From Planctomyces sp. SH-PL14 (GTDB taxonomy: Bacteria; Planctomycetota; Planctomycetia; Planctomycetales; Planctomycetaceae): a stretch of 64,000 nucleotides of DNA. The notes beneath the pieces are model-generated. The model was not told the origin of the DNA. It saw nothing but the letters and a program-made list of their open reading frames with translations, and did not search any database. Every line of letters begins with the position of its first letter. Position 1 is the first letter of the stretch. The stretch spans positions 4,978,001 through 5,042,000 of the forward strand of contig NZ_CP011270.1 in assembly GCF_001610835.1 (NCBI RefSeq), written 5' to 3'. A program made the translations under genes and the position numbers. Shown one piece after another: positions 1 to 64,000 of this stretch.

Positions 1-227
1 TTGTTGACCGGCGCCAGTCCGTAGTACGAATACGAGTGGGGACCGGTCCAGGTGGGACCGTAGCCGTACCCCGCGCAGTAGCGGCCTGTTCCGACATAGG
101 GGGCGGCGAAGTAGCAGCCGTAGCCCTGATCCCAGCCCGGCCGGCAGCGATGGCGGGCCTCGGCGGGGTTGGCCATCGTCAGCATAAGCCCGAGGGACAA
201 CAGTCCCAACGCGAAATTGTGCTTCAT
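1..227 (-). CDS. Small secreted Gly/Tyr-rich protein (C-terminus outside window)
   Basis: The minus strand opens with an ATG at 227 preceded by a strong ribosome site (AAGGAG, 7 bases upstream). It reads MKHNFALGLLSLGLMLTMAN followed by PAEA, a clear signal peptide with a probable cleavage after the Ala residues. The visible mature part is rich in Gly, Tyr, Trp, His and Arg, with repeated Tyr-Gly pairs and two or three Cys. The frame is still open at base 1, so the gene is partial. I recognise no family; small secreted Gly/Tyr-rich proteins of this kind are common in planctomycetes, but no function can be assigned. Confidence 0.7.
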   Translation of the reverse strand, partial: MKHNFALGLLSLGLMLTMANPAEARHRCRPGWDQGYGCYFAAPYVGTGRYCAGYGYGPTWTGPHSYSYYGLAPVN

Positions 228-657
228 CGAGATGCTCCTTGGGCGGGTGCCGCGCTGATCATCACTCTTAAGGTGATGGCCCTGGGCACACACGCGGGTT
301 CCAATCCGTTCCGCCGGAAACTAGCAGACGCCGGGGCGGTTTGACGAGGCGCGTTGCGGCGACGCAATCGCCACGGTGTCGACGGCGCTGCGGGCTGGGT
401 TCGCCCCTGCGGAGTCTGTCCGTGTGATGCCCCGAGCCTGAGCCGGGCTGCCCGCAGGGGCAGCCCGTGTCTCAGTCGACTTCAATCGTTGATCGAGGCG
501 GCTCGCCGAGGCGACGCGTCGGCGGTGCCACCCGCTTCTGTCGGTCAACACGCGGGCTGTGAATGGGGAGCGGACACTCCCCGCGGCTCGACGCTTCTGG
601 TCAAGGACCGGCCGCCCCAGAGTCTCTTCCTGACCACGGCCCGCTGAGGCGGTTGTT
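228..657. other. Gene-free stretch with one hairpin
   Basis: I see no convincing coding frame here. The one clear structure is a perfect 10-bp hairpin at 444-467 (arms CGGGCTGCCC and GGGCAGCCCG, loop GCAG). No T-run follows it. The start-proximal part must hold the promoter of the minus-strand gene starting at 227, but no strong -35/-10 pair stands out. Confidence 0.4.
444..467. repeat. Perfect GC-rich hairpin
   Basis: Two 10-base arms are fully complementary around a 4-base loop. It lies 190 bases downstream of the small membrane-protein gene read on the minus strand, so it could act as a weak terminator or be a hairpin repeat remnant. It has no poly-T tail. Confidence 0.35.
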
Positions 658-804
658 TCAGTCTTTCCAGAAGCCGTAGCCGATCCCGATCAGGATCCCG
701 ACCCCCACCAGGGTCACAACCGAAACCACCGAGAAACCATTCCAGGCCCCAATCGCCACCGTCAGGAAACCGGCGCGGAGGCCACACCCTACTGCTCCCA
801 CCAT
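658..804 (-). CDS. Tiny hypothetical membrane protein (48 aa)
   Basis: This minus-strand frame has an ATG at 804, an AGAGG ribosome-site-like motif about 8 bases upstream and a TGA at 658. The product starts MVGAVGCGLRAGFLTVAIGA and ends GIGYGFWKD. Almost all of it is hydrophobic, with two possible membrane segments (residues about 9-20 and 24-43) broken by AWNG. The size, hydrophobic pattern and ribosome site support a real small membrane protein, but I know no family for it. It has no close neighbour to suggest a role. Confidence 0.45.
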   Translation of the reverse strand: MVGAVGCGLRAGFLTVAIGAWNGFSVVSVVTLVGVGILIGIGYGFWKD

Positions 805-949
805 GACGAGCCTCTTGACTCGAAGGCTTGTGCCTTCACCACGATTGCATCGTGCAAGTCATTCGAACATCGTGTTGGTGGTATGGTGCGTCGTGTATAG
901 GAGTTGTTCGCGCTGTTTCGGTGAATAATCGAAAAAGGTGGCTTATGCG

Positions 950-1153
950 TCAGGCCGGGGGACTGAGGACATCGGAGCCCGAGTTGAGATATCCCCGAGT
1001 CAGGTTCCAGTCGATGGGAGGGATCGAGGGACGCGGCCACACGCCGCTCTGCTGGCTTGTCGCGAGCGGTTCGTCGCATCCGGCAATCCGCTTCCGCAAA
1101 CCGAACTTCTCCAGAATCGACTCGATCACCTTACGTGAAGATTGAGCTCCCAT
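950..1153 (-). CDS. Small hypothetical protein (67 aa) downstream of HTH gene
   Basis: The ATG at 1153 follows a very good ribosome site (GGAGGACAAG directly before ATG), the main support for this short frame. The product begins MGAQSSRKVIESILEKFGLR, probably an amphipathic helix, and then becomes Pro/Ser-rich without recognisable motifs. It starts 61 bases after the stop of the upstream HTH gene on the same strand, so the two are probably cotranscribed. No family is recognised. The Pro/Ser-rich second half could be out of real coding sequence if a frameshift exists. Confidence 0.45.
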   Translation of the reverse strand: MGAQSSRKVIESILEKFGLRKRIAGCDEPLATSQQSGVWPRPSIPPIDWNLTRGYLNSGSDVLSPPA

Positions 1154-1214
1154 CTTGTCCTCCGTTTCTCAAGCTGCTGGGGTCCGTTTGCCCGGCACGA
1201 CCGACTCCCGGTCC

Positions 1215-1709
1215 TCAGCGAGGCTTCCGAACGCTCGTTCCCTGTGGATAGGTCTCTATCAGATTTTTGACTTTCGAAATCATACCCGGGATCAAACTGC
1301 TGCTTTGAATCAATTCGCCAAAATGCATCGGAACTCGAAAATGCTTAACCTCGAGGCCTAGCGCCTCCAGACGCTTATAAACGGCGTTTCTAGTCAGGTT
1401 CAGTTGTTCTGCGACCCCTCCCGGCCCCTGAATGGATCGGCTTGGGCTGCGGTGAAAGTAGTTCTGCAACTGTCGAACCTGCAGCAGTGCGATCACCATG
1501 GCGTGAATGGATTCGACCGCTTCCACGTCGCCGCGATCGATCGCCATGTCCTCGAGTGCTTGAGAGTCCGTCAGCAATGTGTCCAGCCAAGGTTCCGCCG
1601 CCGCGCTGGGGGCAAACGTCGCGGGAGGTTCGGCCAAGGCTGCGTCGTCAGATTCCATGGTGCTGAGTCTGTCCGCTGCGGGAGTTCGAGTACCGGGCTC
1701 GTCATCCAT
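1215..1709 (-). CDS. Putative helix-turn-helix DNA-binding protein
   Basis: The ATG at 1709 has a strong ribosome site (GGAGG, 5 bases upstream). The 164-residue product has an acidic, Ala/Pro-rich N-terminal half. Around residues 105-130 lies a segment reading GVAEQLNLTRNAVYKRLEAL, which fits a Fis-like helix-turn-helix (helix, short turn, recognition helix). A probable target is DNA, in the cytoplasm, but the exact family is not recognised. The C-terminal 40 residues are coded by clearly more AT-rich DNA than the surroundings. The gene is followed by a 67-aa partner and preceded by a plausible promoter. Confidence 0.65.
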   Translation of the reverse strand: MDDEPGTRTPAADRLSTMESDDAALAEPPATFAPSAAAEPWLDTLLTDSQALEDMAIDRGDVEAVESIHAMVIALLQVRQLQNYFHRSPSRSIQGPGGVAEQLNLTRNAVYKRLEALGLEVKHFRVPMHFGELIQSSSLIPGMISKVKNLIETYPQGTSVRKPR

Positions 1710-1754
1710 CGTTCCCTCCGTCGGATGGAAGTTCTGAACTCCGCGTATTAACAG

Positions 1755-1782
1755 AATGTAAACATGCTGTATACGCGTTCAA
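1755..1782 (-). promoter_or_regulatory. Candidate promoter of the HTH gene
   Basis: Read on the minus strand, TTGAAC is followed after 16 bases by TACATT, inside an AT-rich patch that contrasts with the GC-rich surroundings. This would start transcription about 40 bases before the ATG at 1709. It is a sequence match only. Confidence 0.3.
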
Positions 1783-2054
1783 CGATTCTGGCCTGTGGAT
1801 CTAAAAGAGCAAGCACGACATCCGGATTTCTAAGCATTCTTCACATACTTTTCTTGCGCCGTCTTCACATTCAGGGGTCTTTCTCGGATCGATAGAGATT
1901 ACCTCGCGTGATATTCGCCTTTTGTCTTTGTGCGTACGTCTGAATAGGGTGTCCGCCTCCTGGAGTCGAAAATGGATCGCGGCGGAGCGGGGAGCCTCCC
2001 CTCCTGCGGGGCGTGCGCGTATGACCTGAGCGGCCGCCCTTCACAGACAAACTC

Positions 2055-2083
2055 TTGACGGCGCCTACAACTGTCGGCATGAT
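2055..2083 (+). promoter_or_regulatory. Promoter of the blaI-blaR1-like operon
   Basis: TTGACG (2055-2060) and CATGAT (2078-2083) are separated by exactly 17 bases. The start would fall near 2090, leaving a leader of about 70 bases before the repressor ATG. Both BlaI-type operators described below overlap this promoter. Confidence 0.55.
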
Positions 2084-2101
2084 GCTGCCTACGAGTGTAG
2101 G
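2064..2101 (+). promoter_or_regulatory. Twin BlaI-type operators
   Basis: Two near-perfect 14-base dyads lie here: CCTACAACTGTCGG at 2064-2077 and CCTACGAGTGTAGG at 2088-2101. Both fit the same palindrome (CCTACA-N2-TGTAGG), each with one mismatch, and both carry the TACA/TGTA core known from BlaI/MecI operators. The first fills the -35/-10 spacer and the second covers the likely transcription start. Binding by the product of the next gene would therefore shut off its own operon. Confidence 0.6.
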
Positions 2102-2159
2102 TGGCCTGCCGCACCGCGGTTGAGATGGGCCCGGCGAGACATCTTCTTGAGAATTTGAA

Positions 2160-2552
2160 ATGAGCAGGCCGGACGATCTTCCCGCGCTCTCGGAAGCCCA
2201 GTGGGAGATCATGAACCTCGTCTGGGATCGCGGCGAGTGCTCGGTCGCGGACGTCTGGAAGGTGCTCCAGGAACGCCGCGGCGTGGCCCGGAACACCGTC
2301 CAGACTCTGATGATCCGCCTGAAAGAGAAGGGCTGGCTCTCCGCCCGGGAAGTCGATGGGGCGTTTCTCTTCACCCCGACCGTCTCGCGGGACTGCTCTC
2401 AGCAGTCGACCGTTCAGCGGCTGATCGAGACCGTCTTCAACGGTTCGGCGGAAGGGCTCGTGCTGTCGCTGCTCCACGGCGGGGCGCTCTCCACCGGGGA
2501 AGTCGAACGATTGCGGCGGCTCATCGCCTCCTCACGGAAGAAGGAATCATGA
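2160..2552 (+). CDS. BlaI/MecI/CopY-family transcriptional repressor
   Basis: The 130-residue product has the family length and layout. It starts with LSEAQWEIMNLVW, has a winged-helix region (SVADVWKVLQERRGVARNTV, residues about 28-47, then TLMIRLKEKGWL), and ends in the short helical dimerisation and cleavage region. In characterised members the repressor binds its own promoter as a dimer and is inactivated by the BlaR1/MecR1 membrane protease. Here the next gene encodes such a protease-like sensor and overlaps by four bases (ATGA), and twin operators precede the gene. The inducing signal need not be a beta-lactam: the window has no beta-lactamase and planctomycetes carry many such pairs. 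Confidence 0.9.
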   Translation: MSRPDDLPALSEAQWEIMNLVWDRGECSVADVWKVLQERRGVARNTVQTLMIRLKEKGWLSAREVDGAFLFTPTVSRDCSQQSTVQRLIETVFNGSAEGLVLSLLHGGALSTGEVERLRRLIASSRKKES

Positions 2553-5023
2553 CGACCTGGAATGAGTCTCTGCTGATCGCGACCGCCCAGGTGACCGGCA
2601 TCACAGCGGTCGCCCTCGCGCTGGCGTGGAGCGCCCGGCGACGGATCGCCTGGGTTCACGCTCTGGGTGTTGTCGGCCTCGTCCTGGCGCTCGCCAGCCC
2701 GGTGCTGACCCTCGCCCTGCCGGCACGGACGTGGTGGCGAGTCCCTTTCCTGGCTTCGCCCCCGGTGGTCGGACCGCAGTGGGCCTCGGCGGAAGCGGGC
2801 TCGCCCGTTGGACAGCCCCCCGGACCCGTCGCCGCGGGCACACCGGCGCTCCCCGCAGCAGAGCAGCCGGCTCGTTCAACCGTCGTCGCGACTTCGGCGT
2901 CGCCAGGGCCGGCGCTGGTCCGAAGCGGTCGCGACTCGCAGCCGGGAAGCGCCGAAGCATCAGAAACGGGATGGGTCAGGAACTGGATCGCCGTTCTCTG
3001 GGGCGGTCTCTGGGTGGCCGGCTCGATGGTGGTTGCCGCGCGGAGCTTCACCCAGCATCGGCGAATCCGCGCGCTCGTGCGACAGGTGTTGGAGACGCCG
3101 CAATTGGATCGCGAGCGTTCCGATCGGCTGCGGGCGGTCTCGGAGCGGGTCCGCGGGATTGTCGGCTTGCGGACGTTTCCGGCGGTCCGGATCTCGGACC
3201 GGATTCCGATGCCGCTGGTCCTGGGACTTTGGCGACCGGTCATCGTCATTCCGCTCGACCTGCTGCGGGCCGGATGCGAAGCGAAACTGCGAGAGGTGTT
3301 GATTCATGAGGCGGCGCATGTCGCTCGCCGTGATGCCTGGGGCTGTGTTCTGCAGCGGGTGGCCGCCATCGGCTGGTGGTGGCATCCCGGGGTCGCACTC
3401 CTGAACCGCGTGGCGAACCGGTCTCGCGAAGAACTCTGCGACAACTTCGTCCTCGGCTGCAGCGATCCGGCGCACTATGCCGAGACGCTGCTGGAACTGA
3501 CGGAGCGCTGTTCGCAGGCGGGCCGCCTGACTCCCGCGCTGGGGCTGCTCGAGCCGCGATGGACCCTGGAGTCGCGCATCAAGGGGTTGCTCCACCCCGG
3601 CCGAGACGTGGCGACGCGGATCCGTCGGCGAACGATGGCCGGCATCGTCCTGCTGCTTGGCATCGTCTGCGGTGTGGTTGGCGGTATCCGTGCGGTCGAG
3701 AACGGACGGCTCCCGGGCCCCGGGGCGAAGCATGACTCATCCACGGTCGCGAAGGCCGCCGCACCCGAGGCGGCCGATCCTCCGCTGCGGAAGGTCACCG
3801 TGCGGGGACGGTGTCTCGATGAAGACGAGTTTCAGCCGCTGACCGATGTGCGGGTCCTCGTCGTCGCCTGGTCTCCCAGGCTCCGTCGCCACATCGTCGC
3901 TGGTGAAACGAAGTCCGGAGCGGACGGCGCGTTCGAACTGAAGGACCTGGACATCGCCGCAGCCGCCGGAACCCATCCAACGGCGGTCGCCGCCCTTCCG
4001 GGATATGCGTCCACCCTCGTGGCGCTGAAAGGCCAGGGCGAGGGGGTGATCGAGCAGGATCTGGAGTTGTCCTCCCATCCGGGAAGCCTGTCGGGAACGG
4101 TTCGCGATGCGGAAGGGCGTCCCGTGGCGGGCGTCACCGTCTCTCTCCCCTGTTTCACGGACGACCCGCTTCCCGGGATTCGAAGTGCCGTGACCGACGA
4201 CCGGGGGCGGTACGTGATCCCGGACCTGCGGCGATGGAGTTCGGAGTCCTACAGACGCACGAACTCAAAGACGGGGGTCACGATGGTCACGACGGGGTGC
4301 GTCTTCCATCTGCGGCACCCCGACTATCCCCTGACCACGGCGATGCACTCGGCCATTCCGCAGGGGGTGGATGTCACTCTCTATTCGCCCGCCGTTGTCG
4401 AAGGGCGGGTGCTGGATGAGGTGACAGGGCGACCTGCGGCCGGGGTTGCCGTCTGTGCCCAAGGTGTGGCGCGGCATGGGTGGTACGAGACCACGACGGA
4501 TGCGGACGGCCGGTATCGTCTGCGGATGACCCGGGATCACTACAATCTCTGGGCCAACGCCGCTGACCGGATCGCCGTGGCGGCCAAAGCGATCAAGGCG
4601 GAGCGGGGCAGGACCGTGACGGGGGCCGATATCCGTCTCGTCGGCGGTGGGTTTGTCGTGGGGACGGTCCTGGGGGCTGACGGGAAGCCGATCTCGCCGG
4701 CGAAGGAGTCCCCTGTCCTGATCGCCCACTACGGTCCGGCCCGTCCGCGGACGGGAGCCGCCGTGACATCGACGAAGGTCGAGGCGGATGGAACGTACTC
4801 TCTGCGTGTGGCTCCCGGACGGAACTACGTTTACTTCATGAACGGGTCCGGTCGGTCTGCGGAGGTGCTGGTGGCGGACGGACACGACACGACGTTGAAC
4901 TTCGATCTCCGCGAGCCGCCTTCATCCGACGGGGAGGGGCTGCTTGAGAAGGACTCCGACGAGCGTCTGGCCCAGACGATTCGGGCGGCCGCGGCGCGGG
5001 AGGATGAGGCGGATTCGAAGTGA
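2549..5023 (+). CDS. BlaR1-like M56 metalloprotease fused to carboxypeptidase-regulatory-like modules
   Basis: I place the start at 2549, where ATG overlaps the repressor's stop, giving 824 residues; the frame is open further upstream, but that region is the repressor gene. The N-terminal half has three or four membrane segments (residues about 5-25, 30-55, 148-170 and 360-380). The zinc-protease motif H253-E-A-A-H257 and a downstream SREELCDNFVL, which probably supplies the third ligand, mark peptidase family M56. About 430 residues follow that are absent from classic BlaR1. They hold roughly four beta-sandwich modules of the carboxypeptidase regulatory type (for example GSLSGTVRDAEGRPVAGVTV and VVEGRVLDEVTGRPAAGV). 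No penicillin-binding sensor domain is visible. The modules probably lie outside the membrane and may replace the usual sensor. The substrate is presumably the repressor made by the previous gene. Confidence 0.85.
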   Translation: MTTWNESLLIATAQVTGITAVALALAWSARRRIAWVHALGVVGLVLALASPVLTLALPARTWWRVPFLASPPVVGPQWASAEAGSPVGQPPGPVAAGTPALPAAEQPARSTVVATSASPGPALVRSGRDSQPGSAEASETGWVRNWIAVLWGGLWVAGSMVVAARSFTQHRRIRALVRQVLETPQLDRERSDRLRAVSERVRGIVGLRTFPAVRISDRIPMPLVLGLWRPVIVIPLDLLRAGCEAKLREVLIHEAAHVARRDAWGCVLQRVAAIGWWWHPGVALLNRVANRSREELCDNFVLGCSDPAHYAETLLELTERCSQAGRLTPALGLLEPRWTLESRIKGLLHPGRDVATRIRRRTMAGIVLLLGIVCGVVGGIRAVENGRLPGPGAKHDSSTVAKAAAPEAADPPLRKVTVRGRCLDEDEFQPLTDVRVLVVAWSPRLRRHIVAGETKSGADGAFELKDLDIAAAAGTHPTAVAALPGYASTLVALKGQGEGVIEQDLELSSHPGSLSGTVRDAEGRPVAGVTVSLPCFTDDPLPGIRSAVTDDRGRYVIPDLRRWSSESYRRTNSKTGVTMVTTGCVFHLRHPDYPLTTAMHSAIPQGVDVTLYSPAVVEGRVLDEVTGRPAAGVAVCAQGVARHGWYETTTDADGRYRLRMTRDHYNLWANAADRIAVAAKAIKAERGRTVTGADIRLVGGGFVVGTVLGADGKPISPAKESPVLIAHYGPARPRTGAAVTSTKVEADGTYSLRVAPGRNYVYFMNGSGRSAEVLVADGHDTTLNFDLREPPSSDGEGLLEKDSDERLAQTIRAAAAREDEADSK

Positions 5024-5075
5024 GTGCTCCGTGCAGGATGGCAAAAGGCCGCCCTCGCCGGATGGACTCTGTTTG

Positions 5076-5498
5076 TTCGAACCCAACGTGCCACGGCAGC
5101 CGGGGTCAAGGGGCCAAAAAACAACACAGGCCACCTTGCCGCCGGAGGCGATTCAACGAGGAACCGTGGTAGGTGTCGGACGATCGCTTTGTGGGACCGG
5201 CGTTGAGAACTCACCGCTCGCGGCGGAATCCCCGCGGGTTGGTGAGGGGGCATCCGGCACGGTGTCCGCGCTTGGACACACCCTCCTTCAGACATCACCC
5301 GACGGTCAGGCCTCCGGCGGGCAAGGGGCCAAAAAACAACACAGGTCCCCCTTGCATCCCCTGACCAAGGTGCCCCTGGACCCGATGAGGGCCAAATGAT
5401 CTTGCGTTGCGCCGCTCTACCTTCCGCCTTCAGCCTGAACCCCTTCCGCCTCCTCCACACTCCCCCTTGCATCCCCCACCAGCGTACCCCTGGCCCCG
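5076..5498 (+). repeat. R1 repeat, copy A (with T tract and duplicated tail)
   Basis: Forward copy of the dispersed R1 element, 52 bases after the blaR1-like stop. It starts with a variant of CAAACCCAACGTGCGACGGC, carries the left hairpin with the long loop CCAAAAAACAACACAGG, the central CTTTGTGGGACCGGCGTTGA and the right arm GCCTCCGGCGGGC, then a second long-loop hairpin. A pyrimidine-rich T tract follows at about 5417-5452. A second partial copy of the right end (CCCCCTTGCATCCCCCACCAG) follows at about 5459-5498. Confidence 0.85.
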
Positions 5499-5617
5499 GT
5501 GGTGGGGCGACTCTGGTGCCCTGCGCTGATTACAATGCTTGGCTCATCTCTTAGCTCTGAATCTGCTGCGGGTTCGCACCGGACCGTCGTGCGCGGAGAT
5601 GCGCCCCGAATCGTGGA

Positions 5618-7251
5618 ATGCCTGACCCGCCGAACCCCTCCCCCGGATCTGCTCCCCGTCCGCCGCGCAAACGCCGCGCGCCGACCTCGGCCCCCCACCC
5701 CCCGCGCCGATCACGCAGGTACCCCCCCGTCCCTGGATCGATTTCCGCAAACTCTCGACGCTGGTCCTCGTCTTCGGCCCCGGCCTCCTCGCCAGCATCG
5801 GCATCCACCTCTTCGTCGCCGCCACCCTCGGCGTCGTGGTCTACACCATTGCCCCACCCCCGGCGCAACCCCCAGTCGAACTGGACTGGTTTCCCGCCGT
5901 CACCGAGGAGGAAGGCGCCGGCGGAGGGGCGCCGCAGACCGTCCGCATCAATTCCCTCCCGGGACCGATGGCCGATCCTGATGCCGCCACCCGGATGGCC
6001 CTCCCGGCAGCCCCGACAACTCCCGTCCCGACAGCGCCCGTGCCTGATCCCGCCGCCGAGGCGGTCGCCGCGACTCCCGTCGGCGTGAAGCCGGTCGATG
6101 TCTCGGGAGCTTTGCGAAACCGTGGTGGTGGCGGCGGCTCCGGGCGCGGAGCAGGGACCGGCGTTGGCGATGGGACCGGGACCGGCAGCGGAAACTCCGG
6201 GACGGGAGCGGGGGGCGCCGGAAAGGGAGTCGACACCCTGAAGGCCATCGAACGGTCGCTGGCGTGGGTTGTGAAACAACAGCAGAAGGACGGCCGCTGG
6301 TCGCTCACCGGGCCGTACGACGACGGCGGGACGATCCAGACCGACACCGGGGCGACCGGGCTGGCGCTCCTGGCGCTCGTCGGAGACGGCAATACGCATC
6401 AGGCCGGGCCGCACAAGGAATCGGTCCGTCGGGGGATCGACTGGCTCAAGGGAATGCAGCGGCCGACCGGCGACCTGTTCGACGTTGCCGAGCAGGGGAA
6501 GGAAGCCCACTACTATTCGCACGCGCAGGCGACGATCGCCCTGTGCGAGGTGCTGGCCCTCACGAATGACGAGGCGCTTCGGCCCACCGCCACGCGGGCG
6601 GTCGAGTTCCTGGTCCGGTCGCAGAACCCGAAGCTCGGCGGATGGAAATACCGTCCGCTTGCGGAGGACGGCATCGGCGATCTGAGCGTCACCGGATGGG
6701 CCCTGATGGCGCTCCACACGGCTCGCATGGCGCGGGTCGAAGTTCCTGCGGAAACGTATCTCGTTGCCTCGACGTTTCTCGACTCCGTGCAGCTCGCGCC
6801 CGATGACGCCTCGCGGTATCGCTATCGTCCCGATGAGCCCGCGAGCAGCGAGCAGGACATGTCGATGACCGCGGAGGGGCTGCTCTGCCGGCAGTGGCTG
6901 GGATGGCCCCGCAGCTATCCCCCGCTGCTGAAGGGGACCGAGTTCCTCATGTCGGAGCGCAACGCCCCGCTATGGGCGGAGGGACGACGAAATGTCTATG
7001 CGTGGTACTATACGTCGCAGACACTTCATAATATGGGTGGAGATCAGTGGGAGCGGTGGTTTAATTCCGTTGCTCCGCTGATCGTCAGATCGCAGATTTC
7101 TTCCGGGAAGAACGGCGGGAGCTGGAGTCCGAATCGGCCTCGCGGCGCTTTTCTGGAATGGAGCCACGGGGCGGGGCGTTTGTATTTCACGGTCATGTGC
7201 ACGCTGATCCTGGAAACGCCTTACCGCCATGTTCCGATATACGGAGAGTAA
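5618..7251 (+). CDS. Membrane-anchored terpenoid cyclase/prenyltransferase-like toroid protein (N-terminal frameshift)
   Basis: The frame ending at 7251 encodes an alpha/alpha-toroid domain of the squalene-cyclase/prenyltransferase repeat type, visible as QQKDGRWSLTGPY followed by TDTGATGLALLAL, and QNPKLGGWKYRP followed by LSVTGWALMAL. This domain is common in planctomycetes, without known enzymatic role. Before it come a Gly/Thr-rich linker and a membrane segment (LVLVFGPGLLASIGIHLFVA). The membrane segment lies in the same frame upstream of the first standard start (GTG at 5836), and that frame has no ATG, GTG or TTG back to its stop at 5623. An ATG at 5618 in another frame gives a basic Pro-rich tail (MPDPPNPSPG). 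A one-base backward shift on the seven Cs at 5722-5728 joins it to PRPWIDFRKL and the membrane helix. I therefore annotate one gene with a frameshift, either a sequencing error or real. It sits 3 bases before the next gene. Confidence 0.7.
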
Positions 7252-7254
7252 CTG

Positions 7255-8661
7255 ATGGGGCAGGTCCTCATTGTCGACGACGAACCGACGATCGCCTGGG
7301 CCTTCCAGACGGCGCTGAAGGAAGAAGGGTTCTCCACGGACATCGCGTCGAGCGCGGAAGACGGCTTCAAGCGGGCCGGGCAGCGGACTCCCGACGTCAT
7401 CGTCCTCGACGTCCGGCTCCCCGGGATCGACGGGCTGAAGGCGGTCGAGCACTTCAAGGAGATCGCTCCGCGGGCGCACATCGTCATCATCACCGCCTTC
7501 GGCAGCTTTGATGTCGCGGTGCGGGCGGTCGAGTCGGGTGCGTTCGATTATCTCCCGAAGCCGTTCGATCTCGATCAGGCGATCCTGGTCGTCAAGCGGG
7601 CCTTCGAGGCGTCGCGGCCGCCGGTCCGGGTGGTCGAGACGAACGACATGCCGCCGCCGGAGACGCTCATCGGCCGGTCGCACGTCATGCAGCAGGTCTT
7701 CAAGCAGATCGCGCTCGTGGCGGACAGCGACGTGCCGGTGCTGATCGTTGGCGAGAGCGGGACCGGCAAGGAACTGGTCGCCGAGGCGATCCATCGCTGC
7801 AGTCAGCGGCGGCACCGGCCGTTCGTTCCGGTCTGCGTTGCCGCTTACAACGAGACGGTCCTCGAGAGCGAACTCTTCGGTCACTCGAAGGGGGCGTTCA
7901 CCGGAGCGGACCGTGACCGGACCGGGGTGCTGGACCTGGCCGAAGGGGGGACGGTTCTCCTCGATGAAGTGGGAGACATTCCGCTGCCGCAGCAGGTGAA
8001 GCTGCTGCGGGCGATTGAGCGCCGCGAAGTGACCCCGGTCGGGACCGGGATGCCGCATACCTCGGACTTCCGGGTCGTGGCGGCGACGAACCGGCCGCTG
8101 CTGGATCTCGTAACGAAAGGGGAGTTCCGCGAGGACCTGTACTTCCGGTTGCGGGTGTTTCAGATCGAGCTTCCGCCGCTGCGGGAGCGGAAGGAAGACA
8201 TTCCGCTTCTGGCGGAATATTTCGTTCGCCGGATCTCGACGACGAGGGCCAAGACGCTTTCGCCCGAGGCGATTGCGGAGCTGAGTCGTCGCGAGTGGTA
8301 CGGCAACGTCCGCGAGTTGCGGAATGCGGTCGAGCATGCCGCGATTGTTTCGCGGACGGACGTGATCGGGGTGGAGTCGTTGCCGCCGCCGTTGCCGCCG
8401 CATCGGGAGGCGCTGGTTCCGGTTGTGACCGATTGGCGGGACGGGTTCCGCTCGTGGTGTCGGGACCGGGCGACGGAGCTGGTGGGGCTGGAGTCGGCGG
8501 AGTTGTACGACACGTATCTGGCGGAGACGGAGCCGGTGCTGCTGGAAGAGTCTCTGGAGCAGTGTGGTGGAAACCGGGCGGCGACGGCGCGGATGCTGGG
8601 GATTCATCGTGCGACGTTGCGGGAGAAATTGAAGCGCTATCACGGGCAGGATGAAGAGTGA
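7255..8661 (+). CDS. NtrC-type sigma-54-dependent response regulator
   Basis: The 468-residue product has the full three-domain layout. The receiver domain (residues 1-120) has acidic residues D8/D9, the phospho-acceptor D52 in VIVLDVRLPG and the conserved Lys in LPKPF. The AAA+ domain has Walker A GESGTGKE, the sigma-54 contact loop GAFTGA and Walker B GGTVLLDEVG. The C-terminal Fis-like helix-turn-helix reads NRAATARMLGIHRATLREKL. It should activate sigma-54 promoters when phosphorylated, but no cognate histidine kinase lies next to it. It begins 3 bases after the toroid gene, so the two are very likely cotranscribed. Its own target promoters are not evident here. Confidence 0.92.
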   Translation: MGQVLIVDDEPTIAWAFQTALKEEGFSTDIASSAEDGFKRAGQRTPDVIVLDVRLPGIDGLKAVEHFKEIAPRAHIVIITAFGSFDVAVRAVESGAFDYLPKPFDLDQAILVVKRAFEASRPPVRVVETNDMPPPETLIGRSHVMQQVFKQIALVADSDVPVLIVGESGTGKELVAEAIHRCSQRRHRPFVPVCVAAYNETVLESELFGHSKGAFTGADRDRTGVLDLAEGGTVLLDEVGDIPLPQQVKLLRAIERREVTPVGTGMPHTSDFRVVAATNRPLLDLVTKGEFREDLYFRLRVFQIELPPLRERKEDIPLLAEYFVRRISTTRAKTLSPEAIAELSRREWYGNVRELRNAVEHAAIVSRTDVIGVESLPPPLPPHREALVPVVTDWRDGFRSWCRDRATELVGLESAELYDTYLAETEPVLLEESLEQCGGNRAATARMLGIHRATLREKLKRYHGQDEE

Positions 8662-8663
8662 GA

Positions 8664-9076
8664 GGGTGGAGGCGGAAGGGGTTCAGGCGGAAGGCTGAAG
8701 GTAGAGTCGGACTGCCGAAACTTGCCCCGACGTTGCTGTCCGACCCGGGTCCAGGGCGGATGCCCTGGTGGCGTGCAGGGGCCACCCCCTGCCCGCCGGA
8801 GGCCTGGCCGTCGGGAGATGTCTGAAGGACGGCGTGTCCAGGCGCGGACAACGTGCCGGATGCCCCCTCACCAACTCGCGGGGATTGCAAAGCGAGCGTT
8901 GAGGATTAAGGGAGTCCTCATAGCTGATCCCACAAAGCGGACATCCGTGGTGTCCCACGGTTCCTCATGGAAGCGCCTCCGGCGGCAAGGGGGCCTGTGT
9001 TGTTTCTTTGGCCACTTGACCCCGGTTGCCGTCGCACGTTGGGTTTGAGCAAGCAGAGCCGTGCCGGCAAGTACGG
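8664..9076 (-). repeat. R1 repeat, copy B
   Basis: Reverse copy that begins directly after the regulator stop with a T tract on the plus strand (GGCGGAAGGGGTTCAGGCGG, 8669-8688). The right hairpin arm, the central region and the left end follow, finishing with GTTGGGTTTGAGC and GTGCCGGCAAG. The left hairpin holds the long loop (CCTGTGTTGTTTCTTTGGCC), while the right hairpin is short. Confidence 0.85.
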
Positions 9077-9246
9077 TGGCTCATTGGGCCCCTTTCATCG
9101 GCACAATCGCTACGACGTGGCGAAAAGTCATCATGCGGCGTGAATTCCCCCCGCCTCGCGCCACAGGTGACCTAGGGTTGAGCTGATCGTCCGGCCCGTT
9201 CGTGCGCCCGACGACACCTTCCGCCGCGTCTGTCTGCGAGTTTTCC

Positions 9247-9477
9247 ATGCCGACCGAATCCGAAGTCGCTACGCCGTTCGTCGACCGCCGCCGCGCCGCC
9301 CAGGCCGGCAGCCCCGGCGTCGAACGCCGCCAGTTCTCCGACTCCCGCGACAATACCCGCCCGGAAGTCGCCGAACTCGCCTCCGCCGTCGACAAGTACA
9401 AGCTCGAACACCGCCGCCGCTTCATCACCTTCGAAGAACTCTACGGAGTCATCGAGTCCCTCGGTTACCACAAGTAA
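9247..9477 (+). CDS. Small conserved planctomycete protein (76 aa)
   Basis: I prefer the ATG at 9247 (MPTESEVATPFVDRRRAAQA) over the upstream ATG at 9202, because the extra 15 residues look like non-coding leader. The C-terminus reads VDKYKLEHRRRFITFEELYG and VIESLGYHK, a pattern I recall as widespread in small planctomycete proteins of unknown function. It is charged, probably cytoplasmic, with no membrane segment. The following gene starts 142 bases downstream on the same strand. The function is unknown. Confidence 0.7.
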   Translation: MPTESEVATPFVDRRRAAQAGSPGVERRQFSDSRDNTRPEVAELASAVDKYKLEHRRRFITFEELYGVIESLGYHK

Positions 9478-9619
9478 CCCGCCGACTCGACCGGGGATGG
9501 AGCCGCCCACCGATCTTCGCCGCAACGATGCGCCCCGCGCAGGGCCGCACGCGTTTTCCATCCGCTGGGTTCTGCCCGACGCTGGACCGGCCGTCTTCGT
9601 CGGGCGAGAATCCGCCTCC

Positions 9620-10255
9620 ATGGCGGATCCGGTCAAATCTGTTGAGTCTGAAAAGTCCCGGGCCCCGGCTCCCTCGACGCGAGGGGTCTGGGGCCTCGTC
9701 TTTTCCACGATCTTCGGCGTCACGATGCTGACGCTGTGCCTGGGCTGCGGGATCGCTCTCTACAGCTTCCGCCCCGTCCTGGCCCACAGTCCCGAGGCGG
9801 CCGTCCGGCTCAAGGACGAAGTTCTGCATATCACCGTCCCGCAGCTCTTTGCTCCCAAGGGGACGATCGACTGGAATCTGGCTTACCTGCTGCGGATGCG
9901 GGGGGCGTACTTCGAGCATTCCAAGGCGGACGGGGAGATTGTGCTGCTGCAGGTGGACAGCCGGTTCCTGGCGAACCCGGAGTTGCGGGACCATATCCGC
10001 AAGACGCTGCTGGACAAGGGGGCGACGGGGGTTCCGCTGCGGCGGGATAGTGTGTCGTTCCAGGACTACATGATTCAGAACAAGCCGGTGCAGTTCCGGT
10101 TTGAGAAGGGGCGGAGCGCGACGAACGACAAGCCGTATTACATCGTGGACGGCGTGGTGCATGGGAAGACGGGCGAGGTGTTGATCGGGATCCGTCTGGA
10201 GGCCGATGCTTGGGACGAGTCGCAGATGATGGGGATGCTGGAATCGATTCAGTGA
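9620..10255 (+). CDS. Hypothetical single-pass membrane protein (211 aa)
   Basis: The frame is open from 9497, but ATG at 9620 (MADPVKSVESEKS) gives a natural N-terminus: a short polar tail followed by a membrane helix at residues about 27-47 (VFSTIFGVTMLTLCLGCGIA). The remaining 160 residues are probably outside the cytoplasm and contain no motif I recognise. Cys residues sit within the helix, but they do not form a standard lipobox near the start. It is followed at once by a T tract. The function is unknown. Confidence 0.65.
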   Translation: MADPVKSVESEKSRAPAPSTRGVWGLVFSTIFGVTMLTLCLGCGIALYSFRPVLAHSPEAAVRLKDEVLHITVPQLFAPKGTIDWNLAYLLRMRGAYFEHSKADGEIVLLQVDSRFLANPELRDHIRKTLLDKGATGVPLRRDSVSFQDYMIQNKPVQFRFEKGRSATNDKPYYIVDGVVHGKTGEVLIGIRLEADAWDESQMMGMLESIQ

Positions 10256-10257
10256 GG

Positions 10258-10296
10258 GAGTGAGGGGTTCAGGCGGAAGGCTGAAGGTAGAGGGGC
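10258..10296 (+). repeat. Stand-alone T tract after stop codon
   Basis: A purine-rich tract (GGGGTTCAGGCGGAAGGCTG) begins a few bases after the TGA at 10253-10255. No R1 core is attached. It pairs as an inverted copy with the tract at 10617-10660, so a convergent gene pair is flanked symmetrically. Confidence 0.6.
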
Positions 10297-10360
10297 CGTT
10301 GCGCGGGAGTGGGGCGCTCCGGTGCGGTCGAGGCACAGATGCGGGTAGGAAGCTTTCTGT

Positions 10361-10575
10361 ACTCCGAAGGAGTTCCGCCCAATAGCCCAGGGGTGGCCGC
10401 GAAGCGGACTACCCTGGGTTGTCGTGAGAGAATCCTTCCGAACCCCAAGGGGTTCCGCCAACGAATCGCCCTTGACGCAACCCCTTTGGGGTAGACGACC
10501 CCACGCGCTCCACACCCAGGGTAGCCCGCATGGCGGGCACCCCTGGGCTATTGGACGTGACCCCTTTGGGGTATT
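10361..10575. repeat. R4 repeat: inverted pair of multi-hairpin units
   Basis: Two copies of one unit face each other. The first has CCGAAGG, then AATAGCCCAGGGGTGG, a GCCGC/GCGG hairpin and ACCCTGGGTT. The second is its reverse (ACACCCAGGGTAGCCCGC through ACCCCTGGGCTATT). Short palindromes AACCCCAAGGGGTT and ACCCCTTTGGGGT separate or end the units. The structure lies between two convergent genes and is untranslated. Confidence 0.7.
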
Positions 10576-10616
10576 GAGACGGTGGCCGCGGCATTGGGGA
10601 ACGCGCCCCTGGACCT

Positions 10617-10660
10617 TCAGCCCTCTACCTTCCGTCTTCAGCCTTAAGCCTTCCGCCTCT
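10617..10660 (-). repeat. Stand-alone T tract, inverted
   Basis: Pyrimidine-rich on the plus strand (CTACCTTCCGTCTTCAGCCT), hence purine-rich in the rhomboid transcript, and ending 2 bases before the rhomboid stop codon. It mirrors the tract at 10258-10296. Confidence 0.55.
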
Positions 10661-10662
10661 CC

Positions 10663-11871
10663 CTACGGCTCCGCTCGCGACGGGAGGCCCTCGATCTCGA
10701 TGTGGCCCGAATCGATCAACTTCCCCGCCGTGTCCCGCAGCCGCTGCAGCCGTCCGGCCAGATCCTGGGGCAGACTCTCCACGTCCAGCCCCTCCACCAC
10801 CCGCATCGCGGCATGCGGCCGCTTCTGGTGCCGGAACATCAACTCCGCCGCTTCGATCCGCACCCGGTCCGCACTCCCCGGGAACCGCTCGATGAAGTGC
10901 AGATGCACCTCCAGCGCCTCCGAGACATACCCCGCCTGCTGCAACTGCGCGCTGAGGTTCACCATGTCCGACTCGAACGTCGTCCAGTCCTCGGAGAAAT
11001 GCCGGGCCGCCGTCCACTCGTCAAAGGCGGCCCGCGGCTTCCCGTCGTGCAGCAGCCCCCGCAGCCGAGTCAGATGCTTCACCTTCCGCGTCAGCGGATC
11101 GATCCGCTTCTTCTTCCTCGCGGGCTTGCCGTCCCGCGTCAGCCGCCGCGTCGAGCGGACCGGCGCCGGAGCTTCCCCGTCGATTGTGAGGTGCCGGCCC
11201 TTCATGACCGAGAAGATGTCCCAGTTCTCGCAGTCGACCCACCCGCGGCGAAGGAACTGCCACGCGATCGCCGCCCCCAGGAGTGCTCCACCCAGGTGCA
11301 GGATCTCGCTCGTCACGTGGAACCGGAACGTGAACGCCAGCAGGACCTGGAGGACGATCATCCACAGCGAGAACTGCAGGATCGGGATGTCGATCAGCCC
11401 GGTCCGCATGATCCAAGTGTAGCCGACCGTGATGTCGTTCCGCGGAGCCCAGATCAGCGCCATCGCCATCAGGCCGAAGATCGCGGACGACGCGCCGAAC
11501 GAGACTCCCGGCGTCACCCACATCAGGCAGAGCTGCTGCACCGCCGACTCCACGACCGCGATCGTGAAGTACGTCGCCAGGAACGGCCCCGGCCCGATCT
11601 TCCCTTCGACGACGAGACCGAACGCCCACAGGAAGAGCATGTTGAGCAGCAGGTGAACGATCCCCCCGTGGAGGAAGTTCGACGTGATCCACTGCACCGG
11701 CCGCAGCCCCGCGCCGTGCCATAGCCCGTACTGGAGATAGATCTCGTCCGGCCGTCCGAACGCGCCCCCCTGGACGAGTAGGAACACGACCACGTTGACG
11801 ACGATGAGGGAGATCGTCCCCCAGGGCCGGTAGTAGATCGGAGCGTCGGTGCTGACGGGCGCAAAGAGCAT
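10663..11871 (-). CDS. Rhomboid-family intramembrane serine protease
   Basis: The 402-residue product has the rhomboid core in its first 210 residues, with about six membrane helices. It has the HGG motif (NFLHGGIVHLLLN), the catalytic Ser in GASSAIFG (S128) and the catalytic His in SEILHLGGALLGA (H192). The fourth position of the usual GxSG motif is Ser rather than Gly, a tolerated change. The remaining 190 residues form a cytoplasmic tail with basic patches and no recognised domain. Such proteases cut single-pass membrane proteins inside or near the bilayer. The upstream neighbour, 13 bases away on the same strand, encodes a large secreted protein with C-terminal membrane helices, a possible partner or substrate by context only. 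Confidence 0.88.
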   Translation of the reverse strand: MLFAPVSTDAPIYYRPWGTISLIVVNVVVFLLVQGGAFGRPDEIYLQYGLWHGAGLRPVQWITSNFLHGGIVHLLLNMLFLWAFGLVVEGKIGPGPFLATYFTIAVVESAVQQLCLMWVTPGVSFGASSAIFGLMAMALIWAPRNDITVGYTWIMRTGLIDIPILQFSLWMIVLQVLLAFTFRFHVTSEILHLGGALLGAAIAWQFLRRGWVDCENWDIFSVMKGRHLTIDGEAPAPVRSTRRLTRDGKPARKKKRIDPLTRKVKHLTRLRGLLHDGKPRAAFDEWTAARHFSEDWTTFESDMVNLSAQLQQAGYVSEALEVHLHFIERFPGSADRVRIEAAELMFRHQKRPHAAMRVVEGLDVESLPQDLAGRLQRLRDTAGKLIDSGHIEIEGLPSRAEP

Positions 11872-11884
11872 CGGCCGGCCTCGA

Positions 11885-14800
11885 CTACGGTCCCAGATCG
11901 TGATGCGAGGCCGCCGGCTGGTAGTGGGCGGTCGCGGCCATCGCGGGAGCCGGCGTGGAGGGATGGGATCGGGAATCGCGGAGCGACGCGGGGGTAACCG
12001 CGACCGGCGCCGGAGGAATCGGCAGGGGGAGCGACAGCTCCGGCCACTCGGGAGGCCGGGTCCGGGTGTCGATCCAGCTCGCCAGGACCGCCAGCACCGC
12101 CCCGAGGAGCGCCGGCTGCAACAGCACCTGGATCGGCTCGAGGAGCCACAGGCTCAGGAAGCTGAACAGGAACGCCACGATCAGGAACGTCTGCGCGTTG
12201 CGGGTCCAGGGGAACCGCCAGAACAGGAAGCCGAGCACGAGGCTCAGTCCCGCCCCTATGAGGACGATCAGCGTTCGGTTCATCGCCGTGAAAGAGAACT
12301 GCTCCACCGGTCCCGTGCCGCTGTAGGCGTAGCCGAACGTCCGCAGGTCGACCCCCTGGAAAGAGTCGACCGTCACGTACCGGGAACGGGCGTCGAGATA
12401 CCGCTGCAGCGGCTGCCGAGTCCAGATCGCCCCCTGCCGCCGCCAGGAGAACTCCGGACGGAAGGCGCTGGGCGACTGGAGGAGATGGTCGTCCCGCGTC
12501 AGGTCGAGCTCGCAGATCGACTGGTTGATCCAGACGTTGGGCGGGAATTGCGGCAGCTCGACGGACCGCAGGCTCGTCATCCGGCCGCCGCGCCACTTCC
12601 CGGCCGGCGGCTGGCGGTAGATCATCCGCAATCGGCCTCCGCTGGCGGCCGGGGCCATCCCGAGCTCGATCAGGAACCGCCCCGGCAGGCTGGGGTCGGT
12701 CCGGAGGGTTCCCTCCGATTCCAGGATCGGCCGGTCGTTCCATTCGAAGATCGTCTGCTCGGCGTTGACCGGGATCGTCAGCGCGATGCGGGCCGGGGGA
12801 TCGCGGAAGGCGAACTCCGAATAGGTCACCGACGCGCCGGTCCCGTCGTACGTGACGTGGTGGAAAGCGGTCTCGATCGAGTACCGCTGCGACTCCTGCC
12901 GCAGCGAGCCGGTGACGCGGAGCGGGATCTCGGCGGGGTTCTTCGAGGAGAACCAGACGGTCGACTCCGGCGCGGTGGGGATCGGTTCCCACTTGGAATC
13001 CTCGTCGACGATCGAGAGTCCTTCGCCGTCGGGGAGCATGCACCGCACGGAGGAGTAGGCCGCGTCGGGCGAGGGAAGGATTGGGACCTTCACCGTCACG
13101 GAGTGGATGGCGTCGGTCTCGACCGGGAGCGCGTACTCGAGGGCGACTTCGAACTCGCCGATCCGCGGCGTCGGAAGCCGGAACTGGATCTGGTTTCCCT
13201 GCCGCGAAGTCTCGAGGGGAGCGCCCGCCAGCCGGGCCGAGAGGGCGGCTCCTTCGGCTCCCTGCGGGATCTGGGCCGCGAGACCCGGCGGAAGCTCGAC
13301 CTGGATTTTTTGCAGGCGTCCGAAGCGGACGTGGTACCGCAGTACCTGACGGACCAGGATTCCCCGTCCCGCCTGCCGCGACACGCCGATCGTCGTCCCG
13401 ATGTCCACCTCCCGCTCCTTGAGCGAGACCGCCGCCTTGAAGACCCCGTCGCTCCGCGGGGCGAGCCGCCAGGTGGTCCGGGGGAGGTCGGCGAACTCGG
13501 CGGGCGCGGCGAGGAGGGCTCCGCCGTGGGGGTCCTCGGTCGCCTGCGGATCGGGGGTGACGTTCGGGAGGACGTTGTCATCTCCCGAGACCGTGATAAA
13601 GCCCGGGAGAGGCCGGCCGCCGGAGATCCGCGGCAGGGTCCAGTGGAGGTCCTTCCCCATCGGGTTCGCGCGGCGGAACCGCAGCCGGACCTCGACCTTG
13701 GAGGAGGCGGGGGTCCGGAGCCGGATCGGGAGGGCACCCGAGGCGAAGGCGGTTTCGGCTTCGGCGGGGGTCAGGTCGAGGAGGCCCGGCGAGGTGGTGT
13801 CGATCCGCCAGCCTTCGGTGCGGGCGTCGGCCCAGGCGACGGTGAGGTCGCTGAGCGCCCCGTTCTCGACTTCGATCTGGAAGATCGACTCCATCTGGAT
13901 CTCGTCCTCGCGGATGAGCAGCCAGTGGGCCGGGCGGACGGAGAACCGGGGCTGGACCTTCTGGATGTCGAGGACGAGGCCGAACGGCTGTTTGACGAAC
14001 TCGAAGGCGTTGACGATCGGGACCGCCGAGCGGGTGTTGGCGACGTCGACGCGGCGGATGAGCGGGCTTTCCGACATCCGGGGGATGGCGAGATGCGTCC
14101 CGAAGTCGGCGAGATGCACGCCCCCTTCCTGGACGCGGGCTTCGGCGACTTCGAGGCCGTCGACCGTGACCCGGCCGCCCGCGGTCGGGAACGGCATGTC
14201 AAACGACCATCGGAGGTCGATCCGGTCGGGAGCGGCGTCCTGGAGGACGACCCTTCGCCACCCGGGTCGGGCGGGGGCGGGCTCGTGCATCCGGACGTGG
14301 GGGCTGGCGAGTTCGAGGAGCTGGCCGGCGGTCGGCATGCGGACGAAGATCTCGCCGACCGAGGTCCGCTCCCGCTGGACGGTCTGTTCGCCGAGGAGGG
14401 TCAGGCGGTCCGCCTCGTGCCGGAGGGTCATGAGGGTGTTGACCCGGCTGATGGCGGGGACGTCGACGGCGGATTCGCTCCAGTTCACTTCGAGCCGCGT
14501 GCCGCGGACGCTCCCCTGGACCTCCGTGCGGTCGGGGTGGACGACCGTTTCGCTGATCGAGGTCTCTTTGGGGGTTCGGACCAGGATCCGTTTGCCGCGG
14601 ATGGTGAGGCGGAACTGGGCGTCGAAGAACGAGGGGAGTTGGGGGAGCGAGAGGGCGACGCTGTTGGTGCCGCCGGTCCGCTTGATGGGGACCGACATTT
14701 TGAGACGCAGATGGTGGGCTCCGGCGCCGGAGAACCGCCAGTGGAGGCCGTCGTCCCCTTCGGTGGCGGGGGCGGGGCCCTCTTTGCCGGGGCCGTCGTA

Positions 14801-15214
14801 CTTCTTTTCGAAGATCCGGCCCTGGGAGAGCCGGAGGGGGACGTCGTAGTAGGCGCTGTCTTGGCGGTTGATCTGGACGTCGATGTCGACGGTGAAGACG
14901 ACAGCGTCTCCTGTCACCACACCGTCGAGCTTGAGGGCGGAAACGTGGAAGGGAGCGGGGGCTTCGGGGTCGATGGCCGCGATGAGCGGTTTGAGGACGG
15001 TGGGGAGTGGGGAGAAATCGCTGCGGCCGGTGGGGAGGCCGGATTCTGATGTGGGGCCGCCGGTTGGCGGGGTGGCCGGTGAGGCGGCGGGGGACTCGGT
15101 ACGGAGGGGGTTTCCGAGGGGGGCGGGTGGGGGGGACTGCGCGAGGGCCCCGGCCGCGCAGAACAGGAGCGCGAAGGTCAGGGCGAACAGAAAACCCGGA
15201 ATCCGCCGAGACAT
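11885..15214 (-). CDS. Large secreted/membrane-anchored hypothetical protein (1109 aa)
   Basis: I place the start at ATG 15214 (MSRRIPGFLFALTFALLFCA), preceded by AGAAGGA; the frame is open to 15280, but the extra 22 residues lack signal character. A signal peptide ends near ALAQ at residue 26. About 950 residues follow with beta-rich, Pro- and Arg-containing sequence and no recognisable catalytic motif. Near the C-terminus there are three hydrophobic helices (LIVLIGAGLSLVLGFLFW, then FLIVAFLFSFLSLWLL and LLGAVLAVLAS). The protein probably spans the outer face of the inner membrane or the periplasm. It is cotranscribed with the rhomboid gene. I do not recognise the family. Confidence 0.75.
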   Translation of the reverse strand: MSRRIPGFLFALTFALLFCAAGALAQSPPPAPLGNPLRTESPAASPATPPTGGPTSESGLPTGRSDFSPLPTVLKPLIAAIDPEAPAPFHVSALKLDGVVTGDAVVFTVDIDVQINRQDSAYYDVPLRLSQGRIFEKKYDGPGKEGPAPATEGDDGLHWRFSGAGAHHLRLKMSVPIKRTGGTNSVALSLPQLPSFFDAQFRLTIRGKRILVRTPKETSISETVVHPDRTEVQGSVRGTRLEVNWSESAVDVPAISRVNTLMTLRHEADRLTLLGEQTVQRERTSVGEIFVRMPTAGQLLELASPHVRMHEPAPARPGWRRVVLQDAAPDRIDLRWSFDMPFPTAGGRVTVDGLEVAEARVQEGGVHLADFGTHLAIPRMSESPLIRRVDVANTRSAVPIVNAFEFVKQPFGLVLDIQKVQPRFSVRPAHWLLIREDEIQMESIFQIEVENGALSDLTVAWADARTEGWRIDTTSPGLLDLTPAEAETAFASGALPIRLRTPASSKVEVRLRFRRANPMGKDLHWTLPRISGGRPLPGFITVSGDDNVLPNVTPDPQATEDPHGGALLAAPAEFADLPRTTWRLAPRSDGVFKAAVSLKEREVDIGTTIGVSRQAGRGILVRQVLRYHVRFGRLQKIQVELPPGLAAQIPQGAEGAALSARLAGAPLETSRQGNQIQFRLPTPRIGEFEVALEYALPVETDAIHSVTVKVPILPSPDAAYSSVRCMLPDGEGLSIVDEDSKWEPIPTAPESTVWFSSKNPAEIPLRVTGSLRQESQRYSIETAFHHVTYDGTGASVTYSEFAFRDPPARIALTIPVNAEQTIFEWNDRPILESEGTLRTDPSLPGRFLIELGMAPAASGGRLRMIYRQPPAGKWRGGRMTSLRSVELPQFPPNVWINQSICELDLTRDDHLLQSPSAFRPEFSWRRQGAIWTRQPLQRYLDARSRYVTVDSFQGVDLRTFGYAYSGTGPVEQFSFTAMNRTLIVLIGAGLSLVLGFLFWRFPWTRNAQTFLIVAFLFSFLSLWLLEPIQVLLQPALLGAVLAVLASWIDTRTRPPEWPELSLPLPIPPAPVAVTPASLRDSRSHPSTPAPAMAATAHYQPAASHHDLGP

Positions 15215-15385
15215 GTCCTTCTCTCGCGGTGATGAATCGAAGTGGCGGCGCTCCGTCCGCGATTTTTGATCATACGCCACATAAAGAGGCCACGGTAGGA
15301 GAAGAGTGGAAGTCGGAGGTGTGATGGGGGATTAAAAGCTGATCAGGATGGATGTTGCGTCGCTTGCGGGCCGGCGTACAGCCTA

Positions 15386-15833
15386 CCGGGTCCAGGGGCT
15401 CGTCCCTGGGGGGGGGATGCAAGGGGGCCTGGGGGGGGAGGCGGAAGGGGTTCAGGCTGAAGGCGGAAGGTAGATCGCAGCAACCCAGGATCATTTGGCC
15501 CTGACCGGGGTCCAGGGGTCACCCCTGGTGGGGAGTGCAGAGGGGCCTGTGCTGTTTTTCTGGCCCTTTGCCCGCCGGAGGCCTGGCCGTCGGGAGATCT
15601 CTGAAGGAGTGCGTGTCCAAACGCGGACGACGTGCTGTATGCCCCCTGGCCAACCCGCGGGGATTCCAGAACGAGCGTGGAGTCCTCAACGCCGGTTCCA
15701 CAAGGCGGTCGCCCGTTGTTTGCCAAGGTTCCTCGTAGAAGCGCCTCCGGCGGCAAGGGGGCGTGGCCCCCCTTGACCCCAGGCTGCCGGGGCACGTTGG
15801 GTTTGAGCTATGGGTGTCGTGCCGGCCTGGACG
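15386..15833 (-). repeat. R1 repeat, copy C (with duplicated tail)
   Basis: Reverse copy that ends 5 bases before the deformylase stop codon. Its right end is present twice: a partial outer copy at 15386-15430 (GGGTCCAGGGGCTCGTCCCT) and the main one at about 15508-15580, with a T tract between them (15433-15473). The right hairpin carries the long loop (CCTGTGCTGTTTTTCTGGCC). Confidence 0.85.
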
Positions 15834-15837
15834 CGGA

Positions 15838-16473
15838 TTACTCCGACTTCTTTTCCGTGCGCTCCGGCATCACCAGCGGACCCGGCGTCGGAACCTTCCC
15901 CGCCGACATCAACTGCTTCACCTGCTGCTGCAACTCCGCATCGCCCGGCAGCTTCCCTTCCTTCTGAGCCGCCCCATGCTTGATCACAAACGCATTCACC
16001 TTCGGCTCAATGTCCCGCTTCACCGAATCCGCCACCCGGTCAATGAACATCACCCCGTCCAGATGATCCAGCTCATGCTGCACGATCCGGGCCGGCAGGT
16101 CCGTCAACGTCAGCTGATACCCTAGGCCCTCCAGGTCATACGCCTCAATCACGACTTCGTCCGCCCGGCGAACGTCGGCATACAGCCCCGGAAGACTGAG
16201 ACACCCCTCCTCGTCGATCTCGCTCCCCTTGCGGTTCGTGATCTGCGGATTGATGAAGACGAACTCGTGCTCCTTCTCGTCCTTCTCGCCCGAAAAATTG
16301 GCGACGAAGAAGCGGAACGGGAGCCCCACCTGATTGGCCGCCAGGCCGACACCGCGGGCCGCGTACATCAGCTCGAACATACCGGCGATCGTCTTCCGCA
16401 GGTCATCGTCGATCCGCTGAACTTCGACGGACTTCTGACGGAGCACGGGATGGGGATACTGAACAATCTGCAT
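15838..16473 (-). CDS. def: Peptide deformylase
   Basis: All three family motifs are intact: GVGLAANQVG (residues 41-50), EEGCLSLPG with metal ligand C91, and QHELDHLDG with H133, catalytic E134 and H137. It removes the formyl group from the N-terminal methionine of new proteins, using a bound metal ion, in the cytoplasm. At 211 residues it is longer than typical enzymes (about 170-190) because of a Lys/Gln/Pro-rich C-terminal tail after residue 160. No methionyl-tRNA formyltransferase gene follows, unlike the common def-fmt order. The gene stands between two R1 copies, so it is probably transcribed alone. Confidence 0.95.
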   Translation of the reverse strand: MQIVQYPHPVLRQKSVEVQRIDDDLRKTIAGMFELMYAARGVGLAANQVGLPFRFFVANFSGEKDEKEHEFVFINPQITNRKGSEIDEEGCLSLPGLYADVRRADEVVIEAYDLEGLGYQLTLTDLPARIVQHELDHLDGVMFIDRVADSVKRDIEPKVNAFVIKHGAAQKEGKLPGDAELQQQVKQLMSAGKVPTPGPLVMPERTEKKSE

Positions 16474-16636
16474 GCGTAAGCCGAGAACTTGAAACGTGCG
16501 GGATCGAGCGAAACAGGGTGATCCCCCATTCTATCGCGATCCGGCTCCGCTGGCAGCCTTGGCCGTCATCTCCGGGGGCATTCGCCGAATGATGTTCGGC
16601 GGACGAGCCAGTCCTCTCCCGGTCGCAATGCATATC

Positions 16637-17010
16637 CTTGCCGGCACGACGCCCATCGCTCAAACCCAACATGCGACGGCAGCCGGGGGGCAAGGGGCCG
16701 AAGAAACAACACAGGCCCCTTGCCGCCGGAGGTACTTCTGTGAGGAACCGTGGTAAGCAACGGATGTCTCCTTTGTGGGACCGGCGTTGAGGACTCCACA
16801 CTCGCTCTGCGCTCGCAGCGGGTTGGTGAGGGGGCATACGGCACGGTGTCCGCGTTTGGACACGATCTCCTTCAGAGATCTCTCGACGGCCAGGCCTCCG
16901 GCGGGCAAAGGGGCGTTGCCCCTCTGCACTCCCCACCAGGGGTGACCCCCTGGACCCCGGTCAGGGCCAAATGATCCCGAGTCGCGCCGCTCTACCTTCC
17001 GCCTCCCTCA
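16637..17010 (+). repeat. R1 repeat, copy D
   Basis: Forward copy with left end CCTTGCCGGCACGACG and CAAACCCAACATGCGACGGC. The left hairpin has the long loop (CCGAAGAAACAACACAGGCC) and the right hairpin the short loop CGTTG. It ends in a shortened T tract 11 bases before the stop codon of the kinase gene. Confidence 0.85.
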
Positions 17011-17021
17011 CAGGCCCCTTG

Positions 17022-19343
17022 TCATCTCTCGATGAGCTCGACAACCAGCTCCGGCCGATGCAGCAGCATCAGCGGCACCCGGGCCCGGACCGACTCGGTC
17101 CCCGGCCCCAGCCGCAGCCGCGACAGATACGGAAGCCCCGCCAGCACTTCGGCGTCGTGGTCGGTGAAGTCGATACACTCATGGAACTCGACGATCTCCG
17201 CGTGAGGACAGGTTTCCGCCAGCAGCCCGTACTGGTCCGGCAGGTCCATGCTCTCAAACCGGATCCGCTCCACCTGCGGAAGACTCCAGTCCAGCCGCTC
17301 GGGGATCCCCGGCTCGCCCGGCTCAATCCACAGCCACTCCACGGTGCGGAGCGTCGGGCAGTCCGACATCTTCGACAGCCGCGGGGCGTTGTAGCCGATC
17401 CCCAGCTTCTCCAGGTGCGGGAGCTTCAGCAGCGTCCCCTGCACCCCGTCATACGCCCACCCGTTCAGCTTGAACTCCCGGAGCTCCGGGAATTGCGTCA
17501 ACAGGGCGATCGCCTCCGCGCTCTCCGCCTTGGTGCCGTCCAGGGTCAGTGACTGGAGCTGAGGAGCGATCTTCGTCAGGTGGCGGACGGTCTTGATCGT
17601 CACGGGACAACCGGTCAGGGCGAGCTCCCGCAGTGTCGGAAACTCGCCCCACTGCAGGACCGCCGCATCGGTGACCCCCGTGCTGCCGAGCTTCAGGACC
17701 TCGATCGGAAGGGCGGAAATCCCCGCGGAGCCCTCGCCGCGGATGTGGCGGCATCGCCAGAGATCGAGGAACCGCAACCGGGGCTGCGCGAGGAGCATCG
17801 GCCACGACTTGTCGGTGACCTGGCTACCGAACATCTCCAGGTGCTCCAGCGCGGGGAGCGGTCCCAGGGCGGTCAGGGCGGCGTCGGTCACCTGCGGGTT
17901 GAAGTTGAGGTTGATGCGGCGGAGTGCCGGGAGGTTGCTGAACCGATTCAGGTCGGCGTCGAAGAAGTTCTTGCAGCTCTGCAGCCGCAGCTCTGCGATC
18001 TCGGCATGGCGGACCGGAAGGTCGCTCTCCCGGCGGACCGGCCGCTCCCGGCTTCCGTCCGTGACAATCAGCGTCCCGCCGACCTGAACGACCCACCGGG
18101 CGATTTCGTCTGGCGTCAGGGTCAGTTCGGGGGAAGGGAGGCTGTTCGTCGCGGACAGCCCGTCCGAGGAAGGCTTTTGCGCCGGGCCGCTCGAAGGAGT
18201 CGCCCACGCCAGAACGCCCACCACAATGGCCAGCACCGCGAACTCCAGTCCCAGCCGCGCCCGTGTCGACGCCAGCCAGTGGGGAGCCGGCTTTGAGGGG
18301 CGGGAGCGCCGGTCGGTCGACGCGGGATCGACGCGGGTGGGATCGGCCGGCGTCGGTTCGAGCGGGAACGTCCCCCCGGCCAGCTCCCGCAGGGCTTCGA
18401 TCAACTCGGCCGCGCTTGCGAAACGGTCCTCGGGCTTCTTCTCCAGCAGCCGGCGGTGGATCCGGACCAGCTCGTCGGGGGCGTCGGGGCGAAGAGCCTG
18501 CAGGTCGGGAATCGGGCCGTCGACGTGCGCCTTCCGCTTGCCCGTGCGGGAGCGGACGGTGTCGGAGGCGTACGGGGCTTTGCCGGTCAGGAGGGCGTGG
18601 AGCGTGCAGCCGAGGCCGTACAGGTCCGTCCGGGCGTCGACGAGGCGGGGATCGTCCCACTGCTCCGGGGCCATGAAGTCGGGCGTGCCGATCTGGTCGT
18701 CCTCTTGCGTGAGCAACGGGTCGGAGGCATCGGACTCCTCCTCCATCCAGCGGGCGATCCCCAGATCGAGGAGCTTCACCGTTCCCGACGGGGTCAGCAG
18801 CAGATTGGAGGGTTTGACGTCCCGGTGAATCAGCCCGATGGCGTGCGCCGCGCCGAGCGCCGAGGCGGCCTGCCGCACGACCGCGCAGGCGGCTTCGATT
18901 GTGAGCGGCCCGCACTGCGCCAGCTGCGCGTGAATGCTGATCCCGGGCACGTACTCCATCGCCAGGAAGTGCGTCCCCTCCGCCTCACCGGCATCGAATG
19001 CCTGGACGATGTTGGGGTGCTGCAGGGCCCCGATCGCCTTCATTTCCCGCAGGAAGCGGGCGACCGCCTCCGGATGCGATCCGCGGGACGTGTGCAGGAA
19101 CTTCAGGGCGACAATCTTGTTCAGCACCAAGTGTCGAGCCTGGTAGACGGTCCCCATTCCGCCCGTACCGATCGGGCCCAGGATCTCATAAGGACCGATC
19201 CGGGTCCCCGCCGGCATGGACCCGTCCGGCGGCGGATGGGGAGCCGTCGCCTCGCCCGCCCGCATCACCGTGTGACCGGAATGCGAGCCCGTCTGGCTTT
19301 CCGCTGTCTCGGACGGAGGCTGAGGTTCGGACGGGGCGGCCAT
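17022..19343 (-). CDS. Eukaryotic-like Ser/Thr kinase with membrane helix and leucine-rich repeats
   Basis: The 773-residue product has a kinase domain at about residues 50-325: Gly-loop GTGGMGTVYQA, ATP Lys in VALKFLH, catalytic HRDVKPSNLLL, DLG in place of DFG (common in this group), and APEQ. A Pro-rich linker follows, then one membrane helix (LEFAVLAIVVGVLAWA, near residue 380). The last 350 residues hold irregular leucine-rich repeats such as LPALRRINLNFNPQVTDAAL and LPALEHLEMFGSQVTDKSW. The topology puts the kinase in the cytoplasm and the repeats outside, probably sensing a ligand or another protein. The upstream gene on the strand encodes a TPR protein 166 bases away. The target is unknown. 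Confidence 0.88.
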   Translation of the reverse strand: MAAPSEPQPPSETAESQTGSHSGHTVMRAGEATAPHPPPDGSMPAGTRIGPYEILGPIGTGGMGTVYQARHLVLNKIVALKFLHTSRGSHPEAVARFLREMKAIGALQHPNIVQAFDAGEAEGTHFLAMEYVPGISIHAQLAQCGPLTIEAACAVVRQAASALGAAHAIGLIHRDVKPSNLLLTPSGTVKLLDLGIARWMEEESDASDPLLTQEDDQIGTPDFMAPEQWDDPRLVDARTDLYGLGCTLHALLTGKAPYASDTVRSRTGKRKAHVDGPIPDLQALRPDAPDELVRIHRRLLEKKPEDRFASAAELIEALRELAGGTFPLEPTPADPTRVDPASTDRRSRPSKPAPHWLASTRARLGLEFAVLAIVVGVLAWATPSSGPAQKPSSDGLSATNSLPSPELTLTPDEIARWVVQVGGTLIVTDGSRERPVRRESDLPVRHAEIAELRLQSCKNFFDADLNRFSNLPALRRINLNFNPQVTDAALTALGPLPALEHLEMFGSQVTDKSWPMLLAQPRLRFLDLWRCRHIRGEGSAGISALPIEVLKLGSTGVTDAAVLQWGEFPTLRELALTGCPVTIKTVRHLTKIAPQLQSLTLDGTKAESAEAIALLTQFPELREFKLNGWAYDGVQGTLLKLPHLEKLGIGYNAPRLSKMSDCPTLRTVEWLWIEPGEPGIPERLDWSLPQVERIRFESMDLPDQYGLLAETCPHAEIVEFHECIDFTDHDAEVLAGLPYLSRLRLGPGTESVRARVPLMLLHRPELVVELIER

Positions 19344-19509
19344 GGCTTTCGTTCGAATGGCGATGCGGGGACTGCGGGATCGGGGTCGGCCGGCGACGGC
19401 CTCGGTCGAGCAGGGGCTCTCGGGAAACTTCCTTAATCAGGACGACTGAATGTTGCGTGAGTCGTGAGGGCGCTGGCTTCGTACCAACGGCGTGATTCGA
19501 AACGCGGCG

Positions 19510-19827
19510 TCAGCCGCGAAGGCTTTCCGCGAGGCCGCCCATTTCCGAGGCGGCGTGGGCATCGCCAATCCGGTTTGCGACGGCGATTCCCGTCGTCAGG
19601 ACGGCGACCGCTTCGTCCTTCCGCTGCAGCGACGCCAGGATCTGTCCCTGCTGCAGATAGGACGCCACGTAGTCCCGATCGACCTGCAGAACCTGCCGGA
19701 GGCCGTTCAGGGCTTCTTCGGCCCGACCTTGACCCCAATCGTCCATCGCCAGTCCGTATATGAGGAACGGATCGTTGGGACTGTCTGCAAGGAGGGCCTG
19801 CAGTTTTTCGCGTCGGGTGGGAGGCAT
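19510..19827 (-). CDS. Small tetratricopeptide-repeat protein (105 aa)
   Basis: I choose ATG 19827 (MPPTRREKLQALLADSPNDP); the open frame extends to 19923, but the extra residues are Arg/Pro-rich and unconvincing. The body has two TPR-like helical pairs: DPFLIYGLAMDDWGQGRAEE with LNGLRQVLQVD, and YVASYLQQGQILASLQRKDE with AVAVLTTGIAVA. TPR modules bind proteins, and this one is probably cytoplasmic. It lies upstream of the LRR kinase on the same strand and divergent from the HtrA-type gene, with the shared regulatory region at 19828-20100. Confidence 0.7.
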   Translation of the reverse strand: MPPTRREKLQALLADSPNDPFLIYGLAMDDWGQGRAEEALNGLRQVLQVDRDYVASYLQQGQILASLQRKDEAVAVLTTGIAVANRIGDAHAASEMGGLAESLRG

Positions 19828-20100
19828 CGGTTTTTCGAACTTCTGACGGGTCGGATCGGACGACTGAAGCGAATCGGCCGGGGGGCCGCGGAATCCACGA
19901 CAACGGCGGTGCGCGGGCGGCACCGCTTGACCAGCTCGACTTTGGGGGACTGGGGGAACTCTACGCCACCCCCGGTGGGGTTTGAAGGGGTTGCTGACCG
20001 CCTACCGATCATCGCAGGCGTGGAGCGGAATGGACTGCACTCCGGACGGCTGACGGAATTGGCCACCACAAGACTTTGCGCCCAGGGAACAGGTCCGCGA
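19828..20100. other. Divergent intergenic region
   Basis: This 273-base region separates the divergent TPR and HtrA-type genes and must hold both promoters. I see no clear -35/-10 pair and no strong repeat. The sequence near the HtrA start has only a weak ribosome site. Confidence 0.35.
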
Positions 20101-21552
20101 ATGTCGAAATGCCTACTGCATGCCGGGTTGTGGTTCGCTCTCTTTGCGAATACCAGCCCGACCTGTTTCGGCGACGGCGCCATCGAGTCGGCTGCAGCCG
20201 TCTCCGCCTCCCCCAGCAAGAACCGCATTTCGCCGTTCGTGCAGCAGCTCCAGCAGATCTGCCCCTCGACCGTGAATATTCACACGGAAAAGCGGCAGAA
20301 GCTGGATGTGATGCTCAACCTCAGTCCCTCTAAGGGCTCCCGCGTCAACGGGATGGGGACGGGGATCATCCTCGACGAACGGGGCTACATCGTCACGAAT
20401 CACCACGTCGTACAGGATGTGGAATCGCTTCGCGTGACGCTCTGGAACAAAGAGAGCTACGACGCCCAGGTCGTCCGTACGGACAAGCAGAACGACCTGG
20501 CGATCATCAAGATCACTCCCCGCTCTCCTCTCCCGGTCGCCCCCTTCGGGACGTCGTCCGACCTGATCCTGGGCGAAGACGTCTACGCCATCGGCAACGC
20601 CTATGGCTGGGAGCACTCCGTCACCCGCGGGATCGTCAGCGCCCTCAAGCGGGACGTGGAAGTCAACGAAGAGCAGGCGTACAAGAACCTGATCCAGACC
20701 GACGCGGCGATCAATCCCGGCAACAGCGGCGGACCGCTGCTCAATGCCGACGGGGAAATCGTCGGGATCAACGTCGCGATCCGGGCGGGAGCCCAGCGGA
20801 TCGGGTTCGCGATTCCGATCGACGATGCCCGGGTGATCGTTGCCCGTCTGATGAGCGTCGAGACTCTGGAGAGCCACTTCCACGGACTGGTCACCACGGA
20901 TGACAAGCGCGGCACGGAACGCAAGCTGGTGGTGAAGTCCGTTTCGCCGAACTCGCCGGCGGCCGAAGCGGGGCTGCAGGCGGGAGACGTGATCACCAAG
21001 GCGGGGATCGTGAAGGTGACGGACGGAGTCGACCTGGAGCGGGCGCTCCTGGGCAAGTCGATCGGTGAGAAGATCGAGTTGATGGTCCGCCGCGACAGTG
21101 AAACGTCCTCCAAGCAGATCTCGGTTGCCGCCCTGTCTCCTGAACGGGCGAACGCGGTCCGGGCTCAGCTGAACTCCGGCAGCACGCTGGCGAGCGGTGA
21201 AGTTCGCGTGGCTGAGAAGCCGGTGGTCGGCTCGGCTGCGAAGGACCGGTCCTGGGAAATCCTGGGGGTGACCCTGGAGAAGCTCCCGACGGGCGATTCC
21301 AGCCTGACGGGCCAGCAGTATCGGGGGGGGATGCGGGTGGCCGATGTCCGGCCGCAGAGCCCGGCTTCGCTGAACGGCATCCGCCGCGGCGACATCCTGG
21401 TGGGCCTGCATGTGTGGGAGACGATCGATCGGGACAACATCGATTTCGTGTTGAACCATCCGGACTTCCGGACGATCAATCCGCTGAAGTTTTACATTGT
21501 GCGGGGTGGCGAGACGTTGTTCGGCCACTTCAATCTGACGGCCGCCCGGTAA
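20101..21552 (+). CDS. HtrA/DegP-type serine protease with two PDZ domains
   Basis: The open frame begins at 19492, but ATG 20101 (MSKCLLHAGLWFALFANTSP) starts the protein with a short signal-like segment; the ribosome site is weak. The trypsin-like domain has H102 (TNHHVV), D132 (NDLAII) and S209 in GNSGGPL, a complete S1C catalytic triad. Two PDZ-like regions follow: residues about 275-345 (VVKSVSPNSPAAEAGLQAGD) and about 405-475 (RVADVRPQSPASLNGIRRGD). Such enzymes degrade or check damaged proteins outside the cytoplasm. The length (483 aa) is typical. A strong terminator follows. Confidence 0.9.
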   Translation: MSKCLLHAGLWFALFANTSPTCFGDGAIESAAAVSASPSKNRISPFVQQLQQICPSTVNIHTEKRQKLDVMLNLSPSKGSRVNGMGTGIILDERGYIVTNHHVVQDVESLRVTLWNKESYDAQVVRTDKQNDLAIIKITPRSPLPVAPFGTSSDLILGEDVYAIGNAYGWEHSVTRGIVSALKRDVEVNEEQAYKNLIQTDAAINPGNSGGPLLNADGEIVGINVAIRAGAQRIGFAIPIDDARVIVARLMSVETLESHFHGLVTTDDKRGTERKLVVKSVSPNSPAAEAGLQAGDVITKAGIVKVTDGVDLERALLGKSIGEKIELMVRRDSETSSKQISVAALSPERANAVRAQLNSGSTLASGEVRVAEKPVVGSAAKDRSWEILGVTLEKLPTGDSSLTGQQYRGGMRVADVRPQSPASLNGIRRGDILVGLHVWETIDRDNIDFVLNHPDFRTINPLKFYIVRGGETLFGHFNLTAAR

Positions 21553-21577
21553 GGCAGCCGGTCAGCGACGAATTCAC

Positions 21578-21621
21578 TCGGGCCGGTCCAGGCAAATCTG
21601 GATCGGCCCGATTTGTTTTTT
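21578..21621 (+). terminator. Rho-independent terminator of the HtrA-type gene
   Basis: A 14-base stem (TCGGGCCGGTCCAG with CTGGATCGGCCCGA, one G-T wobble) closes a 6-base loop and is followed by TTTGTTTTTT. It lies 25 bases after the stop codon. It is the clearest intrinsic terminator in the window. Confidence 0.85.
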
Positions 21622-21634
21622 GGGGGACCTGCGA

Positions 21635-21882
21635 GGGAGGCGGAAGGGGTTCAGGCGGAAGGCGGAAGGTCGAGTGGCGCGACTCAGGGTCATTTGGCCC
21701 TGATCGGGTCCAGGGGCACCCTGGTCAGGGAGTGCAGAGGGGAGAATCCCCTTTGCCCGCCGGAGGCCTGGCCGTCGAGAGATGCCTGAAGGAGTGGGTG
21801 TCCAAGCGCGGACCACGTGTCGCATGCCCCCTCACCAACCCGCGGGGATCGTGGAGCGAGCGGTGAGTCCTCAACGTGGGCT
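21635..21882 (-). repeat. R1 repeat, copy E (truncated)
   Basis: Reverse copy with T tract, right hairpin (loop GATTCTC in forward sense) and central region. It stops after GAGTCCTCAACG and lacks the whole left third with its hairpin. An R2 repeat follows at once. Confidence 0.8.
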
Positions 21883-22080
21883 CATTAACGCTGAAGGCGT
21901 TGAACAACCTAGCCTGGGGCAACGCCCCAGGTTCGCGGTGAGTGCCGATCAAGAGCCCTGAAGGGGCGACACAAACCAGCCTCCTGTTGCGCCCCTGCAG
22001 GGCTTGGACCGGGAGCGGCGACCGTTCCTGGGGCGTTGCCCCAGGCTATGTTGTCTCACGCCGTTGGCGTGACCAGCCGA
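21882..22080. repeat. R2 repeat: CCTGGGGCAACGCCCCAGG type hairpin cluster
   Basis: The cluster begins with AACGCTGAAGGCGTT and CCTGGGGCAACGCCCCAGG and ends with the inverted CCTGGGGCGTTGCCCCAGG plus ACGCCGTTGGCGT. A central AGCCCTGAAGGGGCG and its partner lie between. I recall repeats of this type from several planctomycete genomes. The start of the cytochrome gene lies 238 bases beyond it. Confidence 0.75.
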
Positions 22081-22317
22081 CAACGACCCGTTTCTGGAGC
22101 CCTCGGGAGTCCTTCTCTGCAACACAGCGGTCGTGGCCTGCGCGGGGATCGGCATCCTCCACCGGAAGGCGGTTCCGGCCTACGAAGCCGATCCTTCCGC
22201 CAGCCTGTTTCCTCCCGCTTTCCCCCACGGTATACTCGTTTTGCAACGAACAGTGGCCGAGTTTGTGCGGTTCTGGTCCGATTTTGGCATAGCGCATCCC
22301 CGCTCCGAGGCTGTCGT

Positions 22318-24201
22318 ATGTTTTTCCGCCGTCTTGCCGCCCTCTCTCTCTGCGCGGCCGCCATCCTCGGAGGAGCCGGGATCGCATCCGCTGAACTCAC
22401 GGCGGATCACAAGAAGGAACTGACCACCCTCGCCACCGCCGTCAACAAGGCGTCGTCGATGGCGTCGAAAAAGCAGTTCGACGAAGCGGATACGCTCATC
22501 AAGGAGACCGAGGAACGGGTCGCCAAGATCGTCGAAGAGGCTGGCATCACCGCCGACGACAAGGCCCTGACCAAGATCACCTCCTCCCTCGAGAAGGCCA
22601 AGTCCGCCGTCGAGAAGCAGAAGAGCCGCGGCAAGAAGCCCGAGCCGGTCAGCTTCACCAAGGACGTCGCTCCGATCATTCAGAAGAACTGCGTCGAGTG
22701 CCACTCGACCGCCCGCTCCAGCCGCAACCTGAACCTCGAAAACTTTGCCGGCTGGCGCAAAGGAGGCCGCAGCGGCCCGATCGTCTCCGGCCCCAACCCC
22801 GCCACCAGCCTCCTGATGCGGGCCATCACGACCCCGATCGCCCAGGGCGGAATGCCCAAGGACGGCAGCCCCCTCGCCAAGGAAGACGTCGAGAAGGTGG
22901 CGATGTGGATCAGCCAGGGGGCGAACTTTGACGGCGAGGCGGAAGACGTCGCCCTCGGCAAGCTGCGGACCAAGGCCAAGGCGCTCGAGGTCGACTCGAA
23001 GATCGTCATCAACAAGCCCAAGGGGACCGAGACCGTCTCGTTCACCAAGGACATCGCTCCCTGGATGACGAACCTCTGCCTGGGCTGCCACAGCGGCAAC
23101 AACCCCCGCGGCGGCCTCTCGCTGGTGACGTTTGAAGACATGATGCGCGGCGGCGAGAGCGGCGCCGTGATCCTCCCCGGCGACAAGGAAAACAGCCGCC
23201 TCTTCCGCCTGACCGGCGGGCTCGAAAACCCCCGCATGCCGCAGGGACAGGGACGCCTGACCCGGCCGAACTACGACGCCCTGGTGAAGTGGTTCGAGGA
23301 AGGGAACGTCTTCGATGGCGGCGACGCGCGGAAGCCGATCCGCGACCTCGTCCCGAGCGACGCCGAGCTGGCCGCCGCCAAGATGAACAAGCTCAGCAAC
23401 TCCGAGCTGGAGGCGATGCGCCGCAGCAAAGCGGAAGAACTCCTCCGCAAGGCGATCCCCAACGACACCCGCAGCGCGGTCGATGGTGTGGAAGTCGTCG
23501 TCCTCGGCAACGTCCCGGAAGCCCGCCTGAAGCAGGTGGAAGGCTGGGCCACCGGGCACATCGGCAACCTCAAGAAGGCGTTCGTCGCCCAGAGCACGCC
23601 GGCGATCCGCGGCAAGCTGGCGGTGATCGTTCTGAAGGACAAGTTCGGCTACAACGAAGTCAGCCTCGCCGCGACGGGCCGGGAAAGCCCCAACGAAGCG
23701 ACCTCCACGAGCATCGTGACGGCCAATGTCGAGGACGCCTATGTGATCGTCCAGGACGTTGGCGATGAGCCCACGGCGACTGCCCCGGGGCTCGAGGCCC
23801 ATGTCATCGACATTGTCACCCAGGCATTCCTGCGGCGCAACAATCCCGACATGCCGAACTGGCTCCTCAAGGGGACCGGCCTGAAGATGGCCTCCTCGGT
23901 CGAGGCGCGGAATCCCTACTTCCGCGGGCTGCGGGGAGAAGCGGCCCTGGTCGCTCCGTCGCTCAAGCCGGACGAGCTGTTCAGCGACCGGTCCTATTCG
24001 CCCGGCACCGTCGGCCCGATGGGCTTCACGATCGTCGACTTCCTCATCGACAAGGCGGGGCTGCCGAACTTCGTCAAGTTCGTGAAGGCGACCGAGACCG
24101 GGACGACCCAGGCCCAGGCGCTTCGGGCCGCCTACGGTGGGGATCCTCCGGCGGTGGCGGCGGAGTACATCAAGTACATCCGCGCGACGGCCGGGAAATA
24201 G
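22318..24201 (+). CDS. Secreted c-type cytochrome protein with degenerate peptidase-like C-terminus
   Basis: The frame is open from 22036 (through the R2 repeat), but ATG 22318 gives a clean signal peptide (MFFRRLAALSLCAAAILGG, cut near ASA at residue 25). A helical Lys-rich spacer follows. Then come two planctomycete-type cytochrome c domains: SFTKDVAPIIQKNCVECH with C125/C128/H129, and SFTKDIAPWMTNLCLGCH with C254/C257/H258. They should carry one covalent haem each in the periplasm. The C-terminal 250 residues resemble a gluzincin-type peptidase fold, but where HExxH would be expected the sequence reads HVIDIVTQAFL, so it is probably inactive. The electron partner is unknown. The product is 627 residues. 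Confidence 0.82.
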   Translation: MFFRRLAALSLCAAAILGGAGIASAELTADHKKELTTLATAVNKASSMASKKQFDEADTLIKETEERVAKIVEEAGITADDKALTKITSSLEKAKSAVEKQKSRGKKPEPVSFTKDVAPIIQKNCVECHSTARSSRNLNLENFAGWRKGGRSGPIVSGPNPATSLLMRAITTPIAQGGMPKDGSPLAKEDVEKVAMWISQGANFDGEAEDVALGKLRTKAKALEVDSKIVINKPKGTETVSFTKDIAPWMTNLCLGCHSGNNPRGGLSLVTFEDMMRGGESGAVILPGDKENSRLFRLTGGLENPRMPQGQGRLTRPNYDALVKWFEEGNVFDGGDARKPIRDLVPSDAELAAAKMNKLSNSELEAMRRSKAEELLRKAIPNDTRSAVDGVEVVVLGNVPEARLKQVEGWATGHIGNLKKAFVAQSTPAIRGKLAVIVLKDKFGYNEVSLAATGRESPNEATSTSIVTANVEDAYVIVQDVGDEPTATAPGLEAHVIDIVTQAFLRRNNPDMPNWLLKGTGLKMASSVEARNPYFRGLRGEAALVAPSLKPDELFSDRSYSPGTVGPMGFTIVDFLIDKAGLPNFVKFVKATETGTTQAQALRAAYGGDPPAVAAEYIKYIRATAGK

Positions 24202-24215
24202 CAGCCCGGTGATGT

Positions 24216-24234
24216 GCCGGCGTGAGCCGGTTTT
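24216..24234 (+). terminator. Candidate terminator of the cytochrome gene
   Basis: A short hairpin (CCGGC, loop GTGA, GCCGG) is followed by TTTT, 15 bases after the stop codon. The stem is only 5 base pairs, and the motif also resembles short planctomycete hairpin repeats. Confidence 0.4.
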
Positions 24235-24266
24235 GCGCCTCGCGGCGCGCTACGTGAGACCCGCCG

Positions 24267-25706
24267 TTGTCATTCAGTCCAGACGAGCCGTCCGCGTTCT
24301 ACTGCGTCGGGTGTAACGAGCGGTTTCTCGCCCCCCCGGCCAGCCGCGTCTGTCCGAGTTGCGGAGCCAACTCCAGCGTGGAGGACCATTCCCACCACCC
24401 CACGCTCCTGTGGAAGAGCGCGGAGAAGTGGGCCATCAACGGTCAGCCGACGCCGACCGCGCCCGCGGAGCCGCATCAGGTTCTCGACCTCGTCGGGCAG
24501 CAGGTCGACCACTACCGATGTGAGTCGCTGCTGGGCCGCGGCGGGATGGGATGGGTCTTCCTGGCGCGGCACGTGAAGCTCGATCGGCCGTGCGCGCTGA
24601 AGATCCTGGCGCCGGAGCTTGTGGGCCGGGACCCCGAGTACCTGGAGCGGTTCCGCCATGAAGGACAGGCGTCCGCCTCGCTGGTCCATCCGAACGTCGT
24701 CACGACTCACGCGATCGACGAGTTCAACGGCTATCACTACCTCGAGATGGAGTATGTCCCCGGCCGGTCGCTGCAGAACCTGATCAAGGAGCGGGTGCTG
24801 AGTCCCGAGCGGGCGACGGCGCTGGCGGTGTCGATTGCCGATGGGCTGGGGGCGGCGCATCGCCTGGGGATTCTGCACCGGGACCTCAAGCCGGACAACG
24901 TCCTGATGACGCTGCACGGCATTCCGAAGCTCGGGGACTTCGGGCTCGCCAAGCGGGTGGCGGTCGGGGCGGCGGATCATGGGCCGCTGGCGGGGACGCC
25001 GCACTACATGGCTCCGGAGCTGTTCAGCGGGTTGCCCGCTTCGCCGGCTTCGGATGTCTATGCCCTGGGGGTCTGTTACTTCCAGATGCTGACGCGTCAG
25101 CTTCCCTACACGGCGGGGAGTCTGAACGGGCTGATTTCCGACGTGACGAGCCAGCCGTTGCCGAATGTTCGTTCGATCCGCGGGGAGATCTCGCTGGAGA
25201 TGGCGGAGTGTCTGAGTCTGCTGCTCGACAAGAGTCCGGCGAACCGTCCGCAGGACGCGATTTCGGCCAGTCATCTGCTGCAGGCGGTGTTGGGGTCGAT
25301 GAAGGACATTGAGACGCTTCTGGAGGAGGCGTTCAACCACGAGGCGCGGATTGACTGGGAGTCGTTTGGCGACGGGTGCGTGGTGTCGGTGGAGTTGCCG
25401 CGGAAGCGGGCGCAGCGGGTGTATGTGGTGGGGGTGAATCCGCCGGGTGAGGATCGGCTGATTGAGATCGCGAGTCCGTGTTGTCCGGTGGATCCGAGTT
25501 ATTTTGAGTCGGCGTTGCGGCTGAACTCGGAGTTTTCGCACGGGGCGATCGGGATCCGGAAGTTTGAGGGGACGGATTATTTTGTGGTACAGAACCGTTA
25601 TCCGCGTCACACGATCAATTCGGATGAATTGAGGGCGAGTGTGTTTGAGGTGGCGCAGAATGCGGACGACATTGAGTTGAAGCTGACGGGCGCGGACAAG
25701 CGGTAG
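24267..25706 (+). CDS. Ser/Thr kinase with N-terminal zinc ribbon
   Basis: The start appears to be TTG at 24267, because a stop lies 12 bases upstream in frame and no ATG or GTG precedes the zinc ribbon. The ribbon has C13-x2-C16 and C29-x2-C32 (FYCVGCNERF and RVCPSCG). The kinase domain spans about residues 78-345: LGRGGMGWVFLA, ATP Lys in CALKIL, HRDLKPDNVL, DFGLAK and APEL. The last 130 residues are a separate domain with no recognised family and no membrane helix. It is probably a cytoplasmic signalling kinase, and its substrate is unknown. An R1 copy begins 7 bases after the stop. Confidence 0.87.
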   Translation: MSFSPDEPSAFYCVGCNERFLAPPASRVCPSCGANSSVEDHSHHPTLLWKSAEKWAINGQPTPTAPAEPHQVLDLVGQQVDHYRCESLLGRGGMGWVFLARHVKLDRPCALKILAPELVGRDPEYLERFRHEGQASASLVHPNVVTTHAIDEFNGYHYLEMEYVPGRSLQNLIKERVLSPERATALAVSIADGLGAAHRLGILHRDLKPDNVLMTLHGIPKLGDFGLAKRVAVGAADHGPLAGTPHYMAPELFSGLPASPASDVYALGVCYFQMLTRQLPYTAGSLNGLISDVTSQPLPNVRSIRGEISLEMAECLSLLLDKSPANRPQDAISASHLLQAVLGSMKDIETLLEEAFNHEARIDWESFGDGCVVSVELPRKRAQRVYVVGVNPPGEDRLIEIASPCCPVDPSYFESALRLNSEFSHGAIGIRKFEGTDYFVVQNRYPRHTINSDELRASVFEVAQNADDIELKLTGADKR

Positions 25707-25712
25707 CTGCGG

Positions 25713-25998
25713 GGAGAGGCGTAAGGCTGAGGGCTTAAGTCGGAAGGTAGCGTGGCGCGACTCAGGGTCATTTGGCCCTGATCGGGTCCAGGGGCACCCT
25801 GGTCAGGGAGTGCAGAGGGGAGAATCCCCTTTGCCCGCCGGAGGCCTGGCCTGTCTCGCTCTCTCTGAAGGAGCGCGTGTCCGAACGCGGACGACGTGCC
25901 GGATGCCCCCTCACCAATCCGCGAGGACTGCGAAGCCGGCGGTGTGGTGTGAGGGCGTCCTCACGCTGGTCCGTGCACAAAGCGGACGTCACCACTTG
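25713..25998 (-). repeat. R1 repeat, copy F (truncated)
   Basis: Reverse copy with a degenerate T tract (GAGGCGTAAGGCTGAGGGCT), right hairpin with the ATTCTC-type loop and central region. It ends around ACAAAGCGGACGT and lacks the left arm. An R3 repeat follows. Confidence 0.8.
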
Positions 25999-26005
25999 CT
26001 CACAC

Positions 26006-26112
26006 TAGCCCGAAGCGCCAGCGAGGGACGCCGCGTGCATTGGCGGCCTTCGAGAGCCATTTCCATACGTCCGGGGAGCGGAATCAGGGGGCTGACGCCC
26101 CCCGCTCGCTTT
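26006..26112. repeat. R3 repeat: TAGCCCGAAGCGCCAGCGAG type
   Basis: The stretch begins TAGCCCGAAGCGCCAGCGAG and contains the hairpin GGGGGCTGACGCCCCC followed by GCTCGC. I recall this sequence type as a common planctomycete intergenic repeat. It lies between a truncated R1 copy and the aldolase gene. Confidence 0.7.
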
Positions 26113-26300
26113 GTGGGTGGATTGTTCAACGCCTTCCGCGTTCGGGACACGCCCGAGTTCTTCGCCGGGTTGGCCCCACGACTTCAACCGTCCCCAATGG
26201 GCGGCTCTTTCCCGGCCCCCGGCTCCGGGGCGCCTGCCTTGTGCCCCGATGGCCCATCGAAGACATTGCCCACATCGGTCAAGTCCTTCGAGCGGCACTC

Positions 26301-27095
26301 ATGAAATCGAATCCGGTCAAAGCGGCCCTCAAGCGAGGCGAGCCGCAGGTAGGAACGTGGCTCTCCCTGGGAACGGTCTTCTCCTCCCGGCTCATGGCCC
26401 GCGTCGGCTTCCCCTGGCTGACGATCGACATGGAACACTCCCCGATCGACTGGGACATGGCCGCCACCATGTTCGCCGTCATCGCCGAAGGGGGCTGCGT
26501 CCCCCTCTGCCGCGTCCCGTGCGGCAGCCATGACCATATTAAGAGGGCCCTCGACGCCGGCGCCTGGGGGATTGTCGTCCCCATGGTCGACACCGTCGAA
26601 CAGGCCAAAGCGGCCATCGCGGCCTGCAAGTACCCGCCGGCCGGAAACCGCTCCGTCGGCGGATCGATGCACGCCCTGAACTTCGGCGCGTCCGCCGGGG
26701 AATACTTCGCCCAGGCGAATGACGAGATCTTGGTCGTCCTCCAGACGGAATCGCCCACCGGCGCCGCCAACGCCGAAGCGATCTACAGCCTCCCCGGCGT
26801 CGACGCCATCTTCGTGGGCCCCAACGACCTCGCGGCCCAGATGCGCGGTCCCGACGGCCGCGACCCCGAGCCCGCCGCCTTCGAGGCGATGCTCCAGAAA
26901 ATCCTCGCCGCCGGCAAGAAAACCGGGACCCCGGTCGGACTTCACACCCAGACCGTGGCGGAAGTCGAAAAGCGGATCGCCGAAGGCTGGCAGTTCATCG
27001 CCGTCGGCAGCGAACTGCGGATGATGGTCACGCAGGCCCAGCGGTTCGTCTCGGAACTCAAGATCAAGGGAAGCTCCGACCTCGCCCGATACTGA
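26301..27095 (+). CDS. HpcH/HpaI-family aldolase
   Basis: The open frame starts at 26040 inside the R3 repeat; ATG 26301 ([20 protein letters not shown]) matches the usual family N-terminus. The 264-residue TIM-barrel protein has [16 protein letters not shown], a metal-binding Glu in LQTESPTG and an Asp in VGPNDLA. Characterised relatives split or form 2-keto-3-deoxy sugar acids or 4-hydroxy-2-oxo acids, giving pyruvate, with a divalent metal. The exact substrate cannot be read from sequence. The next gene is glucose-6-phosphate dehydrogenase, 94 bases downstream on the same strand, which suggests central sugar metabolism. Confidence 0.88.
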
Positions 27096-27189
27096 CAGTC
27101 TTCGGATGAAGCTGTCGCGGGGAGCGCAAAACGCCGCTCCTCCGGCTCCAGTCTCCAGACCCTAGTCCCTCGTCCCCCGCCGACCTCCC

Positions 27190-28785
<1,596 letters not shown>

Positions 28786-28907
28786 GACGGCGGGCGGAGA
28801 GGACAGCGGCCGGAAAACCGTGATCGCCCTGCGGAATTCCGCCAGCATTCCGGGAGCGCGTCCGTATGGTGGAGGAGAGAACTCTCCTCCCGCGGCCGGG
28901 ACGACGG

Positions 28908-30518
28908 ATGTTGAACTGCTGGTGGCCTCTTCTCGCTGTGGCGATCGTGGCCGGGGGTTTTCCCGCGGAGGCGGACGAGCGGTCTTTGCCCGTGGATCAT
29001 CGCGGCAAACGGGCGGCTGAGAGCGTCCCGGCGGCACGCTGCATCGGCCTCGCGATCGGTCCCGGGACGACCGTCATTGACGGTCCGCTCACCGCCGAGG
29101 GACTGCCGGACTACGCCGCCCATCTGAACGCCGCGCTCTCGCGAGGCATATCACCGGAAGAGAACTTCTGGGGGGCGATGTGGGGCGTCTTCGGGCAGGA
29201 CCCCCGGCTCCCCGCGTCGGAGCTGGCGGCGTATGAGCAGTGGCTCAAGGTCTCCATTCCGGTTCAGGGAGCGTTCGTCCCCGCCTCGTTCAACCCGTCG
29301 GATTTTCGGCGCGTCACTCAGGCACCCTGGACCGCCGACAACTTCCCGAAGATCGCCGCCTCGATCGAACGGAACGAGGAGGCTCTCGACCTGGTCGAGC
29401 AGGCGGCACGTCGGCCGCTGGCCTTCGCTCCGCTCGACTCCGCGGCCGAGGGACCGCTTCCGCCCTCCTTTGCCCGCCTCACCCATCTGGAGCGGATCGT
29501 GCCGATCGTGCGTCTGCTGACGGCCCGGGCCATGCTGCGGCTGGAGGGAGGGGATGCGGACGGGGCGTGGCGGGACCTGATGACGTGCTACCGGATCGCG
29601 CGGCACGTGGAGAGCGGATGGCGGCGGGATGACCTCTGGACCGCGTGGTGGATCCGGGACCTGGCGGCGGAAGGGGTGGTCCAGTGGATCGCGCACGTCG
29701 ACCAGCCCCTCGTCGAGCTGGCGTGGCGGTTCGGCGAGTTGAGGCCGCTGCTGCATACCCGCTCCGCCGCGGAGGTCCTGGGCAACGAGCGGCTCTGCTT
29801 TGCGGATCTGATCCTGGGGTCGGCGACGGGGAGGGTGCCGATGACGACGCTGGTCGGACTGGGCTGGGTCGACGGCCGACCTCGTCGTGAGCCGGACGCG
29901 TCCCCCTTCGGCCAGATCAAGGCGGAACTCTCGTACTTCGAGAACACGGTCCTGACCGCGGAGGCGCTCCGCTTCCACGGGAAGAGCGTCAATGCGGCGC
30001 TCGACGAAGGGGGACGGAACTACGCCGAGCTGAAGGAGGCGCTGAGTCTGAGGGCGCATGCGGAACGGCGGGAGAGGCTGAAGACGCTGATGGAGCGCCT
30101 GGAGCAGGAAAGCGAGCGGCTGGCCGAGCCCGGTGCCTTCTGGGCGGAAGCTCTGTTCAGCTCTTCGGACAACGTCGCGAGGCTGACGGCCCGCCGGCTC
30201 CTCGGCCGGCTGATCCGCAACGTCCCGTCGCTGGAGATCGTGCAGACCCGTTCGGAAACCCAGTCCAGGCTGCTCCTGGTCGCGATGGCGATCAAGGAGT
30301 CGCTGGCGGCGGGGGGACCGCTTCCAGCCGACTGGGAGAGCGTGGCGATGGAGCCGGCGGCGCGGATCGATCCGTTCACCGGCGAGCCCTTTCGGATGCA
30401 GACGACGCCGCGGGGGGTGACGATCTCGAGTCTGGGCCCGAATGGGAAAGAGGACTTCGACCCCTACCAGCCCCAGGCGAACATCGACGACATCCGCATG
30501 GTGCTGTGGCGGAAGTGA
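28908..30518 (+). CDS. Secreted hypothetical protein, paralogue family member 1
   Basis: ATG 28908 (MLNCWWPLLAVAIVAGGFPA) begins a clean signal peptide; the frame is open from 28866, but the sequence before 28908 is matched only in part by the next paralogue. The 536-residue product shares IGLAIGPGTTVIDGPLTAEG and LPDYAAHLNAALSRGI with the next gene. The middle is helix-rich. The C-terminus carries IDPFTGEPFRM and SLGPNGKEDFDPY, which resembles the C-terminal signature of pseudopilins or DUF1559-type proteins, though the relation is uncertain. It is probably periplasmic. The function is unknown. Confidence 0.72.
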   Translation: MLNCWWPLLAVAIVAGGFPAEADERSLPVDHRGKRAAESVPAARCIGLAIGPGTTVIDGPLTAEGLPDYAAHLNAALSRGISPEENFWGAMWGVFGQDPRLPASELAAYEQWLKVSIPVQGAFVPASFNPSDFRRVTQAPWTADNFPKIAASIERNEEALDLVEQAARRPLAFAPLDSAAEGPLPPSFARLTHLERIVPIVRLLTARAMLRLEGGDADGAWRDLMTCYRIARHVESGWRRDDLWTAWWIRDLAAEGVVQWIAHVDQPLVELAWRFGELRPLLHTRSAAEVLGNERLCFADLILGSATGRVPMTTLVGLGWVDGRPRREPDASPFGQIKAELSYFENTVLTAEALRFHGKSVNAALDEGGRNYAELKEALSLRAHAERRERLKTLMERLEQESERLAEPGAFWAEALFSSSDNVARLTARRLLGRLIRNVPSLEIVQTRSETQSRLLLVAMAIKESLAAGGPLPADWESVAMEPAARIDPFTGEPFRMQTTPRGVTISSLGPNGKEDFDPYQPQANIDDIRMVLWRK

Positions 30519-30661
30519 CCTTGCCGGGCCGGGGAAGCGGCAGGGGTTTCGGCCGACCCGATGGACGCAGAATCCGGTGTGAGTCGGCGGAATTCCTCCC
30601 ACGGATGGGGGAAAGTCCTCGTACGTTGAGCAGGGTCACACGCTCCTGGCCGGGATGACGG

Positions 30662-32242
30662 ATGCCGAACTGCTGGTGGTTCTTCGTCGTTGTGGCGATC
30701 GCAGTCGGGGCGGGCGCGGCGGGCGAGCGTCGTTCGGCGGCGCGGCGTATCGGGCTGACGATCGGTCCGGAGACGACGATCATCGACGGGCCGCTCACGG
30801 CCGACGGGCTGCCAGACTACGTCACGTATCTGAACTCCAAGCTCTCCCGCGGCATCGAGCCGGAGGACAACTTCTGGGCTCAGATGTGGATCGTCTTCGG
30901 CCGGACCCGCGAACTCACGCCGGAGAGGGCCGCTTGCCATGAGAAGTGGCTGGGGATCCGGATTCCGGGCGAAGGGACGCTCAAGTGGGGCCTCTTTTTC
31001 GAGCAGTCCAATGTCGTCGCTCAGGACCAGGCCGCCCGCGCTCCCTGGACGCGTGACCAGTTTCCCCAGATCGCAGCGTGGATCGACTCCAATGCGGACG
31101 CCCTCGACAAGGTGGCGCGGGCCGCCGAGCGGTCACGGGCGTTCACCCCCTTGTGCGCGTCTGCCGACGACGGCTTCCCTCTGGCCGGCCTTTCAATTCC
31201 CCATGTGCAGCCAACCTTTGAGGTCGGCCGCCTCCTGGCGGCGCGGGCGATGCTTCGGCTCGGAGAGGGGGATGTCGAGGGCGCCTGGAGAGACGTGCTG
31301 ACGTGCCATCGAATTGCTCGGCACATGGACGGAGGATGGACGGCTTTCGACCTCACGTTGGCTAACGCGGTCCGAAGTCGGACCGCCGAGGCGCTCGTCC
31401 GCTGCATCGCCCAGTCGGATGGTCCGCCGGCGGAGCTGGAGTGGCGATTGGAGGAGTTAAAGCCGCTGCTGCGGGTTCGTCCGCTGGCCGAGGTGGTCGA
31501 TTCGGAGGCATTCATCTTCGTCGACACCATCCTCGCGATCGCCAGCGGTGCGGCGTCTCCGGAGACGCTTTCCGAGTTCGGCCTGCTGAGGCCCCGATCT
31601 CGCTCCGGCTCCTCCGAGGCGTCTTCGCCGCAGGAGCACTTTCGGGACGTGCTCTTTCAATTGGAGGACCGCTTCCTCAACACGCAACTGCTGACCTTCC
31701 GGTCTCACTGCGAGACGTCGCTGCGAGAGGGGATCGCGACGTATGCGGAGGTGAAGGAGGCTCTCTCCCGGCCGGAGCATCTGGAACGGCAGAAGCGTCT
31801 CATCGCGATCCAGGGGCGTTTCGAGGAGGAGCGGCAGCGCCTGGAGTCGCCGGGCGCCCTTCTGACCGAGTTCTTCGAATCATCGTCCGAGCGGCTCTCG
31901 CGCCTCTCGGCCCACATTATCCTGGATGGGAGACTTCCCTCTATGGCGTCGTGCGAGGTCCAGCAGACCCGTGGAGAAGCCCGATCCCGAGTCTTGCTGG
32001 CGGCGATGAAAATCAAGATGTCTCTGGCCGGCGGCGCGGCGGTTCCGGCCCGCTGGTCGGATCTGGCCTTGGATCCGACCGAACTTACGGATCCCTTTGA
32101 CGGCGAGCCGCTCCGTCTGCGGCGCGAGACAAGTGCCGTCGTGATCTACAGCGTCGGACCCAATGGCAATGACGATGATGGGCGGACGGAGGCAGACTCC
32201 CCGCGGGGGGATGACATTCGAGCCATCCTCCGCTTGCGGTAG
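30662..32242 (+). CDS. Secreted hypothetical protein, paralogue family member 2
   Basis: This is a tandem paralogue of the preceding gene. It begins MPNCWWFFVVVAIAVGAGAA (signal peptide) and shares IGLTIGPETTIIDGPLTADG and LPDYVTYLNSKLSRGIEPED. Even the DNA just before and after the start (GACGGATG, then GAACTGCTGGTGG) is nearly identical between the two, pointing to a fairly recent duplication. The C-terminus has LTDPFDGEPLRL and VGPNGNDDDG. It has 526 residues and is probably periplasmic. A more distant third member lies at 60928-62514. The function is unknown. Confidence 0.72.
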   Translation: MPNCWWFFVVVAIAVGAGAAGERRSAARRIGLTIGPETTIIDGPLTADGLPDYVTYLNSKLSRGIEPEDNFWAQMWIVFGRTRELTPERAACHEKWLGIRIPGEGTLKWGLFFEQSNVVAQDQAARAPWTRDQFPQIAAWIDSNADALDKVARAAERSRAFTPLCASADDGFPLAGLSIPHVQPTFEVGRLLAARAMLRLGEGDVEGAWRDVLTCHRIARHMDGGWTAFDLTLANAVRSRTAEALVRCIAQSDGPPAELEWRLEELKPLLRVRPLAEVVDSEAFIFVDTILAIASGAASPETLSEFGLLRPRSRSGSSEASSPQEHFRDVLFQLEDRFLNTQLLTFRSHCETSLREGIATYAEVKEALSRPEHLERQKRLIAIQGRFEEERQRLESPGALLTEFFESSSERLSRLSAHIILDGRLPSMASCEVQQTRGEARSRVLLAAMKIKMSLAGGAAVPARWSDLALDPTELTDPFDGEPLRLRRETSAVVIYSVGPNGNDDDGRTEADSPRGDDIRAILRLR

Positions 32243-32366
32243 TCTGGGGCGATGCCCCGGGAACGGTCAGAGGAGCCGTCGACGATCGGGCGGCGCCGCC
32301 GGAAAAGGGATCGCCGCATCGACGTTCGGCAAGGCCCGCAGTCAGCTCATCCCGAGGAAGCCGGGG

Positions 32367-33494
32367 CTACTTCCGCGCATCGGTCTCGCTGAGCTGGAAG
32401 CGGGTGCTGACGACCGAGTGCTTCTCCGGGCCGGGGGCGTACTTGATATAGGTCGTCGCCACGATTGTTCCGTCCGGCAGGAGCTCGAGGCCCGGGTAGC
32501 CGCAGTCTCCCACGTTCTTCGCGTGGCTGTGGAGGAGCTTCACGCGGTACTGGCCGGGCTTCGACTGCTTGATGTCGTCGTAGGTGCCGACCCAAGCGAC
32601 GAAGTGTCCCCGCGTCGGGCTATTGAGGGCCTGGTCGCGGAAGGCGACGACGAAGCGGCCGTCCTTCGTGAAGACTCCGATGTGCCGATCGCCCGTGAGG
32701 CCCCAGGGGGTGTCGGTCGGCTTGGACCAGGTTTCCCCTTCGTCGCGGCTGTAGATGACGAGGCTGCGGCCCTTGTGGGTGTTCTCCCGCAGGAGGGCGC
32801 AGAGCTCGCTGCCATCGGGCGAGCGGAAGACGAACGGCTCGCAGGGGTTCTTGCCTTCGACGGCGGCGACGACTTTGGGTTCGGACCAGGTGAAGCCGCC
32901 GTCGGCGGTGATGGTCTGGAGGACTTCGAGGGGGACCTTATCCTGGCCGCCGGGGCCCTTGTGATAGAGGCCGAGGTAGCGGCCGTCCTTGAGGCGGACG
33001 ATGCTGCTGAAGGTCATGACGTTGGGGAAGCCGAGCGGCGGCATCTCTTTCCAGGTGGCGCCGTCGTCCTCGCTCATGATGCTGGGCATGCCGGGGCCGC
33101 CGCGTTTGCCGAGGTGGGCGGAGAAGACCCACAGGCGGGCTTTGTCCTGGGGGTCGACGATGCGGTAGATGCTGGGGCAGTTCTGGTGGGTCGAGAAGCC
33201 CTTGGGAAGCTGGTCGTCGAGGCGGGACCAGGTGAGGCCGCCGTCCTGGCTCTTAGCCATGGGGCCGGCGGCGCCGCCGTGGTTGATACACCAGACGCAG
33301 TAGATCGTCTTGCCGTCCGGCATCCGGAGGGTGGTGGGGTGACCCTGGTAGGTGGACTCGGTTCCGGCGGCGATGACGACCTGACGCTGGGTGTCCTGCG
33401 AGAGGTCGATGACGGGGAGGTCGGGCTTTTCTTCGGCTCGGGCCGTGGTGCAGAGGAGGGCGAGGGAGAGCAGGAGGTATCGGAGCATGATCAT
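32367..33494 (-). CDS. Secreted sialidase-like BNR-repeat protein
   Basis: The 375-residue product has a signal peptide ([20 protein letters not shown]; the start may equally be the second ATG, 6 bases on). It has at least four Asp-box motifs: [30 protein letters not shown] and [10 protein letters not shown]. These mark a six-bladed beta-propeller of the sialidase superfamily. Whether it cleaves sialic acids is unclear: I see no confident Arg triad, and planctomycetes encode many such propellers, probably acting on sulfated or complex polysaccharides. It stands alone with no polysaccharide-degradation genes nearby. Confidence 0.82.
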
Positions 33495-33573
33495 CTCGAG
33501 CGGGGATGATGTTGGCGGGGAGAAGTCCCGTTGTCCCGCTCTGAAGCGTGGGTGTCAAGCAGCCGGCCCGTCA

Positions 33574-33895
33574 AACACCGTCCTCGCCGGCACGACTGTG
33601 CTCGCTCAAACCCAATGTGCGACGGCAGCCGGGGTCAAGGGGGCACCCCTTGCCGCCGGAGGCACTCCTGTGAGGAACCGTGGTAAGTAGCGGACGTCCG
33701 CTTTGTGGAACCGGCGTTGCGGACTCGACGCTCGCTCTCGAATCCGTGCGGGTTGGTGAAGGGGCATCCGGCGCGGTGTCCGCGTTTGGACACGCGCTCC
33801 TTCAGAGAGATCGAGACAGGCCAGGCCTCCGGCGGGCAAAGGGGCGTTGCCCCTCTGCACTCCCCACCAGGGGTGCCCCCTGGACCCCGGTGAGG
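33574..33895 (+). repeat. R1 repeat, copy G
   Basis: Forward copy with extended left end (AACACCGTCCTCGCCGGCAC), left hairpin with a short loop and right hairpin with loop CGTTG. It ends with CCTGGACCCCGGTGAGG, abutting the stop codon of the TolC-like gene without a gap. There is no T tract. Confidence 0.87.
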
Positions 33896-35761
33896 TCAGG
33901 CGGCTTCTGCAGTGTCGGTCACCGGTGGAATTGGGATCGGATCCGCCGGCACCGGCGGCAACTCCACCGGCGCCATCAACGGCGGCGGACTCGCCTCCAT
34001 CGCCGTCAAACCACCAATCGCATAATTCCAACTGCTGATCGACAGATTGTAATCCACCAGCGCTATGTGCTCCTCGCGAAGTGCATTCGCCAACAACGTC
34101 CTCGCCCGCAACAACCGATCGAGATCCAACTGCCCCGTCGCATGCAGCTTCGTAAACGTCTCCATCTGCGTCCGCGCCGCCTTCGCCCGCTCCCGCTGAC
34201 GCTCCAGCACCTCCCACGTCGCCTGAATGTTGTCGTGCGACTCACGCACCTGCTGGCGGACCATCGCCTCCGCCTCCTCCCGGGCATGCACCTGCCGACT
34301 TACCGCCAGCTGCGCCTGCTCCACCGCTGCCTTCTCTGCCCGGAAACCGAACACATGCCGATACCGCACCCCCACGGTCCAGTTACCGAAGTCATTCCCG
34401 ACAATGCGATTCGCCGACTCCAGGAAGTCCGCATCGAGACCGGTAATCGAATACCCCGCATACGCCTTCAGGTCCGGACGCAACGTGTCCCGCTGCCGAC
34501 CCACCTCCAGCTGCGCCGTCTGGATATCAAGCTGCCGCGCCTGAAGCTCCGGACGGGAAAAGTTCGCCGTCGCCAACCCCTCGTCCAGATCGGGAAGTCG
34601 CTGCTCCAGCACCGGCTGCTCCGTCAGCTCCAGCGTCCGCCGGTCATTGGCCGGAATCCCCAGCAGTCCGAAGAGCTGGTTCTTGGCCGCGTACAACTTC
34701 TGCCGTGACTTCTCGAGATCCGCCTTGAGCGTCTCCAGGTTCTCCGTCGCCTGGGCCACCTCGACGACGCCGACTTCGCCGATCTCGAACCGCTTCCGTT
34801 CCCGGTTCAGCGTCGTCTCCGCCTGATCGACCAGCCCCTGGTTCGTCTGGATCTGGCTGCTGGCGAGCCATGTCGACCAGTAGGCCCGCTGGACTTCGTA
34901 GAGCGTCCGGTTCAGCTCGACCTGGAACTCCCAGTTCGCCTGCTGCTCGCTCACCTTGGCGATCCGGACCCCCGCCAGGTTGACGTTCCGGTCCTTGCCG
35001 CGGAGCAGCGGCTGCTCGACCGTCAGGTTGATCGCACTGGTGTAGGCCGGGTTGTAGATCAGGAACTGCCCGCCGGGGGCCGTCTGGTTGAACGTCGTTC
35101 CGAGGCCGACGCGGGCGGTCGTCCCTGTTTCAAACCGCTTCTCGACCTGGACGACGTTCGGAGCGCCGACCGCGGGGCCGATCGTCGTGGAGTTGTACTG
35201 GCTCAGGCCGCCGCCAACGACCTGCAGCGCGGAGGCAACCTGCTGGCTCCCTTCGACCCACTGCAGTCCGGCGGTCAGGACGGGATCGAACGTGGCGTAC
35301 TCGATGTCGGCCCGCTTTCCCTTCTCGCCCGGGACGAACGCCAGGACGCGCATGCGGGGGTTGCTTTGGGTCGCGGCCGTGATGGCGTCCATCAGGCCGA
35401 GCGTCAGCGTGCCGCCGGTGTCGCGAACTACCGGAAGCGTGTGGCCATCAAGAGCCGGGACGATTTCTTCTTCACCGCCGACAGTATGGGAGGTCTGCTG
35501 GATGGCTCCCGGTGTCTTGAAGCGGGGTTTGCCGTCGTCGAGGTCCCACCGGGTTCGAGCCGTGGGGGCGGCGGGAGCGGAGGGGGCTTCGGGCTGTTCC
35601 AGGTGGGCGAATTTGCGGGAGTCCCGCCATTCCCGGACCTTGGTGACTTCCGGGCTGACGTCGACGGATTTGCAGCCGACCAGCAGCACGCCCGCGGAAC
35701 AGAACGCCAGCCAGCAACGGTGGTTGCTGCGGACGATCGGTCGTGAGGCGGGGTGGAACAA
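33896..35761 (-). CDS. TolC-family outer-membrane efflux lipoprotein
   Basis: The open frame runs up to 36007, but its first part lies in an R1 repeat and is Arg/Pro-rich. I choose TTG 35761, which gives a short basic N-terminus followed by LAFCSAGVLLVGC, a lipobox with the acyl Cys near residue 30. The body has the two coiled-coil halves of TolC proteins: QANWEFQVELNRTLYEVQRA with LVDQAETTLNRERKRFEIGE, and EKAAVEQAQLAVSRQVHARE with VRESHDNIQATWEVLERQRE. It also has the family phrase FEIGEVGVVEVAQATENL. It should form a trimeric channel for efflux or type I secretion. No membrane-fusion protein or pump is adjacent. The TTG start is a best guess. Confidence 0.82.
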   Translation of the reverse strand: MFHPASRPIVRSNHRCWLAFCSAGVLLVGCKSVDVSPEVTKVREWRDSRKFAHLEQPEAPSAPAAPTARTRWDLDDGKPRFKTPGAIQQTSHTVGGEEEIVPALDGHTLPVVRDTGGTLTLGLMDAITAATQSNPRMRVLAFVPGEKGKRADIEYATFDPVLTAGLQWVEGSQQVASALQVVGGGLSQYNSTTIGPAVGAPNVVQVEKRFETGTTARVGLGTTFNQTAPGGQFLIYNPAYTSAINLTVEQPLLRGKDRNVNLAGVRIAKVSEQQANWEFQVELNRTLYEVQRAYWSTWLASSQIQTNQGLVDQAETTLNRERKRFEIGEVGVVEVAQATENLETLKADLEKSRQKLYAAKNQLFGLLGIPANDRRTLELTEQPVLEQRLPDLDEGLATANFSRPELQARQLDIQTAQLEVGRQRDTLRPDLKAYAGYSITGLDADFLESANRIVGNDFGNWTVGVRYRHVFGFRAEKAAVEQAQLAVSRQVHAREEAEAMVRQQVRESHDNIQATWEVLERQRERAKAARTQMETFTKLHATGQLDLDRLLRARTLLANALREEHIALVDYNLSISSWNYAIGGLTAMEASPPPLMAPVELPPVPADPIPIPPVTDTAEAA

Positions 35762-35982
35762 CGTGGTCCGAACGCGGGGGCCGGATTCTGGGGGGCCCGG
35801 AGCGGGCCCTCTGCCGGCGACCCGGAACGGACTCCGCGCGGCAGGACGACCGGGGCCTCCGGCGTCGCGCGGACGTTCCTGAATCTTGAGCGGAAAGTCT
35901 ATTGGAGGTCGGGAATGGGGCGGATTCCCGGTTTTGTGTTGCAGAATCTGCCGCTGGAGGGGACGGGATGGCTTGTGACCGC

Positions 35983-36262
35983 GTCCTTGCCGGCACGGCG
36001 ATGTCACGTCAAACCCAATGTGCGACGGCAGCCGGGGTCAAGGGGGTCACCCCTTGCCGCCGGAGGCGCTTCCATGAGGAACCGTGGGACACAACGGATG
36101 TCCCCTTTGTACTCCCCGCGGGTTGGTGAGGGGGCATCCGGCACGTTGTCCGCGCTTGGACACATGCTCCTTCAGACAGTTCCCGACGAGACAAGCCTCC
36201 GGCGGGCAAGGGGGTGTGACCCCCTTGCATCCCCCACCAGGGTGCCCCTGGACCCGGTGAGG
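35983..36262 (+). repeat. R1 repeat, copy H (internal deletion)
   Basis: Forward copy with CAAACCCAATGTGCGACGGC, short-loop hairpins on both ends (right loop TGTGA) and right end CAGGGTGCCCCTGGACCCGG. The segment between CTTTGT and CCCCGCGGGTTGG is missing compared with other copies, so about 40 bases are deleted. It stops 22 bases before the recA stop codon. Confidence 0.85.
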
Positions 36263-36283
36263 TAACCCGCTTTGCCTTTTTCC

Positions 36284-37375
36284 TTATTCTTCCCCGTCGT
36301 CCTCGTCCTCTTCTTCCTTCTCGCCGGCGGCGTCCACAGCGCCCGGATTGGCGAGCCGATTCTTCAGGACCTTCTCGCGGATCTCCGCCAGCAGCTTGGG
36401 GTTCTCTTCCAGGAACACACGCGCCTTGTCCCGGCCCTGGCCGATCTTGGTCTCCCCATAAGCGAACCAGGAGCCCATCTTCTGAATGATCTTGTCGACG
36501 ACCGCCATGTCGAGGACGTCCGCCTCCAGGCTGATCCCGCGGCTGCCCAGCATGTCGAACTCTGCCACCCGGAACGGCGGGGCGACCTTGTTCTTGACGA
36601 CCTTCCCCTTCATCCGGATCCCCACCGACTCTTCCCCCTGAGTCAGGGTCGAAATCCGGCGGACATCCACGCGGCAGGAGGCCGCAAACTTGAGGGCCCG
36701 GCCGCCGGGAGTCGTCTCCGGGCTGCCGAACATGACGCCGATCTTCTCGCGGATCTGGTTGATGAAGATCACGCAGGTCCTGGCCTTGGCGATGATCCCG
36801 GTCAGCTTCCGCATCGCCTGGCTCATCATGCGGGCCTGCCGGCCGACGTGGCTGTCCCCGATCTCGCCGTCGAGTTCCGCCTTCGGCACCAGGGCCGCCA
36901 CCGAGTCGACCACGATGACGTCGACGGCGTTCGACTTGATCAGCATTTCGGCGATCTGGAGGGCTTCTTCGCCGTGGCTCGGCTGGCTCACCAGGAGCTC
37001 TTCCAGGTTCACCCCCAGCCGCTTGGCCCAGGCCGGGTCGAGGGCGTGTTCGGCGTCGATGAAGGCGGCAATCCCCCCCGCCTTCTGGGCATTGGCGACC
37101 GCGTGCAGGGCGAGGGTCGTCTTACCGCTCGATTCCGGACCGAAAAGCTCGATGATCCGGCCGCGCGGAAACCCCATTCCGCCGAGGGCCAGATCGAGCG
37201 AGAGGGCTCCCGTCGAAATCCCGTCGATCGGCTTCCCGCCGGGATCCGCCAGCCGCATGATCGACCCGTCACCAAACTCCTTGGTGATCAGACTCAGCGT
37301 GTTCTCGAGCAGTTTGGCGTGGGCGGACTGAGAGGAGGACGCCGCCGCTTTGGCCGGTTTCGCCTTGGGAGCCAT
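36284..37375 (-). CDS. recA: Recombinase A
   Basis: The 363-residue product has Walker [10 protein letters not shown] (residues 79-87), [12 protein letters not shown] as Walker B, the family signature [14 protein letters not shown], and the DNA-binding loop region around [14 protein letters not shown]. It binds single-stranded DNA with ATP to drive strand exchange and to trigger LexA cleavage. The N-terminus is Ala/Lys-rich and the C-terminus very acidic ([12 protein letters not shown]), as usual. AAGGA lies 8 bases before the ATG. I see no obvious LexA box of the Gram-negative or Gram-positive type upstream. Confidence 0.97.
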
Positions 37376-37420
37376 CGTAAAATCCTTTGTCGGTGGTCAC
37401 TTCGCTTTGATAGGTGGACA

Positions 37421-37449
37421 ATAGTATCGTTGTGCTTCCGGGCCAGCAA
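37421..37449 (-). promoter_or_regulatory. Candidate recA promoter
   Basis: On the minus strand TTGCTG is followed after exactly 17 bases by TACTAT. Transcription would begin about 40 bases before the recA ATG. This is a match by eye, with only partial agreement in the -35 box. Confidence 0.35.
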
Positions 37450-37559
37450 CAGCCGAATCGCCCGGCCGGTTCACTTTCCGAAGTCGCCGTCACGGGGCCG
37501 GGGAATGTGCCGACTGGCGAAACTTCAGCGGCGAGGCGGGGGGCTTTCCTCCGTCCTCG

Positions 37560-37589
37560 ACCTTCCGCCTTAAGTCTTTGGTCTTCCGC
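37560..37589 (-). repeat. Stand-alone T tract
   Basis: A pyrimidine-rich stretch on the plus strand (CTTCCGCCTTAAGTCTTTGG, then TCTTCCGCC) ends directly at the stop codon of the phosphodiesterase-like gene. In that gene's transcript it would be purine-rich. No R1 core is attached. Confidence 0.55.
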
Positions 37590-38525
37590 CTACTTCTTCA
37601 GCCCGACCGGTTTGCCGTCGAGCTTCCACTCCGGCTTGAGCGGCACGCCGAGGTGTGTCAGCGCGGTGGCGACGATGTCGACCTGGCCGGTCGGGTCGGT
37701 CGATTCCCCACGGGCAGCGTCCGGTCCGCTGACGATCAGGAACGTCTGCGTGATCTCCTCGAACTCGTGCCCGCCGCCATGGTTCAGCCCCCGGCCGCCG
37801 TGGTCGGTTCCGACGATCACGAGCCAGTCCTCGTCGGCGAAGGTCTTGCGGGACTGGATCGCCGCCACCGCCTCGCCGACGTGTCCGTCCATCCGTTCGA
37901 TCGCCGCGATGTACTCGGGGACGCTGGGGTGGAAGCCGTGCTTGTGGCCGGTTTCGTCGACCTGACCCAGGTACAGAACGACCGCCGTCGGGTCTTCCTT
38001 GCGGAGGTATTCGACGCACGCCTGAGTCGATTCGACGTCCGCTTCGACCCAGTCCCCCTTGTCGTCGAGGAGAAAGTCCCGGGAGACATCCGCTCCGGCG
38101 ACGATCCGCTGGTGGATCGGGTCCCAGCTGCTGAAGTTGGCGGTCCTGGCTTCCGGACGGGCCTCTTTGAGGCGAACGAAGAAGCAGGGGAACTCGTCGT
38201 AGTGCGATCCCTGGAACTTGTTGTCCATCACGCCGTGCTTGTCCGGCCAGACGCCGGTGTAGATGTTCGACCAGCCGGGGCCGCTCACGGTGTCGGGCTT
38301 GGTCTTGCGGCCGGCATCGAGGATCCGGGTCCCGCGGAAGAGGGTGCCGTTCTCGACCAGGCGGTCGAGGTTGGGGGTCTTGGCCTTTTCGACGGCGTCG
38401 AGGCGGGTGCCGTCGGTGCCGATGATCAGGACCTTCCGGCGGGGGGCGGCTCCTTCGGCCTCCGGTGTCAGGGCGAGGAGCGGCCAGGCGAGGACGAGCA
38501 GCAGCGGGGCGAGCGATCGACGCAT
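37590..38525 (-). CDS. Secreted alkaline-phosphatase-superfamily phosphodiesterase/pyrophosphatase
   Basis: The frame is open to 38633; ATG 38525 (MRRSLAPLLLVLAWPLLALT) starts a clean signal peptide. The mature part has the superfamily layout: KVLIIGTDGTRLDAV with metal-binding Asp and catalytic Thr, a KTPNLDRLVENGTLFRG region, GPGWSNIYTGVWPDKHGV, VDETGHKHGF for further metal ligands, and TDHGGRG near the C-terminus. Relatives hydrolyse nucleotide or phosphate diester bonds with two metal ions outside the cytoplasm. The exact substrate is unknown. The product is 311 residues, short for the family but with all motif blocks present. Confidence 0.85.
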   Translation of the reverse strand: MRRSLAPLLLVLAWPLLALTPEAEGAAPRRKVLIIGTDGTRLDAVEKAKTPNLDRLVENGTLFRGTRILDAGRKTKPDTVSGPGWSNIYTGVWPDKHGVMDNKFQGSHYDEFPCFFVRLKEARPEARTANFSSWDPIHQRIVAGADVSRDFLLDDKGDWVEADVESTQACVEYLRKEDPTAVVLYLGQVDETGHKHGFHPSVPEYIAAIERMDGHVGEAVAAIQSRKTFADEDWLVIVGTDHGGRGLNHGGGHEFEEITQTFLIVSGPDAARGESTDPTGQVDIVATALTHLGVPLKPEWKLDGKPVGLKK

Positions 38526-38756
38526 GGGGTTGGCACCAGGGGAACGGGGCACTGGGTCTGGGCAAGGGGAGCGGGACCGTCGCCATTGGAGCGGCGGTGC
38601 GATGGGGCAGCAGAACAGCCGGTGGGAAGACAATCAAGCGGGGCGGCGACTGGCTTCCAGGCTGCGATTCCGGGGGGCAGGGAGGGGCTGTGGTTTGGCG
38701 CGGATTTCGCTGTGACGACTGCTGGCCCGTTTTGGCAGCGGGAAGAGAGCGCTCTC

Positions 38757-39212
38757 ATGAAAGACCATGTCGAAGACCACTCCGGATCCGCTTGTCACAG
38801 GGCGAATGGTCATCACAAGTCGTGGTTCGGCCGTGTTGCGCAGCGGACGGCGGTGTATGCCGGGCGTCCGGCGGCGTTTCTTGCGGCGGTGCTGACGATT
38901 GTGGCTTGGATCGCGTCGGGGCCGCTGTTTGGATTCAGCGATACGTGGCAGCTGGTGATCAACACCGGGACGACGATCGTCACGTTCCTGATGGTGTTCC
39001 TGATTCAGAACAGTCAGAACCGGGAGACGGTGGCGTTGCACCTGAAGATGGATGAGATCCTGCGGGTGACCAAGACGGCTCAGAACCGGTTCATGGATCT
39101 GGAGGATCTGGACGATGCGGAGTTGGAGGAGATCCGCGAGCACTACCGGCACTTGGCGGAGAAGGCCCGGACGCTGCGGGAGGAGAAGCGAGCGGCCAAG
39201 CATCCGTCGTAG
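38757..39212 (+). CDS. Low-affinity iron permease family protein
   Basis: ATG 38757 (MKDHVEDHSGSACHRANGHH) begins a His-rich cytoplasmic N-terminus. Two membrane helices follow (PAAFLAAVLTIVAWIASGPL, then LVINTGTTIVTFLMVFLIQN) and the family phrase QNSQNRETVALHLKMDEIL. The remaining C-terminus is a charged helix. This is the pattern of the iron-permease family named after the yeast low-affinity Fe(II) transporter, although bacterial members are only half its size and their transport function is unproven. The His-rich N-terminus could bind metal. Confidence 0.85.
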   Translation: MKDHVEDHSGSACHRANGHHKSWFGRVAQRTAVYAGRPAAFLAAVLTIVAWIASGPLFGFSDTWQLVINTGTTIVTFLMVFLIQNSQNRETVALHLKMDEILRVTKTAQNRFMDLEDLDDAELEEIREHYRHLAEKARTLREEKRAAKHPS

Positions 39213-39213
39213 C

Positions 39214-39625
39214 TCGAACACCGTTCTTGCCGGCGCAGTGCTGATAGCTCAAACCCAACGTGCGACGGCAGCCGGGGTCAAGGGGGCGACCCCTTGCCGC
39301 CGGAGGCGCTTCCATGAGGAACCGTGGTAAGTGACGGGCGACCGCTTTGTGGGATCAGCTATGAGGACTCACCGCCGAACACAATCCCCGCCGGTTGGTG
39401 CGGAGGCATCCGGCACGTCGTCCGCGGTTGGGCACTCGCTCCTTCAGAAAGATCGAGACGAGACGGGCCTCCGGCGGGCAAAGGGGATTCTCCCCTCTGC
39501 ACTCCCTGACCAGGGTGCCCCTGGACCCGGATAGGGACAAGTGATTCTGCGTTGCGCCGCTCTACCTTCCGCCTTCAGCCTGAACCCCTTCCGCCTCCCC
39601 CACCAGGGTCCCCCTGGACCCGGTT
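39214..39625 (+). repeat. R1 repeat, copy I (with T tract and duplicated tail)
   Basis: Forward copy starting 2 bases after the iron-permease stop (CGAACACCGTTCTTGCCGGC). The right hairpin has loop ATTCTC. The segment GGACAAGTGATTCTGCG leads into a full T tract (39560-39595). A partial second right end (CCCCCACCAGGGTCCCCCTG) follows and ends near the DoxX stop codon. The copy therefore fills the whole space between two convergent genes. Confidence 0.87.
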
Positions 39626-39629
39626 GAAA

Positions 39630-40085
39630 TCAGCCGCGCTTTCTCAGGAAGTAGTCCAGGCTGAAGCGGCCGCCCCCCGCCAGCATGAACAGCACGAAGA
39701 CAAACAGGTAAAGCATCGCCATCTCCCGCGATCGGGCCCCCGGCGCGGCAAAGAACGGATCGTTCTTGTGGGCCACAAACGCGGCGACACACATCGTTCC
39801 GGCAAGCGCCGTCGCAGCCGGCCGGGTCACGATTCCAATCGCCAGGAAGATCGCGCCAAAGAACTCGACAATCCCCGCCGTCGCCGACATCACCCCCGGC
39901 ATCGGCAGCCCCAGATCCTGCAGGTACCCGGTCATCCCCGAAAGGTTCTTGAACTTCCCCAGACCGTGCGCCACCGCCATATAGCTGCCGAACCCGACAC
40001 GGACGATGAGGAGCCCGATGTCGGTCACCAGCGTCCCCCCGCCACCCCCGACCGCCAGACTCCGAAGAACACTTCCTGCGCTCAT
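39630..40085 (-). CDS. DoxX-family membrane protein
   Basis: The 151-residue product has four membrane helices: IGLLIVRVGFGSYMAVAHGL, TAGIVEFFGAIFLAIGIVT, TALAGTMCVAAFVAH and AMLYLFVFVLFMLAGGG. The pattern around HGLGKFKNLSGM and the GRFSLDYFL end are typical of the DoxX/SURF4-like family. Members are linked to oxidative stress or membrane redox processes, but a molecular reaction is not established. It has no operon partner: an R1 copy lies downstream and a DUF1559 gene is divergent upstream. Confidence 0.85.
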   Translation of the reverse strand: MSAGSVLRSLAVGGGGGTLVTDIGLLIVRVGFGSYMAVAHGLGKFKNLSGMTGYLQDLGLPMPGVMSATAGIVEFFGAIFLAIGIVTRPAATALAGTMCVAAFVAHKNDPFFAAPGARSREMAMLYLFVFVLFMLAGGGRFSLDYFLRKRG

Positions 40086-40350
40086 AATTGGCTCCCTAAC
40101 TTAAGATTGCATATCAGCCGGATAGGCTACTGTTCGGGTAGGAGTTCACCAACCGGACTTCGCTGAGCACCCCGTTCCGTCATCCGGCATTCAGGTGGGT
40201 CGCCACTCGTTCGGGATCGCAAATTACAACGGTCGGCTGCGAGACGATTTCGCTGGTGAACGTGTTGCCGCGATACCAACCGGCGGGTACGCTGACGGGT
40301 CCCTTCTTTTCGTTCGCTCTTCCCAGTTTCGTCTGGATTGGAAATCTTCC

Positions 40351-41304
40351 ATGTCGCGTACCCGTCTGCGCCCCGGGTTCACCCTGATCGAACTGCTGGT
40401 CGTCATTGCCATTATCGCCGTTCTGGTGGCCATCCTGCTGCCCGCCGTGCAGCAGGCCCGCGAAGCGGCCCGCCGGAGCCAGTGCGGGAACAATCTCAAG
40501 CAGCTCGGGATCGCGGTTAACAGCTACTACGAAACCCATTCCCGTTTTCCCCCCTACGGCGTGCGCGGCGGAGGAGGAAATCAGGACCAGGATCGTTGCT
40601 GGAGCTGGGCCTCCATGATCCTGCCCCAGCTCGATCAGGGAGCGCTTTTTAACAAGCTGCAGGTTGGGCAGACGAATCTGATTCCCGCCACGATGTCGAA
40701 CGTCAACGACTACTCGACGGCCACGGAGGGGACGCCGGAAAAGCTGCTGCAGACGCGTCTGGCCGTTTACCTGTGTCCCAGCGCCAACGGGGATCCGGTC
40801 AACAAGTATCAGAAGAACGCCGGCACCATGATGTACGGCTTCAACAACCAGATCACGCAGACGCAAACGTCGAACATTTTTCCCTCCCTCAGGTTGTCCG
40901 ATGTCGTCGACGGAGCCTCGAACACATTGCTCATCGGGGAGAAGGCGCTGATGTCCCAACCCTTCCCGTCCATCGGCGCCGCGTGGGGAGTGGGACGGTA
41001 CTGCGGAGCGAGGCTCGGGATCGTTGCGGCTCAGTGCCCGATGAACACCCCTTTTGACGGAACGCATGACGCGGCGACGAACTGCTTCATCGAGCTCGAT
41101 CCCGCAGGGCTCGTCAGCCGGGCTTCGCTCTCCAGCCCGCATCCGGGCGGTGCGCACATGCTCCTCTGCGATGGCGCGGTCCGGTTCGTCAGCGAAGACA
41201 TCGACGCGAATCCGTTGACTGGCAGTACTAATGGTCCCGGTGGCGACTACACCTACCAGAACCTCTTCAATCTCAACGACAAGAACTCGCTGGACCCGTT
41301 CTGA
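40351..41304 (+). CDS. DUF1559 pseudopilin-like protein, module 1
   Basis: The frame is open from 40195; ATG 40351 ([20 protein letters not shown]) gives the expected type IV pilin-like N-terminus with cleavage after Gly and methylatable Phe. The helix continues with [17 protein letters not shown]. The C-terminus has the family H-x9-DG motif (HPGGAHMLLCDGAVRFV). DUF1559 proteins are hugely expanded in planctomycetes and are thought to be surface or pseudopilin components processed by prepilin peptidase; their role is not proven. It is followed by a lipoprotein gene 153 bases away, and the pair recurs immediately downstream. Confidence 0.92.
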   Translation: MSRTRLRPGFTLIELLVVIAIIAVLVAILLPAVQQAREAARRSQCGNNLKQLGIAVNSYYETHSRFPPYGVRGGGGNQDQDRCWSWASMILPQLDQGALFNKLQVGQTNLIPATMSNVNDYSTATEGTPEKLLQTRLAVYLCPSANGDPVNKYQKNAGTMMYGFNNQITQTQTSNIFPSLRLSDVVDGASNTLLIGEKALMSQPFPSIGAAWGVGRYCGARLGIVAAQCPMNTPFDGTHDAATNCFIELDPAGLVSRASLSSPHPGGAHMLLCDGAVRFVSEDIDANPLTGSTNGPGGDYTYQNLFNLNDKNSLDPF

Positions 41305-41457
41305 TCTCGCTTCATTCGAAACCCCAGGGGCTGACCTGCAGAGCAGATGAAGAGATCTCTTCCCTGAGCATTTGCCTGTTAGTCGTGTTCCCTCGGATCA
41401 CGTATATCTAGTACCGGGACATCGGCTCCCCTCCTTTCGCTCGCAGGACGGCTGTCT

Positions 41458-41973
41458 GTGTTTTCTTTCCGAGTTCCATTGCTCGCTCTCTCGGCGTGCG
41501 CCCTCCTGACAGGGTGCGGAGGGGGCGATCGTCCATCGCTGGTCACTGTGACGGGCAAGGTGCTGATTGACGGCAAGCCGCTGGAAGGGGCGAGCGTCTT
41601 CCTGAAGCGGATTGACGCATCCGATTCGAAACACCGCCGCCCCTCGCGGGCGATCACGAATGCACAAGGGGAGTTCTCGCCCAAAACCTACGGTGACGCC
41701 GAAGGTTTGCCGGTCGGAAAGTACAAGGTTGGGGTTGTAAAGACGGAGTACGCCGAGAAGCTCCCCGAGAACTTCAACGCCGAGAACCCGGCTACCACTC
41801 CGGTCAAAATGCGGTGGCTCGTTCCCAAGCCGTACAACGATCCCGAGACCTCCGGTCTGACGGTCGAGATCACCTCGTCGGGAATGACTCCTCCCGCGAT
41901 CCAGCTCGATACGGGCGGTGCGGCACCGATTGTGGAATCGACCGCCGCCAAGCGTGCCGCCAACGAACCCTGA
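41458..41973 (+). CDS. Small lipoprotein with carboxypeptidase-regulatory-like fold, module 1
   Basis: The start is GTG 41458 with AGGA about 8-10 bases upstream. The product begins MFSFRVPLLALSACALLTGC, a clear lipoprotein signal with acyl Cys at residue 20. The mature part has VTVTGKVLIDGKPLEGASVF, the start of a beta-sandwich as in carboxypeptidase regulatory-like domains. It is probably anchored in a membrane, facing the periplasm. Lipoproteins of this kind very often follow DUF1559 genes in planctomycetes and may act with them. Confidence 0.82.
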   Translation: MFSFRVPLLALSACALLTGCGGGDRPSLVTVTGKVLIDGKPLEGASVFLKRIDASDSKHRRPSRAITNAQGEFSPKTYGDAEGLPVGKYKVGVVKTEYAEKLPENFNAENPATTPVKMRWLVPKPYNDPETSGLTVEITSSGMTPPAIQLDTGGAAPIVESTAAKRAANEP

Positions 41974-42074
41974 TTGCCTGACCCGTCCTGTTTCCTTCAC
42001 CTCCTTTTTGATTCGCCGGTTGCGCGCTGCCCGCCGGCAAGTTCAGTTACCACCGACCCCCGCCAGGTGTCCCA

Positions 42075-43007
42075 ATGTCTCGTCCGTTTGCCAAACGCGG
42101 CTTCACGCTGATTGAGCTGCTCGTCGTCATCGCCATCATCGCCGTGCTGGTCGCCATCCTGCTGCCCGCCGTGCAGCAGGCCCGGGAGGCGGCCCGCGCC
42201 TCGAACTGCCGGAACAACATGAAGCAGTTCGGCATAGCGATGCACGCCTACGCTGAGACCCACAGTGTGCTCCCCATGAGCGCGATGGGCCTCAACAACT
42301 CGGCGACGAACCCGGTGAACAACCTGTCGTTCCACGTCATGCTGCTCCCCTACATGGATCAGGCGACGCTCTACAACCAGTTCAACTTCAGCGCCCACTA
42401 CGACACCGCCCCGAACCTGGCCCTCAAGGACAAATCCGCTCCCTACTTCAACTGCCCGAGTGCCAAGACGGTGGACTTCGTCGAGTCAGGAACGACTCGG
42501 GCCACGGTCCACTACTACGGCGTCGCGGGATCCAAGGGCAACAAGCCCGCTCCGTTGACCGGCACGTTCACCGTCGGCGGGAACACCGCGACGGACCATG
42601 GCGGGCTGTCGACGCACGGTCTGCTGACTCGCAACAAGTGCTTCCGTCTCGCCGATGCGACCGACGGCTTGACGAATACGCTGCTCATGGGCGAGATCTC
42701 CGCTGAGAACATCTCCGGCTGGAACTCGTCCTATCGTGCCTGGACGCAGGGCTGCAGCAACGCCAACGGCGATGCCGCCCACTACGCCAGCAAGAACGTG
42801 AGCAAGTTCATCGCCAAGACTTCCGGTTACAATGGAGGAACCGCGGCCAGGCTGTTCAACGACGTCTCGTTCAGCAGCATGCACACCGCCGGGGCTCACT
42901 TCTGCCTGGGCGACGGGTCCGTGCGGTTCATGGCGGACACGATCGACTTCAACGTCCTGCTGTTGGCAGCCTCGAAGGACGACGGCGTCAACATCCCGCT
43001 GGACTAG
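42075..43007 (+). CDS. DUF1559 pseudopilin-like protein, module 2
   Basis: ATG 42075 begins [20 protein letters not shown], nearly identical at DNA and protein level to the module 1 protein through [13 protein letters not shown]. The C-terminus has [20 protein letters not shown], the H-x9-DG motif. The middle differs strongly from the first copy, so the duplication is old or the genes were recruited separately. It has 310 residues and would be secreted and processed like a prepilin. It is followed after 91 bases by another lipoprotein gene. Confidence 0.92.
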
Positions 43008-43021
43008 TCTGACGGGCTCAC

Positions 43022-43054
43022 CGCGCCGGGCGGACTCTGGTCCCGTCCGGCGCG
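43022..43054 (+). terminator. Hairpin after DUF1559 module 2
   Basis: Arms CGCGCCGG and CCGGCGCG enclose a further GGAC/GTCC pair. No T-run follows. It could attenuate transcription between the pseudopilin gene and the lipoprotein gene. Confidence 0.3.
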
Positions 43055-43098
43055 TCGCTTCGAATCTCGCGCCTCTTTCTCTTCGGGTCGGCAATCTC

Positions 43099-43557
43099 AT
43101 GTCTTTCAATCGCACCGGACTCGCGATGCTTTTGCTGCTGGTCACGGCCGTGGGCTGCGGCGGGGCGACCTCGGAGCGGACCAACGTCAAGGGCAAGGTC
43201 ACGATCGGCGGCAAGCCGGTGGTTTACGGCACGATCGACTTCTCGCCGGATTCCAGCAAGGGGCACAAGGGACCGGCCGGTACCGCAGAGATCGTCGACG
43301 GTGCTTACGACACCGCGGCGAGCGGGGGCGGGATCTTTCCGGGACCGCACATCGTCGTCGTGACGGGATTCGACGCGCGACCCTCTTCGAACACCAACGA
43401 GACGGTTGCCTCCACGGTCAAGCCTCTGTTCACCGGCTACCGGGTGGCGACCGACATTTCGTCGGGGACCTATGACCTCGATGTCAGTGGAGACGCGGCT
43501 GGGAAGGACTTCAGTCAACCGTCCGGCGGCCAGACGCGGCGCGGTAATGATCCCTGA
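43099..43557 (+). CDS. Small lipoprotein, module 2
   Basis: ATG 43099 (the frame is open upstream into the previous gene) begins MSFNRTGLAMLLLLVTAVGC, a lipoprotein signal with acyl Cys at residue 20. The mature part begins GGATSERTNVKGKVTIGGKP, again a short beta-sandwich start like that of the module 1 lipoprotein, and ends in a polar tail. It has 152 residues. Its position after a DUF1559 gene repeats the arrangement just upstream. Confidence 0.8.
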   Translation: MSFNRTGLAMLLLLVTAVGCGGATSERTNVKGKVTIGGKPVVYGTIDFSPDSSKGHKGPAGTAEIVDGAYDTAASGGGIFPGPHIVVVTGFDARPSSNTNETVASTVKPLFTGYRVATDISSGTYDLDVSGDAAGKDFSQPSGGQTRRGNDP

Positions 43558-43709
43558 CCTGACCGGGTCGGGGTGTGTCGATCGGAGGAGCGGGCGCGAG
43601 GGTTGCGTGGTCCTGCCCGATTCCAGTGTTGTCACAGCAGGCTGCTGCTTCGTCCGGGCCTCGGGTACAATGCCAGCGAACTCGACTGCGGTGGCAAGCT
43701 TCTTCCCCC

Positions 43710-45416
43710 ATGACCGTTTCTGAACGAGACGCTTCCTGGCCTTTCGAGCATCCGCTCGCCGCGGAGAATGCCGAGCTTCGGCAGCAGCTCGCGGACGTGA
43801 CCGAGCGGCTGGAGGAGGCCGAGGAGGCGCTCCGCAGCCAGAGGGATGACGGGGTCGATGCGTTCGTCGTCGGAGGTCAGGCGGACTCGCGGGTCTTCAC
43901 GCTTCCGGCGGCCGACAGCTATTACCTGCAGCTCGCCCAGGAGGTCGCCAATGCCGGCACCTGGGACTGGGACCTGGCCACCTCCCGGCTCACGATCTCC
44001 GAGGGGATGAGGGACCTGCTGCGGGTCGCCTATGACCATCCGGTCGATCTGGCGGCGCTCCGCGAAGCGGTCCATCCGGACGACCGGGCGCGCGTCGAGC
44101 GGCATGCGGAGGACTTTCTTCGCGACCGCCGGGGGGACCACTACGACGAGTTCCGCATCCGCCGCAGCGACGGCGCCGTCCGGTGGGTCGCCTGCAAGGC
44201 GCGGCGGCTGATGGCGCTCGATCCCGGGTCGGACCGGATCATCGGGATCAACATCGACATCACCGAGGCCCGGGCCCTGCAGGACGCCCTGCGGGAGACG
44301 GACCGCAAGAAGGACGAGTTCCTGGCGATGCTGGGGCATGAGCTCCGCAACCCGCTCTCGCCGCTGACCACCGCGGCCGAGCTGCTCCGGATGGAGGCGG
44401 ACAATCCCGCCGGCGTCCGGGAGCTGGCCGAGATGGTGGCCCGGCAGACGGAGCAGCTCGGGCGGCTGATCGACGATCTCCTGGACGTCTCGCGTGTGAC
44501 GCGGGGGCTGTTTCAGCTCAAGCGGGAGACGATCGATCTTCGCGAAGTCCTGCAGGCGGCCATCGACACGAGCCGCGCGGCGATCGAAGGGAACCGCCAC
44601 GCGTTCACCACGCGGATTTCGGCGGATCCGGTTCTCGTTTCAGGGGACCGGATCCGGCTGACGCAGGTGGTGGGGAACCTGCTCATCAACGCGGCCAAGT
44701 ACACGCCCGCCGGCGGGGCGATCGCTCTCGAGCTGACCGTGGAGGAGCGGCAGGCGGTCGTCCGCATCCGGGACAACGGGGTGGGGATTCCGCCGGAGAT
44801 GCTGCAGAAGATCTTTGGCCTGTTCATGCAGGTCGACAGTTCCAACACGCGGTCCCAGGGGGGGCTGGGGGTGGGGCTGGCGCTGGTCCGGACCCTGGTC
44901 GAGCTGCACGATGGGCGGGCGCTGGCGGAGAGTCCGGGGGTCGGGCACGGGAGCGTGTTCACCATCCGGCTGCCGGTGGCGGAGGCTCCGGGGTCGTCCG
45001 CCGTCGTTCCCCGCGCGCCGCGCAATCTTCCTTCGCGGCGGATCCTGGTCGTCGACGACAACGAGTCTGCCGCGTATCTGCTGGGCCGTCTCCTTGGCAA
45101 GCTGGGGCAGGAGGTCCGGACGGCGAACTCAGCGGAGGCGGCGCTTGAGGCGCTCGACCAGTTCGCGCCGGAGATCGTGATCTCCGACATCGCGATGCCG
45201 GGCGTTTCCGGTTACGACCTGGCCCGCCGGATCCGGAACCTGAAGCTGCCGCAGCAGCCAGTTTTGTGTGCTCTGACCGGTTATGGTCAGCCGAACGATC
45301 GCGAGGCGGCGATGTCGGCTGGTTTTGACCAGCATTTGACGAAGCCGGCGGGGCTACCGGCGCTGAGGGCGCTGCTGCAGTCGATCGACCTGGAAGAAGA
45401 GGGCTCGGCTGGATGA
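43710..45416 (+). CDS. Hybrid sensor histidine kinase (PAS, HisKA, HATPase, receiver)
   Basis: The frame is open from 43575; ATG 43710 (MTVSERDASWPFEHPLAAEN) starts a coiled coil. A PAS domain spans about residues 75-190 (GTWDWDLATSRLTISEGM through IGINIDITEARAL). The histidine kinase core has H210 in GHELRNPLSPL, N-box NLLINAAKYTP and DNGVGIP. The C-terminal receiver has VVDDNE and phospho-acceptor D493 in VISDIAMPG. No membrane helix is visible, so it senses in the cytoplasm. It has no adjacent response regulator, but a separate Hpt protein lies 3.4 kb away and could complete a phosphorelay. Confidence 0.92.
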   Translation: MTVSERDASWPFEHPLAAENAELRQQLADVTERLEEAEEALRSQRDDGVDAFVVGGQADSRVFTLPAADSYYLQLAQEVANAGTWDWDLATSRLTISEGMRDLLRVAYDHPVDLAALREAVHPDDRARVERHAEDFLRDRRGDHYDEFRIRRSDGAVRWVACKARRLMALDPGSDRIIGINIDITEARALQDALRETDRKKDEFLAMLGHELRNPLSPLTTAAELLRMEADNPAGVRELAEMVARQTEQLGRLIDDLLDVSRVTRGLFQLKRETIDLREVLQAAIDTSRAAIEGNRHAFTTRISADPVLVSGDRIRLTQVVGNLLINAAKYTPAGGAIALELTVEERQAVVRIRDNGVGIPPEMLQKIFGLFMQVDSSNTRSQGGLGVGLALVRTLVELHDGRALAESPGVGHGSVFTIRLPVAEAPGSSAVVPRAPRNLPSRRILVVDDNESAAYLLGRLLGKLGQEVRTANSAEAALEALDQFAPEIVISDIAMPGVSGYDLARRIRNLKLPQQPVLCALTGYGQPNDREAAMSAGFDQHLTKPAGLPALRALLQSIDLEEEGSAG

Positions 45417-45418
45417 CG

Positions 45419-45752
45419 TGCTTGCCGGCACGGCTATGCCAGCTCAAACCCGACGTGCGACGGCGGCCTGGGGTCAAGGGGGCCACGCCCCCTTGCCGCC
45501 GGAGGCATTTTCGTTGCGGAACCGTGGGACACAGCGGACGTCCCCTTTGTGGTACCAGCGTTGAGGACTCCTTCAATCCTCACCGCTGGCTTTGCAATCC
45601 CCGCGAGTTGATGTGGGGGGCATCCGGCACGTTGTCCGCGTTTGGACACGCACTCCTTCAGACATCTCCCGACGGCCAGGCCTCCGGCGGGCAAGAGGGC
45701 GTTGCCCCCTTGCATCCCCCACCAGGGTGCCCCTGGACCCGGCTCTTGGGCC
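45419..45752 (+). repeat. R1 repeat, copy J
   Basis: Forward copy starting 2 bases after the histidine kinase stop (GTGCTTGCCGGCACGGC). Both hairpins have short loops; the right one is GCAAGAGGG, loop CGTTG, CCCCCTTGC. It lies between convergent genes and ends 19 bases before the oxidoreductase stop. Confidence 0.87.
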
Positions 45753-45770
45753 CACGCGTCGGAGTCAGGA

Positions 45771-46814
45771 TTATCCCAGATCGATCCGCCGACCCGTCCG
45801 GGCGGACTCATAAATCGCCAGGATCAGCTCCACACTCTTCCGCCCCTCACGGCCATCAACAGCAGGCTGGCCGCCCGTCTTGATTGCCGTGAGAAAATTC
45901 TCGAACTGCAGCTGGTGGCCGCGGAACGAGATCGCCTTGGGGTCCGCAGCACCCCCCGTGTTGCCGGTCTTGCGGGCGAAGTGCTCGCGGATCGAGGCGT
46001 CATCAGGCTGCGCGTCGGCGAACTCCCACATCAGAATGTCGTCCTGCTCGACGATCGCCGAACCCTGCGTCCCGTGGATCTCGGTCTTCTTGAGGAGGCC
46101 CGGCCACGCGCTCGTCGTCGCCTCCAGGGTCCCGAGAGCGCCGCTCTTGAACTTCACGATCGCGGTCCCGACGTCCTCGACTTCGATCCGGTCGTGGGCG
46201 AGAGTCGAGGTGAGGCCGCAGACCTGGGCGACATCCCCCATGAACCACAGCAGGAGGTCCACGTTGTGGATTGCCTGGTTCATGTAGGCCCCGCCGCCGT
46301 CGAGGGCCCACGTTCCGCGCCAGCCGCCGCCGTCGTAGTACTGCTGGGTCCGCCACCACTTCACGTAGGTGTCGCCGAGGGTCAGCTTGCCGAAGCGGCC
46401 GGAGACGATGGCGGACTTGAGGGCCAGGTTCGCCTCGCTGAACCGCGAGGGGAGGATGCAGCCGAGCTTCACTCCCGCTTTCTCAGCCGCCTGGATGACG
46501 CGGTCGCAGCGTTCGAGGGTGATCTCGAGCGGCTTCTCGATGAGGATGTGCTTGCCGGCCTGGATGGCGGCAAGGGCCGGTTCGAGGTGGGCACCGCTCG
46601 GGGTGCAGATCGTGATGACCTGGATCTGCGGGTCGGCGAGGAGGTCATCGAGGGAGGTGTAGGCTTTGCAGCCGGTCTCTTCGGCGAACTTCTCCGCGCG
46701 GGCGGCGGTCTGGTTGAAGCAGCCGACGAGTTTGGCGTTCGGAATCGCTTCGATCGCCTTCGCGTGGAAGTGGGCGATCATGCCGGTGCCGATGATTCCG
46801 AAGCCGTACGTCAT
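45771..46814 (-). CDS. Gfo/Idh/MocA-family oxidoreductase
   Basis: The 347-residue product has an N-terminal Rossmann fold with GIIGTGMIAHFHAKAI, followed by CTPSGAHLEPALAAIQAGKH and the conserved ILIEKPLEI with the catalytic Lys. The C-terminal domain has GGGAYMNQAIHNVDLLLWFMG, where the His is typical of the family. Members oxidise or reduce sugars, inositols or related compounds with NAD(P). The substrate cannot be predicted. There is no signal peptide, so it is cytoplasmic, and no sugar operon surrounds it. Confidence 0.92.
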   Translation of the reverse strand: MTYGFGIIGTGMIAHFHAKAIEAIPNAKLVGCFNQTAARAEKFAEETGCKAYTSLDDLLADPQIQVITICTPSGAHLEPALAAIQAGKHILIEKPLEITLERCDRVIQAAEKAGVKLGCILPSRFSEANLALKSAIVSGRFGKLTLGDTYVKWWRTQQYYDGGGWRGTWALDGGGAYMNQAIHNVDLLLWFMGDVAQVCGLTSTLAHDRIEVEDVGTAIVKFKSGALGTLEATTSAWPGLLKKTEIHGTQGSAIVEQDDILMWEFADAQPDDASIREHFARKTGNTGGAADPKAISFRGHQLQFENFLTAIKTGGQPAVDGREGRKSVELILAIYESARTGRRIDLG

Positions 46815-46911
46815 GGTGGAGGGGAAAGGTTGGAGGTGGAGGAAGTGGTCCGGGCGGCATTGTAACGAACAATGGCCGCGGCGGGCGTGTGGGGCGGGGC
46901 AGGGGCGCGCG

Positions 46912-47298
46912 TCAGGCGGGCGGCTGGCTTGCGAGGGAGGCCGTTGCGCAGCCGGCGGCGATGCGGTACTCGTCGACGACTTTGCCTCCGATGAGGTGTT
47001 GCTGGATGATCTGTTCCAGGACCTCGGGGGTGCAGGAGTGGTACCAGACTCCTTCGGGGTAGACGACCGCGATGGGGCCCTGGACGCAGAGCTGGAGGCA
47101 GTTGGCTTTGGAGCGGAAGATGCCGCCGTCGCCGGTGAGGTTGAGTTCTTTGAGGCGGGCTTTGAGGTAGTCCCAGGCGACGAGGCCGGACTCCTTGTCG
47201 ACGCATTTGGGTTTGGTCTGGTCCGCGCAGAGGAAGATGTGTCGGACGATGCGATCGGCGCCGGTCTTGGCGACTTGTTTTTGAAGTTCCTCGTTCAT
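46912..47298 (-). CDS. Thioredoxin-like [2Fe-2S] ferredoxin
   Basis: The 128-residue product carries C24 and C32 ([11 protein letters not shown]) and C67/C71 (CLQLC) with the spacing of thioredoxin-fold 2Fe-2S ferredoxins, including the phrases [16 protein letters not shown] and [13 protein letters not shown]. It should carry one 2Fe-2S cluster and pass electrons in the cytoplasm. The partner enzyme is unknown. The gene begins 97 bases before the oxidoreductase gene on the same strand, so cotranscription and a functional link are possible but unproven. Confidence 0.88.
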
Positions 47299-47310
47299 GC
47301 CCGGAGTTTA

Positions 47311-47645
47311 GCGAACACCGTCCATGCCGGCGCGACTCGATAGCTCAAACCCAACGTGCGACGGCGGCCTGGGGTCAAGGGGGCCACGCCCCCTTGCCGC
47401 CGGAGGCACTTCCATGAGGAACCGTGGTAAGCGACGGATGTCCGCTTTGTGGTACCAGCTATGAGGACTCCCTCACATCACACCGCTCGCTTTGCAATTC
47501 CCGCGGGTTGACTTGGGGGGCATCCGGCACGTTGTCCGCGTTTGGACACGCTCTCCTTCAGATATCTCTCGACGGCCAGGCCTCCGGCGGGCAAAGGGGA
47601 TTCTCCCCTCTGCACTCCCTGACCAGGGTGCCCCTGGACCCGGTT
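47311..47645 (+). repeat. R1 repeat, copy K
   Basis: Forward copy with extended left end (CGAACACCGTCCATGCCGGC), a short left loop and right loop ATTCTC. It fills the gap between the start of the ferredoxin gene and the stop of the metallopeptidase gene. Confidence 0.87.
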
Positions 47646-48729
47646 AGGTCGCACCCGCAGCCTGCGTCCTCTCCGCCACAAAGTCGCGGATCGTCTCGTG
47701 AATGAACCGCAACTTCTCCACCGCCGACGGCGACAACACGAACGGATAACCATCCATCAACCCCAACCCGCGATTGAGATTGTTGATCACGTACGTCAGC
47801 GGAAACCAATCCGCAATCAACCGGTCAAACGACGCCTCATGATCCTCCGGAAGCCGCACCGACAACCGCGGCGCATCCTTCACCTTCGGCCGCAGCTTGA
47901 GGCCCGCATATCCCGCCGTCTCCACGACATCCCGGATATGGAGATAATGCGCCCACGACTCCGCCCAGTCCTCCCACGGGTGAGCACTCGCGTACGCACT
48001 CACAAACTGCGTCTGCCAGTCCGCACGCGGCGCGGCGTAATACGCCTGCAGGGCCGCGTCGTAGTCATTCCGCTCGTCACCAAACAGCTGCCGGAACTCC
48101 TCGATCCGCGGCGTATCCCGAATCAGCCGGTCCCAGTAAAAGTGGCCGCTCTCATGCCGGAAGTGCCCCAGCACCGTCCGGTACGGCTCCCGCAGCAGGT
48201 TCCGCCGCCGCTCCCGCTCCGCGTCGTCCGCTTCGGCAATGTTGATGACGATCCGCCCGTCCGCGTGCCCCGTCAGCACCGGCGGTCCCCCTGGCACCGG
48301 ATCGGCCAGAAAGTCGAAGGCCAGCCTCCCGGACGCAGCCCCTTCGTCCATTCCGTCAAACGGCAGTCCCAGTGCCAGGAACGAATGCAGCAGCCGCCGC
48401 TTCGCCCCCTCCAGCCGGAACCAGGCGGTCACGTTCTCCGGAACACTGAGGTTCGGAATGACCGTCGTCAGGCGACAGGCGCGGCAGAGACCATTCCCGT
48501 CTTCGACCGCGACCGCCCAGTTGCAGACGTTGTTGAGCCGATAGTTGTCGCAGAGGTTCCAGCGACCCTCGGCGTCGACCGGCCCGGCCGCTGTCCCCAG
48601 AGCGACAAAGTCGAACGCCCTCATCTCAAGGTCGTCCGGCACGAAAACCAGACTGTGCTGGCACGCCGTGCACTGTGAGTTCTCAAAGAAGACCAGCTGA
48701 CCGCAGTGGTCGCACCAGAACACCTTCAT
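47644..48729 (-). CDS. Zinc-ribbon-containing putative zinc metallopeptidase
   Basis: The 361-residue product begins MKVFWCDHCGQLVFFENSQC: C6, C9, C20 and C23 form a zinc ribbon. A second set, C60, C69, C82 and C85, may bind another metal. The peptidase motif is H192-E-S-G-H196 in LGHFRHESGHFYWD, with WEDWAESWAHYLH further on, possibly giving the third ligand. This matches the family described as putative zinc-binding metallopeptidase (Peptidase_Mx type). No signal peptide is seen, so it is cytoplasmic. It lies 64 bases after the Hpt gene on the same strand. Confidence 0.85.
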   Translation of the reverse strand: MKVFWCDHCGQLVFFENSQCTACQHSLVFVPDDLEMRAFDFVALGTAAGPVDAEGRWNLCDNYRLNNVCNWAVAVEDGNGLCRACRLTTVIPNLSVPENVTAWFRLEGAKRRLLHSFLALGLPFDGMDEGAASGRLAFDFLADPVPGGPPVLTGHADGRIVINIAEADDAERERRRNLLREPYRTVLGHFRHESGHFYWDRLIRDTPRIEEFRQLFGDERNDYDAALQAYYAAPRADWQTQFVSAYASAHPWEDWAESWAHYLHIRDVVETAGYAGLKLRPKVKDAPRLSVRLPEDHEASFDRLIADWFPLTYVINNLNRGLGLMDGYPFVLSPSAVEKLRFIHETIRDFVAERTQAAGAT

Positions 48730-48793
48730 CGCCCAGCCCAGCCATTCCGTAAGAGCTTTCGATTGTCCGTCGAGTTGAGTTCGCCAGCAGCCT

Positions 48794-49429
48794 TCAGGAA
48801 CGCTGGCAGTCTTCCGGCGCGTGGTCGCACTGAATGACGTTCGCTTCCAGTTCCGTGCAGACCTTGTCGACCAGAACTTTGAGTTCCGCCGCGGAGTCCT
48901 TCAGCCCACCCAGGTTCTTCGCCCGCCCGGCGGTCTCCACCTGCTGGGCCGCGGTCTGAAGCGAGGAGGCGTCGAAGTGCGAGGCCAGCCCCTTCAGCGA
49001 ATGGGCCGCCCATTCGACTTCGGCCGCATTCCCGGAGGTGATGGCGGCATCAGTCTTTTCGACGAGCATCGGCGCGTCTTCGAGGAAGAACCGCGCCATG
49101 TCCTGCAGGAGCTCCCAGTCGTTGCCGAGTCGATCGAGCGCGGGACGGAGGTGAATGATGTTTCGAGAGCTGTCCATCCTGGCATTTTCTTCCGTGGCGC
49201 GAGCGTGTTCCATCGCGGTTGTCGCACCGGCGGAGAAATCCTCCCTCCGCGGCAACATCTCTCCGGCTCCTGCGACGCGATGATTGAGGCTTCCTTCCGG
49301 CAGGTCAAGGTGCGGGTGATCCGAGTCCATGTTCTGGAGCGAATCATCCAGGCGGTCTTCCTCCAGATACGGAGTACGGCTTCCGGCGCTACGGCCGCGA
49401 AGGTGTCGTGGAGAAATTGGCGTGTTCAT
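48794..49429 (-). CDS. Histidine phosphotransfer (Hpt) domain protein
   Basis: The Hpt domain covers about residues 95-200, with phospho-acceptor H143 in EWAAHSLKGLASHF. The first 84 residues are polar and lack any motif, and a second ATG at 49177 would start right before the domain (MDSSRNIIHLRPALDR); both starts have moderate ribosome sites. Hpt proteins relay phosphate between receiver domains in multistep phosphorelays, in the cytoplasm. The hybrid kinase at 43710-45416 is the nearest candidate partner. The metallopeptidase gene follows on the same strand. Confidence 0.82.
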   Translation of the reverse strand: MNTPISPRHLRGRSAGSRTPYLEEDRLDDSLQNMDSDHPHLDLPEGSLNHRVAGAGEMLPRREDFSAGATTAMEHARATEENARMDSSRNIIHLRPALDRLGNDWELLQDMARFFLEDAPMLVEKTDAAITSGNAAEVEWAAHSLKGLASHFDASSLQTAAQQVETAGRAKNLGGLKDSAAELKVLVDKVCTELEANVIQCDHAPEDCQRS

Positions 49430-49598
49430 GATCTTTCATCCTGCCGACAGCCTGGGTGTCTGGTTGAGTTCCGGAATCCAGTTCCATTTCCAAAGCACCA
49501 TGCCGGTTCCTGCCCCGGGAACGCTCAAACGCCCGAGCGCATCACGCAACGGGTGCGTGGCAATTCGGGCGTGAGAGCGGCCTCGATGGCGAGGCCTG

Positions 49599-49763
49599 CT
49601 ATGGCAGCGTCCGACGTCCAGCGACGAGCGACACAAGGAACAGCACCAGGAAGACGACGAACAGCACTTGAGCCATCCACGCCGCCGTCCCCGCCACGCC
49701 CCCGAATCCCAGGACCGCAGCCACCAGAGCGATAATCAAAAACATCACTGCCCAGTTCAACAT
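49599..49763 (-). CDS. DUF1328-family small membrane protein (54 aa)
   Basis: The ATG at 49763 has GGAG 7 bases upstream. The product begins [20 protein letters not shown], continues [12 protein letters not shown] and ends in a second hydrophobic helix ([17 protein letters not shown]) before RRTLP. This matches the DUF1328 (YtjA-like) family at full length. Members are two-helix inner-membrane proteins often expressed under stress, with unknown function. It stands 170 bases upstream of the Hpt gene start on the same strand. Confidence 0.85.
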
Positions 49764-50230
49764 GATTCATCTCCACTCTCAGCCCCGCCAGTGTGCCACT
49801 TCCCGCGGAACAGTCCGCTTCAGGAGAGGCTGAGGCTCAGGGGTGCCAGACACCCCAAGCACGGAGCGTGCCGAAAACATCGCTGGTCGTAAGTCGCGAC
49901 TGCGAAGCGAGCTGCGACAACGGTGCGGGAGCAGGGCGGAGCCGAATGTGAATTCGGAACGGATTCCGTGGTCGGCGATCGATCACGGCTGCGTCGAGGC
50001 GCATTGGCCGACCGCGTTGCCTAAGGGGTCGTGAGCCGTGATGGCCCCTGATAAGGGGGCCTGTGCGTGCCGCCGGGGAGGAATGGTCTGGCGGCGGATG
50101 AGCCTGGCACGGGTTCCCGATCCGTTTCTCCGGCAAACGGATCGGGGCCGGTCCGCGGTTTGCCAATCGTCGATTCGGAGCCTGCCGGAGCCATCAGACA
50201 GATCGAGTCGTGCTTTCGTTGGAGAAAGCG
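49764..50230. other. Intergenic region with hairpins upstream of csrA
   Basis: This region between the divergent DUF1328 and csrA genes has no convincing coding frame. It contains the hairpin GGGGTGCCAGACACCCC (49840-49856) and GGCCCCTGATAAGGGGGCC (50043-50061). The first resembles short planctomycete hairpin repeats. Promoters of both genes must lie here, but I see no clear boxes. Confidence 0.4.
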
Positions 50231-50518
50231 ATGTTTGTGGTCAGCCGCGATGTCCTCGAGTCCTTGATCATCGATGATCAGATCGAGGTCACTGTGCTCG
50301 CGATTCATGGCGGCCGGGTCCAGATCGGGATCACGGCCCCGCCATCCGTCCGCATCTTTCGATCGGAACTCGAAGCCCAGACTGCGCTTTCGGCTCGGAA
50401 GGGACCTTCGGTTGCGTCCGCGGTCGATGGCGAACGGGTGCCGTTTCCTACAGTGGGAATGGAACTGGAAGTGAATCCGCTGACGGGAAGCACCTGGGTC
50501 AAGCCGAGCGCGACCTGA
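50231..50518 (+). CDS. csrA: CsrA-family carbon storage regulator with long C-terminal tail
   Basis: ATG 50231 has GGAG 8 bases upstream and starts MFVVSRDVLESLIIDDQIEV, followed by TVLAIHGGRVQIGITAPPSV and RIFRSEL. This covers the full five-strand CsrA domain, although the usual MLVLSRK start is altered (K to D). CsrA dimers bind GGA motifs in mRNA leaders and change translation. About 45 extra residues follow the domain (TALSARKGPSVASAVDGERV onward), making 95 residues in place of the usual 60-75. The gene is single, with no flagellar neighbours. Confidence 0.85.
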   Translation: MFVVSRDVLESLIIDDQIEVTVLAIHGGRVQIGITAPPSVRIFRSELEAQTALSARKGPSVASAVDGERVPFPTVGMELEVNPLTGSTWVKPSAT

Positions 50519-50703
50519 GGCTTTGGCAGCACTGAGTGCCGAATTCGGGCCCCTTGGCGACTCGCGGTTTGAGACGCATTGGAACGCGGCAGTGCAGCGG
50601 GCAGAACCAGCGTGCAGGCGGAAGCTCTCACTAAATGGGCGTTGTGAGCGCGGTCTACCGCCTTAACGGCGTCGCTGAGGCGACGCTCTCATGAGGAACC
50701 GCT

Positions 50704-52242
50704 TCAGCCCACCTGAGCGGCGGCGTGCCCGTTCCGCTGCATCGTCGCCAGCTCGATGATCCGGTGCTCGCTGAACTCCGGGCGTGAGAGTTCGCCGGTC
50801 ATTCGCCCCTCCGCCAGCACCAGGATCCGGTCGCAGAGCGTCAGCAGCTCCGGAAGCTCGCTGGAGGTGACGATGATCGCCATTCCTTCCCGGCAGAGCT
50901 TGTCGATCGTCCGGTAGAGTTCCGCCTTGGCCCCCACGTCGACGCCGCGTGTCGGGTCGTCCAGGAGCAGGACGCTCGGGTTCGTCCGCAGCCAGCGGGC
51001 GATGATGCATTTCTGCTGGTTCCCGCCGCTCAGCCCGGTAATCGCCGCTTCCGTGCCTGCCGTCTTGACTCCCAGGCGATCAATCGAGTCCCGGGAGAGG
51101 GCCTGTTCGCGGCGGCCGGAGACGAATCCCCCCACGACCGCTTCATTCAATTTGCAGATCGTGATGTTTTCCCGGACGGTCATCCGGGAGAAGAGTCCCA
51201 GCCGTTTGCGGTCCTCGGTCACCATGGCGATTCCGGCCTTCTTGGCATCGGAGGGGTGGCCGAAGGAAACCGGTTTCCCCCGCAGGCGGATTTCCCCCTG
51301 CGGCGCCTGGGGGCTGGCACCGAACAGGCACTCCAGGAGTTCTGTGCGGCCCGCTCCCATCAGGCCGGCGATCCCGACGACTTCCCCTTCCCGGAGCGTG
51401 AAGTTGACGTTTTCGAGCCGCCAGCGGCGGGAGTGTCCGGGCCAGGGGAGCGAGAGGTTTTTGACTTCGAGGACGACGTTGGCGGGTTGCCGTCCGGCGG
51501 AGAGGTCGAGGTTATCGATTTCCCGGCCGACCATGAGGCGGCAGATGTCATTGGGGGTGACGGCGGTGCGGTCCACGGTTTTGACCAGCTTGCCGTCGCG
51601 GATGATGGTGATGCGTTCCGAGAGGCGGAACACCTCTTCCATCTTGTGGGAGATGTAGAGGATGGTGACGCCGTTCTGGCGGAGCTTGGCGATGACGCGG
51701 AAGAGGCGTTCGACTTCCGACTCGGTCAGGGCGCTGGTCGGCTCGTCCATGATGACGACTTCGGCCTTCATGGAGAGGGCCTTGGCGATCTCGACCAGCT
51801 GCTGGTCGCCGACGCGCAACTCTGAGACGCGCTGGCGGGGGTTGATCTCGCACTCGAGCTGGTCGAAGAGGGTCTGGGCCTCGCGTTCCATGGCCCGGTC
51901 GTCGAGGAGGCCGAAGGTGCCGCGTTTTTCGCGGCCGAGGAAGATGTTGGCGGCGGCGGTGAGTTGTTCGACGAGGTTGAGTTCCTGGTGGATGATGCTG
52001 ATGCCGGCGGCTTCGGCGTCGCGTGTGCCGGTGAAGCGGGCGGGTTGTCCGTGGAGGAGGATTTCGCCCTCGTAGTCGGTGATGACTCCCGAGAGGATTT
52101 TCATCAGGGTGCTTTTGCCCGCGCCGTTTTCGCCGCAGATGGCGTGGAACTCTCCGGGTCGGACATCGAAGGAGACACCTCCGAGCGCGACGACGCCGGG
52201 GTACTTTTTGACGATGTTTCGGACTTCGATGCGCGGTTGCAT
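50704..52242 (-). CDS. Sugar-type ABC transporter ATP-binding protein (RbsA/MglA-like)
   Basis: The frame is open to 52515 through an R1 repeat, but ATG 52242 (MQPRIEVRNIVKKYPGVVAL) gives the normal length of 512 residues. There are two ATPase halves. The first has GENGAGKST, the degenerate signature RVGDQQLVEIAKAL and IMDEPTSALT. The second has the family's altered Walker A (GLMGAGRTELLE), LSGGNQQKCIIARWL and LLLDDPTRGVD. This is the layout of ribose/galactose-type importers, working at the inner face of the membrane. No permease or sugar-binding protein gene is adjacent on either side, so it is an orphan here. Confidence 0.9.
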   Translation of the reverse strand: MQPRIEVRNIVKKYPGVVALGGVSFDVRPGEFHAICGENGAGKSTLMKILSGVITDYEGEILLHGQPARFTGTRDAEAAGISIIHQELNLVEQLTAAANIFLGREKRGTFGLLDDRAMEREAQTLFDQLECEINPRQRVSELRVGDQQLVEIAKALSMKAEVVIMDEPTSALTESEVERLFRVIAKLRQNGVTILYISHKMEEVFRLSERITIIRDGKLVKTVDRTAVTPNDICRLMVGREIDNLDLSAGRQPANVVLEVKNLSLPWPGHSRRWRLENVNFTLREGEVVGIAGLMGAGRTELLECLFGASPQAPQGEIRLRGKPVSFGHPSDAKKAGIAMVTEDRKRLGLFSRMTVRENITICKLNEAVVGGFVSGRREQALSRDSIDRLGVKTAGTEAAITGLSGGNQQKCIIARWLRTNPSVLLLDDPTRGVDVGAKAELYRTIDKLCREGMAIIVTSSELPELLTLCDRILVLAEGRMTGELSRPEFSEHRIIELATMQRNGHAAAQVG

Positions 52243-52313
52243 GCGGAGACCTTCGGAAGTGAGGCGCAGCTTCAGAAGACGAGATGGGGTTGCCAGCCTA
52301 CCAGTGTCGTGGG

Positions 52314-52697
52314 CGAGGCGGAAGGGGTTCAGGCGGAAGGCCAAAGGTCGAGTGGCGCAACTCAAGATCATTTGCCCCTGACCGGGTCCAGGGGCACCCT
52401 GGTGGGGGATGCAAGGGGGCAACGCCCTCTTGCCCGCCGGAGGCCTGGCCGTCGGACCCTGTCTGAAGGAGTGAGTGTCCAAACGCGGACGACGAGCCGG
52501 ATGCCCCCTCACCAACCCGCGGTGATTTCAGGGCGAGCGGTGAGTCCTCAACGCCGTTTGCCCAAAGGGGACGTCCGTTGTGTCCCACGGTTCCTCAAGG
52601 AAAATGCCTCCGGCGGCAAGGGGGTGAGACCCCCTTGACCCCAGGCTGCCGTAGCACGTTGGGTTTGAGCTATGGGAGTCGTGCCGGCAAGGTCGCG
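52314..52697 (-). repeat. R1 repeat, copy L
   Basis: Reverse copy beginning with a T tract (GGCGGAAGGGGTTCAGGCGG). The right hairpin has a short loop with a GCAAGGGGG/CCCTCTTGC stem, and the left end is GTCGTGCCGGCAAGG. It ends 4 bases before the stop codon of the TadG-like gene and separates the Tad cluster from the ABC gene. Confidence 0.87.
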
Positions 52698-52700
52698 GCA

Positions 52701-54194
52701 TTACTCGACCAGGAACACTTCCTTCGCCGCCGGCAGATACTGCAACGGCTCAATCCGGCAATCGAGCACATCCAGGATCCGCAAACTCCCCACACAAAAC
52801 GCCGAACGGTACGTCCCCACCCCCGCCAGAATCGCGTTCCCCCACTTGGCATACACGTTCCCGGAGAAGTCCGACCCCAACAGCAGATCGATGTTGAGAA
52901 TCAGAATCGGCCGCCGATCCTGCCGCCGCTGATAGATCATCATCCCGTGAAACGGACTGCTCGGTGAGTTCAAGGGCGAATACTTGCTCCCCAGCAGACC
53001 CACGTTCAGCACCGCACTCGGCAACAGCGTCAGAACGTTCGGACCCACCGGAGCGGTCTCGCCATCGCCCGAGTCCGGACTGCCACTGTTGGCGGCATAC
53101 CCGGCCGAGTTCGTGAAGTAGAACATCACCCCCTCCGCCTTCACGGTTCCCACCAGGACCGACAGCCCGATCTGCGTCACCGGGTTCTTCCCGCGGATGA
53201 TGTAGACCCCCGGCTGAAAGACCACGTTCCCCGCCACGACCTGGATCCAGTCATACACCCCCGGCTGCAGCACCGTCGGCGGCTGGAGCAGCGGCAGGTT
53301 CAGGACCGTGACCCCGCCGTAATAGGTGTTCTTCACGTTGACCGGATCGGCCGACGTCGTCGGGACCGGCAGGTTCCGGTACGGATCGAGGACCGGCCTC
53401 CGGTTCGCCCGCAGCGGCGAAGGATCGCCCGTGACGAGCGGACCGTAAGCCATCGGATGATCGACCCCTCCCACCACGTAGACGTCGGTTGCCTTGATCC
53501 GCGTCAGCGGCAGAAGCGGCGTGCACGAACAGGCGTGCCGCAGCAGATCCTGCACGCCGCACCGATCGCCGTTCTCGTCAAAGCCGCCCCACCTGTTGTT
53601 GACGATGATCGCCCCGTTGACCCGCGCCGCCCCAAGGCCGAGCACCTCCAGCCCCCCCAGCAGCGGAGTGATCGACGGCAGGCCGAGCGGCAGGACTCCC
53701 AGGTTCACCTGCGGCGGCTGCGGATCGAGGATCATGATCGCCGCCGGGCCGGTCGCGTTCTCGAGGCCCGCAACCGAGCGGCTCTTGTAAGCGAGCGTCC
53801 GGGACATCCCGGCCGCCTGGGCAAAGCGGGACGCGCGGGTCCGGGCGGCGGTGACTTCCACGTATCCGGTCTGGCCCGCATAGCGTCCCGTCGTCGGCGG
53901 GGAGTGGACGGTGACGGTGGCGTCGCCGAGGCCGTTGATCGAGTGGACGTAATCGGCGGCGGTCTGTGTCGGATTGCCCGTCCCGAGCAGCGTGTCCAGG
54001 GCCGCGGCGGTCGCGGCGGCATCGGTCGCGTGCTGCCCGCTCCGGGCGTCGAGCATCAGCATCCCGCCGTCGAGAATGATCGCCGCGACGCCGAACATCC
54101 CCGGCAGGAGCAGCGCCATCAGGACGAGGATCTTCCCATCCCGCGAGGAAACCGAGCCAGGACGTCCGGATCGAGCGGAGAGGTGCGGTGTCAT
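52701..54194 (-). CDS. TadG-like pilus assembly protein
   Basis: ATG 54194 (MTPHLSARSGRPGSVSSRDG) is preferred over the upstream in-frame starts, which overlap the TadE-like gene. The membrane segment reads KILVLMALLLPGMFGVAAII at about residues 21-40, followed by LDGGMLMLDARSGQHATDAA, the typical start of TadG/DUF2134 proteins. The rest (about 440 residues) is extracytoplasmic and beta-rich, without a clear von Willebrand motif. It probably belongs to the Tad secretion system as an anchored minor component. It is the last gene of the cluster. Confidence 0.8.
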   Translation of the reverse strand: MTPHLSARSGRPGSVSSRDGKILVLMALLLPGMFGVAAIILDGGMLMLDARSGQHATDAAATAAALDTLLGTGNPTQTAADYVHSINGLGDATVTVHSPPTTGRYAGQTGYVEVTAARTRASRFAQAAGMSRTLAYKSRSVAGLENATGPAAIMILDPQPPQVNLGVLPLGLPSITPLLGGLEVLGLGAARVNGAIIVNNRWGGFDENGDRCGVQDLLRHACSCTPLLPLTRIKATDVYVVGGVDHPMAYGPLVTGDPSPLRANRRPVLDPYRNLPVPTTSADPVNVKNTYYGGVTVLNLPLLQPPTVLQPGVYDWIQVVAGNVVFQPGVYIIRGKNPVTQIGLSVLVGTVKAEGVMFYFTNSAGYAANSGSPDSGDGETAPVGPNVLTLLPSAVLNVGLLGSKYSPLNSPSSPFHGMMIYQRRQDRRPILILNIDLLLGSDFSGNVYAKWGNAILAGVGTYRSAFCVGSLRILDVLDCRIEPLQYLPAAKEVFLVE

Positions 54195-54243
54195 GAGAAG
54201 GGACCGGGGGCTGAGAACGGACAACGGAGAACGAGCAACTTCC

Positions 54244-54705
54244 TCAATGCACAATCCGCATCGTCGAGGAGGCGTGAAGCGGCCACGGAGCGGAGCCGAA
54301 GACGAACGGGACGCTGTTCTGCTGCCGGTAGCTCACCTCGACCCGTACCCGCTGTCCAATGGCGTTCCCCCCGTCAGGCCACGTCAGGCGGACCTGGACC
54401 TGGCCGGGGGGCATCGTGATGAGCAGGGGGCGGATCGCCTGACTGATGACGTGGCTGCCGGCGGCGGTCCCCGACCAGGCCGTCGGACCGAGCCGGGTGG
54501 CCGCGGGACTCTTCTTGCCGCGGACGATCGCCGTACGGGCCGCGCGACACGCGGACTCGGAGAGGGCGTTGGACCGCGCGGAGGCGACGGCGACGTCGAA
54601 CAGGGCGAACAGGACGACAAGGAACGTCGTGAGGACGACGGCGGCTTCGACGGCGGCGACACCGTGGCGGCGCGAGTGCGGCGATCGAGGACGGACAGGA
54701 CGCAT
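54244..54705 (-). CDS. TadE-like pseudopilin 2
   Basis: ATG 54705 (MRPVRPRSPHSRRHGVAAVE) starts a basic N-terminus followed by GVAAVEAAVVLTTFLVVLFA, the TadE-type prepilin-like helix with the conserved Glu. The mature 120 residues are extracytoplasmic. Prepilin peptidase should cut before the hydrophobic stretch. It lies 23 bases after the other TadE-like gene and 49 bases before the TadG-like gene, so the three are one transcription unit. Confidence 0.82.
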   Translation of the reverse strand: MRPVRPRSPHSRRHGVAAVEAAVVLTTFLVVLFALFDVAVASARSNALSESACRAARTAIVRGKKSPAATRLGPTAWSGTAAGSHVISQAIRPLLITMPPGQVQVRLTWPDGGNAIGQRVRVEVSYRQQNSVPFVFGSAPWPLHASSTMRIVH

Positions 54706-54728
54706 GACACGATCTTCCCGAGGAGAGA

Positions 54729-55160
54729 CTACTGGTACTGCCGCGTGGCGACCGCGTGCTGGAGCGCGATCGTTGCCGGGATCCCCGGCCAGCGGACCAG
54801 CGTGTGAAAGCTCATGGCGGCCGAGACCCGGACCCGGACCGTCCCCGACGCCTCCGTGGTGGTCTGGATCGCGACGCCGAATCCGGCCGGCGTGTAGCCG
54901 GGGATCGTGGCCCCCTCTTCGTGAGCGGCGGTCCGGATCGCGGCTTCCCACGCGGTCCGGGTGTCGTCGACGAACCGGTGTGTCGCCCCGTATTCCGCCC
55001 CGACGCGGGCCGCGTTGGCCAGGATGATCTTCCCCCGAAGGACCCGTGCGTAATCGAGGCACGCAAAGGCAATCGTCAGCAGCACCGGCAGGACGATCGC
55101 CATCTCGACGGCCGTCGCGCCGCGGCGGGCTGGGCGGGGATGTGGAATGCGTCGGGACAT
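54729..55160 (-). CDS. TadE-like pseudopilin 1
   Basis: ATG 55160 (MSRRIPHPRPARRGATAVEM) is chosen because the frame upstream runs through a hairpin repeat. GATAVEMAIVLPVLLTIAFA is the characteristic TadE helix with the conserved Glu. It has 143 residues with an extracytoplasmic C-terminus. It is the first gene after the 342-base gap that follows TadC. Confidence 0.85.
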   Translation of the reverse strand: MSRRIPHPRPARRGATAVEMAIVLPVLLTIAFACLDYARVLRGKIILANAARVGAEYGATHRFVDDTRTAWEAAIRTAAHEEGATIPGYTPAGFGVAIQTTTEASGTVRVRVSAAMSFHTLVRWPGIPATIALQHAVATRQYQ

Positions 55161-55233
55161 GGGAGTGGAGGAGAAGGTGTCAGATGCTGGAGACGAGTAT
55201 CGAATCGTTGTTGGGTGACAGGGATGGTTGGCA

Positions 55234-55449
55234 GGCCCAACGGGCCGGTCACTCTTCCAGCCAGGGCCAGCGGCCCTGGTCAGGTTCCGTGTCGAGTTCG
55301 TGCACGGCCCAACGGGCCAACCAGTCGGCTTCAACGGCTTGTCGGTCATCGGATGGGAACGGCCGACCCTTCGGGCCTTCTCCTGTTGTTTCGTTGTCCC
55401 ATTCCAGGGCCGATGGCCCTGGCTGGGAGAACGGTTGGCCCTTTGGGCC
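55234..55449. repeat. R5 repeat: alternating GGCCC..GGGCC and CCAGGGCC hairpins
   Basis: Five or six hairpins are spread over 216 bases: GGCCCAACGGGCC (55234-55246 and about 55306-55318), CCAGGGCCAGCGGCCCTGG (55261-55279), CCAGGGCCGATGGCCCTGG (55404-55422) and GGCCCTTTGGGCC (55437-55449), with a weaker one near 55365. They sit within the Tad operon between TadC and the first TadE-like gene. Confidence 0.75.
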
Positions 55450-55502
55450 GGCAGCCGCCCCTGACGCTTCGCCCGCGGCGGTGAGTCTGCGCCTTCAATT
55501 TG

Positions 55503-56468
55503 CTACTCCTCCGCGTCCCGACTCTCTTCCGCCCGGGCCTTCCCGAACTCCTCCGTGATCTGGATCGCCGCGGGGCCGGCCAGGATCACAAAGACGCAGG
55601 GGAACAGGCACAGGAGCGTCGGGAGCAGGATCTTCACGGCCGCCTTCTGGGCGGACTCTTCGGCGTCGCTCTCGCGGCGGTCGCGGAGCGTGTCCGAATG
55701 GACCCGCAGGGCGCTGACGAGCTTGGTCCCCAGCCGCCGCGATTGCTGGCAGACGAGGGCCAGCGACCGGATCGCGTCGAGGTTCGTCCGTTCGGCCAGC
55801 GTCAGCAGCGCCCGGTCGGCGGTCGAGCCGAGCTCGATCTCCTGCCGGACTCGGCCGAGTTCATAGGAGAGGAGCGGGTGGGCGGGTTCGAGCTCTTTCG
55901 AGACCCGCTGGATCGCGGCGTCGAAGATCATTCCCCCCTGCAGGCAGGTGACCGTGAGGTCGAGGAAGTCCGGGAGCGACCGCTTGAGCACGCGCTGCCG
56001 AGCCCGGGTCCGCCGGCGGAGCCAGAGTCGGGGGAGCAGGTACCCTCCGCAGGCCGCCATGACCGCGGCGAGAAGGGAGTCCGTCGAGGAGAATCCGCGA
56101 GATCCCGCGCCGATTCCGGCCGCAGTAGCCAGGACGACCGTCGCCACGATCTGCATCAGAAGAAAGACGACCGAGGCCGAGGGAGACTCGTAGCCGGCCC
56201 GGATCAGGTCCTGGTGAAAGCGGGTTCGCTGCTCCGCCTTGCGGGGGAGCAGGTAGCTCGTGATCTGGGCCAGGAACGCCCACCCGGCCGACTGCTCCCG
56301 GTGGAGCTGCTTCACGATCGTCCGGTCCATCGCCGGATTCCCGGTGACGCCGTCGATTCGGGCGTCGACACGGGAATCCGACGATGACACCAGCCGGCTC
56401 AGCGCCAGGACCATACCGGTCACGCTGAAGAAGACGAGAGCGAGCGAGAGTGAGAGGGAAAGGTCCAT
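55503..56468 (-). CDS. TadC-like inner-membrane platform protein
   Basis: The 321-residue product has an N-terminal membrane helix (LSLALVFFSVTGMVLALSRL), two central helices (VVFLLMQIVATVVLATAAGI and SLLAAVMAACGGYLLPRLW) and the type II secretion F domain (LKRSLPDFLDLTVTCLQGGM through VCQQSRRLGTKLVSALRVHS). A C-terminal helix is ILLPTLLCLFPCVFVILAGP. This is the TadC pattern; together with TadB it forms the inner-membrane base on which the TadA ATPase acts. Confidence 0.9.
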   Translation of the reverse strand: MDLSLSLSLALVFFSVTGMVLALSRLVSSSDSRVDARIDGVTGNPAMDRTIVKQLHREQSAGWAFLAQITSYLLPRKAEQRTRFHQDLIRAGYESPSASVVFLLMQIVATVVLATAAGIGAGSRGFSSTDSLLAAVMAACGGYLLPRLWLRRRTRARQRVLKRSLPDFLDLTVTCLQGGMIFDAAIQRVSKELEPAHPLLSYELGRVRQEIELGSTADRALLTLAERTNLDAIRSLALVCQQSRRLGTKLVSALRVHSDTLRDRRESDAEESAQKAAVKILLPTLLCLFPCVFVILAGPAAIQITEEFGKARAEESRDAEE

Positions 56469-56496
56469 GGGGAGTTGGGGCAGGTTGTCCGTTATG

Positions 56497-56571
56497 AGTT
56501 GTCAGTGATCAGTTCAGAGAGGAGTCAGAGCGATGCTCCGCCCTCTGGCTGAAAACGGAGGACTGACAACT
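56497..56571. repeat. R6-type hairpin between tadB and tadC
   Basis: Arms AGTTGTCAGT (56497-56506) and ACTGACAACT (56562-56571) are perfectly complementary, and TGATCAGT follows the left arm. Related sequence occurs as a perfect hairpin at 58963-59000. It lies in the 120-base gap between two cotranscribed genes. Confidence 0.5.
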
Positions 56572-56588
56572 GAAAAACCCAGAACGTC

Positions 56589-57521
56589 TCAGTACTCAAT
56601 CTGAATGGTTCGTCGGATCCACGCGGTGCCCAGGAGCTGCAGTCCGATGAGCGACAGCAGGACCCAGGGGCGATCGAGGAGGACCTGGATGTAGTCCCGC
56701 TGGGAGAGCCACAGCCAGATGAAGGCGGCGATCGGCAGGACCGTCAGGACGAGGGCCTGCATGCGGCCTTCACCCGTCAGGGCCTGAACGCGGTTCGACA
56801 GCTTGATCCGCTTCCGCGTCAGGTCGGAGATGCTGCTGAGGACCTCCACGGGGCTGCCGCCACACTGCCGCTGAACCAGCAGGGCGACGACCAGCAGGTG
56901 CAGCTCCGGCACCGGCACCCGGCGGGCCAGGTCCCGCAGCGTCGTGTCCTGGGGAAGGCCGAGGTTCTGCTGCTCGCAGCAGAGAGCAAACTCTTTGGAG
57001 ATGGGTGCCGGGCATTCGGCCCCGACCATCTGCAGCGCGGCGGGGACCGACTGACCTGCCGCCACGGCGCGGCTCATGACGTCGAGGACTTCCGGGAGCT
57101 GCTCGGAGAACTTGTCGGTCCGCCGCTTCCGCTGAATCAGCACGACGATCCAGGGGATCGACAGCGCGACGACTCCCGTCGCCGCGGCCGCCAGGAAGCT
57201 CGACGAAGGAATGTACCCCGCGAGCGTCCCCAGGATCCCCGCGGCGGCGGAGAAGTCGGCCGTCTGTTCGATCGTGATCGGCAGCCCCGACTGCTCGACC
57301 GCCTGCTTCCAGCGGCCGATGAGTCCGTCGCTCCCCTCCTGCGAGGCGGCCCAGTCCCGGAACAGCGAGGACTTTCCGGCGGCGCCGGGGGTCTTGGACT
57401 GGATCGCGTCGCGGATCCGGTGCCGGATCCGCCGGTCATGCCCCAGGAACGCCTCGGCCACAAACCGGCCAAGGGCGATCACGGACATCATTCCACAGAG
57501 AATGATCGCGGTGGTGTTCAT
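56589..57521 (-). CDS. TadB-like inner-membrane platform protein
   Basis: The 310-residue product has membrane helices at the N-terminus, at [20 protein letters not shown], and two at the C-terminus. The F domain lies between ([20 protein letters not shown], then [17 protein letters not shown] and [19 protein letters not shown]). This order is typical of TadB. The start overlaps the end of the TadA gene by four bases, showing tight translational coupling. It should pair with TadC in the pilus platform. Confidence 0.9.
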
Positions 57522-58906
57522 GCTTTCCCTCGCGGGGCAGGAGCGGGGCCGTCAGCGGAAGGCCGGGAGGAGACGGAGAGCGCCCGCCGCTCGAAGAGCG
57601 AGTCCTCGAGCGGATACCCCGCGGTCTCCAGCGCCGACAGACACCGCGGGCGGTTCCCGGTGGCCCAGAACTGCCCGTCGCTCCGGCGGTCGGCGGTCAG
57701 GCCGGTCTGCTCGTACAGGAACAGGTCCTGGACCTGAATGGTGTTCTCATCGAACCCGGTCACTTCCGAGATCGCCCGCACCTTCCGCTGCCCCCCGGGC
57801 AGCCGGACGCAGTGGATCACGATGTGGACCGCGGAGCCGATCAGCTCGCGGATGAACCAGGCGGGAAGGTCGTACCCCGCCATTCCGACGAGCATCTCCA
57901 GCCGCCGCACGGCGTGCCGGGTGCTGTTGGCGTGGATCGTCGTCAGGCTGCCGTCGTGCCCGGTCGTCATCGCCTGAAGCATGTCGAACGCCTCTTCGCC
58001 GCGGCACTCGCCGATGATGATCCGGTCGGGCCGCATCCGCAGGGCGTTGCGGACGAGATCGCGGGCCGAGACCGCCCCTTCCCCTTCGACGTTCGACGGA
58101 CGGGTCTCCATCCGGGCGACGTGCGGCTGCTGGAGCTGGAGTTCGGCGGCGTCTTCGATCGTCGCGATCCGCTCGTCGGGCGAGATGAAGGCGGAGAGCA
58201 TATTGAGCATCGTCGACTTCCCCGCCCCGGTTCCGCCGGCGACAACAACATTGAGCCGCGCCCGGACGCAGACGGCGAGGAACTCCATCATCTCCCGCGT
58301 GAGCGACTGATGAGAGAGAGCGTCCGCGGCCGAGAGCCGCTTCGATCCGAAACGGCGGATCGAGACCAGGGCTCCGTCGAGGGCCAGCGGCCGGATGATG
58401 GCGTTGACGCGGCTGCCGTCGGCGAGCCGGGCATCGACCATCGGGCTCGCTTCATCGAGCCGGCGGCCGACCCGGCTGGCGATCCGCTGGACGATCTCGA
58501 CGAGATGCTGCTCGTCGTGGAACGTGACGTTGGAATGCTCCAGCCGCCCGCGGCGCTCGACGTAAACGGTGCTCGGCCCGTTGATGAGGATGTCGGAGAT
58601 CGTCGGGTCGCGGAGGAGCGGCTCGATCGGGCCAAGGCCCAGTGCCTCGTCGATGATTTCGTTGATGAGCCGTTCCCGCTCGACTTCGCTCAGGAGGTCG
58701 GCCCGGAACCGGCACAGGTCTTCGATCCCCCGCCGCAGCTCGCGGCGGAGCTCGCAGTCCTCGAGCGCGGTGGCACAGGAGAGGTCCATGGCACTCACGA
58801 GGTGCTTGTGGATCTCCTGCTTGAGCCGCTGGAACCGGTTCTCCCGCGACTCCCGCTTTCCGGAGGCGTCCGAGGAGGAGGCGGTCGAGGAGTCGGATGA
58901 GAACAT
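57518..58906 (-). CDS. TadA/CpaF-type secretion ATPase
   Basis: The 462-residue product has the CpaF N-terminal region ([20 protein letters not shown] followed by [11 protein letters not shown]), Walker [10 protein letters not shown] near residue 228, [32 protein letters not shown] as Walker B and the His box [13 protein letters not shown]. It powers assembly of the Tad pilus from the cytoplasmic side as a hexamer. It is coupled to the TadB gene by a four-base overlap. The C-terminal tail has a [15 protein letters not shown] segment typical of the family. Confidence 0.95.
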
Positions 58907-59435
58907 GAAGTGAGAGGGGTCCGTGGAGGGACGGGATGTCCCGGGTTGTGCGAGGAGTTTTCAGTGATCAGTCGTCAGTGATCGCTGACGACTGATCACT
59001 CATTCCCAGTACGGTCGCGGGCCGGCAGAAGGGACGAGGCCTTGTCACAGGTTCGATCGCGGCGGACATTCCGCCTTCCCGCCAGAATGACGCACGGCCG
59101 TCCGCGTCGTTCCCGTCATTCCCTGCTGCCGACCCGCTTCCGAGACGAGTGATCCTTGTTGTGGTCACGGCCGAAGCCGTGCCCTCTCGAACCGCCCGCG
59201 GTCCCGGCGGTTCGATTCCAGGTCGCGGCCGGCACCGCGCCCTGCCGGGAGAACTCCGTCCTCCCGTTGTTCCTGTCTGGCTCTCTTGATTGGCTCGAAG
59301 AAGCGGAGTGGGCAGGGGAACACGGCATCCCCACGAGCCGGACGCGCCGGCAGGGCAGACACACTGGCCATGCCGATTGGCACACGCGTCCTTCCCTCTG
59401 CCCACTCACCCTTCTCACGACTCGGGTGTCCGGTG
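58907..59435. other. Gap inside the Tad cluster
   Basis: No convincing gene lies in this 529-base gap between TadZ-like and TadA genes. The only strong structure is the hairpin at 58963-59000. A 145-residue minus-strand frame is present but is Arg/Gly/Pro-rich and lacks domain features. No Flp pilin is encoded here. Confidence 0.45.
58963..59000. repeat. R6 repeat: perfect 16-bp hairpin
   Basis: Arms AGTGATCAGTCGTCAG and CTGACGACTGATCACT are fully complementary around a 6-base loop (TGATCG). It lies downstream of the TadZ-like gene on the minus strand and upstream of TadA. Repeats built from TGATCAGT are known from several bacterial groups as intergenic sequences. Confidence 0.6.
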
Positions 59436-60638
59436 TCAGAAGACCATCCCCGCGATCCGGGGAAAGAACTTCAGTCGCGACCACAGGTGCCGCGATTCGG
59501 CGACCGCCTCGGCCGGTTCGGCCTGGGGGTCGACCATGTTTCCAAAGACTCCCTGGGCGAGCTGCCGGATCTCCCGGGTCAGTTCCGCCTGCGGATTTTC
59601 GTCGACCACCGGTACCCCGCAGTTCACGGAGAGGTTGGCCGTCAGCGGCTCGTCCGGGAGCCAGACTTCCACGGGCCGGCCGAGGAGCGTCGCAACCTTG
59701 GCCCGCGGGAGCTCGCCCGCCTGGGAGCAGCGGTTCGCGACGAGGACCACGCGGTCGAGATCGATCTGGCGGCGGTCCCAGTCGTCGAGGAGTCGCCGCG
59801 TGTTGCACAGCGAGGCGAACTCGAGTCGGAACGGGACGAGGATCTTTTCGCAGGAGCGAAGCAGCGACGCCCGGCCGGCGAGCTGCGTCCCCAGGTCGAT
59901 CACCGTCCAGGGGAAGAGCCGGCGGCAGAACTGCACGATCCGGTCGAGGGCGGACCCGGTGATGGCCAGGTAGTCTTCTTCGGTCGCGGGAGCGGCGATC
60001 ATCCGGATGCCGGAGTCGTGGGGCGTGAGCGACTGGGTCAGCATTTCCTGATCGAGCATCTCCTCGTGGCGGACCAGTTCCGCCAGCGTGTGCCGCGGGG
60101 CGAGGTTGAGGAGGGCCGAGAGGTCGCCGAACTGCGAGGCGAGGTCGATCAGTCCGCAGGATTCGTGTCGGCGGGCGACGAGGATCGACAGGCTCGCCGC
60201 CAGGAGGCTCGCCCCGCTGCCGCCGGACGCCGCGGCGACGGCCAGGGCCGCTCCGGTTCCGCCGGCGGTCATCTGGCCCGCGAGGCGTTCGAGGGAGGCG
60301 GAGAGCTGTTTGTTCGTGTCGGCGTCTTCGTCGAGGAAGTCGTCCGCGCCGGCGTGGAGGAGGTCGAGAATCCGGCGGGCGTCGGTGGCGACGCCGACCG
60401 CCACCAGCCGGCCCGGACAAGAGGGACGCAGTTTCTGGACGATCCGGACCCCGCGGGCCTCGTCCGTCGGCAGGACGACGAGGAGCAGGTCCGGTTTGCG
60501 GGGGAGGGCCGCAATGGCGAGGTCCCCCCCTTCGAGCGGGACGACGTGCGTGATCGGGCAGTCGTGTCCGCGGGCTGCCAGCGCTTTCCGGAGCTTGCTG
60601 GCGGTGACGGGATTTTCAGTGGCAATCACGGAATTCAT
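59436..60638 (-). CDS. TadZ/CpaE-like protein with degenerate P-loop
   Basis: ATG 60638 (MNSVIATENPVTASKLRKAL) begins a receiver-like domain (residues about 1-115) that lacks an obvious phospho-acceptor Asp. A MinD/ParA-like domain follows. Its P-loop reads AAASGGSGASLLAASLSILV, without the Lys residues of the usual KGGxGKT, so ATP binding is doubtful. LIDLASQFGDLSALLNL is the family motif seen in CpaE proteins. It should act in placing or assembling the Tad pilus at the cell pole. It is the first gene of the cluster, separated from TadA by 529 bases. It has 400 residues. Confidence 0.85.
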   Translation of the reverse strand: MNSVIATENPVTASKLRKALAARGHDCPITHVVPLEGGDLAIAALPRKPDLLLVVLPTDEARGVRIVQKLRPSCPGRLVAVGVATDARRILDLLHAGADDFLDEDADTNKQLSASLERLAGQMTAGGTGAALAVAAASGGSGASLLAASLSILVARRHESCGLIDLASQFGDLSALLNLAPRHTLAELVRHEEMLDQEMLTQSLTPHDSGIRMIAAPATEEDYLAITGSALDRIVQFCRRLFPWTVIDLGTQLAGRASLLRSCEKILVPFRLEFASLCNTRRLLDDWDRRQIDLDRVVLVANRCSQAGELPRAKVATLLGRPVEVWLPDEPLTANLSVNCGVPVVDENPQAELTREIRQLAQGVFGNMVDPQAEPAEAVAESRHLWSRLKFFPRIAGMVF

Positions 60639-60927
60639 TTCCGTCGCCCCCAGGCAAAGTGAATACGGCCAGTTCCGGAGCGAGACGGCCCCCACCCGGT
60701 TGCCCACCCCCGGCAGGTGTGAGCGTCGTCACGATGAGAGGATCGTGACAACTCAACTTTAATCGCGCCGTTTCCGCATGCTGCCGGAATGCAACGGAAT
60801 GCGACTTTCTCGCACCGGGCCGGCCCGGACCGGACCGGTCGGCGAGACGGCGTGTCTCGGCCCGTCGATCGATCGAGCGAGAGAGTTCCAGGGCCAGAGG
60901 GACCGACCGAGGAGCGTCCCGATCAGC
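60639..60927. other. Upstream region of the Tad cluster
   Basis: The region lies between the stop of the paralogue family member 3 gene and the TadZ-like start, both on the minus strand. A short palindrome-rich stretch (GGGCCGGCCCGG, GGACCGGACCGGTC) stands at about 60820-60840, and ATCGTGAC/GTCACGAT form a small inverted repeat at about 60729-60750. I see no clear promoter boxes and no Flp pilin gene. Confidence 0.35.
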
Positions 60928-62514
60928 TTATCGCGAGACATCGATCACGAAGTCGTCGGGCTGCGGGTAGGCCGTGGGATTCGGCCGTCCCCGTTCATCC
61001 AAACGGTTCGGTCCCCAGCTCCAGATCCGGACGCGGTCCCGGGACTCGACCTCGAACGTCAGAGGCCCGTCGGCGTAAGGATCGTGGAGAACCTCCGCCA
61101 GGAATTCGGGCGTGAGTTCCTGGAGTGTTCGCGGGAGCCGGCCGTGAGTCTGAGCGCAGGCTGCCGCGGCGAACCCGGCTCGCGACAGGTTGTGCCGCGT
61201 TCGAGCCCGGTCGTCGGTCTCCCGCAGAACGTCAGCGACCGGCCGGTACAGGTTGGCGACGTGATTCCCCAAGCGCTCGGCCGCCTCGCGGGGATCGCGC
61301 TCGATGCTCGCCGGAAGATCCCGGATCATCCTTCCCGAGCTGGCCACCGCCTCTTTCGTCTCGACTCGCATCCGCTGAAACTCCGCGGTCCGCTGCGCTG
61401 TGCTCTCAATCCTCATCGCGGCGGAGAACCGCGCGGTTCGGTCCCGGGCGACCTGGAGAACTCGGTCCCAGTCCAGGCGCTGCAGATCCTTCACCGGCCG
61501 GTCCTCATACGTGGAGTACAGAGGCGACGCCGCGTTCTCGATTCGGACCACTCCGTGACGGCGGAAACGATCGATCTCTTCGGGCAGGGTCCATTCTCGT
61601 TCATACTCGTCGCAGTCGATGAGCGACCGCGAAAAGGAGAACTGTTCGAGCTTGGTGCCGTAGTCCTCCGCCAGTTCGCCGACGCGCCCCGACTTCAACA
61701 GGGCCGCTTCGACTTGATGAACGGCCGTGGTCCGCCGAAGCGCCACGAGAAACTGGGTGGACGAGAAGGCTTCCCGGGCCAGGAGCCGGCTGAGCTGTCG
61801 CACCGCCAGCAGGTCTCGCAGTGCCGGTCGAACTTCGCCGCGAGACGCACGCAGAACGGCGCGACACTCCAGGGCCCGGCCGGCGTCCGATAAAGGCCCG
61901 AGAAGGTCGAGCCGCTTGTGGAACCGCCAGTCGCCTCCCTCGGGGACCAGATCAGAGTCCGGGACGATCGGCAGATAGAAGCGGGGCCACTCCACAATCT
62001 GGATGAGCTGATCGAGGACCGGTTCGTTGAGAGCGATGTAACGGGCCAGCTCCGGAAACTGCCCCTGGCGGCCGATGTTCTCGAGAGCGTTCCGCGTCTC
62101 GTCCCGGAGTGCCGCGACTCGCTTCTGCTGCGACTCCTCATCGGTTTCCAGTGCAGCCGCGTAGTCCTCGTCATTCAGGAATGCGGACCGCCGGGCGGGG
62201 AAGGTTTTGACCCCGAGCATCCGGAGTTCGTCCGGACCGAAGGCGGGGGAGACGCCAAGCAGGCGTGCCAGCGGAACGGCGGCGTTGTGCTGGGGAGCGA
62301 GCCCTTTCGTCAACGCGGCGTTGAGGTCTCGATATCGCTGCGGCAGCGTCGCCGGGATCTCCGGTTCAGAAAGGACGATTCCCTCCAGCAGGTCGGCGGG
62401 GCGGTTCTCCGCCCGGAGGAGGGCCGGGGCGGTTCCCAGCAGAAGCAGTCCGCCCAGGGCGATCAACAACGATGGCATCCGCCTCGGCCGCATGAGACAC
62501 CGCATTCCTTTCAT
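60928..62514 (-). CDS. Secreted hypothetical protein, paralogue family member 3
   Basis: The 528-residue product has a basic start (MKGMRCLMRPRRM, with three possible ATGs) and a signal helix (PSLLIALGGLLLLGTAPALL). Its layout matches the pair at 28908-32242: an early YRDLNAALTKGLAPQ corresponds to LNAALSRGI in those proteins. The centre is helix-rich, and the end has LHDPYADGPLTFEVE and WSWGPNRLDERG corresponding to DPFTGEPF and SLGPNGKED. Similarity is weaker than between the tandem pair, so this is an older paralogue. It is probably periplasmic and of unknown function. Confidence 0.72.
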   Translation of the reverse strand: MKGMRCLMRPRRMPSLLIALGGLLLLGTAPALLRAENRPADLLEGIVLSEPEIPATLPQRYRDLNAALTKGLAPQHNAAVPLARLLGVSPAFGPDELRMLGVKTFPARRSAFLNDEDYAAALETDEESQQKRVAALRDETRNALENIGRQGQFPELARYIALNEPVLDQLIQIVEWPRFYLPIVPDSDLVPEGGDWRFHKRLDLLGPLSDAGRALECRAVLRASRGEVRPALRDLLAVRQLSRLLAREAFSSTQFLVALRRTTAVHQVEAALLKSGRVGELAEDYGTKLEQFSFSRSLIDCDEYEREWTLPEEIDRFRRHGVVRIENAASPLYSTYEDRPVKDLQRLDWDRVLQVARDRTARFSAAMRIESTAQRTAEFQRMRVETKEAVASSGRMIRDLPASIERDPREAAERLGNHVANLYRPVADVLRETDDRARTRHNLSRAGFAAAACAQTHGRLPRTLQELTPEFLAEVLHDPYADGPLTFEVESRDRVRIWSWGPNRLDERGRPNPTAYPQPDDFVIDVSR

Positions 62515-62565
62515 CAGGCTCGCCAGAATCGCAGTTTACGTCCGCAGCAGTTGAAACATGAAGAC

Positions 62566-62898
62566 GCTGGCCGGCACGACTCGATAGCTCAAACCCAACG
62601 TGCGACGGCAGGCTGGGGTCAAGGGGTTTCGACCCCTTGCCGCCGGAGGCACTTCCATGAGGAACCGTGGTGAGCAACGGACGGCCCTTTGTGGGACCGG
62701 CGTTGAGAACTCCATCGCTCGCGCTGGACTCCCCGCGGATTGATGTGGGGGCATACGCCACGTTGTCCGGGTTTGGACACGCCCTCCTTCAGACATCTCT
62801 CGACGGCCAGGCCTCCGGCGGGCATGAGAGCCATAAAAACAACACAGGCCCCTCTGCCCTCCCCACCAGGGGTGCCCCCCTGGACCCCGGATCTGCCA
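62566..62898 (+). repeat. R1 repeat, copy M
   Basis: Forward copy with CAAACCCAACGTGCGACGGC, a short-loop left hairpin and a right hairpin with a degenerate long loop (CCATAAAAACAACACAGG). Unlike the other copies it lies between two divergent gene starts rather than at a gene end. Confidence 0.85.
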
Positions 62899-62962
62899 TT
62901 GGTTGCGCTCTTGGCGCCTCCCCGATAAACTGCCGCCCACTCCTCCTTGAACAGCGGACGAC

Positions 62963-63997
62963 ATGAGCGACCCGGTCAACACAATCCTCAACGCCGACTG
63001 CATCGCCGGGATGAACGCCCTCCAGCCCGGAAGCGTTGACCTCGTCTTCGCCGACCCCCCCTTCAACATCGGCTACGACTACGACGTCTACAACGACTCC
63101 CTCGACTGCGACAAGTACATCCACTGGTGCCGCGACTGGATGCAGGCGGTCCACCGGGCCCTCGCCGACAACGGCACCTTCTGGCTCGCCATCGGCGATG
63201 AGTACGCCGCCGAACTCAAGATCGAGGCCAAGAAGCTCGGCTTCCACTGCCGGAGCTGGGTCATCTGGTACTACACGTTCGGCGTCAACTGCGCCCGCAA
63301 GTTCACCCGCTCGCACGCACACCTCTTCCACTTCGTAAAAGACCCGGCCAACTTCGTCTTCCGATCCGACGAACTGGAGAACCGCGTCCCCTCCGCCCGA
63401 CAGCTCGTCTACGCCGACGCCCGCGCCAACCCCCGCGGCCGACTCCCCGACGACACCTGGATCCTCCCTCCGGCCAACGCCGCGGAGGTCCGCACGGGGA
63501 CCGAAGAGCTTCCGCCGCAGCCGGCTCCGGCCGACGCCAACGATGACACCCCGCAGACCTGGACCCTTCGCCCGCAGGACCTCGCCGAGCGGTTCCAACC
63601 CAACGAGAACACCTGGTACTTCCCACGGGTGGCGGGGACGTTCAAGGAACGCGCCGGCTTCCACGGCTGCCAGATGCCGGAGCAGCTTCTGGCCCGGATC
63701 ATCCGGGTCTGCTCGGAACCGGATGCCCTGGTGATGGACCCCTTCTCGGGGAGCGCCACGACCGCGGCCGTCGCCAAGAAGCTCGGCCGCCGCTACCTCG
63801 CCTTCGACCTCTCGGAACAGTACGTCGACCTGGGCCTCCGACGACTGGCGGGGATCACCTCCGGCGACCGGATGGACGGCGCGGAAGAGCCGCTGATGAG
63901 CGCTCCCAAAACGTCGGAAGGAAAGCCGCGCCGAACCGCGGAGAAGAAGCGTCCCGGCCGCAAGAAGGCGTCGGTCCCTGCTGTCGAAGAGACATAG
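62963..63997 (+). CDS. Site-specific DNA methyltransferase (N6-adenine or N4-cytosine type)
   Basis: The 344-residue product has the catalytic motif DPPFN ([17 protein letters not shown], residues about 27-43) near the N-terminus and the AdoMet-binding motif [18 protein letters not shown] toward the C-terminus, so the motif order is that of class beta enzymes. The target-recognition region lies between them. The C-terminal tail ([16 protein letters not shown]) is very basic and may hold DNA. No restriction endonuclease gene is visible up to the window end, 3 bases after the stop codon. The enzyme may be an orphan methyltransferase or part of a system cut off by the window edge. Confidence 0.9.
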
Positions 63998-64000
63998 AGC

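What the first reader, a model, noticed from the sequence alone, without database searches (positions are those of the whole stretch)
3760..5023. BlaR1-like protease with carboxypeptidase-regulatory modules in place of a sensor domain
After the M56 protease part, the protein carries about 430 residues with roughly four short beta-sandwich modules. The beta-lactam sensor of classic BlaR1 is missing. The modules may sense a cell-surface carbohydrate or protein, giving a planctomycete variant of the BlaR1-BlaI switch with a different signal.
Basis: partly seen in the sequence, partly recalled or inferred. Interest (0 to 1): 0.5.

Follow-up and report, generated by a model that had tools for sequence, protein, structure and literature searches.

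The report
BlaR1-type receptor with exchanged outer domain
A planctomycete carries a relative of the staphylococcal penicillin-sensing switch BlaR1/BlaI in which the penicillin sensor is replaced by four transthyretin-like modules, and its relatives swap this outer part for quite different domains while keeping the same inner switch, which suggests an uncharacterised family of receptors for other signals.

Summary
Confirmed. Window 2160-2552 is a BlaI-family repressor; 2549-5023 (824 aa) is a BlaR1-type M56 membrane protease. Its membrane-protease part models onto S. aureus BlaR1 (Z 18.8, 247 residues), but residues 413-784 form four transthyretin/carboxypeptidase-regulatory-like sandwiches. 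No penicillin-binding family matches, and the topology evidence puts the modules outside. Twin palindromes (2064-2077, 2088-2101) sit on the promoter. Two or more such sites occur in 19 of 22 related blaI promoters (shuffles: 0.01 of 22; own-genome paralogs: 1 of 9), although the attached sensors differ: transthyretin-like modules, HEAT-type, WD40, LRR. Two sister genes are 60% identical up to the last membrane helix and unrelated after it. All 17 M56 genes of this genome have an upstream BlaI. Best reading: a BlaI/BlaR1-type protease-repressor switch with an exchangeable periplasmic input domain and an unknown, non-beta-lactam signal. New variant of a known kind; function inferred, not shown.

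The parts
2055..2083 (+). putative promoter: TTGACG (2055-2060), 17-bp spacer, CATGAT (2078-2083)
   Evidence: by eye against the recalled sigma-70 consensus; TTGAC[AG] lies 3-4 bases before operator 1 in 10 of 22 related promoters, by eye
2064..2077 (.). operator 1, CCTACAACTGTCGG, inside the -35/-10 spacer
   Evidence: one mismatch to CCTACANNTGTAGG
2088..2101 (.). operator 2, CCTACGAGTGTAGG, 24 bp after operator 1
   Evidence: one mismatch to CCTACANNTGTAGG
2160..2552 (+). blaI: BlaI/MecI/CopY-family repressor, 130 aa; S103-L104 aligns with the N101-F102 cleavage site of S. aureus BlaI
   Evidence: PF03965 102.3 bits, cut-off 22.6; alignment with 1sd4; site from PMC9834060 passages
2549..5023 (+). 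M56 membrane protease with extracytoplasmic modules, 824 aa
2555..2713 (+). transmembrane helices 1 and 2 (residues 3-28 and 33-55)
   Evidence: model; hydropathy
2714..2968 (+). extracytoplasmic loop 1 (residues 56-140), Pro/Ala-rich, predicted disordered
   Evidence: 58-145 under pLDDT 50
2969..3052 (+). transmembrane helix 3 region (about residues 141-168)
3305..3319 (+). zinc site HEAAH (residues 253-257)
3428..3442 (+). third zinc ligand motif E294xxxD298, 41 residues after the first His as in BlaR1 (H201/E242)
   Evidence: BlaR1 numbers from PMC9834060 passages
3626..3682 (+). transmembrane helix 4 (residues 360-378); ectodomain exchange in relatives occurs just after this helix
3785..4054 (+). 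module 1 (residues 413-502), transthyretin-like
4082..4348 (+). module 2 (residues 512-600)
4373..4648 (+). module 3 (residues 609-700), best CarboxypepD_reg match
4649..4900 (+). module 4 (residues 701-784), with conserved H-x-GP-x-RP and APG-x-N motifs
4955..5017 (+). C-terminal helix (803-823), where most M56 relatives continue into a further ~400-residue domain

Best explanation
The two genes form a BlaI/BlaR1-type protease-repressor switch. BlaI binds the two palindromes over its own promoter and represses the blaI-m56 operon. The M56 protein sits in the inner membrane with four helices, a cytoplasmic zinc protease site, and four transthyretin-like modules in the periplasm where classic BlaR1 has its beta-lactam sensor. 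Binding of an unknown ligand or partner by the modules (possibly through the long disordered loop EL1) is passed through helix 4 and activates the protease, which cuts BlaI at the position homologous to the S. aureus site (S103-L104) and derepresses the operon. Shown here by computation: gene pair, catalytic motifs, BlaR1-like model, module fold, conserved twin operator-like sites, exchangeable ectodomain. Inferred: repression, sensing, activation and cleavage. Unknown: the signal, and any target gene outside the operon.
For: M56 and BlaI families over their cut-offs. The full-length model aligns to BlaR1 cryo-EM chain 8exs over residues 4-342 (Z 18.8, rmsd 3.2, 247 aligned); the best non-BlaR1 row has Z 11.6. 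HExxH to E spacing of 41 as in BlaR1. Modules match carboxypeptidase D domain II (1qmu, Z 11.4, rmsd 1.7, 79 aligned) and the SusC N-terminal extension (9hfj, Z 11.0). Two or more operator-like sites in 19 of 22 related blaI promoters against 0.01 of 22 expected in shuffles. CCTACRNNTGTMGG occurs in the 8.44-Mb genome only twice, both here. Topology: Arg-rich cytoplasmic flank of TM4 (by eye), BlaR1 layout, and five module proteins without a detected M56 part that start with a hydrophobic signal-like segment (L076, L078, L080, L084, L089). Sensor exchange: a starred protease-tree group of five rows (window, L069, L075, L119, L120) holds three ectodomain labels; L119 and L120 share 59.6% identity over 401 residues up to TM4 and no similarity after it at E<=1e-3.
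Against: No experiment. No ligand and no target gene outside the operon. The window protein lacks the C-terminal domain of its relatives, so it may not signal as they do. The BlaI P1' position is Leu rather than Phe. The full-length model is only moderate (mean pLDDT 71.7, pTM 0.43). The operator consensus was drawn from some of the same promoters, those promoters are related by descent, and 1 of 9 paralog control promoters (L019) also reaches two sites at the same loose threshold. Reversed-pattern controls are commoner than the motif (5 against 2, 27 against 11), so the argument rests on where the sites lie, not on their number.
Confidence: 0.7

Rival explanations
1. The modules are a scaffold, adhesin or protein-contact segment and not the sensor; the signal is read by loop EL1, the membrane part or a separate partner protein.
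For: The fold is a generic extracellular beta-sandwich also found in pilins and adhesins. Orthologs with the same BlaI and operator class lack the modules (L075, L120, L124). Against L069 the modules are no more conserved than the protease core (47.3% and 47.6%).
Against: The modules are better conserved than the whole membrane-protease part (window against L069: 47.3% modules, 40.5% residues 1-385; L092: 49.5% and 42.0%), with invariant H, N, W and R residues (those rows were found through two module motifs, so this is biased). Exchange at the TM4 boundary is what a swappable input would look like.
Confidence: 0.2
2. The window copy is a crippled receptor: loss of the C-terminal domain, perhaps linked to the interspersed repeat that begins shortly after its stop codon, left it unresponsive or constitutive.
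For: That domain follows the modules in 9 of 10 named loci and, by eye, in L069-L074, L079 and L081 (L073 and L074 are the same contigs as L091 and L090, L071 and L072 near-copies of L070). No remnant in the window (best E 2.6). Repeat copy at about 5050-5400.
Against: Open frame, intact zinc motifs, intact twin operator-like sites and intact BlaI. The domain is not universal: L077 and L082 (M56) and the stand-alone L076 and L080 also lack it by eye, and WD40 and LRR types were not found to carry it.
Confidence: 0.12
3. The protease acts mainly on substrates other than BlaI, and the operon autoregulation is secondary.
For: In G000 no operator with at most one mismatch outside this promoter; in 9 genomes the strict motif lies at this blaI class in 10 of 11 places.
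Against: 17 of 17 M56 genes over the cut-off in this genome have an adjacent BlaI gene, arguing that BlaI is the partner.
Confidence: 0.08
4. It still senses beta-lactams.
For: Homology of the protease part to BlaR1/MecR1 only.
Against: No penicillin-binding family at E<=1; the C-terminal model is four transthyretin-like sandwiches.
Confidence: 0.03

Closest known systems
BlaR1/BlaI and MecR1/MecI of S. aureus and B. licheniformis
   Same: 4-TM M56 zinc protease with HExxH...E at 41-residue spacing, BlaI-family repressor, paired palindromes with a TACA/TGTA-type core, C-terminal domain outside
   Different: penicillin-binding sensor replaced by four transthyretin-like modules; EL1 about twice as long (about 85 residues against 41); blaI precedes m56 with a 4-nt overlap; no beta-lactamase among the two following genes scanned (the rest of the window was not annotated)
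Carboxypeptidase regulatory-like / transthyretin-like domains (carboxypeptidase D, SusC N-terminal extension, HIUase/transthyretin)
   Same: fold of the modules tested, Pfam PF13620
   Different: here four in tandem on a membrane protease; no enzymatic or transport partner in cis
CopY/CopR copper repressors
   Same: same repressor superfamily and TACANNTGTA-type operator core (PMC7253601 abstract and passages)
   Different: a protease partner instead of direct metal sensing; TIGR02698 scores 72.9 against a cut-off of 121.95

Membership tests
Peptidase family M56 (BlaR1-type membrane protease) | Pfam PF05569 above its gathering score | tested here: met
   81.3 bits, cut-off 31
Peptidase family M56 (BlaR1-type membrane protease) | HExxH plus ExxxD gluzincin motif with BlaR1 spacing | tested here: met
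   H253EAAH, E294ELCD, 41 apart; BlaR1 H201/E242
Peptidase family M56 (BlaR1-type membrane protease) | BlaR1 membrane-protease fold | tested here: met
   model against 8exs Z 18.8, 247 aligned, rmsd 3.2; predicted model, not a structure
BlaR1/MecR1 beta-lactam receptor | C-terminal penicillin-binding, class-D-like sensor domain | tested here: not met
   no such Pfam match at E<=1; the C-terminal part models as four sandwiches, modules 1 and 3 matched to transthyretin-like domains
BlaR1/MecR1 beta-lactam receptor | NCBIfam NF000326 blaR1_generic cut-off | tested here: not met
   44.9 bits against 400
BlaR1/MecR1 beta-lactam receptor | signal-dependent cleavage of BlaI | not testable with these tools
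   needs protein; the aligned site is S103-L104
BlaI/MecI repressor family | Pfam PF03965 above its gathering score | tested here: met
   102.3 bits, cut-off 22.6
BlaI/MecI repressor family | palindromic operators at its own promoter | tested here: met
   sequence evidence only; binding not tested
CarboxypepD_reg (PF13620) | gathering score and fold | tested here: met
   93.5 bits, cut-off 32.3; 1qmu Z 11.4

The most novel reading that the evidence does not exclude
Planctomycetes run a whole class of transmembrane receptors on one BlaR1-type chassis, with periplasmic input domains exchanged at the TM4 boundary and each pair wired to a largely private repressor-operator code. In the window's branch the switch controls only itself, so the inducible product is the receptor and its ectodomain, which signal peptidase may release at the signal-peptide-like end of TM4 (IRA|V here; VRA|V in L069, L075, L119 and L120).
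Probability: 0.2. Interest if true: 0.72.

Novelty: new variant of a known kind. Interest (0 to 1): 0.5.

Why it matters
BlaR1 is known as a beta-lactam receptor. If the same protease-repressor chassis is used with many unrelated input domains, it is a general signalling type alongside two-component and ECF/anti-sigma systems. The natural exchange pair L119/L120 makes its sensor logic testable with simple chimeras. This genome alone has 17 such pairs.

Tried and rejected
Beta-lactam sensor: rejected. Chance operators: rejected on position and conservation, not on number (see the Against line). Gene-neighbour target: reading frames of 100 aa or more flanking the pair were compared in 17 loci (flanks up to 4 kb downstream, some very short or absent); apart from blaI and frames overlapping it, only L126 and L129, of one genus, share neighbours, so no conserved target gene was seen. 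Distal regulon in G000: 38 places with up to 2 mismatches, 2 of them with at most 1, both at this promoter; at least two of the other 36 are promoters of other BlaI genes of this genome (L031, L034); the reversed-pattern control has 393, but its base make-up differs. Six of the 36 were read (five frames shown per stretch): L145, L146 and L147 lie inside a listed reading frame; L143, L144 and L148 do not. L148 lies about 180 bp before a 608-aa frame with a CxxCH motif; it is a single site with 2 mismatches, neither accepted nor excluded as a target. First named-genome scan with the whole protein found no relative. L093 looks split or frameshifted and was not used. L071 and L072 are near-copies of L070; L090 and L091 are the same contigs as G023 and G017 (L074, L073). 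One search used one label per protein; L119's CReg label rests on 31.7 bits, just under the cut-off, and its ectodomain shows no similarity to the window's at E<=1e-3; the window-L069 pairing itself is not starred (93/27). The signal-peptidase-site count (38 of 41) uses a very loose motif without a control and proves nothing by itself. The palindrome scan has no shuffle control. Rfam found nothing in the window. Ten literature searches listed no paper on planctomycete M56 ectodomains; one search asked for 'planctomycet' as a whole word and so could not match 'Planctomycetes'; the library lacks most subscription papers. The structure lists test mainly modules 1 and 3; module 4 has one row (3hn5, Z 9.4), module 2 was barely tested.

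Full report
WHAT IS THERE. The gene pair is blaI (2160-2552) and an M56 membrane protease (2549-5023, 824 aa) whose start overlaps the blaI stop by 4 nt. BlaI scores 102.3 bits against PF03965 (cut-off 22.6); the protease scores 81.3 bits against PF05569 (cut-off 31) and 93.5 bits against CarboxypepD_reg PF13620 (cut-off 32.3, three stretches). No penicillin-binding or beta-lactamase family appears among the 13 families listed at E<=1. NCBIfam's blaR1_generic reaches 44.9 bits against a cut-off of 400, so it should not be filed as BlaR1 in the strict sense.

STRUCTURE. A model of residues 391-824 from 10 sequences has mean pLDDT 84.1 and pTM 0.74 and is four beta-sandwiches plus a C-terminal helix. 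Aligned to solved structures, single modules match carboxypeptidase D domain II (1qmu, Z 11.4, rmsd 1.7, 79 residues), human carboxypeptidase D (5aq0, Z 11.1) and the SusC N-terminal extension (9hfj, Z 11.0); the list mostly tests modules 1 and 3. The full-length model is weaker (mean pLDDT 71.7, pTM 0.43), but its residues 4-342 align to S. aureus BlaR1 chains (8exs Z 18.8, rmsd 3.2, 247 residues). The zinc motif H253EAAH and E294xxxD298 are 41 residues apart, as are H201 and E242 of BlaR1 (BlaR1 data from passages of PMC9834060). All 17 M56 proteins over the cut-off in this genome have HExxH and an acidic residue at +41; two (L032, L034) have Asp there instead of Glu.

TOPOLOGY. BlaR1 has its C-terminal domain outside (PMC9834060 passages), and the window's four helices and the Arg-rich N-side of helix 4 fit the same layout. 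Independently, homologous module proteins in which no M56 part was found begin with a hydrophobic signal-like segment (L076, L078, L080, L084, L089; hydropathy only, no signal-peptide predictor; L078 is cut by its contig end).

RELATIVES AND A MISSING DOMAIN. The organism belongs to a planctomycete family: G023 and G017 of that family have contigs of the same length as named Planctomycetales and Planctomycetaceae contigs. With the whole protein as query, 32 of 150 genomes of the GTDB family, the own one included, match at E<=1e-30, some only in the protease part or only in the modules. Ten named loci were found by two module motifs. In 9 of these 10 the modules are followed by a homologous domain of about 400 residues; by eye the same is seen in L069-L074, L079 and L081, while L077, L082 and the stand-alone L076 and L080 lack it. 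I call it HEAT-containing because PF03130 matches its two copies in L075 (25.1 bits for the protein, cut-off 20.9) and, just under the cut-off, paralog L019 (20.5 bits); L069 itself gives no HEAT match. The window protein stops in the linker before this domain, with no remnant in the window (best E 2.6). Some 20-30 bp after its stop begins a copy of a roughly 330-bp interspersed repeat (the query began at 5040). A link between the two is a guess.

OPERATORS. Two near-palindromes, CCTACAACTGTCGG and CCTACGAGTGTAGG, lie 24 bp apart, the first inside the spacer after TTGACG. In 22 upstream regions of related blaI genes (the window's and those), 19 have two or more sites with at most 3 mismatches of 12 to CCTACANNTGTAGG, against 0.01 of 22 expected in 200 dinucleotide shuffles each; L127 has none, L130 and L131 one each; spacing is 21-35 bp, most often 23. 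Nine of the own genome's paralog promoters served as a control: L019 has two sites (3 mismatches each), L030 and L034 one each (3 and 2 mismatches), six none. The core agrees with the TACANNTGTA core reported for CopY/BlaI/MecI (PMC7253601, abstract and passages). In G000, CCTACRNNTGTMGG occurs twice, both here (reversed-pattern control 5). In nine genomes, CCTACRNNYGTAGG occurs at 11 places, 10 of them at this class of blaI promoter and one elsewhere (G156:C501); G159 and G142 have none; the reversed-pattern control has 27 places. So the motif is not frequent, but where it occurs it marks these promoters. No regulon outside the operon is visible; weaker sites are not excluded.

EXCHANGEABLE SENSORS. 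A search with BlaI found 18 matches in 14 of 170 family genomes at E<=1e-28, own genome included. Ectodomains beside this BlaI class: modules plus HEAT-containing domain (L069, L086, L087, L088, L092), two HEAT-containing domains without modules (L075), WD40 propeller (L083, L120, L126, L128, L129; L132 by eye, not scanned), LRR (L124), CarboxypepD_reg plus PD40 (L125), several CarboxypepD_reg (L131), weak CarboxypepD_reg (L119, 31.7 bits, under the cut-off), HEAT_2 (L123, 20 bits, under the cut-off), none (L127). L121, L122 and L130 gave no complete protein. On a protease-core tree of 41 rows, window, L069, L119 and L120 form a starred group (98/92), with L075 next (99/94); these five carry three ectodomain labels. 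All labels together need 12 changes (least possible 5; shuffled mean 17.0, as low in 0 of 200), so ectodomain type is partly inherited and repeatedly exchanged. L119 and L120 are starred sisters (96/85): 59.6% identical over 401 residues up to TM4, then no similarity at E<=1e-3, with BlaI 76% identical. Conversely, L070 and L074 share the module type with the window (48% and 37%) but have distant BlaI (25% and 27%) and membrane-protease parts (27.9% and 28.5%).

ONE GENOME, 17 PAIRS. G000 has 17 M56 genes over the cut-off and one weak match. Each of the 17 has a BlaI gene directly upstream (gap -4 to 130 nt to the start I chose, profile trained on 8 of them). Nine of the 17, the window's included, have CarboxypepD_reg above its cut-off; others match Secretin (L020), HlyD_3 (L023), WD40 (L028) or PD40 (L033); in L021, L026, L030 and L034 nothing outside the protease part reaches its cut-off; no transpeptidase match appears (E<=1 for the window, E<=0.001 for the 16 others). 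In 15 of 17 promoters the scan printed an inverted repeat, and these mostly differ between pairs; L028 gave none, and the window's own imperfect sites are not caught by that stricter scan; there was no shuffle control, and a few (L024, L031) resemble the window's core. Family genomes of at least 95% completeness have 0-31 M56 genes (51 of 61 have any; 2 of 14 control genomes).

HOW IT PROBABLY WORKS. BlaI represses its own operon; the periplasmic modules receive an unknown input; the protease is activated through TM4; BlaI is cut at S103-L104, which aligns with N101-F102 of S. aureus BlaI. Gene arrangement, motifs, models, operator-like sites and exchange are shown by computation. Repression, sensing, activation and cleavage are inferred from BlaR1. 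With no visible outside target, either weaker sites exist, or the protease has other substrates, or the receptor is its own product. TM4 ends in IRA|V here and VRA|V in L069, L075, L119 and L120, resembling a signal-peptidase site; SpsB cleavage of BlaR1's sensor is reported in PMC9834060 (passages). That shedding step is speculative here.

NOVELTY. The fusion is visible in Pfam scans, and M56 proteins with other C-termini are probably common in databases (recalled). Ten literature searches listed no description of it (call numbers and their limits in Tried and rejected). I rate it a new variant of a known kind.

Noticed in passing
window 5050-5400: Copy of a ~330-bp interspersed repeat with 39 other long copies of 79-87% identity listed across the genome (only 40 of 1178 first-look candidates were scored, so a lower bound); it contains two 32-nt direct repeats 215 bp apart (91% alike) and folds somewhat better than shuffles (z -2.3); no Rfam match.
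   Followed up: partly
L076 6183-9356: A sigma-70-type (ECF-like) sigma factor gene, a 368-aa frame without Pfam match, and a secreted-looking stand-alone copy of the four-module ectodomain lie in a row, suggesting the same module set is also used with another regulator type.
   Followed up: partly
L032 and L034 (own-genome M56 paralogs): Third zinc ligand Glu is replaced by Asp (DILAD, DYIAD), so these may be altered or inactive proteases.
   Followed up: no
M56 TM4 ends (41 proteins): Helix 4 with its c-region often looks like a cleavable signal peptide (IRA|V, VHA|Q, SRA|Q and similar), which may mean ectodomain shedding by signal peptidase.
   Followed up: partly
L033 and L028 (own-genome paralogs): M56 proteins with PD40 or WD40 propeller ectodomains and own BlaI; L033 is 1732 aa with a weak HEAT_2 match (under its cut-off) at the C-terminus.
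   Followed up: no
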